Origin: Candidatus Pacebacteria bacterium CG_4_10_14_3_um_filter_34_15
GTDB lineage: Bacteria > Patescibacteriota > Microgenomatia > UBA1400 > PJMF01
Direction: 5' to 3'
Assembly (NCBI GenBank): GCA_002783105.1
Contig: PFJN01000044.1
Coordinates: forward strand, 1-44,118
Length of the DNA: 44,118 nucleotides
Positions 1 to 44,118 of this stretch are shown one piece after another (position 1 is the stretch's first letter; every line of letters begins with the position of its first letter). Made by a program: the position numbers and the translations under genes. The notes under the pieces were generated by a model. The model was not told where the DNA came from. It made no database searches and saw nothing but the letters and a program-made list of their open reading frames with translations.

Positions 1-9
1 AAATATATG

Positions 10-82
10 TGAGTCGAGAGGGACTCGAACCCCCGACCAGTAAGGTATAAGCTTACCGCTCTACCAACTGAGCTATCGACTC
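10..82 (-). tRNA. tRNA-Ile (anticodon UAU)
   Basis: Reverse complement folds as a full 73-nt cloverleaf: acceptor GAGTCGA/TCGACTC, D stem GCTC/GAGC, anticodon stem GTAAG/CTTAC with loop CTTATAC, T stem GGGGG/CCCTC with loop TTCGAGT, discriminator A. CCA is not encoded. Confidence 0.95.
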
Positions 83-208
83 ATTTGTGCAATTTGCTCA
101 GAAGATTGCAGACTCATTATATAACACAAAACTTCAACTTCAATCATAATTTCAGGCTGTAAGCAATATTTTGTGATGTTATAATTACCCTTCAGAAAGA
201 AACATTAA

Positions 209-1252
209 ATGAAAAATATTTTTAGCTCAACATTAAATCAAATGAAAAAAAGATGGAAACTCTCTTCAATAATCGCCGTAGTTGTCATATTAATATTAGT
301 TTTTGTAGTTCGCTCGAATGCTACTAAAAATAATCTTCAGCTCAAATTTGAACACCCTGTCAAAAATTCTATTACCAAAACTTTAGAAATTTCCGGCCAT
401 GTCGATGCTAAGCAAAAAGCGCGCTTAAGATTTGCCGCTGGTGGAAAAGTCGTCTATTTAGGAGCTCAAGAAGGTGATATTGTCAAAAAATGGCAAACAA
501 TTGCTTCAATTGATGCTGCATCACTTGCCAAAACACTTCAAAAAGACCTAAATCTCTACATGAAAGAACGATGGGATTGGGAAACAACAACTGACAACAA
601 CAAAGGTCAGTCTCTCGATACTGTTGAACAAAGAACGGTTGATAAAGAACAATGGGACTTAAACAATACGGTCATTGATGTCGAAATTCAAGACATAGCA
701 ATAAAAAATACCACTATTTATACTCCTTTTGAAGGCATCCTAACTAGCTCTCCAACCACAGTTACAGGCGTACAACTCTTGGCTAGTGATTATTTTGAAA
801 TCGTCAACCCAAACTCACTAATATTTAGAGCCGCAGTGGATGAGTCTGATATTTCATTCATTTCTGAAGGCCAAACAGCTAATCTGGTCTTAGATTCATA
901 TCCAAACGAAATAATTTCGACTACCGTAAGCTACGTTTCCTTTGTCAGTACTGAAACATCAAGCGGAACAGCTTTTATCATTGAATTTCCTTTAAATGAA
1001 ACTACTAATAGTAATCTACTCAGAATTGGTATGAATGGCGACATCAACATAGTATTGGAAACCAAAAATAATGTGCTTACTATTCCAACAATTTCTATCA
1101 CTCAAAGAGAAAATAAAATATTTGTAAATGTCAAAACTGGAGAAAATCAATCTGAAGAAAAAGAAATAAAAATTGGCTTGGAAACTGATGATACCGTTGA
1201 GGTTTTAGAAGGACTTTCTGAGTCAGATGAAATTGTAGTTCCAGAACAATAA
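209..1252 (+). CDS. HlyD/MacA-like periplasmic adaptor subunit of ABC exporter
   Basis: N-terminal TM, biotinyl-lipoyl-like segment (GGKVVYLGAQEGDIVKKWQ), beta-barrel region, directly upstream of MacB-like genes. Confidence 0.85.
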   Translation: MKNIFSSTLNQMKKRWKLSSIIAVVVILILVFVVRSNATKNNLQLKFEHPVKNSITKTLEISGHVDAKQKARLRFAAGGKVVYLGAQEGDIVKKWQTIASIDAASLAKTLQKDLNLYMKERWDWETTTDNNKGQSLDTVEQRTVDKEQWDLNNTVIDVEIQDIAIKNTTIYTPFEGILTSSPTTVTGVQLLASDYFEIVNPNSLIFRAAVDESDISFISEGQTANLVLDSYPNEIISTTVSYVSFVSTETSSGTAFIIEFPLNETTNSNLLRIGMNGDINIVLETKNNVLTIPTISITQRENKIFVNVKTGENQSEEKEIKIGLETDDTVEVLEGLSESDEIVVPEQ

Positions 1253-1256
1253 CATA

Positions 1257-1952
1257 ATGTTAAAATTATTAAATGTTTCTAAACATTACCAATTAGGTAA
1301 TAATCTTATCAAAGCTTTAAATAATGTATCTTTAGAGGTTAAAACGGGTGAATTTATCTCCATCATGGGTCCATCAGGATCTGGAAAATCAACATTCTTA
1401 CAAGTAGCTAGTATTTTGGCAGAACCAACAAGTGGTCAAATTTTTCTTAAAGACAAAGAAGTTAGTTTATATAACGAGATCGAACGAGCAAAACTCAGAA
1501 ATAAAGAAATTGGATTCATTTTTCAATCTTTTAATTTATTAGCAAGAACATCTGCAATCGATAATGTCGCCCTACCCTTGGTATATTCTGGCGTTAAACA
1601 TTCAGAGCAAATGAGAAAAGCAAAAGAAATTTTAGAAAAAGTAGGACTTGGAGACAGATTGAATAATTCGCCCGCACAACTTTCTGGTGGACAACAACAA
1701 AGAGTTGCTATTGCTCGCGCTCTTATTAACGACCCATCTATTGTTTTTGCAGATGAGCCAACAGGAAATCTTGATTCAAAATCTGGTGATGAGATTATGG
1801 ATATATTGTTAAAACTTCATAAAGAAGGCAAAACTATTGTGATGGTTACTCATGAAGAAGAAATTGCCCAATGTGCCAAAAGACAGATAGTATTTAAAGA
1901 TGGAAAAATTATCAAAGATTTTAAAACTAAAACGGCAAAAAAGAAAAAATAA
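1257..1952 (+). CDS. ABC transporter ATP-binding protein (MacB/LolD type)
   Basis: Walker [10 protein letters not shown], signature [15 protein letters not shown], Walker [13 protein letters not shown]. Confidence 0.95.
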
Positions 1953-3160
1953 TGCTTAACACATTTAAAATTGCGATAAAAGCAATTCTAGTAAATAAAT
2001 ACAGGTCATTTTTAACAATGTTGGGCGTTATCATTGGAGTGGGTTCTGTTGTCATGCTCACAGCAATTGGAACTGGCCTCCAAGCCTATATTTCCGAACA
2101 ATTTGATGAGTTAGGAGCAAATACAGTTCTTGTTTTTCCAGGAGACCCTTTTGGAGAAGGTGGTGGCTTTAGCAGAGAAAATCAATTAAATGCGCTAGCA
2201 AATAGCAAGCTTGAGATGAATGATGTAAAAGAAATAGAAAAAATTAGAGAATTTGTCGAGTTGGCAGTCCCTTTTACCACTCAAACAGACAATATCTCTT
2301 ATAGGAATAATGATAAATCCGTAACAGTTGTTGGATCAACTCATGAATACCTAGTTGCTCAGCCAAGTACTAAAGTCGAAAAAGGCAGATTTTTTGATAA
2401 AAATGAAAATGATTCTAAGAAAAAAGTAGTGGTTATTGGCTTCAAAGTGGCAGAAGAACTGTTTGGAAGTATCGATCCAATTGGCAAAAAAGTGAAAATT
2501 GGTAACCAAACATATACTGTTATCGGCATGCAAGAAGAGGCCGGTGGTTCTTTTGGAGGACCAAGTCTAGACACATATATCTATATTCCTCTAGAAACAA
2601 TGTTCAAACAATACGATACTAAAAAGATTTTAGAAATTGTTGTTAAAACTAAAAGTGCTGACAATATTCCAGAGAGCATTGCTGCTATCGAGAAACAAAT
2701 GTTAAAGAAATATGAAGATGACGAATTTTCAGTCTTTGATCAATCAGAAATTTTAGACACTATTAATCAAATACTTGGAGTTTTAACAATAGCACTTGGC
2801 GGTATCTCTGGGATTTCGCTTCTAGTTGGTGGAATTGGAATTATGAATATTATGCTAGTTTCTGTCACCGAAAGAACGAGAGAAATCGGCCTTAGAAAGG
2901 CCTTGGGAGCCACTCCAAACACAATTTTAATGCAGTTCTTAATTGAAGCCGCAGTACTTTCAGTCTTAGGCGGATTAATTGGTCTAATAATAGCATTCTT
3001 AGGAACCTTGGCAATTCAACTATATTTCCCTGCCAAAATCACTCTGCAAGCAGTAATTCTAGCCTTTGGTGTTTCCACAGTTGTTGGCTTAGTTTTTGGG
3101 GCAGCACCAGCTAGAAGGGCCTCCAAACTATCTCCAATTGAAGCACTTAGGTATGAATAA
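1952..3160 (+). CDS. ABC transporter permease (MacB/FtsX family)
   Basis: MacB-PCD plus FtsX architecture; GGIGIMNIMLVSVTERTREIGLRKALGA; TAATG-type overlap with the ATPase gene. Confidence 0.93.
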   Translation: MLNTFKIAIKAILVNKYRSFLTMLGVIIGVGSVVMLTAIGTGLQAYISEQFDELGANTVLVFPGDPFGEGGGFSRENQLNALANSKLEMNDVKEIEKIREFVELAVPFTTQTDNISYRNNDKSVTVVGSTHEYLVAQPSTKVEKGRFFDKNENDSKKKVVVIGFKVAEELFGSIDPIGKKVKIGNQTYTVIGMQEEAGGSFGGPSLDTYIYIPLETMFKQYDTKKILEIVVKTKSADNIPESIAAIEKQMLKKYEDDEFSVFDQSEILDTINQILGVLTIALGGISGISLLVGGIGIMNIMLVSVTERTREIGLRKALGATPNTILMQFLIEAAVLSVLGGLIGLIIAFLGTLAIQLYFPAKITLQAVILAFGVSTVVGLVFGAAPARRASKLSPIEALRYE

Positions 3161-3251
3161 GATTGAGTAACTTTCTAGTAATTGTTTCTAAATCAGCTAA
3201 ATTGAGCTTGTTTGTATAAATATTTACTAGACATAGTATACTAAATCCACC

Positions 3252-3659
3252 ATGTTTTTTAAAACTAAGCTTCTCATCTTCTTAATTATTCTTACTTCTA
3301 CTGGAGCCACACTCTACTACTTCGGAGATCGAAAAAAAATAAATGAAATAACGCAACAAACTCTAGAGGAAACTCCTCTGAAAAATCTTGTTGAGAGGGC
3401 AAATAATTTTGATAAAAATAAAATTAATTTTGACCTTGACAGTATGGTTCAAGGCGTCGAACAGGAATTCTCACAGCTATCAACTCACACAGAAGAAGTA
3501 AAGAAACACGCCGACAACATTCTAGGAGCTACAAAATCGCTCGAATCGCCTTTTGATGCAACTGCAGATTCAACTCCAATCTACGAAAAAACCTTTGAAT
3601 ATGGAAAATATGTCTATTGCAAACAGGTTGTTGAAGATTACGAAGAATTTAATAAATAA
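3252..3659 (+). CDS. Hypothetical membrane-anchored/secreted protein
   Basis: ORF with N-terminal hydrophobic segment. Confidence 0.6.
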   Translation: MFFKTKLLIFLIILTSTGATLYYFGDRKKINEITQQTLEETPLKNLVERANNFDKNKINFDLDSMVQGVEQEFSQLSTHTEEVKKHADNILGATKSLESPFDATADSTPIYEKTFEYGKYVYCKQVVEDYEEFNK

Positions 3660-3665
3660 ATTTAT

Positions 3666-3771
3666 AAAAAATAACTTAATATTTATGTAAACAAGTCTGA
3701 TGAAGCGTAGATTTATAATATCTTAAAATCTGCGTAATTAAACTTGTGTCACAAATATTAAGTTATTTTTT
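3666..3771. terminator. Long AT-rich inverted repeat between convergent genes, candidate bidirectional terminator
   Basis: AAAAAATAACTTAATATTT (3666-3684) is perfectly complementary to AAATATTAAGTTATTTTTT (3753-3771); inner ACAAGT/ACTTGT and AGATTT/AAATCT also pair. Confidence 0.7.
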
Positions 3772-3772
3772 A

Positions 3773-6106
3773 CTAAAGATTGCTTCTACTCTGAATTTCT
3801 GCTTCAACCACATGGACATCTTTACCATACTTTAATCTAGAAAGCTCTTTGATCATCTCTGCCTGTTTTGGATTCATTCTAGCCTTGATATCGTCCATAT
3901 CTTTTGCCAATGACATACTGAAAGGAGGTACTGGCTCATTGTTAACAATGGTTTTGATATAAACGTGATATTTTTCAATATTTGTTAAATCTCCCTCATT
4001 AAAAACTGGTGCATACTCATGTTGCAAAAAGTTTGCATCTGGAACACCCACTCGGAAAGAAATCATAGTACCAACGTTACCAAAAACAGCATTTTTAACA
4101 TCTTCATCGATCTGACCAACAAACTGATTGGCAACTATCAGGTTCAGGCGATACTTACGAGCTTCAGATAGAATAACTGCAAAATCTTCTGTGGCATAGT
4201 TTTGGAACTCATCAACATATAAGAAAAAGTCTTTTCGATCTTCCATAGCCATGTCCTGACGACTCATGGCGGCGGTCAAAACTTTTGGCACAAGAATCAA
4301 ACCTAAAAATTTTGCATCTTCCTCACCCAAAATACCTTTTGAAAGATTACAAAGAATAACTTTTTGCTCATCCATTGCCTGTCTAATATTAAATGAGCTT
4401 TCTGGTTGACCAATAATATTACGCATGGTTTTGTTTGTAACAAAACGACCAAATTTAGAAACAATATAATCAAGAACTTCAGACTTATGAAAATCCGCCG
4501 TTTGAGCAATTTGATCAGTCCAGTATCGTTTCACCACCGGATCCAAAACTAAAGGTAACATTTCATCAACATATTTAGCATCTGTCAAAATACGCACTAA
4601 CTCGATAAAAGTACTACCCTTTTTATACATAATCGTAAGCATGGCATTTCTAATTGCATGTTCAAATCTTGGGCCAATAATTCCGGTTCTATGAGGATCA
4701 TAAAGTTTGTACATTAATCCAATAATTGAGCCAACAACAAAATGTCTCTGTTCTTCGGAATCAGCCTCCATCATATTCAAACCCATAGGTCTACTTAAAT
4801 CAGAAGGATTAAAATAAATAACATCATCAGCTCTCTCTGGAGGCATTAATTCTAAAACATCTTCAATAAACTCTCCGTGAGGATCAATGGCACAAACTCC
4901 TTTGCCCGCTTCAATGTCCTGCAGAATCATTTCCTTCAAAAATTCAGATTTTCCTGTACCAGTTTTACCAATAATGTACATATGTCTTCTGCGATCATCA
5001 TCACCAATGAAAACTTCCCTCATTTCGCCCCTATAGTTTGATTTTCCCAGATATAAACCTGTCTTTGGAATGTTATGAGGAGCTGGAGCGTTTTTTGCAT
5101 TCAGATATCTAATATGATGAGTTTCAACGGTCTTATTTGGTAAATGAAAAATTGTTGCGAGCTCTTCTGAATTTAGAATAAAAGTGCCAGCCCCAAATAT
5201 TGGCATATACCGATAAATAAAATCAATCATGAAAAGTTGCTTCATCAAAATAATTTTTGGTCTCTTAAATGAATTATAGGCAGAAGAATATTGAGCAAAA
5301 GAACCAGCAATGTTATTAAGATGAGAATCAGCTGTATGTTCATTTTGTGCGGATACAACAATGCGAATAGAAACCTTAAAACCTGGTTTTTCTATTTTTT
5401 GCGAGATCATTTCCATTTCTTTTGGATCATTAGTATAGGTAGCATTTTTTGGATCCGACTCTCTTTTTTTCTGAGCAGAAATATATGATCTGCCCTTACT
5501 TTGCCAACGCCTTGATTCTGGCTGAAGAAGAATTTGAACAATTGCACCTTCTCCTGGACCCATTTTAGATAGAGCTGAAGTCAATAATGATAAGCCATCA
5601 GTTGGCAAGTCTTTATACAGCTTTATTGGCAAAAATGTTGATTTATCAAGTTTAATAGAGTTAAAAGCTACTTTTCCTTTTTTACTAAAAATATTGACTT
5701 CATCTGTCTCTTTTATATCTGCATTAGGATATGCTCCATGAATTTGCTTTTCTACCAAATCTCTAATTCTTTTTGGGCAATTCATATAAAAAGAAATTTC
5801 TTCTTGAAGAGCAACTAATTCAAATGAAAATAAATCCTCGGCTTGCGCCCATGAAAAAAATCCACTTTTTTTTAATGTATATAGCGATGCAAAAAGTTGT
5901 TCAGCAGCATCAATTTTTGTTTCGTTATCTTTTGGCACTCTCACAAGCAAAGTCACGAATTCAAGAGCAACTTTCTCTCGGTTTCGATGTTTAAACCATT
6001 GAAATAACATATAAACAAATACGGCAAATATTGCTATAAATAAAATAAACAACACCACAGTCATTATTATCGAAACTAATTGCGCTGTAAAATCACCTTT
6101 AAACAT
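3773..6106 (-). CDS. Type IV secretion coupling ATPase-like protein (VirD4/TraD/HerA-like)
   Basis: N-terminal TM; Walker A IIGKTGTGKSEF; FFLYVDEFQNYAT Walker B region; LNLIVANQF. Confidence 0.85.
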   Translation of the reverse strand: MFKGDFTAQLVSIIMTVVLFILFIAIFAVFVYMLFQWFKHRNREKVALEFVTLLVRVPKDNETKIDAAEQLFASLYTLKKSGFFSWAQAEDLFSFELVALQEEISFYMNCPKRIRDLVEKQIHGAYPNADIKETDEVNIFSKKGKVAFNSIKLDKSTFLPIKLYKDLPTDGLSLLTSALSKMGPGEGAIVQILLQPESRRWQSKGRSYISAQKKRESDPKNATYTNDPKEMEMISQKIEKPGFKVSIRIVVSAQNEHTADSHLNNIAGSFAQYSSAYNSFKRPKIILMKQLFMIDFIYRYMPIFGAGTFILNSEELATIFHLPNKTVETHHIRYLNAKNAPAPHNIPKTGLYLGKSNYRGEMREVFIGDDDRRRHMYIIGKTGTGKSEFLKEMILQDIEAGKGVCAIDPHGEFIEDVLELMPPERADDVIYFNPSDLSRPMGLNMMEADSEEQRHFVVGSIIGLMYKLYDPHRTGIIGPRFEHAIRNAMLTIMYKKGSTFIELVRILTDAKYVDEMLPLVLDPVVKRYWTDQIAQTADFHKSEVLDYIVSKFGRFVTNKTMRNIIGQPESSFNIRQAMDEQKVILCNLSKGILGEEDAKFLGLILVPKVLTAAMSRQDMAMEDRKDFFLYVDEFQNYATEDFAVILSEARKYRLNLIVANQFVGQIDEDVKNAVFGNVGTMISFRVGVPDANFLQHEYAPVFNEGDLTNIEKYHVYIKTIVNNEPVPPFSMSLAKDMDDIKARMNPKQAEMIKELSRLKYGKDVHVVEAEIQSRSNL

Positions 6107-6764
6107 TTAATCTATCCTTATGCCCCAGGGCACCCTCTCTGGCTTCGCCATGGCCCAGGCCAGCTTCTCTTGCTTCGCAATTCACCTTCTTCACCTTGTA
6201 AACTGCTTTTCCAGCAAATAATTTAATAACTTTATGACTCCACTCGACTAACCACCTAAAACTAAACTTCAAACTTTTCTTTTCACCCTCTTTTTCTTCG
6301 TCTTGAGTTATTGGCAAAACAACTACTGGAGTTGAGGGATAATTAGCTTTGGCTGTTTCTACTGTCCCATCTGCAATCACAATCTCTTGAGGAGCTTGAT
6401 TCTGATGATCCTCAACTCTATGAAGAAAGCTCTCAACTTCGACAGGAATTTCGGGCATTTTTTCATGCTCAACTAGCGTTACTCCACCACCTACGTCAAT
6501 TGGAGCAGAATCAAGCAGAGATGAAGATTCTGCTTTCTCTTTAGCAGTTCTCGTTGGGTTAAGTGGATTTAAAGTATCTGTCGATTGGCGTATTGCTGTA
6601 GTAACAGCTTGAGGAGCAATTGAACCTATCTCATCCAAAATTTCACCAAATGTATTTAAATCTCCAGTAGTTTGAATCTGATCAGTGGAAATAAGATTTG
6701 CACTTTGAACATCGTCCGTTGCTGGATCATATAAAACTGGTTGGGTCTGGGCAGTATCTGTCAT
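6099..6764 (-). CDS. Hypothetical protein upstream of and overlapping the TraD-like gene
   Basis: ORF; C-terminus contains the 10-aa repeat CEAREAGLGH/GEAREGALGH encoded by the 30-nt DNA repeat. Confidence 0.6.
   Translation of the reverse strand: MTDTAQTQPVLYDPATDDVQSANLISTDQIQTTGDLNTFGEILDEIGSIAPQAVTTAIRQSTDTLNPLNPTRTAKEKAESSSLLDSAPIDVGGGVTLVEHEKMPEIPVEVESFLHRVEDHQNQAPQEIVIADGTVETAKANYPSTPVVVLPITQDEEKEGEKKSLKFSFRWLVEWSHKVIKLFAGKAVYKVKKVNCEAREAGLGHGEAREGALGHKDRLNV
6121..6180. repeat. Tandem 2 x 30-nt GC-rich palindromic repeat with compensatory changes
   Basis: TGCCCCAGGGCACCCTCTCTGGCTTCGCCA / TGGCCCAGGCCAGCTTCTCTTGCTTCGCAA; 24/30 identical; four of six differences form two compensatory base-pair swaps. 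Confidence 0.85.
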
Positions 6765-6789
6765 ATTATCTTACTCATAATAATATCAT

Positions 6790-7317
6790 TTATTTGATGA
6801 TAACCACATCACCGACTTCAAGATTATATTTGTCAATATCACCTGAATTAAGCTCTAAAACTTTATCTGAATATTTCTTTATTGAAACTCTCTCAATATC
6901 TTGACTTGCCGTCCCTGGAATTGGCTTTTTGATGTTTTTTGAGAAGCCAACAACTTCATTGCCATTGATCCAAACAAAATCTAAATCAAATTTCATATCA
7001 AACATCCAAAAAGTTCTCAAAGTACTGTCAGGAAAAACAAACAACAATCCATCACTACCAATTTCATCTCGACCACTTAGTCCTTGTTGAGTGCTTTGAG
7101 AAGTATTGGCGATTTCAACATTAAGATTTGTCCTAATTTCTGGAAATGAAGATTTTGAGTCACTGCCATTTTTAATCAAAATTGAGATCATTTCTCCATC
7201 AGAAATTTTATCAAAAGACCCTAATGACTCAGACTTTTTTTTATAAAGATTAAGCATAAGTAAAACCAGACAGAAAATTAATAAAATACTAATATTTATA
7301 ATTCTATTTGAAAACAT
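6790..7317 (-). CDS. DUF192 family protein
   Basis: ANTSQSTQQGLSGRDEIGSDGLLFVFPDSTLRTFWMFDMKFDLDFVWI matches the DUF192 pattern; N-terminal TM. Confidence 0.85.
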   Translation of the reverse strand: MFSNRIINISILLIFCLVLLMLNLYKKKSESLGSFDKISDGEMISILIKNGSDSKSSFPEIRTNLNVEIANTSQSTQQGLSGRDEIGSDGLLFVFPDSTLRTFWMFDMKFDLDFVWINGNEVVGFSKNIKKPIPGTASQDIERVSIKKYSDKVLELNSGDIDKYNLEVGDVVIIK

Positions 7318-8375
7318 ACTTTCTTATTGTATACAGAATCGCAGATAATCCATATATTGAAAAGAAATTTAAAATTATAAAACTCGGAAATAAGTATCTA
7401 TTAAAACCTACTCGAGCATAATAATAGTTTGTTATCAAGCAATAAGCCAATAAAATTAGATTAAGATAATATTTTTTATTAAAAAAAACCTTCTTGAGTG
7501 AAAACAATATTCCTAAAATAGAAAATAAGAAAGAAAAGAAAGATATTAACAAATTATTATAAATAAGCGCATAGTTTTTAAATAAAAACATAAGATACTC
7601 AAAAATATTATAAGAATTAACATATAAAAAACTGTGCTGTTGTCTTATCCTAGCAGTAATAAGTGTTCTAAAACCGTTTACAGGATTGATAAATATCTCA
7701 GGTTCAAGAAAAGTAAATGTTATTAAAAATGATAAAACTCAAATAGATAAAAAATATAGAAAACATATCCATGGAAGCTACCTGAGAAAGCCACTCTAAC
7801 ACTGGATTGAACACAAAAATAGCTATAGAAACAATACTTAGTAAAACTGACTTAAAAATTCTTAAAATAAAAATGCCGTGAATAAATAGAAAAAACAAAA
7901 ACATATAAAAACTATATTGCCTTAGCTCAATAATAATGGACAACCAATTCTCATTAATTAAGGTTTGCAACTCACTTGGGCTTTTGCCACCAGTAGAACC
8001 CCACATTTCTCCAAATCTTCCAAACTCTTTTTGTTCCTGGTTAAACCACTTATCAGCTTTTTGATAATTAAAACCTGAATCACTCTTACTGATAAGAAAT
8101 CCAAAAATGTATTTACCCATTTGAGGTTGATCAATCAAACGATAATCAATTGAAGCCCAATTTGACTTTAGATTTTTTTCTGAAAAATTAAATATTTCAT
8201 AATTTCCATTTATTCTTTGTTGATAAATTTGAGAATCATAAACCCAAACATATTCATCTGTATTGAATGAAGTTTCGTCAATATATTTATAACTCGAATA
8301 TAGCTTGTTAATAACTAGGCATCCGACTGCGATTATCAAAATTATTTTTAATAATTTAAAAATTTTTGACATCAT
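7304..8375 (-). pseudogene. GT39/PMT-like mannosyltransferase, frameshifted and probably internally deleted
   Basis: N-terminal ORF 7704-8375 has FNTDEYVWVYDS and DQPQMGKYIFG. After its stop, a shifted frame stays open (FLEPEIFINPVNGFRTLITARIRQQHSFLYVNSYNIFEYL) into ORF 7304-7591. Confidence 0.7.
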
Positions 8376-9175
8376 TACTTTTTTTTAAGTTTATAACTAT
8401 TTAATAGAAGTAAAGTTAATGAAAAAAAAGCTATAATTAATAATACCACCTGGTTAACTCCCATATTAGTCCAACTCAACATAGCTTTATCAATCCTTAT
8501 AAAATCTAAAAAGAATCTAATTGCTGAATAAAAGACAGTATAAATTAAAAATAATTTTCCTGTTCCAATTTTAGGTAGTTTTTTCTTTGAATTTAAATAG
8601 TAAATTGCAATGCTAAAGCCAATGGTAGCCACCATTTCGTAAAAAAATAAAGGATGATAATATTCAATATTTTCATATCCTAACAACCTATTCTCAGGGG
8701 AAATATATACTCTAAAAATTGAACCATTAGTAGGTATTCCATACAATTCTTGATTTGCAAAGTTACCAAGCCTACCGATTGCCTGACCAATTGGTAAACC
8801 AAAAATAGCAATATCTAAAAATTCTAGAAATTGAATTTTTTTACCAACGCCATCCGACTTGAAAAAATTACTATTTTGGAAAAAACACAGCGACAGATAA
8901 ACTCCCATCGCTCCTCCTAAAATTCCTCCAAAAATGCTCAGACCTCCGTTCCAGATGAAAAACACTTCTTTAAAATTATCAATGTACAAATTGTAATCTG
9001 TAGCTACGTGCCATAGGCGAGCGCCAATAATACCAAATACCAAGCTTGTAATTATTATTTTCCAAAAATATTTTTCTGAAGATCTTATTTTTTTATACTG
9101 TTTTTCTATTAAAGTAGTTGCGACAACCACAGCAATGCCAACAATAAACCCATACAAATGGAAAGGTAAAATCAT
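8375..9175 (-). CDS. lgt: Prolipoprotein diacylglyceryl transferase
   Basis: GGLSIFGGILGG, LPIGQAIGRLGNFANQELYG; start chosen at MILPFHLYGF. Confidence 0.95.
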   Translation of the reverse strand: MILPFHLYGFIVGIAVVVATTLIEKQYKKIRSSEKYFWKIIITSLVFGIIGARLWHVATDYNLYIDNFKEVFFIWNGGLSIFGGILGGAMGVYLSLCFFQNSNFFKSDGVGKKIQFLEFLDIAIFGLPIGQAIGRLGNFANQELYGIPTNGSIFRVYISPENRLLGYENIEYYHPLFFYEMVATIGFSIAIYYLNSKKKLPKIGTGKLFLIYTVFYSAIRFFLDFIRIDKAMLSWTNMGVNQVVLLIIAFFSLTLLLLNSYKLKKK

Positions 9176-9182
9176 AAAATGT

Positions 9183-9632
9183 TTATCTCCCAAGAAAAAA
9201 AGTAAGTAAAACAAAAATTAGTGTCAGCACACTAAAAATAGATACAAAATATTTAATTTCTTGAGCACTTAATTTTCTTTTGAGTTGGGATAAAAATCTT
9301 GAGTGAAAAAGATCAATACTATTTCTATAAATGATTAATTCAATTAATAAGGTAGTAAGTATTCCTAAAAATAAACCAATGCCTATCTCACTTCCGGTAG
9401 AAGTTACGATGAATATTCCCATGGGTAAAAGTGAAAACATAAACAATACTGAACGCGTAATCAGCTTTATTTCTGTTTCGTTTTTTTCAAGATAATATTT
9501 ATAAAAAACTGCTTCATCTAAATCCATCAAAATTGTTCCTAAAACTGTCCCTACGGTAAAAAATATCAAATTATAGTAACTAATTTCACCCTTAAAAAAA
9601 TTTGCAAGAAAAAATAATCCTAAATAAAACAA
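9183..9632 (-). CDS. Hypothetical multi-pass membrane protein
   Basis: ORF with several hydrophobic segments. Confidence 0.6.
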   Translation of the reverse strand: MFYLGLFFLANFFKGEISYYNLIFFTVGTVLGTILMDLDEAVFYKYYLEKNETEIKLITRSVLFMFSLLPMGIFIVTSTGSEIGIGLFLGILTTLLIELIIYRNSIDLFHSRFLSQLKRKLSAQEIKYFVSIFSVLTLIFVLLTFFLGR

Positions 9633-9661
9633 AGGAATTAATATTATTTGGGGTTTAATTT

Positions 9662-10849
9662 TCAGATTTGGCTCCCTGTATATTTATAGTTTACAATTTT
9701 TAAAACTGCTTCGTCAACTAAATTTTTAAATGTTGCGTCACTATCATATCGAACGGATAAATCATTAATGATATTTTTCAACTCTTCTGTTGTCACGGTT
9801 GGACCATAAATTAATACTTCATCTCCTGCTGTTATAGCTTCTCCCGAAACTTTAACCAGATCTTTTGCTTCATTTATATTATTTTTATCAAAACTGGCCG
9901 ATTTCATGTCAAGAGCATCAGAAAAAATTAATATATCTGGATAAACTGCTTTTAATTCACCCACACAATCAGCACTCAAAGAACATGGAATGCCCGGATC
10001 CTGGTTAAGAACTCCAGCGTGAGAAACCATAACTCCAACATGCGGAGATTCATTTATTAGATAGGTATATAGTTTGACATCGTTGTCCAATACTTTAGCA
10101 AAATCAAAACTAGTGTGTAAATCTTTTGTAATGTTTCCAATTCCGGGAAAATGCTTTAGTACTGGCAGAATCTCATAACTATCAAATATCACGGTAAACT
10201 CAAGACTTCTTTCTGCCACCACCGGGTATGAATCAGAACAAATTCTGTCTTTTAATACCTGACTATCGCCAACATCTAAAACTGGTGCCAAAACTATATC
10301 TATACCTGTGTCTTTAAGCTCCTGAGCAGATGTTTTTAGGATTTGTTTGAATTCTTCAATGTCTTCAATGGCACAAAGTTTTTTCCATGAAGGTATTATC
10401 GTGTATCCTGCTCCATTTAATCTTTGTACTTTGCCACCTTCGTGATCGACTGCAAATTTTGGAGATAATAGACTACTTTTATATAAACTTTTAGCTTCAA
10501 CAATTTTTAGTTTTGCACTTTCAGAAGAAATATTCTCTCCAAAAATAGTAATAAATCCAGTCTCTAAATTAACAGCAGATGGAGTGGCCGATTTACTACT
10601 CTCATTTTCAATACTTTCATCAATAACTAAAGGTGACGCTATCATTTGAGCAATTTTTTCTTTTGAAGATAATTGTTTAAAAATATCGGCACCTGACAAA
10701 ACTACTGGCTCCTCAGAAATATTTATCTGCTGTACATCGGTTTCTTTCACATCAAAATATTTTTCGAATGGTCTTGTAAAATAATTAACACCCAGTAAAA
10801 TTAAAACAATAAAAAGTATTCCAATAAAAATGCGTTGTCTAATTTTCAT
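9662..10849 (-). CDS. Glycoside hydrolase family 3 (beta-N-acetylhexosaminidase/NagZ-like)
   Basis: DHEGGKVQRL, LAPVLDVGD, PVLKHFPGIGN, LIFSDALDMKS; N-terminal TM; start chosen at MKIRQRIF. Confidence 0.85.
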   Translation of the reverse strand: MKIRQRIFIGILFIVLILLGVNYFTRPFEKYFDVKETDVQQINISEEPVVLSGADIFKQLSSKEKIAQMIASPLVIDESIENESSKSATPSAVNLETGFITIFGENISSESAKLKIVEAKSLYKSSLLSPKFAVDHEGGKVQRLNGAGYTIIPSWKKLCAIEDIEEFKQILKTSAQELKDTGIDIVLAPVLDVGDSQVLKDRICSDSYPVVAERSLEFTVIFDSYEILPVLKHFPGIGNITKDLHTSFDFAKVLDNDVKLYTYLINESPHVGVMVSHAGVLNQDPGIPCSLSADCVGELKAVYPDILIFSDALDMKSASFDKNNINEAKDLVKVSGEAITAGDEVLIYGPTVTTEELKNIINDLSVRYDSDATFKNLVDEAVLKIVNYKYTGSQI

Positions 10850-11189
10850 CTTTGAGTTGTTTAACCTTCCACATAAATAATCTTGCCTTACTTTTTGCCA
10901 AACCTGCATCCGTTACAAATGACAATGCTCTCTCCAAAATTCCTCTGTCAACGGTTTTTGCCATTCCAATATACAAACTTTTATGGCTCATGTCATTAAG
11001 TGCTACTGCCAATCTATAACCAAAGTCTTGAAATTCCTGAGTTATATATCCTCCCTTGTCTTTTAAATTATATTTTTTCAATAATGAACCGATTTCACTA
11101 AAGCCTTTTTTCTTTTTTTTCAATGGTTCATTAAATCCAAGATCCATCTGAGTTGAATCTTGTTTAATTGAAACTGATTTTTTAGACAT
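10839..11189 (-). CDS. Hypothetical protein
   Basis: ORF in a tight operon between MFS and GH3 genes. Confidence 0.55.
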   Translation of the reverse strand: MSKKSVSIKQDSTQMDLGFNEPLKKKKKGFSEIGSLLKKYNLKDKGGYITQEFQDFGYRLAVALNDMSHKSLYIGMAKTVDRGILERALSFVTDAGLAKSKARLFMWKVKQLKDEN

Positions 11190-12411
11190 AATCTGGTTTT
11201 TTTTCACTAATTAACATACCTACCAATATAGCAACTCCAGCGAATACAAAAATTGAGTTCCATGACGAAAAGAAAAGAAAGAATATTCCAAATAGTGACC
11301 AAAAAATAATTCTAACAAAATTTAAAATCATTTCCAAATAAGTAAAATATTCATCAGATAAATGACCTTTACCACGTTTCATAAACATTGAGTCAAAAAA
11401 TAGTGAATACACGTTTGTGGCTAATCTATCAAATGTGTCTACCAGAGCTATACTCCAAACATCAAAAACCTGAGTTCTTACTAACCATAAAAATGAAATA
11501 AATCCTCCTGACATGTAAAAAGGTCTTTTATTTTTATGATGGTCGATATACTTTCCAATAAAGAATGTAAAAGTCATCGCCAAAAATAATGAAAATGTGT
11601 ATAAATAGCCAACTCTATCTACCGATCCTAAAAGGAAAAAAATGTATAAAGACCATAAATATATAATAGAGTCATTAATATTTCTTCCAGAGTTAGCAAT
11701 TCCTAATTGAAGAAATTTTTTATTCTTTATCCAGATCATAAAATTAGCAAAACTCACATTATTTTTACGAACTTTTGCGTCCATCATTAGTGCAAAAACA
11801 CTTGATAAAAGATTTATCGCAATCCCAATTAAGAACAGATATTCAAATCCAATCAAATATACAATTACGCCACTAATGGCTGGGGAAATCATTGCAACTG
11901 ATTGCAACAAAAACCGTATTAAACTCAGATCTTTACCCATGTTACTTTTATGAGCTGTTTTACTTAATAAAGAAAAATAACCTGGCCAAAAAAACTGAGA
12001 GTTTACACCATCGATAATTGCCGATACCAAGACATAAATAGGATTTGCTTTTGATAAATAAAGCGTCACAAACATCAATATTCTTAAAAATAATGATAAA
12101 ACAAAACTTCTTTGATAGCCAATTTTTCCCAACATTTTTCCAGAAAATATTCCAAAAGATAAACCCACTACTCCATAAACAACATAATAAAAAGATATGG
12201 TCAGCATTCCTCTTTGAAAATCTGTAAATGGAAGGAATGACAGAAAGCTTGTTTCAGAACCAATCATAAAAAGAAAAATTGGCAGAAAAAACAGAGCCAT
12301 CTTATTTACTAAATCTCTAGTTACTCTTATTCCATAAAGTAACTTCATGTTTTTACTATCATCATAAGTAATATGAGGCAAATGAAGATGGTGAGCTCTA
12401 ATTCTAGGCAT
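11182..12411 (-). CDS. MFS-like transporter
   Basis: About 10-12 hydrophobic segments, MFS-like loop GKMLGKIGYQRSF. Confidence 0.75.
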   Translation of the reverse strand: MPRIRAHHLHLPHITYDDSKNMKLLYGIRVTRDLVNKMALFFLPIFLFMIGSETSFLSFLPFTDFQRGMLTISFYYVVYGVVGLSFGIFSGKMLGKIGYQRSFVLSLFLRILMFVTLYLSKANPIYVLVSAIIDGVNSQFFWPGYFSLLSKTAHKSNMGKDLSLIRFLLQSVAMISPAISGVIVYLIGFEYLFLIGIAINLLSSVFALMMDAKVRKNNVSFANFMIWIKNKKFLQLGIANSGRNINDSIIYLWSLYIFFLLGSVDRVGYLYTFSLFLAMTFTFFIGKYIDHHKNKRPFYMSGGFISFLWLVRTQVFDVWSIALVDTFDRLATNVYSLFFDSMFMKRGKGHLSDEYFTYLEMILNFVRIIFWSLFGIFFLFFSSWNSIFVFAGVAILVGMLISEKKPDYV

Positions 12412-12420
12412 AAATTATTT

Positions 12421-12957
12421 CTACTTGACTAAGTTCATCAATCTTTTGACAACTTCCATTTTTACAAAATTAAATTTTTGAGTTTCATTTACATTAAATT
12501 TCTGTAAAACATAGACTGGAGAGGACATTGTCCTATCACCCTCTCTTGTATCAATTCCAATTCGAACGTGCCAAAAATTTTTAGTTCCCAAGTGTTGATA
12601 AATGGACATTAGGCCGTTGTGTCCTACTGGACCACTGCCAAATTTAATTTTAAAATCTCCCAAGGCTATATCTAGATCATCATGAATTACATAAAGATTT
12701 TCGTAGCTTGTCTGAGGTTTTTTGAGATAATAATCCAAAACTGCCTTGACTGAAAATCCAGAACCATTCATAAAGGTTTGCGGTTTGACGAATATATTTT
12801 GATCTAGTTTGCAAACTTCTGACTGCAGCTTTTTTTTAAGAGAAAAATTTGGACAACCCAGAGTTTCGCTCAAGTTTTGAATAATCTCAAATCCAACATT
12901 ATGCCTGGAATTATTATAAATGTCTCCCGGATTACCTAGTCCTGCAACAATATTCAT
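12421..12957 (-). CDS. pth: Peptidyl-tRNA hydrolase
   Basis: AGLGNPGDIYNNSRHNVGFEII, KPQTFMNGSG, HDDLDIALGDFKIKFGSGPVGHNGL. Confidence 0.97.
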   Translation of the reverse strand: MNIVAGLGNPGDIYNNSRHNVGFEIIQNLSETLGCPNFSLKKKLQSEVCKLDQNIFVKPQTFMNGSGFSVKAVLDYYLKKPQTSYENLYVIHDDLDIALGDFKIKFGSGPVGHNGLMSIYQHLGTKNFWHVRIGIDTREGDRTMSSPVYVLQKFNVNETQKFNFVKMEVVKRLMNLVK

Positions 12958-12983
12958 ATTTAATCTTCTATCTTATTTAATAC

Positions 12984-13008
12984 ATTGTAACAGTCTCCCT
13001 GTTATAAT
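12984..13008. promoter_or_regulatory. Dyad-symmetric divergent promoter between pth and the GT2 gene
   Basis: ATTGTAACAG tctcc CTGTTATAAT: 10-bp arms, one mismatch; TATAAT on + (13003-13008), TACAAT on - (12984-12989). Confidence 0.55.
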
Positions 13009-13015
13009 ACATAAT

Positions 13016-13753
13016 ATGAAAAATAGTCCATTCTTCTCAATTGTAATTCCAACATTAAATGAAGAAGAGTACCTGCCCCATCTACTAATTGATCTTAGTT
13101 TACAAACATATAAAGATTTTGAAATCATTCATATTGACGGAAAATCTGAGGACAAAACTGTTGAGTTTGCAAGCAAATTTAATGTAGTAACCAAAATTGT
13201 GAGAGTTAGAAATGTCAGCTACCAAAGAAATGTTGGTACCAAACTTGCAAAAGGAAAATGGATAATCTTTATGGATGCTGATAATAGATTAGATTCGTCA
13301 TTTTTAAAAAATATCAAACTTCAAATATCCAAATATAAAACTATTGATATTTTTAACACCTTAGTAAAGATTGATGAAAATAGAATTATGGAAACAATGG
13401 CCAACTTGTGGCTTCTGTTTAATGATAAATTTGAAAAAAAAGCTGCCTATGGAGCTATGATTGGTGTAAAAACCCACCTTGCTTTAAAATTTCCTTTTGA
13501 TGAAAAACAGAAATTAATGGAGGATAGCATTTTTGTACAAAACTTGATCAATAAAGGTTGCGTTTTTAAAATTTTCAAAAACCCAAGATATTTACTTTCA
13601 ATTAGAAGAATTAACTCCGATGGTATTTTAAAAACAATTAAAAATAATTCTAAATCAATTAATCACTACTATATTAAAGGAAAAGATTTCAAAAATTCTA
13701 ACTGTGAATATAAAATGAACGGAGGAACCAAGATTTCTAAAAAACTAGACTAA
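13016..13753 (+). CDS. Glycosyltransferase family 2
   Basis: FSIVIPTLNEEEYLPHLL, IHIDGKSEDKT, KWIIFMDADNRL; start trimmed to MKNSPFF. Confidence 0.9.
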   Translation: MKNSPFFSIVIPTLNEEEYLPHLLIDLSLQTYKDFEIIHIDGKSEDKTVEFASKFNVVTKIVRVRNVSYQRNVGTKLAKGKWIIFMDADNRLDSSFLKNIKLQISKYKTIDIFNTLVKIDENRIMETMANLWLLFNDKFEKKAAYGAMIGVKTHLALKFPFDEKQKLMEDSIFVQNLINKGCVFKIFKNPRYLLSIRRINSDGILKTIKNNSKSINHYYIKGKDFKNSNCEYKMNGGTKISKKLD

Positions 13754-13754
13754 T

Positions 13755-14972
13755 TTATAGATTAATTTTAGACTTTAAATACTTTCCCACTGATCTTCTT
13801 TCTTTTTTCTCAGTTATCAATTTTCTGTACAGCTCAAGATGTTGCTTTGCAGAATTTGCGATGGAATATTCTTTCGCTAGTTGGATCGAACTCTTAGACA
13901 TTTCTTTTTGTAATTTTGCATCTAATAAAATTTTTGATATTTTATCTGAAAATTCATCGGCATTATCTCCATCTACAAGATAACCATTGTTGTGAATCAT
14001 CTCTACAAGACCTCTAGAATGAGCAGCCACTATTGGAAGACCAAAATTCATTGCTTCAATAATACTCACTGGTTGAACTTCACTATGACTGGCCGTTACA
14101 AAAACCTTAGCAAGCTTAAAGATTCCTTTTCTAACTAAATCCAAATTTTTTAGTTCTCCAGAAAAAATTACCTGTTTCTTTATATTGAGGTCTGATACAA
14201 GTTTTTGAAGACGTTTTAAGTCTGGACCACCTCCAACAATTAATAGTTTTGAATCTGGAATTTTTTTTATTACAATTGCGAAACTTTTGATCAAGGTTTC
14301 GATATTTTTTTCAAGGCTAACTCTGCCAACATATAAAATTATTTTAGATTTTGAGAGTGAATATTTTTTAATAAAGTCTTTTTGCTGTTCCTTGTATAAC
14401 TCCACATTTAAAAAATTGACAGCATTTCTAATAACGTTTATAGGGCCAGAAAAATCGTGACCTAGAAGATCATTTTTAACAAAACTTGAAGGGGTAACTA
14501 CGACGTCTGCTCGATCATAAAATGTTTTAGCCAATGACCACAACATTTTTTGAACTGTCCCAACACCTCGATTCTTGATTCCCCAAACTCGCAAATATTC
14601 TGGCTCCATGAAATATCCATGAAAAGCGGCTACAGATTTTATGTTAACTAGTTTAGAGTAAAAAAGACCAATACTTCCGACTGTTCCAGGACCAATTATA
14701 TGAACAATATCTGGAGAAAACTTTTTCAAGACACTAAAAAGCTCCCTAGAAAACATACCCAACATTAATTCTGGATAAACAACCGCAGGAATTGAAGGCA
14801 AAAAAATAATTTTAATGCCTTTTAGCTTCACTGTTTTACTTCCTTTTGCCTTTGGAGTAATTACTAGAACCTCATGTCCTTGTTTTACAAATTCTTGAGT
14901 CAAGTGAACCAAACTATTGGTGACACCATCAACGTGTGGCAAAAACATATCAGCAAAAACGGCAATTTTCAT
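13755..14972 (-). CDS. Glycosyltransferase family 4 (GT-B)
   Basis: FADMFLPHVDGVTNSLVHL, ILYVGRVSLEKNIETLI, SEVQPVSIIEAMNFGLPIVA. Confidence 0.93.
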   Translation of the reverse strand: MKIAVFADMFLPHVDGVTNSLVHLTQEFVKQGHEVLVITPKAKGSKTVKLKGIKIIFLPSIPAVVYPELMLGMFSRELFSVLKKFSPDIVHIIGPGTVGSIGLFYSKLVNIKSVAAFHGYFMEPEYLRVWGIKNRGVGTVQKMLWSLAKTFYDRADVVVTPSSFVKNDLLGHDFSGPINVIRNAVNFLNVELYKEQQKDFIKKYSLSKSKIILYVGRVSLEKNIETLIKSFAIVIKKIPDSKLLIVGGGPDLKRLQKLVSDLNIKKQVIFSGELKNLDLVRKGIFKLAKVFVTASHSEVQPVSIIEAMNFGLPIVAAHSRGLVEMIHNNGYLVDGDNADEFSDKISKILLDAKLQKEMSKSSIQLAKEYSIANSAKQHLELYRKLITEKKERRSVGKYLKSKINL

Positions 14973-14985
14973 AGGCTATATTATA

Positions 14986-16908
14986 CTAAAATTTATCTAA
15001 CTCGTTAATTTGAGTTGCGTCCGTCCAGTTTTTATCATCTCTAAACTTGATTAATCTTGGAAAACGCATTGCAAAGCCCGCCGTATGACTTGGTGATTTG
15101 GTAATTTCATCGGCAGCAATCTCTACCACCAGTTCAGGGATTAACCAAACATCTGGCAACAAAATTTTTGCTACTTCATAATTATCTGGTTTTTCTTTGG
15201 TTTCCAACAAATCTATGCGCTTCTTCAAATCTTTAAACTGCTCATCAGTTAGACCCGTACCAACTTTGCCAATTGTTTTGACTTCTTGTTTCTCATTAAG
15301 AACTCCCGCCAAAAATGCTCCCACTCCAAATTGTGAGCGTTTACCCCGTCCAAAATAATAACCCATAACAACTAAATCTAAAGTATCTTTCAGTTTTCCT
15401 GAAGTACCTTCTTCCTCTTTTATTTTAACCCACTGCCAACCTTTTCTGCCACTTTTATAACTAGAATTTCGCTGCTTCATTACAGCTCCTTCCAGCCCAC
15501 TCCCCAACTGTAACCCATGAAATTCTTTTAGAATCTTCGGGTCGCTAATCACCGAAGCTTTTGTATACCTAATGGTGTCATTATCTTTGAATAGATCTCT
15601 TAGTAGCTCTTTTCTTGATTGCAACTTTTCATCTAAAAGAGAGCTATTGTTTAAAAATAAACAATCAAAAACATAAAATCTTATGGGTACTTTTTTTGAC
15701 TGTTCTACCACTAAGTGCTTTCGTTTTCTGGTAATTGTTTCTTGAAAAGACAATAGTTTTCCTGTCTCATTGTCATAGCCAATTGCTTCAGCATCCAAAA
15801 TACAATTAGCACAATTTAAGGTTTTTGCCACAGTTTCGAGTTCCGGAAACATATGCGTAACATCTTCTAAATTTCTTGTAAACGCTCTTATGTTTATAAT
15901 GTTTCCAGCAGTATCTTTGTCACCGCCCATACCTAAAATATTAAAACCATTTTTTGAATAATGAATTTGAATTCGCAGTCCATCATATTTTGGTTCAGCA
16001 AAAACTTCACCCATTTTTGCAATTATTTCTTCGGATGAATTTAATCTTTGACACAAAGCTGGAATAACTGGAGTTCCAACTACAACTAAATAATTGCTGT
16101 TTAACTTAGATGCTAATTTTGAAGGAAAATCACTTTTTGAAACTTTTTTTAGATTTCGCGAAATTTTAATATATGTTTTTGCTAATTCACCTACATCTGC
16201 TCTTTTTTGATATGCATTTTCAAGTAAGTTTCTGTGATCTTTGCTTCCAAGAACCGACCAAGATAGCGCGTCAAGCATTGTCATCGCCGAGAATCCAAGC
16301 CTAAGCTTTCCAATTACTATTCTTGCAACAAATTTTGAAGAAATAGGATCTAAATTCATCAACAATTCTGATAGTTTATTTACTTTTCTATTTTGAGAAC
16401 CCGATCCATTGTCTAAAGCAATTTTTTTAAGTTTTTCGTAAACATCTAAAACTGACAGATCATTTCTTAGGTTTGCGCCACTTTTCTCAGCTATCGATCT
16501 AAATTTTGTCACAATTTCTTTTGTAGCATTGCCAACATCACCACTTTTTTTATAGTCTTTAGTAATTTTTATTATTTCTGAATCTAAAGATAATTCTTTA
16601 AAATCTGGATCAACCTCTTCAAAAAGACTTGACTCAAAATCATTTAAATTATTATTTTTGTCGAATGCACCAGCAATAGCACTCTTTGATTCTAATCTTG
16701 CCAATGCCCTAATAACCATCTTGACAGAAAGTTGAAATTCTAATGATAAATATAACGGAACCAGGCTACCTTGCATCAAATAACTTGCTTGAGTTACTTC
16801 TTCATCTTCTAATACATTAAACAAATCTGCCAACTGATACATCATTTCTAGACGAGATGGTGTGCTTTCCAATTTTTCGAGGTAATTTGAGAATTTACTA
16901 AATAACAT
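14986..16908 (-). CDS. ATP-dependent DNA ligase (archaeal-like)
   Basis: Adenylation motif AEPKYDGLRIQIHY, ILDAEAIGYD, FYVFDCLFLN, GAVMKQRNSSYKSGRKGWQWVKIK. Confidence 0.95.
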   Translation of the reverse strand: MLFSKFSNYLEKLESTPSRLEMMYQLADLFNVLEDEEVTQASYLMQGSLVPLYLSLEFQLSVKMVIRALARLESKSAIAGAFDKNNNLNDFESSLFEEVDPDFKELSLDSEIIKITKDYKKSGDVGNATKEIVTKFRSIAEKSGANLRNDLSVLDVYEKLKKIALDNGSGSQNRKVNKLSELLMNLDPISSKFVARIVIGKLRLGFSAMTMLDALSWSVLGSKDHRNLLENAYQKRADVGELAKTYIKISRNLKKVSKSDFPSKLASKLNSNYLVVVGTPVIPALCQRLNSSEEIIAKMGEVFAEPKYDGLRIQIHYSKNGFNILGMGGDKDTAGNIINIRAFTRNLEDVTHMFPELETVAKTLNCANCILDAEAIGYDNETGKLLSFQETITRKRKHLVVEQSKKVPIRFYVFDCLFLNNSSLLDEKLQSRKELLRDLFKDNDTIRYTKASVISDPKILKEFHGLQLGSGLEGAVMKQRNSSYKSGRKGWQWVKIKEEEGTSGKLKDTLDLVVMGYYFGRGKRSQFGVGAFLAGVLNEKQEVKTIGKVGTGLTDEQFKDLKKRIDLLETKEKPDNYEVAKILLPDVWLIPELVVEIAADEITKSPSHTAGFAMRFPRLIKFRDDKNWTDATQINELDKF

Positions 16909-16953
16909 AAGTCAGTTTAACACAACATACTTGTTGCGAAATATAATTAGAAA

Positions 16954-18045
16954 TCAATCTACCAACTTGTAACTTACACCCTTGGTAACGCCGTGTTTTT
17001 CAATAACTTTTTTATCAATTAAATCTTTAAGATCTCTTAAGATCGTATCAACTGAGACGTTTGGTAGAACCATTTTCATGTCGTCTGACGTAACATCATC
17101 CTGATTTTGAAAAAGCTCCAATAAAATTATTTGTCTTTCTGATAGGGCAACTTGCTTACCAAGTTGTTTCTTTAATTTTAAATCTTTTGACAGTCTCATC
17201 ACCTGATTTCTAATTTTATCTATTTCGATTGCGAGTCCGTAGCAAAAATATTCTAGCCAATAGCTTAAGTCATTATTTTTGCTTTGTTGAACTGACAATA
17301 AAGCCTGGTAGTAGGCTTCAACATCGCTATCAAAATATTGTTCAATAGAAAAGAATTTTTTAAAATCATAATCTAGTGAGTACATTATCAGCGATGCCAT
17401 CGCTCTAGCTGTTCGGCCATTGCCCTCAATAAAAGGATGAATATAAACCAACTGATAATGAACAATTGCTGCCCTAAAAATTGGGTGAATTTGTTGAGCT
17501 TCATCGCTATTAACCCAAGTGAAAAAGTCTTCAATTAAATAAGGTATTTCCATTGAAACCGGTGGACGGTAAATAATATTTTCATTTAACGCACTTTTAA
17601 TAATCACTTGTTTATCTCTGTAAACCCCAGCATATTTATCGTCAACCAAATTAGCTACAGTCAATTTGTGAATTGTTTTAAGGGTACTTTCGGTAAAAAT
17701 AGTCTTTAAATTTCCACTTCGTTGTTTATCAATCCATGAAATAACATTTCGATAATTTAAAACCTCTTGGATATCTCTAGCTCTGGCCATAATGCCAGTT
17801 TTTTCAGCTATTTCGGATGTATCGACAATGTTTTCCATTCTAACAACTTGCTGAGCCTGTTCCTTTGTTAGATCGTTTCCCTCAATTTTAGTGCCATAAT
17901 GAACAGTTCTAGTAAATGCCTCATCTCTAAATTTTGCCTCCCATGCAGGAACCAAAGGAGAATGATCAATAAGAGTCTTTGAAGACTCAATTCTTGAAAT
18001 ATAAGTAAGAAGATTGCTTGTAATTTTGAACTCTGGCTGGTACAT
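16954..18045 (-). CDS. Fic family protein with N-terminal inhibitory-type motif and C-terminal winged helix
   Basis: Fic motif HPFIEGNGRTAR; TKIEGN resembling the class II inhibitory motif; wHTH-like C-terminus. Confidence 0.92.
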   Translation of the reverse strand: MYQPEFKITSNLLTYISRIESSKTLIDHSPLVPAWEAKFRDEAFTRTVHYGTKIEGNDLTKEQAQQVVRMENIVDTSEIAEKTGIMARARDIQEVLNYRNVISWIDKQRSGNLKTIFTESTLKTIHKLTVANLVDDKYAGVYRDKQVIIKSALNENIIYRPPVSMEIPYLIEDFFTWVNSDEAQQIHPIFRAAIVHYQLVYIHPFIEGNGRTARAMASLIMYSLDYDFKKFFSIEQYFDSDVEAYYQALLSVQQSKNNDLSYWLEYFCYGLAIEIDKIRNQVMRLSKDLKLKKQLGKQVALSERQIILLELFQNQDDVTSDDMKMVLPNVSVDTILRDLKDLIDKKVIEKHGVTKGVSYKLVD

Positions 18046-18109
18046 CTAAGGACAGAGTATAACTTATTATTGCAAATTTTGCAGAGATAAAATCTAACCC
18101 AATGCTTTA

Positions 18110-18370
18110 TCAACCATATAATTCACTATGGGTACCAATTAAACCAAAAATAATTACCACTTCACCTTTTTTTAAATAAAGTGCTCTTAAATCACCACTT
18201 ATATTCATACTCCAATATCCCTTAAAGAAACCTTTTAATGGATGAATTCGCAGTTTGTGATTAGTTGGTTCAATTAAAAAAAGTCTAAGACGATCGTCAA
18301 ACTGCTGTTGAAATTTTTGAGGTAATTTTTTGTATTGTTTTTTAAACTTTAGAGCATACTGAATAGTCAT
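18110..18370 (-). CDS. RelE/YafQ-family toxin
   Basis: YALKFKKQYKKLPQKFQQQFDDRL...HPLKGFFKGYWSMNISGDLRALY; next to a RelB/DinJ-like gene. Confidence 0.85.
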   Translation of the reverse strand: MTIQYALKFKKQYKKLPQKFQQQFDDRLRLFLIEPTNHKLRIHPLKGFFKGYWSMNISGDLRALYLKKGEVVIIFGLIGTHSELYG

Positions 18371-18379
18371 AAATAAACA

Positions 18380-18649
18380 TTATTTTTTAAGATCTACCAA
18401 AAAATCATCGGCATTATTAAACTGGTCACTAACTTTGCCAGATTTTAATTCAGCTTCTACTTCAGATATAAAATCCTCCAGGTTGGGAGTCATCTTTTCG
18501 GGAGCATATAACTCAATACGTCCAGTAACTATAACTTGACGCAGATATGCATTAATCATAGTACTCAAAGAAATTCCAATACTCTGAGCAATTTGCTGTG
18601 CCGCATTCTTCACATCTTTATCAGTTCTTACGCTAATTACTGTATTCAT
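18380..18649 (-). CDS. RelB/DinJ-family ribbon-helix-helix antitoxin
   Basis: MNTVISVRTDKDVKNAAQQIAQSIGISLSTMINAYLRQV; start trimmed to MNTVIS. Confidence 0.85.
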   Translation of the reverse strand: MNTVISVRTDKDVKNAAQQIAQSIGISLSTMINAYLRQVIVTGRIELYAPEKMTPNLEDFISEVEAELKSGKVSDQFNNADDFLVDLKK

Positions 18650-18679
18650 ACTACATAGTATATACTTTGTAGTATGAAT
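18644..18679. promoter_or_regulatory. 36-bp near-perfect palindrome overlapping the antitoxin start, candidate TA operator
   Basis: ATTCATACTACATAG-TATATA-CTTTGTAGTATGAAT: 15-bp arms, one mismatch, self-complementary centre. Confidence 0.8.
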
Positions 18680-18701
18680 GTCAATAAGGATCATTAAAGG
18701 T

Positions 18702-19538
18702 TTATTTCACAGCTTTCCAAAAAACTTTGGGAATTATCTCAACTAAATCTGAAGTATTAAAATATGGACCTACGGATTTGTATAATTCATCACCCGCTTT
18801 TTTGTTGATATAGCTACCAACAACCGCCGCCGTTACTTGATCATGAGTGCAATAAAGAGCCGCAACTAAACCGGCTAAGGAATCGCCACTACCACCTTTA
18901 GTCATGCCTGCGTTACCACCCTCAACTTCTATTATTTGTCTTTTCTCCGATGTTTCTACGTCTGCTAATAACTGTTTTCCATCAACACTTGTAAAAGTAA
19001 TTTTATCAATTTTACCTTTTAGCAAAATAGTGGCCTCAAGTTTACTAATATCTAGACCAACACTCTTAAATGAGTCTTCAAGTTTAATCATCTCATGCTT
19101 GTGAGGCGTAATAATATGATTTTTATTTAATAACTTAGGTTCAATCACCTGAAGCGCGCCTGCATCTATGACCCATTTTTTGTCTGGAAATTCACTTATT
19201 AATTTGTCAACAAAGTCTTTTGTTTTTTTATCTCTAACCAATCCTGGTCCAATTAAAATGCAATCTGCTTCATCAATGTAGCTCTCAACTTCGCCACGCG
19301 GAACAACAATTCCATTCCAAAAATCACCTTTAACCTCTTTTATCAGATCATTATTATCTGGAACTGAAGAATAAAAAACCATATCAACAAACTTTGAAGC
19401 AACGTCTAGGCTCCATTTACTAGCAGCATGAAAAAGCTCAGAACCGCCAATTAGCAACAGCTTCCCATTCTGGCCTTTGTGAGAGTCATCGGAAGGAAGT
19501 TTAATATTCTTCAAGTAATTTTTAACTTCTGTGTTCAT
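18702..19538 (-). CDS. nnrD: ADP-dependent NAD(P)H-hydrate dehydratase-like protein (YjeF C-terminal/ribokinase-like)
   Basis: GQNGKLLLIGGSELFHAA, VIDAGALQVIEP, ITPHKHEM, GGNAGMTKGGSGDSLAGLVAALY. Confidence 0.88.
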   Translation of the reverse strand: MNTEVKNYLKNIKLPSDDSHKGQNGKLLLIGGSELFHAASKWSLDVASKFVDMVFYSSVPDNNDLIKEVKGDFWNGIVVPRGEVESYIDEADCILIGPGLVRDKKTKDFVDKLISEFPDKKWVIDAGALQVIEPKLLNKNHIITPHKHEMIKLEDSFKSVGLDISKLEATILLKGKIDKITFTSVDGKQLLADVETSEKRQIIEVEGGNAGMTKGGSGDSLAGLVAALYCTHDQVTAAVVGSYINKKAGDELYKSVGPYFNTSDLVEIIPKVFWKAVK

Positions 19539-19564
19539 ATATTTTCTATAATATTTTTATGTTA

Positions 19565-19680
19565 TTGTAGCTAAATTTAATAAAATGTGTACATAAGTGA
19601 GCAATCAGCGAGTTGTCGCTTTAGCTGTCAATATAGAGCGTATGCTCACGTTGTATATATTTTATTCAACGAAGCTACAA
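19565..19680. repeat. 116-nt imperfect inverted repeat with internal hairpin
   Basis: TTGTAGCT/AGCTACAA, AATAAAAT/ATTTTATT, GTGAGCA/TGCTCAC; internal AGCGA-gttg-TCGCT. Confidence 0.7.
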
Positions 19681-20751
19681 CCTAACTACAATACTATCTT
19701 CAGAATGTTTCTGTATTTCAGTAATTAGACTTTCGTCTGTCGTTGTTACCACTGACTGATAATTCTTTAAAACACTTAGCGCCAACACCTTGCTCTCATC
19801 ATCTAGTTCTGACAAAATATCATCCAGTAATAATAGCGTTTTTTTATTTCCAGCAATAGTCGCTAAATATTCTATCTCACAAAATTTTAACCACAATACT
19901 CCAAGTCTCTGTTGACCTCTTGAACCGAATGTATCAAGACGCAGTCTTCTACCTTTTTGAGTCAAAAATACGATAATATCATCTTTGTGGGGACCGACTA
20001 GCGTATGGCCAGCGGCAATCTCCCGATCAAGATATTGATTAATTTTTTTGTCGGAAATTATCGACGGATCATACTCTATTTCAAAATTAACTGGAAACTC
20101 AACTCCTGTGAAACTAGCTACAAAATCTTTTCTATATTTTTGTAAAATTTCTCCATACCTAGACAAATTAATGTTCCAATATTGTAAACTCGTTTTTGGT
20201 TGTTCTCTCTCGCGCACCTGTAACAATAATTTATTTCTTCTTCTTAGTGTTTGTTCATAACTTTTAAATGTAACTTCGTATTCAGGATGAATCATAGAAA
20301 GCAATGTGTCGAGAAAAATTCGTCTCCTTGACGGAGAACCCTCAATCAATCTCATGTCTTCAGGTCGAAAAACAACAGTATAAAATTTCCTAATCGCATC
20401 TTTCTTTCTACGCTTAACACCATTTACTGAAAAAAGTCGGTACTGAGTTTTTTTACCGTTTACCTCACTTCTGGTAATGATTATTTCAATTTCATCTTTT
20501 TCAGCTAAACTTCCTTCTGATTCATAATTAATAATTCCCTTAACTCTTGCTAAATCGGCCTCAAAATTTATCATTTCCTCAACCCTGCCAGCTCTGAAAC
20601 TATTCCCAGTCGAAAGTAGTGAAAGCGCTTCAATAATACTTGTTTTACCAATAGCATTATCGCCAACAATAATTGTTGTTTTACTTGTAAATTTTAATGT
20701 AAAACTTATGTGTGAACGAAGATTTTGAAGCGCGAGACCTGTAATGACCAT
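19675..20751 (-). CDS. recF: DNA replication/repair protein RecF
   Basis: LQNLRSH, Walker A GDNAIGKTSIIEAL, VVFRPEDMRLIEGSPSRRRIFLD, GPHKDDI, SRGQQRLG, LLLDDILSELD. Confidence 0.96.
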   Translation of the reverse strand: MVITGLALQNLRSHISFTLKFTSKTTIIVGDNAIGKTSIIEALSLLSTGNSFRAGRVEEMINFEADLARVKGIINYESEGSLAEKDEIEIIITRSEVNGKKTQYRLFSVNGVKRRKKDAIRKFYTVVFRPEDMRLIEGSPSRRRIFLDTLLSMIHPEYEVTFKSYEQTLRRRNKLLLQVREREQPKTSLQYWNINLSRYGEILQKYRKDFVASFTGVEFPVNFEIEYDPSIISDKKINQYLDREIAAGHTLVGPHKDDIIVFLTQKGRRLRLDTFGSRGQQRLGVLWLKFCEIEYLATIAGNKKTLLLLDDILSELDDESKVLALSVLKNYQSVVTTTDESLITEIQKHSEDSIVVRL

Positions 20752-20855
20752 AGTTGAGTTACTATAACATCTTGATCTAATAAAAACACTACAGTTGGTG
20801 TAAAAATTTGGCTGTATAAGCTACTAAAACTACTGCTTTACAAAAAGCTATGCTG

Positions 20856-20870
20856 GTAATAAAATATTAC
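20856..20870. promoter_or_regulatory. Small palindrome GTAATA-AAA-TATTAC just upstream of the AbrB-like antitoxin, candidate operator
   Basis: Perfect 6-bp arms, 3-nt centre, ending 4 nt before the ATG. Confidence 0.4.
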
Positions 20871-20874
20871 TAGT

Positions 20875-21183
20875 ATGAAAATAGGAAAACTAACACACAC
20901 CAACACCAAAGGACAGCTAGTAATTCCGCAAGAGTATAGAGAACTACTTGGCATAAATAGTGAAGTTACTTTAAATATTATTTTACAAAAAACAGGACTT
21001 TTTATTCAACCAATAAAAAAAGTAATTCCAGAAATAACGGGAGAAAACATGTACACAAAAACCCTAGAAAAAACTGCTGGAGCCTGGAGAGAAGACCTTC
21101 AAAATTCTAACGATATTGATTCAAAAACAAAAAAGAGAAATCTTGAGCTCGAAGCTTCTAAAGCAAGAAAAAAACAATGGTAA
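20875..21183 (+). CDS. AbrB/MazE-type antitoxin (VapB-like)
   Basis: KLTHTNTKGQLVIPQEYRELLGI swapped-hairpin AbrB motif; overlaps the PIN toxin gene. Confidence 0.88.
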   Translation: MKIGKLTHTNTKGQLVIPQEYRELLGINSEVTLNIILQKTGLFIQPIKKVIPEITGENMYTKTLEKTAGAWREDLQNSNDIDSKTKKRNLELEASKARKKQW

Positions 21184-21566
21184 TTTTAGATACAAATATT
21201 ATTATTGATCACTTGAGACAAAAACCGGGTACAAAATCTTATTTAGCAAAAATAAATGATGCTGAAGGAAAAGACGACTTGGCTATCTCTATCATTACGA
21301 TTCAAGAACTATTCGAGGGTAAAAGCACTTTAGATCAGCAAAAAACTACAGAACTTCTGGCAATTCTTTCTCCACTTAAAATCTTTGAATATAATTTAGA
21401 AGTTGCACAAAAGGCAGGAGAGATTGCCAGAGATTTAAAAAATCCAATCGAATTTGCAGATTCTGCAATTGCTGCAACTTGTATTTTTAATAATTGCCAG
21501 CTTTTAACTCTAAATAAAAAACATTTTCAGAATATTCTAGATTTAGAATTTTATAGTCAGACGTAA
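21177..21566 (+). CDS. PIN-domain ribonuclease toxin (VapC-like)
   Basis: MVILDTNIIIDHLR, SIITIQELFEG, EFADSAIAATCIFNNCQLLTLNKKHF. Confidence 0.92.
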   Translation: MVILDTNIIIDHLRQKPGTKSYLAKINDAEGKDDLAISIITIQELFEGKSTLDQQKTTELLAILSPLKIFEYNLEVAQKAGEIARDLKNPIEFADSAIAATCIFNNCQLLTLNKKHFQNILDLEFYSQT

Positions 21567-21581
21567 TTTCATCTCACACCC

Positions 21582-23372
21582 CTATTTTTTTTCAATATTA
21601 AAGAGACCACTTTTTAGTGAAACTGCCCCTGGAGCTCTAATATTGAAAACTTTATAGAAATCATTACCATTTATTGTCACAGAATTACCGTCTGCTTGAA
21701 ATATAACGCTTGCGGTTACTCCATTATTGCCATAAGTTACTGAAACTCCAGTCACACTCGAATAACCTTTTCCTAAACTAGCAGCTTTATTCCTTAATTC
21801 ATCAATTGAATAAGGATTGCCTCCCCAACAAGAACCAATTGCTCCAACACGATCATCACTTTGACCATGCTCTACCAATACTACCCAAGCATTAATAATA
21901 TCTGCCATTTCTCCGCTTGTCAGCCAAGGGTGACTACTTCCACAGCTATCACCACTGCGTTTTTTATACCAAGCTTTGTAAAACCAAGGACTACCAGCAA
22001 TTTTTTCATAAGCCTGACTAGTCCAACCACTTTGGCCATTTTTAGTGTCCCAAAATGCTGGAGTACTATATCCAGAATTATAACTAGATGAATATGATTC
22101 TTGATATCCTCCAGAACTAGCAGCATATTGAGCCCAAAGAGGACTTCCGTTTGCCATCATTACCCAACCAGAAGTTTCATTTACTGCTTGTTCCCAATTC
22201 CCTCCCTTGTTAACTGGTTTATAGACTTGGCAACTCTCGGTCATACAAATACAACCTCTATTTTTTACAGTGGCCAAAGCATAACTTTTTGCAGCAACAG
22301 CTTGTGCTTTTAGTGCCTCCATGCCCCCATCGTCCCCCCATGAACTAGGAACCTCATATATTCTATTTGCATAAGTCTCTAAATCAACCGATCCTTGATC
22401 GCAAATTAAACTACCATTAACATATCTTCCCAACGTAATAGTTTCATTTGGATAATCTTTTTTTATCTCTATTCCGCTTCCATAATAAGCTTTCAAAATA
22501 TCTTCTGCTGTTTGACCATCTTTTGACCGACCATATGCTCCATATTGACTCAAACCTTTAAAATGTGGAGCTCCAAAACTAAAAGCAGCAAAAGCTGGCG
22601 AAAACCCTGGATTATAATCTGGTCTACTAGCTGGATCATCTGCTGGTGGAACATCTCCAACAGTAGTTTGAAAAGTTCCAGATTTTTCGTTTAAAATCTC
22701 TTGTTGACGAGCAGACAGTGCGGCGATTTGGCCACCAAGCGCCTGTTGATAATCCTTAGCCTTGTTAATTTCAACTTTAAAAAAAGCTGCCTGTTCGTCT
22801 AATTGTTTTTCAAGTGCAGCTAAAGTAATTTGATCCAACTCAAGTTTTTTCTTGTCTTTCTGAAGCTCTCTGATATCCTCACCTATCGCTCGAATAAATT
22901 GATTATCTTGATTTTTAACCGAATCTCGATAAGCAAGATCTTTGGTTAAATCAGCAGCATTATTACTAGCTAAAATTGAAATTATTGGAGAAAAAGTTCT
23001 AATTCTTTTATATTGTTGAGCAATTCTTTTAGAAAAAATTTGATACTGAAGGGCCAAATCAACTTCACGATCGCCAATTTTTATAGCGAGTGCTTTTGCT
23101 TCATTTTTTGCTACTTCAATTGAATATCTTGCATTTTGGATTCTTTTTTCTAAAGAACCAACTTCAGACTCCAAAGGCTTAGTAGCATCTTCGGAAAGTT
23201 GCTTAAGATGTTCGAGTTCATCAATTTGTTTTTGAAGATCATCAACTTCTTCGGCATAAACCTGAAAAAGTGATATTTTTGATAATATATTAAATATTTC
23301 TGTTCTATTACTCAAAACCGCAATAAAAACTAGGAATACGAAAATTTGAGTAACTAATTTTAATTTTTTCAT
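21582..23372 (-). CDS. SpoIID/LytB-domain secreted protein with N-terminal coiled coil
   Basis: GLSQYGAYGRSKDGQTAEDILKAYYGSG, ALKAQAVAAKSYAL, SCQVYKP; signal/TM MKKLKLVTQIFVFLVFIAVL; long coiled coil. Confidence 0.9.
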   Translation of the reverse strand: MKKLKLVTQIFVFLVFIAVLSNRTEIFNILSKISLFQVYAEEVDDLQKQIDELEHLKQLSEDATKPLESEVGSLEKRIQNARYSIEVAKNEAKALAIKIGDREVDLALQYQIFSKRIAQQYKRIRTFSPIISILASNNAADLTKDLAYRDSVKNQDNQFIRAIGEDIRELQKDKKKLELDQITLAALEKQLDEQAAFFKVEINKAKDYQQALGGQIAALSARQQEILNEKSGTFQTTVGDVPPADDPASRPDYNPGFSPAFAAFSFGAPHFKGLSQYGAYGRSKDGQTAEDILKAYYGSGIEIKKDYPNETITLGRYVNGSLICDQGSVDLETYANRIYEVPSSWGDDGGMEALKAQAVAAKSYALATVKNRGCICMTESCQVYKPVNKGGNWEQAVNETSGWVMMANGSPLWAQYAASSGGYQESYSSSYNSGYSTPAFWDTKNGQSGWTSQAYEKIAGSPWFYKAWYKKRSGDSCGSSHPWLTSGEMADIINAWVVLVEHGQSDDRVGAIGSCWGGNPYSIDELRNKAASLGKGYSSVTGVSVTYGNNGVTASVIFQADGNSVTINGNDFYKVFNIRAPGAVSLKSGLFNIEKK

Positions 23373-23402
23373 AAATAACTGACATAAATCATTTTGATCA
23401 AT

Positions 23403-23483
23403 AGACTTGTTTCGAGATAAAATTATTGTCAATTTTGCATATATTTGAGAAAGTGCTGTAACCTTTTATCTAGAAACAAGTCT
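23403..23483. repeat. 20-bp inverted repeat (one mismatch) in the divergent SpoIID/pilin intergenic region
   Basis: AGACTTGTTTCGAGATAAAA (23403-23422) vs TTTTATCTAGAAACAAGTCT (23464-23483); a second IR CTGTAACC (23456-23463)/GGTTACAG (23558-23565) abuts it. Confidence 0.65.
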
Positions 23484-23610
23484 AATTGTAACTGACTCTC
23501 GAAGAGTTTTATAGTGGGTTAAGTTATTTTATAAATAAGCGCTGGCAACTCGGCTCAGGTTACAGTACAATAAAGCTTACATTTTGTACAAAAAAAATAA
23601 ATACCTAATC

Positions 23611-24756
23611 ATGAAAAAAATACTTGAGATTTTGGTCGTTTTTGCTCTTGGATTTTTTGCATCTGCACAAACAGGGAAGATTTATGCCGGTGATTGTTCA
23701 GGTTTTAATTTTGTGGGTGACGCTGGAGGTCCCTTTAGTGCAGGAGTTGCCTCTAATAAAATAGCTTTTAAACTTACTAATGTTAGCGATGACAATTATA
23801 AATTTCATTTTAGATCAGTATTGGACAATGGAGCAATTGTGATTAAAGTGATATCTAAATCCGGAATTGGTGGTGAACTCAATTTTTCAACTAACGACCC
23901 AGATCTTTTTCAAGTAGGAACCTGGAGTATTCAAGTCGTCAAACCTGGTACCATTTTCTTATGTGATTTAGATACCTATTTAGTAACTGGACCCTATTGC
24001 GGTCCAGTTTTTGCAAGTCAAACTGGTAGAGATGACTCTACCGCTGGTGGAGTTTGTTATTATAGTCCAGACGGTGGATGTATTGATTCCACTCATGACG
24101 TTCTAATTACCTCTACAGTCTACAGTTCAGATGGTAGCCCATATCCAGATAATATTATACAAAACTTAATACCAGGAGGAAGCAAGAATGGATCGTCACC
24201 AGATGGAATTCTTGAATCAAATTTTGGAGCTCTAGACGCGAAAAATTACAGTGTCAAAATACAGACTGGACTTATCACCGGTGTACTTTGTACCTATGAT
24301 TTTGAAGTTATGGGAAGCTGCGAAGGTGTAGAAGATCAATGTATGGAAGAGCCAGAACCGATATCTGAAGGTCCAGACGTATTTTCACTTTGTGACCAGA
24401 TTCCTAAAGAAAATGTCGAACAAAGAACCGCCTGTATGGATTGCACCGAAGGAACTGAAGAAGAAGAAGAAGACGCCGGAGTCTGGACAGCTATTGGGTG
24501 TATCAAAAGAGATCCTCAGATTATCATTAAAAAATTAATTACTGTAAGTCTTCAAGTTGGCGGAGGCTTTACACTCATAACTTTTTTAGTAGCTGGGTTT
24601 ATATTTAGCACATCCCAAGGAAGCCCAGAAAGAGTGAAAAGTGCCAAAGAAATGATGACTGCCTCTGTTATGGGTTTAATATTTGTTATATTTTCAGTTT
24701 CGGTACTTCAATTTATTGGATGGTCAGTATTGAAAATTCCAGGATTTGGAAGCTAA
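23611..24756 (+). CDS. VirB2/T4SS-pilin-like protein with large Cys-containing N-terminal ectodomain
   Basis: Signal peptide MKKILEILVVFALGFFASAQ; C-terminal two-TM pilin module LITVSLQVGGGFTLITFLVAGFIFSTSQGSPERVKSAKEMMTASVMGLIFVIFSVSVL. Confidence 0.75.
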   Translation: MKKILEILVVFALGFFASAQTGKIYAGDCSGFNFVGDAGGPFSAGVASNKIAFKLTNVSDDNYKFHFRSVLDNGAIVIKVISKSGIGGELNFSTNDPDLFQVGTWSIQVVKPGTIFLCDLDTYLVTGPYCGPVFASQTGRDDSTAGGVCYYSPDGGCIDSTHDVLITSTVYSSDGSPYPDNIIQNLIPGGSKNGSSPDGILESNFGALDAKNYSVKIQTGLITGVLCTYDFEVMGSCEGVEDQCMEEPEPISEGPDVFSLCDQIPKENVEQRTACMDCTEGTEEEEEDAGVWTAIGCIKRDPQIIIKKLITVSLQVGGGFTLITFLVAGFIFSTSQGSPERVKSAKEMMTASVMGLIFVIFSVSVLQFIGWSVLKIPGFGS

Positions 24757-24761
24757 ATAAA

Positions 24762-25160
24762 ATGAAAAAAAACGTTTACAAAATTATCTCCATTTTTATC
24801 ATTCTGCTTTTTGCGTTTTTTGTAACATCAAAAATAAATGCTCAAGAAGTAATAGAAGTAACTGCAGAAACGTTTGATGATCTAAATCCTCTTGTAATTG
24901 CTGGATCTCCTTTAGCCGGAGAATCCCCTGGTGGTCTTGTATCTAGGACGTTAAATTTTCTATTTCCACTTACTGGATTAATTCTATTTCTATTAATCAG
25001 TTGGGGCGGATTTGAAATACTTATTAGCTCTGCCGATCAAAAAGGTATGGAAGCAGGTAAAAATAGGGTAACTGCGGCTATCATTGGCTTTCTTCTTCTT
25101 TTCTCAACCTACTGGATGGCACAGATTGTTGAAATAATTTTTAGAATTAAAATACTCTAA
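24762..25160 (+). CDS. VirB2/T4SS-pilin-like protein
   Basis: Signal peptide; two TM with AGKNRVTAAIIGFLLLFSTYWMAQIV; start trimmed to MKKNVYK. Confidence 0.8.
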   Translation: MKKNVYKIISIFIILLFAFFVTSKINAQEVIEVTAETFDDLNPLVIAGSPLAGESPGGLVSRTLNFLFPLTGLILFLLISWGGFEILISSADQKGMEAGKNRVTAAIIGFLLLFSTYWMAQIVEIIFRIKIL

Positions 25161-25216
25161 AATTTGAGTTAAATAAAACAATTTGTTTCTTTTTTTTCTT
25201 AATAGGAAAATTAAAT

Positions 25217-25954
25217 CTACCCACCAAACCTTCTGTTCCTTAAATAAAATTCTTCTAAAACTTCATCTAGTTTTTTTGCTGTGAAATCTGGAAAATTAAA
25301 CTTTGGAAAAATGATTTCTGCATATTGATGTTGCCAAGACATAAATCCTGAAAGCCTAGTGTTATCCTCACCGGTTCTAACAATTACTTCTGGATCTGGC
25401 ATATAACTAGTATCCAAATTTTCTGAAATTAATTTTTCATCAATTTGTTCTGGCTTTAATTTTCCATCAGCAACTTTTTTAGCGATCTTTTGCATAGTTC
25501 GCTTGATTTCGTCTCGACCACCATAATTCATTGCCAAGGTAACTGTGAATTGTTTTCCAGTATTTTTTAAAACATTTTTTTTGGTTTTTTCAACACCTTT
25601 TTTAATTCTCTCCTGAATATCTTTCTCAAAACCATTAATGTCTCCAATCATTTTAACTCTTATTCCTTTTTTGCTCCATTCATCCAATCTTTCATCAAAA
25701 ACTTTTCTGAATAAATTCATTAAAAAATCAACTTCGATCTTTTCTCTTTTCCAATTTTCGGTGCTAAATATCCAAAACGTTAAATATTCCAAGCCTATTT
25801 CAATACTGCGATCTATTAAAGTTTCAAAAACTTCATTAACCGCTTTTTCGTGACCCATGAAAACTTTGAGACCTCTTTTTCTAGCCCAAGTTCTGTTGCC
25901 ATCACAAATGATAGCGACATGTTTTGGTGGAATATTTTTTTTCATTTTTAACAT
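25217..25954 (-). CDS. uppS: Isoprenyl transferase (undecaprenyl diphosphate synthase family)
   Basis: HVAIICDGNRTWARKRG, NYGGRDEI, PEVIVRTGEDNTRLSGFMSWQHQYAEIIF. Confidence 0.95.
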   Translation of the reverse strand: MLKMKKNIPPKHVAIICDGNRTWARKRGLKVFMGHEKAVNEVFETLIDRSIEIGLEYLTFWIFSTENWKREKIEVDFLMNLFRKVFDERLDEWSKKGIRVKMIGDINGFEKDIQERIKKGVEKTKKNVLKNTGKQFTVTLAMNYGGRDEIKRTMQKIAKKVADGKLKPEQIDEKLISENLDTSYMPDPEVIVRTGEDNTRLSGFMSWQHQYAEIIFPKFNFPDFTAKKLDEVLEEFYLRNRRFGG

Positions 25955-25987
25955 TTAATTAATTTATATTCGACTGTATTGAGTATA

Positions 25988-27001
25988 TTAAAACAAGTGA
26001 TCTTCTAAATATTCTGGTTTACCTCCAACTTTTGCAGTCAGTGTTTTTTTAACTAAGTCTAAACTATCCAATCTGTTTTGAACTTTTTCTTCAAACTCTG
26101 GCAATGTTAAAACATGAACATTAAAGCCAGTGTTGATTGTAAAATAGCACTCAATTCCTTCGGCTCTCATCTTTTGAACTTCATGAATAATTTGCAAAGT
26201 TCCTGGATACCACAAAACCATAGGTGGTTGGCTTGTTAATAAAATACTATGAAATTCTAGACACTCTGCTTCAATTAAAGATCCAAGCGAAGAAAAATCC
26301 TTCTTTTCTATAAATTTTTTTGTATCTTCAATTTTTTGTTTGATATTTTTTTGTCTAGCTTCGAAAAATATGCTTGATCCCGCTAATGTATGGCCTTCTG
26401 TTGATGAAATTTTTTTCTTTCCAAAATCAACAACAGCCACAATGTCTCTAATATCCCAATATTTTTGATCAAAGATTGTTTTTGAATACGAGGTTTCGGA
26501 AGTTTCTCCGTCAAGCCATTCTACAAATCCGCCTAAAGCACACCTGCAAGCGGTTCCAGACGCCTGTCGACTTAAAATACTTAATTCTTTTTCATTTAAA
26601 TCTAAACCAATAGCTTTGGTGGCGGCAAAAGTTAAAGCAGCCATTCCAGATCCAGAACTAGAAAGACCTGTACTTCTTGGAAATGAGTTTTCTGATACTA
26701 CTTTGGCAAATTGATTGGAGTTGGATATGTTTTGTTCTTTTGCTAAAGCTCTAATTTTATCTAAATGTTTAATCACTCTTTTTAATTCAATTGAAGTAGA
26801 ATCTATAATTTCTCCTTCTATGCTTAACTCATCTGCTGATAATTCTGGAATAAACTCAACTGTTGTAATCGTGTCTAGACCTTCTAACTTGATAGAAATA
26901 CTCCCATTTTCAGGAAGTCTTAGAATTTCATCTTTTTTGCCCCAATACTTTACTAAAGATATATCGCTTGATGCCTTGACGGTTGATTTGTTTAATTCCA
27001 T
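25988..27001 (-). CDS. Diphosphomevalonate decarboxylase family protein with variant active site
   Basis: SLVKYWGKKDEILRLPENGSISIKL, TGLSSSGSGMAALTFA, ASGTACRCALGGFVEWLDG; catalytic motif region reads YFTINTGFNVHVL. Confidence 0.9.
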   Translation of the reverse strand: MELNKSTVKASSDISLVKYWGKKDEILRLPENGSISIKLEGLDTITTVEFIPELSADELSIEGEIIDSTSIELKRVIKHLDKIRALAKEQNISNSNQFAKVVSENSFPRSTGLSSSGSGMAALTFAATKAIGLDLNEKELSILSRQASGTACRCALGGFVEWLDGETSETSYSKTIFDQKYWDIRDIVAVVDFGKKKISSTEGHTLAGSSIFFEARQKNIKQKIEDTKKFIEKKDFSSLGSLIEAECLEFHSILLTSQPPMVLWYPGTLQIIHEVQKMRAEGIECYFTINTGFNVHVLTLPEFEEKVQNRLDSLDLVKKTLTAKVGGKPEYLEDHLF

Positions 27002-27047
27002 AAAAATCCTCAACTTATTATACTAAAAACAGAGTGTGATATTTTAA

Positions 27048-28022
27048 TTATTTTTCAACCCGCACACCCTCAACATTTGTTTGTACTTTTATTACTTGAC
27101 CTCCAGAACGAGTTATTGCTTCCTCAACATCTACAACTTTATTAGTTGGAGTTAACGCAATCATACAATCTCCAATTCCAGCTCCTGACAACTTAGCTCC
27201 CCACGCTCCAGCGTCGCGCGCAGCATAAATCATTGCAGACAATTTTGCACTTCCGACACCCAATGCTTCCAGCATTCCTTGGTCAAAATTCATTAGCTCT
27301 CCAACAACCGGTAAAGTTTTTGCCATAAACGCAACCTTAGTGGCTTCAACCATTTTACCAATGTGCATATAGATTGAGTCTATCAAATCTGGGTGGCGAG
27401 ATGCTTTTTCTGCAACTGCCTGTATCAGAGTTACTGTATCTGCTTTTATGCCTGTGTAACCAACAACTAAAGGCAACTCCTTAATTTCTATTGGCTCTAT
27501 CACTTTTCCCCCAGTAACAAAATATAATGTACCCCCATAAATAGCAGCCGCAACATCAAATCCTGAACCTTTTCCCTGAATATCAAGAACTGTTTGATAT
27601 GCTAAATTAAAAATATCTTTATTTGATAGTTTAATATCAAATATAACAGCTAAACCCTTAATCACGCATACTGTTGATGCAGAAGAAGATCCAAATCCAA
27701 ACTGTGATGAAAATTCTGATTTAGTCTTTATTCGAATGCCTGAATTTATCTTATATTTTTCATTAAAATTTTTAACCGCCATCTCCACAAATTTTGCACC
27801 TTTTGAGATATCTCCCAAACCTAGGTCTGTTAATGATTTACTATAACCAGTTACTCCAACATCTTCAGCCTCAAGTTCAAGTCTTTTTTCAGATATTATC
27901 TCTAGCGTAACACTAAGTCTTTGTCCTACTGCTGTCACTATGCACGGACGATTGTAAACTACGGCATGTTCTCCAAGAAGCATAAGCTTTCCTGGTGCTG
28001 AAACAGTTACTTGTTTTTTCAT
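27048..28022 (-). CDS. GHMP kinase, mevalonate/phosphomevalonate kinase-like
   Basis: SAPGKLMLLGEHAVVYNRP, FGFGSSSASTV, GKGSGFDVAAAIYGGTLYF (PMK-like), KLSGAGIGDCMIAL. Confidence 0.85.
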   Translation of the reverse strand: MKKQVTVSAPGKLMLLGEHAVVYNRPCIVTAVGQRLSVTLEIISEKRLELEAEDVGVTGYSKSLTDLGLGDISKGAKFVEMAVKNFNEKYKINSGIRIKTKSEFSSQFGFGSSSASTVCVIKGLAVIFDIKLSNKDIFNLAYQTVLDIQGKGSGFDVAAAIYGGTLYFVTGGKVIEPIEIKELPLVVGYTGIKADTVTLIQAVAEKASRHPDLIDSIYMHIGKMVEATKVAFMAKTLPVVGELMNFDQGMLEALGVGSAKLSAMIYAARDAGAWGAKLSGAGIGDCMIALTPTNKVVDVEEAITRSGGQVIKVQTNVEGVRVEK

Positions 28023-28065
28023 AGATTATCTCCTAAATAATAATTTTTTATTAATTTGTTTTTTC

Positions 28066-28857
28066 TTAACTAAGTTTTATTGCTTTGAGTACAACTAACG
28101 GGTAATCAATTTTTAAACCATCTGAATCTTGACGTATATTAAACACTTCTTTTATGTGATCTGGCGCATCTACTATCTTTTGATTTAATTTACCTAATTG
28201 TTCCTCTGTTACCTGTTTGCTTTTCTTCCATGCACTTGTATTAACATAGCTTACTGATCTACCAAAAACCTCTGTCTTAAAACCAGCCTTTTCTAATAAC
28301 TCAATCCATTCTGATTCTGATGGAATATTACATTTTCCTTCAGTTTGTGGATTTCTGCCACTAAGTTCTTGTTTTAAAGCATGTTGAGCATTTAGCCACT
28401 CACCCGTACCTTCTGGAGATATCATGTCTGCTACAATCAGACATCCGTTAGGTTTTAAAATTCTGAATAATCCTTCAATAACTTCTGGTTGAACATCAGC
28501 GGTTAAATCCTTAATACCAAAACGCACAACAACAACATCAAATGATTCATAAACAATAGGCAATGACTGAACCTCAGCAAGTATACGTAAATTTGACACT
28601 TCTGGTGATATTTTCGAAAGCTGAGAGCCTGCAAAATCTAAACAATAATAATTAGCAGGAGATTTGTTTACCAATTCACCTGTCAACTTCCCTGGACCAG
28701 ACATAAGATCTAATACCTTTGGGTCTTCTGATGTTTCATTTAATCCTGTAGCAAGGTAAATTATTTCTACAAATGATTTATCGCGATATATTGTAGGAGC
28801 TGCATCAAAAGTACGTTTATTATATGCTTCTTTCAGATTAAAATTTTCTTTTCTCAT
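28066..28857 (-). CDS. Class I SAM-dependent methyltransferase
   Basis: KVLDLMSGPGKLTGELV, SFDVVVVRFGIKDL, EGLFRILKPNGCLIVADM. Confidence 0.9.
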   Translation of the reverse strand: MRKENFNLKEAYNKRTFDAAPTIYRDKSFVEIIYLATGLNETSEDPKVLDLMSGPGKLTGELVNKSPANYYCLDFAGSQLSKISPEVSNLRILAEVQSLPIVYESFDVVVVRFGIKDLTADVQPEVIEGLFRILKPNGCLIVADMISPEGTGEWLNAQHALKQELSGRNPQTEGKCNIPSESEWIELLEKAGFKTEVFGRSVSYVNTSAWKKSKQVTEEQLGKLNQKIVDAPDHIKEVFNIRQDSDGLKIDYPLVVLKAIKLS

Positions 28858-28882
28858 AATAATATTTGTAAGTATAAAAAAT

Positions 28883-29779
28883 CTATTTTATTTCAATTTT
28901 GTAACTTTCTATAGTATTTTGACTTAAAAATTCTTTCAATCCATCTTTATTTGGATGATATGCCAAAATCCAACCAGAACCTTTTTTGACTCCACCCGCA
29001 CCTGTAATTTTTGCAAATCCTCCCTGATTTTCAATTTCTTTAATCATATTTTTTGCTTTCAAACTAACCACACCAAGTTTTTCTAATAATCTTTCGTTTT
29101 GAGTAAGTAAACATGGATCAAAATTTTTATCTTTAATACTCTCAATCATATTGAAAGTAACTCGGCCGATATCTTTAATTATTTTTGAATTATTTTTGTT
29201 TGATTCTACCTTTGTTTTTACAAGGCTTACCATTTCACCCGTACTTTCTTCAGGTTTTCCAGAATTAACTAAAATAAAGTCCATTTTAGAAAAACTTTTT
29301 AGCATCTTTCTTTTTCCTTTTCTAAATATTTGAACTCCCCCAAATACAACTGCAGAAGGATCAGTCCCACTTGAATTACCATGAATAAATTTTTCAGCCT
29401 GCCAAACTAAATTAAAAATTTCTTCTTCTGGTAAAATTAAATTGAAATGATTGAGCAAACATAAAAAAACCACATGTGCATATGCAGCTGAAGATCCCAG
29501 CCCAGATTTTCTAGGTAAATTCGAAGTTACTTTTATTTCCAAGTTATCTGTATTTAGATTTTTGCTTGAAAATTTTTCTTTAAAAATTTTAAAAATATGA
29601 TTCAAATATCCTGCCTTTGAATTTTTATTAACTTCTTTCGTTCTCTCTTCCACACTAGCCTTAATACCTAAGTTAATTGCAGATATTAAAGCAGGTTCTC
29701 CATAAACAACACTATGTTCTCCACTCAAAATAACTTTTCCAGATGAAAAAAAGATTTTGCTTTTTGAATTATTAATCAT
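28883..29779 (-). CDS. GHMP kinase, mevalonate kinase-like
   Basis: FFSSGKVILSGEHSVVYGEPAL, PRKSGLGSSAAYAHV, EKFIHGNSSGTDPSAVVFGG, KITGAGGVKKGSG. Confidence 0.88.
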   Translation of the reverse strand: MINNSKSKIFFSSGKVILSGEHSVVYGEPALISAINLGIKASVEERTKEVNKNSKAGYLNHIFKIFKEKFSSKNLNTDNLEIKVTSNLPRKSGLGSSAAYAHVVFLCLLNHFNLILPEEEIFNLVWQAEKFIHGNSSGTDPSAVVFGGVQIFRKGKRKMLKSFSKMDFILVNSGKPEESTGEMVSLVKTKVESNKNNSKIIKDIGRVTFNMIESIKDKNFDPCLLTQNERLLEKLGVVSLKAKNMIKEIENQGGFAKITGAGGVKKGSGWILAYHPNKDGLKEFLSQNTIESYKIEIK

Positions 29780-29788
29780 ATTTGTCAG

Positions 29789-30085
29789 TTATTTTTTTAA
29801 TACCAACTTAATTCCATAATTTATCAGAGAAGAATTATTTGAATCACTCACTTTTCTAAAAACAAACTCTACCTTGTCACCTTTTTTAAGCTCAATACCT
29901 TTTTCACCCATAAATTCATATCTTTCACCGTCCATTTCGACAATTGCGAAACAATAAGGAAGAAAAGACTGCAACTCTGGAGATGTTACTTCTACTCTAG
30001 TCACAAAAACTACCTCTCCTAATTTTCCAACAAAATTATTCCAATTTTTATTTTTACGCCAATAGTTAGCAGGATTAAGTAGCAT
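29789..30085 (-). CDS. DUF35-like OB-fold protein lacking a zinc ribbon
   Basis: NYWRKNKNWNNFVGKLGEVVFVTR...LPYCFAIVEMDGERYEFMGEKGIELKKGDKVEFVFRKV...INYGIKLVL; directly downstream of thiolase and HMGS. Confidence 0.65.
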   Translation of the reverse strand: MLLNPANYWRKNKNWNNFVGKLGEVVFVTRVEVTSPELQSFLPYCFAIVEMDGERYEFMGEKGIELKKGDKVEFVFRKVSDSNNSSLINYGIKLVLKK

Positions 30086-30086
30086 A

Positions 30087-31319
30087 TTATTTCTCCAAGA
30101 TATGAACTACTACTGTTGCTCCGCTTCCACCAACATTATGCGCAAGTGCATATTTAAAATTCATTATTTTTTTTGATCGGTCTGTTTTAACTTTAATTCC
30201 ATTCTCAAGTAACTCTGCTAAATATGCCACTTGTTTAACTCCAGTAGCACCGACAGGATGTCCGCACGCTTTTAATCCTCCAGAAGGATTAATTAAAACT
30301 TTTCCACCAAAGGTGGTTTGCCCATCAAGCGTTGCCTGACCGCCAGTGCCTTTTTTGAAAAATCCTAAATCCTCAATCGCTAAAATTTCTGCGATCGTAA
30401 AACAATCGTGAACTTCGGCGACCTCAATATCTTTTGAGGTTAGACCCGCTTGTTTAAAGGCATCTTTTGCTGCCTTAATTGTGGCATTAAGACTAGTTAA
30501 ACTTTTTCTATTAGCCAAACTTAAAAAATCTTGAGCATGACCCATGCCAATAATTTTTGGCTTATTTTTATAGTTGACTGTTTTACCATCCAATAATTTT
30601 CCCGAATCTTTTGTACTTAAAATCACCGCACTTGATCCATCTGAAACCGGTGAGCAATCGAGTAATCGTAAAGGATCTGCTACCATCGAACTCTGACTTA
30701 CTTGCTCCAAAGTAAATAATTTATTAAAATGGGCTTTAGAATTGGTTAATGCATGGGCATGATTTTTAACTGAGACTGCTGATAATTGTTCACGTGTAGT
30801 TCCATATTTATGCATATGAGCTTTAGCTAATAATGCATACAAAGCTGGAAAAGTGCTCCCATACTCAAAATTATAGTCAGAAGCCGATGATAAAACCTTA
30901 GTTGCTTCATTAGAATTAAAATCAGTCATTTTTTCTACACCTAGAACCATTACTGTTTTATATCTGCCAGAATTTAATGCATCTTGGGCTGTAATCATCG
31001 CCAAACTGCCAGAAGCGCAGGCTCCCTCTACTCTAATAGATGGAGGAAAATGTTCAAATAATTCACTCACAACTGCATTTAAATGCAACTGATTATTAAA
31101 TATTCCTGAAGCCATGTTGGCAATATAAACTGCCTCAATTTCTTTTGGATCAAAATCGCCATCCTTTGAAACATTCTTAAGAACTCCAAAAACTGCCTCT
31201 TTTATTAAATCATTAAGTGACTTATCCCAAAGCTCACCAAAATGATCGGAGATAAATGAGCCAACTATCTTTACCGATTTTATTTCTCTAACCGCGTTTT
31301 TATCAGTTTGTTTTTTCAT
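30087..31319 (-). CDS. Archaeal-type acetyl-CoA acetyltransferase (thiolase)
   Basis: RVEGACASGSLAM, VAEVHDCFTIAEI, NPSGGLKACGHPVGATGVKQ. Confidence 0.92.
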   Translation of the reverse strand: MKKQTDKNAVREIKSVKIVGSFISDHFGELWDKSLNDLIKEAVFGVLKNVSKDGDFDPKEIEAVYIANMASGIFNNQLHLNAVVSELFEHFPPSIRVEGACASGSLAMITAQDALNSGRYKTVMVLGVEKMTDFNSNEATKVLSSASDYNFEYGSTFPALYALLAKAHMHKYGTTREQLSAVSVKNHAHALTNSKAHFNKLFTLEQVSQSSMVADPLRLLDCSPVSDGSSAVILSTKDSGKLLDGKTVNYKNKPKIIGMGHAQDFLSLANRKSLTSLNATIKAAKDAFKQAGLTSKDIEVAEVHDCFTIAEILAIEDLGFFKKGTGGQATLDGQTTFGGKVLINPSGGLKACGHPVGATGVKQVAYLAELLENGIKVKTDRSKKIMNFKYALAHNVGGSGATVVVHILEK

Positions 31320-31351
31320 AATTTTATGTCCCAACTACCTTTATGTCCTAG

Positions 31352-32410
31352 CTATTCTGTGTTTTTAATATAGGTGTGATAACTCACTTCTTTCATACTT
31401 TCAATTTGGTTTCTCAAAAATCTTTTCCAAGTTTTTCTTTTCTTTTCCAAAAGGCTGGTTGTCTCAAATGCAAATGCGTCACTGCCTGACCCAGAACCAT
31501 ACGAAACCATCAGAATTTTCTGTCCTTTTGTAGCAATATCTAAAACTGAAGATAAGGCAATTAAACTAGCTGCAGAATAAACGTTACCAATTTTATCAAC
31601 CACCAAACTTGGTTTGAGTTGTTCGGGGGTAAAACCTAAGCTTTTAGCAATCATTTTTGGGAATTTGGCATTGGGTGTATGAAAAACACAGTAATCAAAA
31701 TCTTTAGGCTTCATCTTTAAATCGGCCATAATTTTTTTGGCAGCCAAAGCAATGTGATAAAAATATGCAGGCTCACCACTAAATCTTCCAGCATGCTCTG
31801 GATACTTCATCCTTGGTCTTCTCCAAAAATCTGGGGTGTCTGTGGCAACTGAAGCTGTGCCCAATAGTTTTGCAATAATATTTTGTGTCCCTACTAAAAA
31901 CGCTGCTGATCCTGCTCCAGCCGTATATTCTAATACATCTCCTGGACGTGATTGAGCTGTATCTGATCCAATGGCTAAACCATTTTTTGAGATTCCTGAA
32001 CCAATATAAGCAAAACAGATTTGCAAAGCTTGAGTTCCAGCCTTACAAGCAAACTGTAAATCTGCCATTGATAAATTATCAGAAAGTCCAAGAGCTTGTT
32101 TTACCATTGTTCCAGTTGGCTTAACTGCATACGGATGACTTTCACTACCAATAAACAAACAACTAATGTCATTTTTGTTATTACTCTTTGAATCACTAAA
32201 AAATCTTTTAATAGCCTGCGAGCCAGATTGAACAGATATTGTTGTCGTATCTTCGTCAATCGATGGAACACTTTTTTGAAAAACTCCTAATGACTTATAT
32301 ATATCGGATCCAAATTTTTCCTGAGCTGCTTCAATATTTTTCCCTGTAACAAAATTACCGGGAATGTATGATCCATAGGAAACTATTCCTAAATCGCTTG
32401 TATTATTCAT
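31352..32410 (-). CDS. Archaeal-type hydroxymethylglutaryl-CoA synthase
   Basis: LGIVSYGSYIPGNFV, LQFACKAGTQALQICFAYI, YCVFHTPNAKFPKMIAKSLGF; start trimmed to MNNTSDLG. Confidence 0.9.
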   Translation of the reverse strand: MNNTSDLGIVSYGSYIPGNFVTGKNIEAAQEKFGSDIYKSLGVFQKSVPSIDEDTTTISVQSGSQAIKRFFSDSKSNNKNDISCLFIGSESHPYAVKPTGTMVKQALGLSDNLSMADLQFACKAGTQALQICFAYIGSGISKNGLAIGSDTAQSRPGDVLEYTAGAGSAAFLVGTQNIIAKLLGTASVATDTPDFWRRPRMKYPEHAGRFSGEPAYFYHIALAAKKIMADLKMKPKDFDYCVFHTPNAKFPKMIAKSLGFTPEQLKPSLVVDKIGNVYSAASLIALSSVLDIATKGQKILMVSYGSGSGSDAFAFETTSLLEKKRKTWKRFLRNQIESMKEVSYHTYIKNTE

Positions 32411-32411
32411 G

Positions 32412-33659
32412 TTATAAATTTGTGGTTCGACCACGTAGATTAAAGTTGCATCTAGCTAACTTTTGATGAGCGCTCGCTAATGAATTATTGGTGAGAGCGC
32501 ATAAACCAGAAATTTCGCCTGCTAAAGCTGCAACACCTGCACAAAGAGCTAAAATTGTTGAACTGGCAAGATTATTTTCTTTATCGTTCCCAGATAAAAT
32601 TAATGATCTTGCTTGTGTTTGCTTTGGTAGCCAAGTTCCACCACCAATACTCCCCACACTGACAGTTGGCAACGTTAGAGCCACATAAAGACCGTCACCA
32701 TCTTCTTCAAAAGTTACGGATGACTCGCTACCTCCCACGACATGTGCTGGATCCTGGCCGGTTGCTATATAAAATGCAGCCAAAGCATTTGCCACATGCA
32801 TATTTTGCGCCATCGAACCAGCCACATTGCTTCCAACTAAATTTTTGGCTACATGGCTTTTGACCAAATCTTTTGCATTTACATCAAAAATATCCGCCAA
32901 AATTTCTTTTGATAAAAAAGCCTCGAGTTCAACATTGAATCCTCTGCCAAACATACGATTTAGCACAGAATCTTTTTTATCAGTACAGACATTTCCTGAC
33001 AACGAAAGCAACTTTACTTTTTTATGATCTTCCTCAATCTTATTCCAAGCATATTTAAGAGCAATTGTTACCATATTCATGCCCATAGCTTCTTGCGTAT
33101 CAAAGCTGAATCTTAAGTAAACATGCCTGCCTCTTATAAATGACTGATAAGTTAAAAACTTAAGATGTTTACTTGTGCTTTCACAATAGTCGGCAAATGT
33201 CTTAATATTTTTATTCATCCAATCAATAAATTTATAAGCCTCTAGTGTACTGTCGCATCTGAATACTAGCGCACGTGCCATACCTACTTTGTTTATCACA
33301 ACTGAAAGATTGTCGGCTAAATTAAGAGCTTTACAGCCCCTATTTATTGAAGCGACCAAAGCACCCTCAGTTGTTGCTAAAGGTATAAAAATATCATCAA
33401 TTGATGATATTTCACCTTCTTTGTTAGCATCAATAAAATTTTTAACTTTAACTGGCCCCACTAATCCAACTGGTATTTCAATACTACCAATCATGTTTTC
33501 GCAATTGCTGCTTCCAGCTTTTTCTACAGGAAAATTAATATCAAAAAGTTCTTGGAAATCTCCAACTCGAGAACTTTTGACTAGTTCTTGCCTTTTCACG
33601 ACTTTTTCAACTTCAGAAAGATTCTCATCTCTGATATACAAACTAAATTTATGGGCCAT
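32412..33659 (-). CDS. Hydroxymethylglutaryl-CoA reductase, class I-like
   Basis: CENMIGSIEIPVGLVGPV, TTEGALVASINRGCKA, EAMGMNMVTIAL, CTDKK, VGSIGGGTWLPKQ. Confidence 0.96.
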   Translation of the reverse strand: MAHKFSLYIRDENLSEVEKVVKRQELVKSSRVGDFQELFDINFPVEKAGSSNCENMIGSIEIPVGLVGPVKVKNFIDANKEGEISSIDDIFIPLATTEGALVASINRGCKALNLADNLSVVINKVGMARALVFRCDSTLEAYKFIDWMNKNIKTFADYCESTSKHLKFLTYQSFIRGRHVYLRFSFDTQEAMGMNMVTIALKYAWNKIEEDHKKVKLLSLSGNVCTDKKDSVLNRMFGRGFNVELEAFLSKEILADIFDVNAKDLVKSHVAKNLVGSNVAGSMAQNMHVANALAAFYIATGQDPAHVVGGSESSVTFEEDGDGLYVALTLPTVSVGSIGGGTWLPKQTQARSLILSGNDKENNLASSTILALCAGVAALAGEISGLCALTNNSLASAHQKLARCNFNLRGRTTNL

Positions 33660-34344
33660 AACAACTTAGTCGTAAATTTGATGTGAAATCATGCAACTTT
33701 TTTAATTCTTCAGAAAGTCTTAAATCCTTCAACATCATACAAGCCCAAGGTGCTAAAAAAACTTTTTCTTCATTAATAGTTATTTCGCAAGGAGCTGTTT
33801 TTTGTTGAAGTTCATCCAAATCCATTATTAAAGTTTGTTCGGGTGAAGCAATTGAAGTCTTAAGATTAATTTGAGTAACTAGATCATCAAAGTTGACCCA
33901 AGCAACTCTAGCAACTTCATTTTCATTAATAATAATTTTCCCGTTGTAACTCCCAACATACACTTGATCAAATTCATGCTCACCATATTTATCATTACAA
34001 TAGGCTTTATACACAAATTTATAAATTGGTTGAATTTCTCCATCCAAATCTCCATATAAAATGCCAATTTCTTCTCTTAGTCTTCTTTTAGCACAGTCAA
34101 AATAAATTTCAGAAGGTCTCAAGTTTCCACAAATAGCATTTGCCCACCAGCCAGCACCAACAATTTTTTTAGCACTTCTTTCTTGCAATAAAACCTGACC
34201 TTTTTTATTTATTAGCCATACAGAAGAACACCGGTGGAGTTTCGCAGGGTGTTCGTGGGCCTCAAATTTATCCATTTGTCCAATGGGTTCATTATCTGGA
34301 TTTACTAATAAAACTTCATCGTCATGCACTGTCGATATATTCAT
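33649..34344 (-). CDS. idi: Isopentenyl-diphosphate delta-isomerase type I
   Basis: Nudix-type IDI-1: LHRCSSVWLINKKGQVLLQERS, GWWANAICGNLRPSE, CAKRRLREEIGI. Confidence 0.92.
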   Translation of the reverse strand: MNISTVHDDEVLLVNPDNEPIGQMDKFEAHEHPAKLHRCSSVWLINKKGQVLLQERSAKKIVGAGWWANAICGNLRPSEIYFDCAKRRLREEIGILYGDLDGEIQPIYKFVYKAYCNDKYGEHEFDQVYVGSYNGKIIINENEVARVAWVNFDDLVTQINLKTSIASPEQTLIMDLDELQQKTAPCEITINEEKVFLAPWACMMLKDLRLSEELKKLHDFTSNLRLSCYGP

Positions 34345-34685
34345 GATTTTTTCCTATATGCTGAGCTAAATCTAATTAGTAAATAAAATAATAATAATTG
34401 CCAATAAATACAGTAGAACGAAATAACGTTTGAAACAAAACTTAGCCAATCACAATTAATAACAACACTTTGAGAACAAGAGAAAACAAACCTAACCAGC
34501 GGAACAATCATAATTTTCCATAACACCGTAGTTACCATTAATAATAAACTTGGCAATAAAGACATCCAAACAAAAATTTTCTCCCTTACCAAGGCTTGCA
34601 TCGTTTGATATGGATGTAAAACTAATCCAACTGAGATTTGACCAAGAGAATATGTGGTTGAGAGAATTAATTTGCGTTTTTTCAT
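34341..34685 (-). CDS. Hypothetical multi-pass membrane protein
   Basis: 3-4 hydrophobic segments; start/stop overlaps with neighbours on both sides. Confidence 0.6.
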   Translation of the reverse strand: MKKRKLILSTTYSLGQISVGLVLHPYQTMQALVREKIFVWMSLLPSLLLMVTTVLWKIMIVPLVRFVFSCSQSVVINCDWLSFVSNVISFYCIYWQLLLFYLLIRFSSAYRKKS

Positions 34686-34858
34686 ATCAACTCCACCAAA
34701 ATTGTTGATAAAACAGATAATATTAATAATGTTTGCCAGGAATGTATCCCAATAAAAGAAGTAATTTCATCCAAAAATTCTGGAAAAATTCTTTCCTCAT
34801 TCAGTTTTTTTTGAGTTGTTGCTTCTTTTTGCAGTTCTTTTAAAAAATCATTTTTCAT
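34682..34858 (-). CDS. 58-aa single-TM small protein (below the ORF-track cutoff)
   Basis: Hand translation MKNDFLKELQKEATTQKKLNEERIFPEFLDEITSFIGIHSWQTLLILSVLSTILVELI; ATGA-type overlap with next gene; lies between sigma factor and membrane protein. Confidence 0.6.
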   Translation of the reverse strand: MKNDFLKELQKEATTQKKLNEERIFPEFLDEITSFIGIHSWQTLLILSVLSTILVELI

Positions 34859-34874
34859 CGTTATATTTATCTGT

Positions 34875-35393
34875 TTATTCCACCCACAGACACCTGAATT
34901 CTCGTCTTGCCCTAAAAAGATCTGACTCTACTGATTTGATGCTTTTCCCCATCTCTTTTGCGATTAATGACACCTTTTTTCCATCAACATACTTTAACAT
35001 TAAGAGTTCCCCATAATTACTCTTCATATTTTTTAACACCAATTTTACTTTTTGAGATACTTCCTCAGAATTATCAATATCGTCTAACATTAGCAAATCA
35101 GAAAGATGCGTGGTTATTAGAGCTTTTTTTGCGTATTTTTTTCTAAAATAATCAGCAATTTCATGTTTCGCAATCGAGTTCATCCATGTCCAAATACTAC
35201 ATTTACCTCTGAAAAGAGGTAAATGTCTTAGACAGTTTAAAAAAGTTTGTTGAACTATTTCTTCAGAATCTTGTTTATTTGAAATTTTTCCAATCACCAT
35301 TGTCACTAATCTATTTTTGTACATTTTAAACCAATAACTTACTGCTCTTGAGTCACCATACTTAAGTTTAGCTAATAGCATTTTTTCTTCCAT
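34875..35393 (-). CDS. Sigma-70 family (ECF-like) RNA polymerase sigma factor
   Basis: Region 2 SEEIVQQTFLNCLRHLPLFRGKCSIWTWMNSIAKHEIADYFRKK; region 4 LLMLKYVDGKKVSLIAKEMGKSIKSVESDLFRARREF. Confidence 0.92.
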   Translation of the reverse strand: MEEKMLLAKLKYGDSRAVSYWFKMYKNRLVTMVIGKISNKQDSEEIVQQTFLNCLRHLPLFRGKCSIWTWMNSIAKHEIADYFRKKYAKKALITTHLSDLLMLDDIDNSEEVSQKVKLVLKNMKSNYGELLMLKYVDGKKVSLIAKEMGKSIKSVESDLFRARREFRCLWVE

Positions 35394-35415
35394 ATACTAT
35401 ATAATATCATTACAT

Positions 35416-35796
35416 ATGTCTTTTAAGTTAATTTCAACCGTTTTTGCAGAAGAAGCAAGCCCTTGTGGAGCAGGAGAAGGTGGTGGAATTAATCTAGGAG
35501 ATTGTCTCAAACTAAGTGATAGCACAAAAATAAGTGAAGTTTACGATACTCCAGCCACTTTAATTGATATTATTATTAATAATATGTTTCCTATTACTGG
35601 AGTAATCATATTTTCGATGCTATTCTTAGCAGGCTTTAAATTTATTACCAAAGGAAAAGAAGGCATAGAAGACGCAAAAAAGATTGTAACTACAACTCTA
35701 ATTGGATTTTTAGTAATGTTTTCCGCTTATTGGATTGTTCAAATAATTTCCTTATTAACTGGAATAAATATACCTGGAATAGGTGCAGACTATTAA
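35416..35796 (+). CDS. VirB2/T4SS-pilin-like protein, very short leader
   Basis: MSFKLISTVFAEEAS; two TM; GKEGIEDAKKIVTTTLIGFLVMFSAYWIVQII. Confidence 0.78.
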   Translation: MSFKLISTVFAEEASPCGAGEGGGINLGDCLKLSDSTKISEVYDTPATLIDIIINNMFPITGVIIFSMLFLAGFKFITKGKEGIEDAKKIVTTTLIGFLVMFSAYWIVQIISLLTGINIPGIGADY

Positions 35797-35798
35797 TT

Positions 35799-36194
35799 AT
35801 GAAAAGTTTTCAATTGATTAAATCAGTATTTGCTCAAGGTGAATTTGATGCTCTTATTGGTGACGTAAGATCACCAGCTGGGGTAGGCACAATAAATATT
35901 GAATCTGGAGGCAGTGAAAATAGCATCGGTATACTTCTGCTTGTCTCAAGACTTTTAGGAATTGTAACTGTTATTGCCAGTGTTTGGGTTGCGGTAAACG
36001 TTATTTATGCCGCATACACATACTTGACTGGTGCAGGAAAACCTGCAAATCATCAAAAAGCAAGCGATATTTTAACAATGAGTATTATTGGCTTAATTCT
36101 CATTGTCAGTACTTATACGTTTGCTGGATTAATTGGATTGTTGTTTTTTGGAGATGCTGCGGCAATTATTAATCCGACAATTGCGCCAATTTAA
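35799..36194 (+). CDS. VirB2/T4SS-pilin-like protein, very short leader
   Basis: MKSFQLIKSVFAQGEF; two TM; NHQKASDILTMSIIGLILIVSTYTFAGLIG. Confidence 0.78.
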   Translation: MKSFQLIKSVFAQGEFDALIGDVRSPAGVGTINIESGGSENSIGILLLVSRLLGIVTVIASVWVAVNVIYAAYTYLTGAGKPANHQKASDILTMSIIGLILIVSTYTFAGLIGLLFFGDAAAIINPTIAPI

Positions 36195-36204
36195 GAACAA
36201 AAAT

Positions 36205-36774
36205 ATGCTCAACTCAATTATTATAAAGAAAATACTAACTTTAGTTTCATTTTTAATTTTAGCCATTTCATTAATTTCATTTTCCAAAACCCAACCCGCT
36301 TTTGCTGGTGCACCATGCTCTAATGGAGGTTGCTATGACAATATAAAGTGCGTTTGGGTTGTGGATGATAGCCTCCCAGCTGGTGGATACTATACTACAG
36401 GTACAGAACCATGCGGATCGGCTGTGATAGGTGGAGTAGCACCTCCACCAGCTATCGCAAATATTAATAGAATTTCTGGAAATAGTGTAGATGGAAGTGG
36501 GCTTGGTGTACTTTTATTTTTTTCCAGAGCTCTTAATTTTGGAGCAATAGTTGGAGGAATTATTGTAGTTGGAAATTTTATTGGAGCAGGATTAATGTAT
36601 GTCACTGGGGCTGGAAATTCAGAAACTCATGTTAAAGTCATGAATAAAATTACCTATAGTGTTATAGGTATAATAATAATTGTTTCTACCTATACGATAG
36701 TCGGATTAATTGGTCTCATTTTCTTCAAGGACCCAGCATTCCTGCTCAAACCTAATTTATATGGAGTACGTTAG
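36205..36774 (+). CDS. VirB2/T4SS-pilin-like protein
   Basis: Signal peptide MLNSIIIKKILTLVSFLILAISLISFSKTQPAFA; THVKVMNKITYSVIGIIIIVSTYTIVGLIG. Confidence 0.78.
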   Translation: MLNSIIIKKILTLVSFLILAISLISFSKTQPAFAGAPCSNGGCYDNIKCVWVVDDSLPAGGYYTTGTEPCGSAVIGGVAPPPAIANINRISGNSVDGSGLGVLLFFSRALNFGAIVGGIIVVGNFIGAGLMYVTGAGNSETHVKVMNKITYSVIGIIIIVSTYTIVGLIGLIFFKDPAFLLKPNLYGVR

Positions 36775-36814
36775 TATATAATAAATATTAGTTAATAAAA
36801 TAAGTTATAAAATT

Positions 36815-37198
36815 ATGTTTTTACCAACACTAATCGCACAATTTGGAGATGGAATTACCTCACCTTCCAAGGCATACACTGAAGGAGGAACTACCCGACC
36901 AGGAGTACTCGCTAACTTTGATTTGATTATTTCTAATTTGCTTGGTTTATTTACAATTATTGGTGCCTTAATATTTGTTGTCTACTTTTTAATTGCCGCT
37001 ATTCAATGGATAACAGCCGGTGGTGATGCCGGAAAGCTCACCGAAGCTAGAGAAAAGATTATTCAAGGAGTTCTTGGTTTAGTAATTTTAGTAGCTGCTT
37101 ATGGAATATTAGGATTAATTGGAACACTTGTTGGAATCGACATCCTAAACCCAGTAACTCAACTAGAAGAAATAATCCCAAAGATAGGACCATATTAA
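36815..37198 (+). CDS. VirB2/T4SS-pilin-like protein, very short leader
   Basis: MFLPTLIAQFGDG; AAIQWITAGGDAGKLTEAREKIIQGVLGLVILVAAYGI. Confidence 0.8.
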   Translation: MFLPTLIAQFGDGITSPSKAYTEGGTTRPGVLANFDLIISNLLGLFTIIGALIFVVYFLIAAIQWITAGGDAGKLTEAREKIIQGVLGLVILVAAYGILGLIGTLVGIDILNPVTQLEEIIPKIGPY

Positions 37199-38013
37199 TG
37201 AAAATTTTAAAATCCTTTTTATTAGGTGTGACAAGCTTTCTAAGCTTTATGACAGTTTTTATGATAACCAAAGTTTCTGCATTTAATAATCCAGTTATAA
37301 ATGGAGATCTAGGTGGAAATGGCGCTGGAGGCGTTGACGCCGCTACAAGTGGAGCAACTTTTGTAAGCTATTTTGTGTCGCTATGGCAAGCTTTTATTGT
37401 CATTGGCGCTGTTATGGTCCTAATTTATTTTCTCTGGGGATCTATTGAATGGATTACAGCTGGCGCCGATACGGCCATAGTTGAAAAAGCCAGAAATAGA
37501 ATTACTCAAGCAATGATTGGTTTATTCGTTCTAATTGGCTCATTTGTGATTATTGAGTTTGTTAGTCACCTTTTCTTTGGAGACGAATTCTCAATCCTAA
37601 ATCTTGAATTTATTGCCCCTGCTCCTGCAGAAGAAGCAAGTCTTGAAAAATTCGATTTCTTCGCACCTCCGGTTGCATATGCGGTTGAATTAAACATTGG
37701 TGATACTGCAGCCGGTCGAAATCTTCCGGGAACAGCTGACTATAATTCAGCCGATGGAGAAGCTGGATTTGGAAAACTTTTGAGCAAAGTTTTAAATATT
37801 GTTCTGGTTATAGGAGCACTAATTGTTTTCATGTACTTAATTTGGGGTGGAGTTGAATGGATCACAGCTGGAGGTGATGCTACTAAAACTGAGGCTGCTC
37901 GAAATAAAATTACTCAGTCAATGATAGGACTGATTGTTTTAGCAGCTACAGTTGCTTTATTTATAATGATCCAGAATTTCCTCGATCTTGAAATTCTAAC
38001 CTTTACTTTCTGA
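37198..38013 (+). CDS. Tandem-fused double T4SS-pilin-like protein
   Basis: Two pilin modules: SIEWITAGADTAIVEKARNRITQAMIGL and GVEWITAGGDATKTEAARNKITQSMIGL, separated by a linker with APPVAYAVE. Confidence 0.85.
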   Translation: MKILKSFLLGVTSFLSFMTVFMITKVSAFNNPVINGDLGGNGAGGVDAATSGATFVSYFVSLWQAFIVIGAVMVLIYFLWGSIEWITAGADTAIVEKARNRITQAMIGLFVLIGSFVIIEFVSHLFFGDEFSILNLEFIAPAPAEEASLEKFDFFAPPVAYAVELNIGDTAAGRNLPGTADYNSADGEAGFGKLLSKVLNIVLVIGALIVFMYLIWGGVEWITAGGDATKTEAARNKITQSMIGLIVLAATVALFIMIQNFLDLEILTFTF

Positions 38014-38045
38014 GCCTAAAAACTATTAATAAAAAATAAATAAAC

Positions 38046-38075
38046 TTGACTATTTTTCCCAAAAGCAGGTATAAT
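38046..38075 (+). promoter_or_regulatory. Sigma-70-type promoter upstream of the 122-aa pilin
   Basis: TTGACT (38046-38051), 18-nt spacer, TATAAT (38070-38075). Confidence 0.8.
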
Positions 38076-38122
38076 TAGTCATTCAGCTAAAAAACTGATA
38101 TATAAAAGTAATTAAGGAGACT

Positions 38123-38491
38123 ATGAAAAAAAGAATAAACAGCCTAGCCGTAACAGCAGTTGCTTTAGTAGCATCAAGTAGCAAGGCATTGGCAATAACA
38201 AAAATTGAGACCCCAAAAGCCTTCTTTACTGATATAGGCTCATTAATTACCAAAGCATTAGATTTTGTTTTGATTCTTGGCGCCCTACTTGTTTTCATGT
38301 ACCTTATTTGGGGTGGCATTGAATGGATCACATCGGGTGGAGATAAAGGAAAGACAGAATCTGCACGTAATAAAATTACTGCTGCTATCGTTGGACTGAT
38401 TGTTCTCGCATCAGCATGGGCAATCCTATTGCTAGTCCTAGGATTCTTAGACACAAACTTAGATGAATTATTCTCAAATGCTGGAGTCTAA
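38123..38491 (+). CDS. VirB2/T4SS-pilin-like protein, candidate major pilin
   Basis: GGIEWITSGGDKGKTESARNKITAAIVGLIVLASAW; SD AAGGAGA at 38114-38120. Confidence 0.85.
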   Translation: MKKRINSLAVTAVALVASSSKALAITKIETPKAFFTDIGSLITKALDFVLILGALLVFMYLIWGGIEWITSGGDKGKTESARNKITAAIVGLIVLASAWAILLLVLGFLDTNLDELFSNAGV

Positions 38492-38514
38492 TTTGAAATC
38501 TTAATTTAGAATTT

Positions 38515-38538
38515 AAACCCCCGCTCGAGCGGGGGTTT
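38515..38538 (+). terminator. Rho-independent terminator
   Basis: Perfect GC-rich palindrome AAACCCCCGCTC/GAGCGGGGGTTT followed by TTTTC. Confidence 0.93.
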
Positions 38539-38573
38539 TCTGATATAATTAATATACTCATTCAAAATATTCT

Positions 38574-39038
38574 ATGAAAAATCTAAAAAAAGAAAATATA
38601 GCTCAACAAAGAATCAAGTTTCTAAAAAGACATATTTTGTTAATTTTTTTAGTTCTTATCAGCAATCTCTATACTGCCTCTCCAGTCTTTGCCCAAACAA
38701 CTACTTGGACCGGAGTATGTGTTTCGGGAATTGGTGACGATCCAACAACTCATGATGTGGCAACTATCCAGGGATTAGAATGTTTGATTGCAAACATATT
38801 TACTGTCATTATTACCCTTATTGGTCTTATAGCATTTGTGATGCTTATTGTTGGATCAGTTTTATGGTTAGTATCTGGCGGTAGTGCTGAAGGCACTAAA
38901 AAGGCTCGTGACACTTTGACCTATGCCGTACTTGGAATTGTTGTTGCCTTGAGTGCATTTATAGTTTTGAACCTAATTTCAGGATTTACTGGTGTTGAAG
39001 ATATTAAGCAATTTATAATCCCTACCTCAAACTCATAA
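38574..39038 (+). CDS. VirB2/T4SS-pilin-like protein
   Basis: Signal segment; SVLWLVSGGSAEGTKKARDTLTYAVLGIVVALSAFIVLNLI. Confidence 0.82.
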   Translation: MKNLKKENIAQQRIKFLKRHILLIFLVLISNLYTASPVFAQTTTWTGVCVSGIGDDPTTHDVATIQGLECLIANIFTVIITLIGLIAFVMLIVGSVLWLVSGGSAEGTKKARDTLTYAVLGIVVALSAFIVLNLISGFTGVEDIKQFIIPTSNS

Positions 39039-39044
39039 ATTAAA

Positions 39045-41789
39045 TTGTATAATAAATTTGTGCCAAAACAGTTTATTGTCTCATTAATCTTTTTTACTTT
39101 TAGTTTAGTATTTTTACCATATTTTAATTTTGTTTATGCAACAGAAGAAGCAAGTGGTGGTAAATTTAATGAAAGTAGTCAATTCAATATTGAACAATAT
39201 AGAACATACAACACCAAGGGTTATCCAGATTTTGATGACAAGTTCTATATCACCCCAATAAAAAATATTATCCAAGGGAATGGTCCCAGCGAACCCACTG
39301 TAGAAGGAGAATATAAAGATATAAGACTAGAACTAGCTATGACTGGTTATGAAACTTATTGTATGGCTGAAAATGTAGAGATTAATCCGCAATATAATAC
39401 GGAAAAATTAATAGATTTATTTTTATATTATAATCCTCAAGGAATTAATCTTCATGCCTTCTCAACAGAAGTTCTTGGTATGAAAAATGCCAATTATCCT
39501 ATTTGGAGAGATTTAGATGGTAGACAATTTTTAATGAATTCTCTTGAGGAATATTTTGGATTTAAAGATGTCTATGAAAAAGATCCTGCCAAATCAGAAG
39601 TGAACTCGGCGGCTATCAATTCTCTTCTCTCTCAAGAACAAGCATGTGTCCAGGGTTGGATAACTTTAGGAGCGGAAAGAAGAGCATGCAACAGATTGCA
39701 AGATATATCCACCTGTCAACTTACAAAAAGAATGATTCCTGGAGGCGGATTTGAAGTTCATGACATTATGGGCATGTTGAGTGATTTTACCGGGGGAGGT
39801 TGGGCCGGTGGCGATGCCCAAAAAGGTGAGGAACTAGCAATAAAGTGGTGTAATATCTTATTTTCTGAACCACCCGATCCGAATGACTCTGAATTAAACA
39901 CTGTTCAAAAAGCCTTAGTAAAACCAATCAAAGAAACGATCATAAATGTTCCTACATATAGAGATAAGGGTTATAGAATTGGATTTATAGTTGCGGCCAT
40001 GGAAACCAGGCAACCATTCGAACCTGCAAGCAATCCAGAAGAAGCTACGCAAATTTTTAATTTTTTCACACCAAAAACAGAAGACAAAGAATGGGATGAA
40101 GTATTAGTGGCAGCATTCAAACTTCCTGATATAGGAACAAATAAAGGACCTGGATCGTTATTTGGCCAAGAAAAATGGGACGATCCTCTAGATTTAACTA
40201 GATTGGTTTTAACTACTGATGAAGCTCACAAAACACAAGAAGGCTTGGGACATTCAGAAAGAGAAGCTGCTTTAAATGGAGCCATTGCCGCACAAGAACA
40301 AACCCCTGAAAGTAGAATTTATTGCTATGACGGTATATTTCCTGGAGGCAATGGTACAAATTCATGCCTTCTTCCCCTACCAAAGGCTCTAACTGATTTT
40401 ATTAATTCCAAAAGAGTTGATTGTGAAAATGATGCCGAAGCTGCAAAAGAAATTAGTGATTTAGCAGGCTTAAGAGATGCAAGTGACACTTATGGTAAAT
40501 TATTTACCAAAGCTAATGGAGGTCAAGTACTCGTAAATTTATTTTTGGGTTCTCCATATAATGCAGGAGGAGCTAGTCCAGATCTTGCTACATTAAGCAA
40601 TATTGAAACTATCTGGACTATCAGAGAACCAATCTGGAGGCCACAGGTTAATAATAGTTTAGTCCATTTTTATTTGGTTTATCCAGTTGGCTATGAATTA
40701 GAAACTGTAGAAGAAGCAATTAAAGGAACTTTTTTTACACAAGCTCAAATTGCTCAGATGAATGAAGATAAAAGCATTATTAACAATTTTGAGGTCACTG
40801 GACAAACTCAAGCTCTTGATGGCGGAAAAGTTAGTTGGAAATTTGAAGATACAGATTGGATTATAAATAATCCTGGAGATTGTGGTTATGAAAAGGATGA
40901 ATTTGGAGAAGTCATCATACCTAAAGTCCCAATAATCTGTAAAGAGCGTCCAAGCATTGGAATAAAACAAGATGGTGGCAAAATTGATATCTTGGGTTCA
41001 AGACTCAGTTGGTGGCTCAGAAAAGTCCAAGTTGCCTTAAGTTCCAAATTCAGTATAGCCAGTAAGTATTATGGAGCTTGCAAAACAATGGAGGAATTTC
41101 TCCTTGGAAGATGTATTGTAATCGACTCAGTCGGAGGAGACGTAGATCCAGAAACAGTGGCGGCCGTAGCACAGTGTAATGAAGTTACTCCTGGAGCATG
41201 TGATGGAATTACTTCTGGAGAAACCGCTGTGCATGTGCCTGCTCCAGGAACATGTCCAGATCCTACCGTAACTCCAAATATGTACGTTCCAGCACTTCAC
41301 GAAATACCAGCGTGGTTTGATCCAAACGATCCTGCTCCAGTTTGCAATGATGACTTTTATTCTTATATTGCTTGTACATATCCAAATACCCTAGTGGCTA
41401 ATCCAGTTAATGAGGAGGGAGTATTTGTGGCCAGTTCAAACATGACCGCGTGCGAATTTGTTGTGAACAAAGCAAAAGAACTAGGCTTTAGTCCTAGATT
41501 TGCCCTATCAATGTGGGCCGAGGAAACAGGTATGAGCCACATAAGAACTTCTAAAGGAGCTTTTGGAATAACTCCAACAGTTGCAGAGCCATTCCATCTT
41601 GGACAGCAAATGGACGCCCTTTATGGAACAATGTGGCATTGGAAAGATTCATATCAAAACTTTTTGGAAAAATATTCTGATGAAGAATTAAATTCTAATA
41701 AATTTTGCACAAATCCATTTTTCCCTGCCAGACTCTTCACCTATTATTGGTACTTGCATCCAAATAGTTTTGAGCCTTGCAACAATTAG
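39045..41789 (+). CDS. Large secreted protein with C-terminal lysozyme/VirB1-like region
   Basis: N-terminal signal (TTG or GTG start); C-terminus LGFSPRFALSMWAEETGMSHIRTSKGAFGITPT resembles lytic transglycosylase Glu motif. Confidence 0.6.
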   Translation: MYNKFVPKQFIVSLIFFTFSLVFLPYFNFVYATEEASGGKFNESSQFNIEQYRTYNTKGYPDFDDKFYITPIKNIIQGNGPSEPTVEGEYKDIRLELAMTGYETYCMAENVEINPQYNTEKLIDLFLYYNPQGINLHAFSTEVLGMKNANYPIWRDLDGRQFLMNSLEEYFGFKDVYEKDPAKSEVNSAAINSLLSQEQACVQGWITLGAERRACNRLQDISTCQLTKRMIPGGGFEVHDIMGMLSDFTGGGWAGGDAQKGEELAIKWCNILFSEPPDPNDSELNTVQKALVKPIKETIINVPTYRDKGYRIGFIVAAMETRQPFEPASNPEEATQIFNFFTPKTEDKEWDEVLVAAFKLPDIGTNKGPGSLFGQEKWDDPLDLTRLVLTTDEAHKTQEGLGHSEREAALNGAIAAQEQTPESRIYCYDGIFPGGNGTNSCLLPLPKALTDFINSKRVDCENDAEAAKEISDLAGLRDASDTYGKLFTKANGGQVLVNLFLGSPYNAGGASPDLATLSNIETIWTIREPIWRPQVNNSLVHFYLVYPVGYELETVEEAIKGTFFTQAQIAQMNEDKSIINNFEVTGQTQALDGGKVSWKFEDTDWIINNPGDCGYEKDEFGEVIIPKVPIICKERPSIGIKQDGGKIDILGSRLSWWLRKVQVALSSKFSIASKYYGACKTMEEFLLGRCIVIDSVGGDVDPETVAAVAQCNEVTPGACDGITSGETAVHVPAPGTCPDPTVTPNMYVPALHEIPAWFDPNDPAPVCNDDFYSYIACTYPNTLVANPVNEEGVFVASSNMTACEFVVNKAKELGFSPRFALSMWAEETGMSHIRTSKGAFGITPTVAEPFHLGQQMDALYGTMWHWKDSYQNFLEKYSDEELNSNKFCTNPFFPARLFTYYWYLHPNSFEPCNN

Positions 41790-42709
41790 AGTGGTTCTCT
41801 TCTTGTCTTTTTAGCAAGTTTTTTTAATCTAAATCGTTCTTTTTCTCTTTTTTGTGAATCGGTAATTTTCTTTGGAGAAAAACTGCCAGTTAAATCTTTG
41901 TTTTTTGGAACCTCGGCTGCAACCTTCTTATCAACATTTGTTAGTTGTTCGCCTTGTTGCTTCTTCAGTTTTTTTGTAATTCTCCTCGCCCCCGCTTTCA
42001 TCAGTTTTGAAATAACATAAAAAGTATCAGCTGTTGCCGAAAATGAGCTAAAATTATTAGTTTCTTCGTTTATGCCAGTCAATAAATTAGTTGCTGACTC
42101 TGGATCAATTGGAATTTGAAGTTCATACAAAACTTGAAAAATAAATTCACTAAAAGATGAAGCGCCAGAAATGTCAAATTTGAAATTTCCAAACTCAGTT
42201 TCATAAGTATTAATATTTACTAGAGTTGCAGTGTTAAACAGATTTTCGTAGCCAAAATAAAGCTTTCCTAAAGAATCTAGTTCATCAACCCCAACTAAAA
42301 TAATTAAGTCTGCCTCTGCCCCTGTATATGAAAAATCAATATTTTCTTTTGAAAGAGGGGCAAAACCTTTTTTGGGCTTAATAGTTAAATAAAACTTTTT
42401 TGTTTCTTCGCTGACGTGATAACTTACTTTATCAACTGAATTTTCCAAATAGTCTAAGCCTATGCAAAGATTTTCATGCCCAATTTCAGATTGGGCTTCT
42501 TCTAAATAGGCAATATCACTTTGTTCCTTTGAAAGGTCTTTAGAACACAAAAGTTTTGTGCTTTTATTTGAAGTTGATTTTAACGACGCATAAAATGATG
42601 CTGCAGCAAATAACTGATCTCTTGTTGCGTTTTGCGAATAGATAATCAAGATAGATTGAGATCGGTCAAATATCTCTTTAAATAATTCTAGTTTTCTTTT
42701 ATCTATCAT
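41786..42709 (-). CDS. DHH-phosphoesterase-like protein, motif-degenerate
   Basis: Overall resemblance to NrnA/DHH fold by eye (ILIIYSQNATRDQLFAAASFYASL; DLIILVGVDELDSLG); canonical DHH motif not seen. Confidence 0.4.
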   Translation of the reverse strand: MIDKRKLELFKEIFDRSQSILIIYSQNATRDQLFAAASFYASLKSTSNKSTKLLCSKDLSKEQSDIAYLEEAQSEIGHENLCIGLDYLENSVDKVSYHVSEETKKFYLTIKPKKGFAPLSKENIDFSYTGAEADLIILVGVDELDSLGKLYFGYENLFNTATLVNINTYETEFGNFKFDISGASSFSEFIFQVLYELQIPIDPESATNLLTGINEETNNFSSFSATADTFYVISKLMKAGARRITKKLKKQQGEQLTNVDKKVAAEVPKNKDLTGSFSPKKITDSQKREKERFRLKKLAKKTRREPL

Positions 42710-42784
42710 TAAGTGTCTTTCTACATCATTTGTGTATGATTTATTACTATACTCGAATAATCAAATTTTGCTATAATTAATTGT

Positions 42785-44118
42785 ATGAGTAAAAAAGTAT
42801 TACTTTTTTTGGTTTTGTTATTTGGTATTTTCTCCATTAATGTGAATGGTGTTTATGCTCAAGAAACAGAAGAGCCTCCTGCAACAGAAGAACCTTTAGA
42901 AAAAGCTAAGCCTTGGGGACCAACATATGACCAAGATCAAATAGATAACTACAGAGATGCAATAAAAATGGATAATTGTGCGACCCCATCTTTAGAATGT
43001 CTAGTTCATCAAACCTCAAGATTTGTAGCCATCGAATGGGTCAATAGTATCATATATCCAGGTTCAACAGGCATAGCAGATGCAGGATCAAAAGATTCCA
43101 AAGTTGCAACACAGCAAGGTGGTTTTGTTAACGGAATTACTTATCTAATTGGAGAAATGTATCGTTATCCAGCTGCAAGAACTTCTATTTATGTTGCCGA
43201 TGTACTTCAAAATGCTCATATTATCACCCCAGCCTACGCCCAAGGACTTGGGTTCGCATCTTTAAATCCGGTCTTAGACTTGTGGAAAATTTTTAGAAAC
43301 GTTTCTTACATGTTATTTATCATGATTTTTATAGTACTTGGATTCATGATAATGTTTAGACAAAAAATTGGCGGACAATCTGCAGTAACTGCTCAACAAG
43401 CTATTCCTAGTGTCATTGCAAGCTTAATCTTTGTAACTTTTTCATATGCAATTGCCGGTTTTCTAATAGATATGATGTACCTTCTAATGTTTATGATTAT
43501 TGGCATATTTGAACAAACAACTCCAGATATAAGTGGCAAAATCATGGATTTTGATATTTTAGAATTAATGGGACAATTAAATTCGAAAGTCGGAGTAACC
43601 ACTGGCGGATTTCAGAGTATTGATATTGTTAAAAATCTTATGGGATCAATGGTAGAAAGTGAAAAATTGGGAGAAACATTAGGAGTTGTTGGTGGCGTTA
43701 CTTTGTCACTCGTCTTGGCTGTGGCGATTTTGATTGGAACATTTAAATTATTTTTTGAATTATTAAAATCATACGCCATTGTTGTTTTATATGTTGTCAC
43801 TGCACCATTAATATTACTTGGGGGAGCTTTCCCTGGAAAAAATGTCTTCGGGCCTTGGATTAAAAATATAATTGCAAATCTGTCTGCTTTTCCAACAGTA
43901 TTGATGACAGTAATCTTATTTTATCAATTTACAAAAGAAGCTCCAACAACTGGTGGTTTTATCCCACCGTTTTTATTAGGAAGAGGCCAAGCCGACGCAA
44001 TCACCACTCTGATGGGTTTGGCAATTATTTTGGCATTGCCAGAAATCGTTAAAGATGTAAAGAAAAACCTGGGTGCTACTGAGGGATTTGGAACGATGGT
44101 ATTCAATGCGGCTGGTGC
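42785..44118 (+). CDS. VirB6/TrbL-like polytopic membrane protein, partial (runs off window)
   Basis: Open frame from ATG 42785 to window end, absent from the ORF track; MSKKVLLFLVLLFGIFSINVNGVYAQETEEPP, several TMs, FFELLKSYAIVVLYVVTAPLILLGGAFPGKNVFGPWIKNIIANL. Confidence 0.8.
   Translation, partial: MSKKVLLFLVLLFGIFSINVNGVYAQETEEPPATEEPLEKAKPWGPTYDQDQIDNYRDAIKMDNCATPSLECLVHQTSRFVAIEWVNSIIYPGSTGIADAGSKDSKVATQQGGFVNGITYLIGEMYRYPAARTSIYVADVLQNAHIITPAYAQGLGFASLNPVLDLWKIFRNVSYMLFIMIFIVLGFMIMFRQKIGGQSAVTAQQAIPSVIASLIFVTFSYAIAGFLIDMMYLLMFMIIGIFEQTTPDISGKIMDFDILELMGQLNSKVGVTTGGFQSIDIVKNLMGSMVESEKLGETLGVVGGVTLSLVLAVAILIGTFKLFFELLKSYAIVVLYVVTAPLILLGGAFPGKNVFGPWIKNIIANLSAFPTVLMTVILFYQFTKEAPTTGGFIPPFLLGRGQADAITTLMGLAIILALPEIVKDVKKNLGATEGFGTMVFNAAG

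What the first reader, a model, noticed from the sequence alone, without database searches (positions are those of the whole stretch)
26080..26160. MvaD-family decarboxylase with Asn at the expected catalytic Asp
Sequence: codon AAC at 26132-26134 (minus strand) gives ECYFTINTGFNVHVL. Knowledge: diphosphomevalonate decarboxylases carry TMDAGPNVKVL/TFDAGPNA here, and this Asp is the catalytic residue acting on the C3 hydroxyl. The conserved Lys (KYWGK) and Arg (ACRC) of the triad look retained. Inference: either an unusual MDD, or a changed activity (3-kinase or phosphomevalonate decarboxylase) that reroutes the pathway.
Basis: partly seen in the sequence, partly recalled or inferred. Interest (0 to 1): 0.8.

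Follow-up and report, generated by a model that had tools for sequence, protein, structure and literature searches.

The report
Mevalonate decarboxylase with swapped catalytic residue
A key enzyme of isoprenoid synthesis in a large group of tiny, mostly uncultivated bacteria has replaced the acid residue (aspartate) thought essential for its chemistry with a neutral one (asparagine), always together with a second change in the ATP-binding loop, which makes the disputed role of that residue directly testable.

Summary
The ORF at 25988-27001 (-) encodes a diphosphomevalonate decarboxylase (MDD) family protein. Codon 26132-26134 gives Asn where MDDs carry the catalytic Asp (DAGP becomes NTGF). 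It is neither a one-off nor an error: 83 of 220 aligned homologues have Asn there, all but one in Patescibacteria. Every Asn enzyme also has Ser instead of Ala in the ATP phosphate-binding loop; no Asp enzyme does. The pair switches together several times on the tree. One enzyme nested among Asn enzymes (L210) changed only these two of 27 otherwise invariant positions.

The window holds one mevalonate operon (thiolase, HMGS, HMGR, isomerase-like Nudix, mevalonate kinase, a second kinase with a PMK-type motif, the decarboxylase, cis-prenyltransferase). The genome has no second decarboxylase, no isopentenyl phosphate kinase and no MEP-pathway IspG. Asn enzymes sit beside the PMK-like kinase (76/78) and never beside IPK (0/78; Asp enzymes 19/60). 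So it most likely is a working MVAPP decarboxylase with a neutral catalytic residue, not a 3-kinase or monophosphate decarboxylase. A published D281N mutant of the Sulfolobus enzyme kept its activity. I found no prior description of the natural Asn/Ser type. Catalysis itself is untested here.

The parts
25988..27001 (-). Asn-type diphosphomevalonate decarboxylase (MDD family), 337 aa from ATG 27001 (TTG call 27013, 341 aa)
   Evidence: TIGR01240 244 bits (cut-off 171); PF22700, PF18376; AlphaFold2 pLDDT 96.6, best PDB match Anaerolinea 6n0x TM 0.92-0.96
26132..26134 (-). Asn290 (AAC) at the catalytic Asp position (E. faecalis D282, S. epidermidis D283, Sulfolobus D281)
26123..26134 (-). NTGF motif replacing DAGP (Asn290-Thr291-Gly292-Phe293)
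26660..26662 (-). Ser114 (TCT) in the phosphate-binding loop (GLSSS vs GLASS), equivalent to E. faecalis A104; switches together with Asn290 in every homologue
26948..26950 (-). Lys18 of KYWGK, retained
26543..26545 (-). Arg153 of ACRC (S. epidermidis R144), retained
26414..26416 (-). Lys196 (E. faecalis K187), retained
27048..28022 (-). GHMP kinase with PMK-type motif QGKGSGFDVAAA (probable phosphomevalonate kinase derived from an archaeal-type mevalonate kinase)
   Evidence: almost mutually exclusive with neighbouring IPK (1 of 139 regions has both)
28066..28857 (-). class I methyltransferase inserted between the two kinases (not part of the pathway core)
28883..29779 (-). mevalonate kinase (motif HGNSSGTD; 159 bits to TIGR00549, cut-off 163)
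29789..30085 (-). small protein conserved next to the thiolase, no family match
30087..31334 (-). acetyl-CoA acetyltransferase (archaeal-type thiolase)
31352..32434 (-). HMG-CoA synthase, archaeal type (TIGR00748 395 bits, cut-off 353)
32412..33659 (-). HMG-CoA reductase (PF00368 326 bits)
33649..34344 (-). Nudix protein, best match type 1 IPP isomerase (just under cut-off)
25217..25954 (-). cis-prenyl (undecaprenyl) diphosphate synthase, consumer of IPP (TIGR00055 225 bits, cut-off 110)

Best explanation
The gene encodes a working ATP-dependent mevalonate-5-diphosphate decarboxylase in a canonical (MVK-PMK-MDD) mevalonate pathway. Its lineage has exchanged the catalytic Asp for a neutral Asn together with Ala-to-Ser at the end of the ATP phosphate-binding loop. 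Shown here: the Asn, its conservation, the strict and repeated pairing with the Ser, the operon, and the absence of IPK, a second decarboxylase and IspG. Inferred: Asn290 holds and orients the C3 hydroxyl by hydrogen bonding, Lys196 and Mg2+ drive phosphoryl transfer, the transferred phosphate takes the proton, and the Ser114 hydroxyl helps place the gamma/3-phosphate or Asn290 itself, so that phosphate loss and decarboxylation proceed without a carboxylate. The product is IPP, used by the adjacent isomerase-like protein and cis-prenyltransferase.
For: Equivalog hit TIGR01240 244 bits, cut-off 171; confident model with MDD/PMD fold. One MDD in the genome, no IPK over cut-off, no IspG. PMK-type kinase adjacent in 76/78 Asn-type regions, IPK in 0/78 against 19/60 Asp-type (Fisher p 2e-8). 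All 83 Asn rows have Ser in the P-loop, 134/135 Asp rows Ala and one Gly. Best tree needs 5 Asn/Asp changes; one Asn clade is rejected (AU p 0.0004). L210, nested in an Asn clade, reverts exactly these two of 27 invariant positions. The gene is under purifying selection (dN 0.11, dS 0.76 for L275/L276). Published: Sulfolobus MDD D281N kept MDD activity while D281T/V became 3-kinases (PMC9254496), and Asp may act by orienting the 3-OH rather than as a base (PMC7414129).
Against: No activity was measured. The substrate-pocket residues are mixed: Lys22 is MDD-like, but Arg28 and His204 resemble phosphomevalonate decarboxylases (eLife 00672 Table 4; Anaerolinea N20/H194). Picrophilus MBD D309N was inactive, and from memory Asp-to-Asn in yeast MDD cost about a thousandfold. 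The PMK role of the second kinase rests on motif and neighbourhood; its overall similarity is to mevalonate kinases.
Confidence: 0.8

Rival explanations
1. Phosphomevalonate (monophosphate) decarboxylase: it makes isopentenyl phosphate from MVAP, finished by an IPK-like kinase.
For: Closest solved structure by sequence and fold is Anaerolinea phosphomevalonate decarboxylase; Arg28 and His204 are as in such enzymes.
Against: 184 bits against a cut-off of 475 for NF040704. No IPK over cut-off in any of 25 Asn-type genomes searched whole and none beside 78 Asn-type genes, whereas 19 of 60 Asp-type genes have one. An extra PMK-motif kinase is adjacent instead. Lys22 is the MDD state that the N20K/H194M Anaerolinea mutant was built to imitate.
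Confidence: 0.1
2. 3-kinase: the Asn enzyme only phosphorylates C3 (MVA, MVAP or MVAPP 3-kinase) and another step removes phosphate and CO2, as in the Thermoplasma-type route.
For: D281T/V of the Sulfolobus enzyme became MVAPP 3-kinases, and mevalonate-3-kinase lacks the Asp (PMC9254496).
Against: In the same work D281N kept decarboxylase activity. NF040848 49 bits (cut-off 440) and NF040847 51 bits (cut-off 560) fail. No second MDD-family gene in the genome to act as bisphosphomevalonate decarboxylase, and no IPK.
Confidence: 0.05
3. Asn is a neutral or slightly harmful drift variant tolerated in reduced genomes, and the P-loop Ser is a coincidental lineage marker.
For: Reduced-genome, probably host-dependent lineage; Asn-type is clustered on the tree.
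Against: Asn, Thr and Gly of NTG are invariant in 83 rows; purifying selection; the same two sites switch together in several separate places, including a two-site reversion.
Confidence: 0.05

Closest known systems
Diphosphomevalonate decarboxylase (MDD/DMD/MvaD; TIGR01240), e.g. S. epidermidis, E. faecalis, Saccharolobus solfataricus
   Same: Fold, KYWGK Lys, Arg153, ATP-loop Lys196, metal-binding Ser, genomic partnership with MVK and a PMK-type kinase; curated profile cut-off passed.
   Different: Asn for the catalytic Asp, Thr for the next Ala, Phe/Gln/His for Pro, Ser for the P-loop Ala; Arg28 and His204 instead of Ile/Asn and Met.
Phosphomevalonate decarboxylase of Chloroflexota (Anaerolinea 6n0x, Roseiflexus)
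   Same: Best structural and sequence match (39% identity); shares the Arg and His near the phosphate site.
   Different: Keeps the Asp and P-loop Ala; Asn20 where this has Lys22; works with IPK, which is absent here.
Engineered Sulfolobus MDD D281N (Motoyama 2017, as cited in PMC9254496)
   Same: Asn at the identical position, reported to keep MDD activity.
   Different: Laboratory mutant; I do not know its kinetics, and its P-loop residue was not compared here.
Mevalonate-3-kinase and bisphosphomevalonate decarboxylase of Thermoplasmatales
   Same: Same superfamily; M3K also lacks the Asp.
   Different: Far below curated cut-offs; these pathways need IPK and a second decarboxylase homologue.

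Membership tests
Diphosphomevalonate decarboxylase (canonical) | Passes curated equivalog profile TIGR01240 | tested here: met
   243.9 bits, cut-off 171.35
Diphosphomevalonate decarboxylase (canonical) | Catalytic Asp in DAGPN | tested here: not met
   Asn in NTGFN. Hence not filed as a canonical MDD but as an Asn-type variant of the family
Diphosphomevalonate decarboxylase (canonical) | Catalytic Lys, Arg and ATP-loop Lys | tested here: met
   K18, R153, K196 present and invariant in Asn-type rows
Diphosphomevalonate decarboxylase (canonical) | Diphosphate-binding residues (Tyr, Lys, X, Ser, Ser, Ser) | tested here: inconclusive
   Tyr19, Lys22, Arg28, Ser, Thr, Ser; Arg28 is MPD-like
Diphosphomevalonate decarboxylase (canonical) | Pathway with PMK and without IPK | tested here: met
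   PMK-motif kinase adjacent; no IPK over cut-off
Diphosphomevalonate decarboxylase (canonical) | MVAPP + ATP gives IPP + CO2 + Pi + ADP | not testable with these tools
   needs assay
Phosphomevalonate decarboxylase | Passes NF040704; IPK in genome | tested here: not met
   183.7 bits, cut-off 475; only a 24-bit partial match to the IPK profile (cut-off 120)
Mevalonate-3-kinase | Passes NF040848 / M3K_C PF21433 | tested here: not met
   48.7 (cut-off 440), 21.4 (cut-off 27)
Bisphosphomevalonate decarboxylase | Passes NF040847; paired with a 3-kinase homologue | tested here: not met
   50.5 (cut-off 560); single MDD-family gene

The most novel reading that the evidence does not exclude
Asn290 and Ser114 form a second, evolutionarily interchangeable catalytic solution in ATP-dependent mevalonate decarboxylases: phosphoryl transfer and phosphate-loss/decarboxylation run without any carboxylate, with the P-loop Ser taking over part of the Asp's job, and natural lineages have moved back and forth between the two solutions.
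Probability: 0.4. Interest if true: 0.75.

Novelty: new variant of a known kind. Interest (0 to 1): 0.62.

Why it matters
Whether the conserved Asp of mevalonate decarboxylases is a general base, an orienting residue or a carbocation stabiliser is disputed (PMC7414129, PMC9254496). A natural lineage that lacks it, with one strictly coupled second site and a natural two-site revertant, offers a ready experiment: four enzyme versions (Asn/Ser, Asn/Ala, Asp/Ser, Asp/Ala) should show which step needs what. It also means that annotation by the catalytic Asp would wrongly call these enzymes dead or 3-kinases, and that the only IPP route found in these bacteria depends on the variant.

Tried and rejected
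A sequencing error or pseudogene was rejected: relatives share the residue and the gene is under purifying selection. A misplaced alignment with another Asp doing the job was rejected; Glu249 ('LEFH') looked like a candidate replacement acid but is Asn/Asp in many Asn-type (NTGQ) rows, so it is not coupled. Lys223 is constant in Asn-type rows but also kept in the Asp revertant L210, so it is a lineage marker only. The archaeal anhydromevalonate route was rejected for this genome: no AcnX. The Motoyama 2017, Thomas 2019 and Hoshino 2018 papers are not held. The independent-pairs test had too few pairs for significance.

Full report
Observation. The minus-strand ORF 25988-27013 begins at TTG by the mechanical call, but an ATG four codons in (27001) with GAGG upstream is the likelier start; I number from that ATG (script outputs use numbers 4 higher). 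The codon 26134-26132 is AAC, Asn290, in ECYFTINTGFNVHVL. Alignments to solved enzymes place it at the catalytic Asp of DAGPN, corresponding to D282 of E. faecalis MDD. K18, R153 and the ATP-loop Lys K196 are present.

Family. The protein passes the MDD equivalog TIGR01240 (244 bits, cut-off 171) and fails those for phosphomevalonate decarboxylase (184 of 475), mevalonate-3-kinase (49 of 440) and bisphosphomevalonate decarboxylase (51 of 560). AlphaFold2 from window and homologue sequences gives pLDDT 96.6. The best PDB matches are Anaerolinea phosphomevalonate decarboxylase (TM 0.92/0.96), then staphylococcal and enterococcal MDD.

Context. The gene lies in one operon-like run, all on the minus strand: Nudix isomerase-like, HMG-CoA reductase, archaeal-type HMG-CoA synthase, thiolase, a small protein, mevalonate kinase (HGNSSGTD), a methyltransferase, a second GHMP kinase (QGKGSGFDVAAA), the decarboxylase, and cis-prenyltransferase. 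In Firmicutes operons the kinase upstream of MDD has HGxPSGID and the downstream one QGNGSGADVA, the usual MVK-MDD-PMK order, so the second kinase carries the PMK-type motif. The genome (1.0 Mb, 99% complete) has one MDD, no IPK above cut-off, no AcnX and no IspG. It is a patescibacterium: named relatives include Roizmanbacteria, Chisholmbacteria and other Microgenomates.

Distribution. Relatives, order, phylum and class searches plus named GTDB genomes gave 220 aligned homologues: 83 Asn, 135 Asp, two unreadable or truncated at the site (a few rows are duplicate records of one genome). Among the 138 patescibacterial regions scored there are 78 Asn (55 NTGQ, 16 NTGF, 7 NTGH) and 60 Asp. The only non-patescibacterial record with Asn is a contig binned as Chloroflexota (L092).

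Coupling. Site 114, at the end of the phosphate-binding loop (E. faecalis A104, two residues before the metal-binding S106), is Ser in all 83 Asn rows, and Ala in 134 and Gly in one of the 135 Asp rows. On trees built without the motif sites, Asn/Asp needs five changes; a single Asn clade is rejected (AU p 0.0004; the group was named after seeing the data, and many deep branches are weak). Site 114 follows in every case. L210 (genome G751) is nested inside an Asn clade with good support (97/87 and 98/92) and reads DTGQ with GLASS. It keeps Thr and Gln of the Asn-type motif; of 27 positions invariant in all Asn rows it changes only 114 and 290. The sites are 176 residues apart in sequence, so one short recombined tract is an unlikely cause. 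The number of independent events is small, so this is strong but not statistically overwhelming evidence for functional coupling.

Pathway association. The PMK-motif kinase is adjacent in 76/78 Asn regions and 32/60 Asp regions; IPK is adjacent in 0/78 and 19/60 (p 2e-8). Only 1 of 139 regions has both IPK and the PMK-like kinase (p 8e-14). Twenty-five Asn-type genomes searched whole have no IPK over cut-off. So the Asn type occurs in the route whose decarboxylase substrate is MVAPP and whose product is IPP directly. Pocket residues are mixed (Lys22 MDD-like; Arg28 and His204 MPD-like), so substrate preference rests on the pathway argument.

Mechanism. Published work shows that Asp-to-Thr/Val in the Sulfolobus enzyme leaves a 3-kinase, while D281N kept MDD activity; in Picrophilus bisphosphomevalonate decarboxylase D309N was dead (PMC9254496). 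The E. faecalis structures suggest the Asp orients the 3-OH and perhaps stabilises a carbocation, with the transferred phosphate as a possible proton acceptor (PMC7414129). An Asn can orient the hydroxyl but cannot be a base or supply charge. I infer that the Ser in the phosphate loop compensates by placing the phosphate or the Asn side chain; no distance could be measured.

Verdict. A real, conserved, natural Asn/Ser type of mevalonate decarboxylase. I found no description of the natural type in the open-access papers searched, but important subscription papers were not readable.

Noticed in passing
G005, G007, G010, G011, G013, G019, G020, G023, G026, G039, G041, G048, G050: Many related genomes have a good isopentenyl phosphate kinase but no MDD-family gene, no AcnX and no HMG-CoA reductase: IPK apparently without any mevalonate route, suggesting salvage of isopentenyl or prenyl phosphates. 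Whether they have the MEP pathway was not checked.
   Followed up: partly
L210 (G751:C6:12758-13732): Natural Asp/Ala revertant (DTGQ, GLASS) inside an Asn clade: the ideal partner for a comparative assay.
   Followed up: yes
L227 (G752:C21) and L232 (G601:C98): Asp-type enzymes grouping with Asn-type ones on the trees that have an IPK gene nearby; L227 has both IPK and the PMK-like kinase. Return to Asp may go with a switch to the IPK route.
   Followed up: partly
L274, L299, L300 (family f82: G382, G271, G290): Operons with mevalonate kinase and decarboxylase but neither the PMK-like kinase nor an IPK over cut-off in the genome; how IPP is completed is unclear.
   Followed up: no
G025 and G044 (L042, L036): Asn-type decarboxylase and PMK-like kinase present but no HMG-CoA reductase found; in G025 the mevalonate kinase is also not found. 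Possible scavenging of mevalonate or its phosphate, or missing contigs.
   Followed up: no
L092 (JAKOVF010000277.1, 'Chloroflexota bacterium JPNG_maxbin.044'): NTGF-type decarboxylase plus PMK-like kinase in a contig binned as Chloroflexota; misbinned patescibacterial contig or gene transfer.
   Followed up: no
G000:C70:11-727 (L054): A third mevalonate-kinase-like gene in the window's genome, cut off by the contig start.
   Followed up: partly
L098, L100 (Asgard), L109, L111 (Micrarchaeota): Decarboxylases reading DTG (Asp kept, Ala to Thr), showing that the Thr alone does not require Asn.
   Followed up: partly
window 28066-28857: Methyltransferase inserted between the two kinases; the scoring found a methyltransferase at the same place in L235, L244 and L281.
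   Followed up: no
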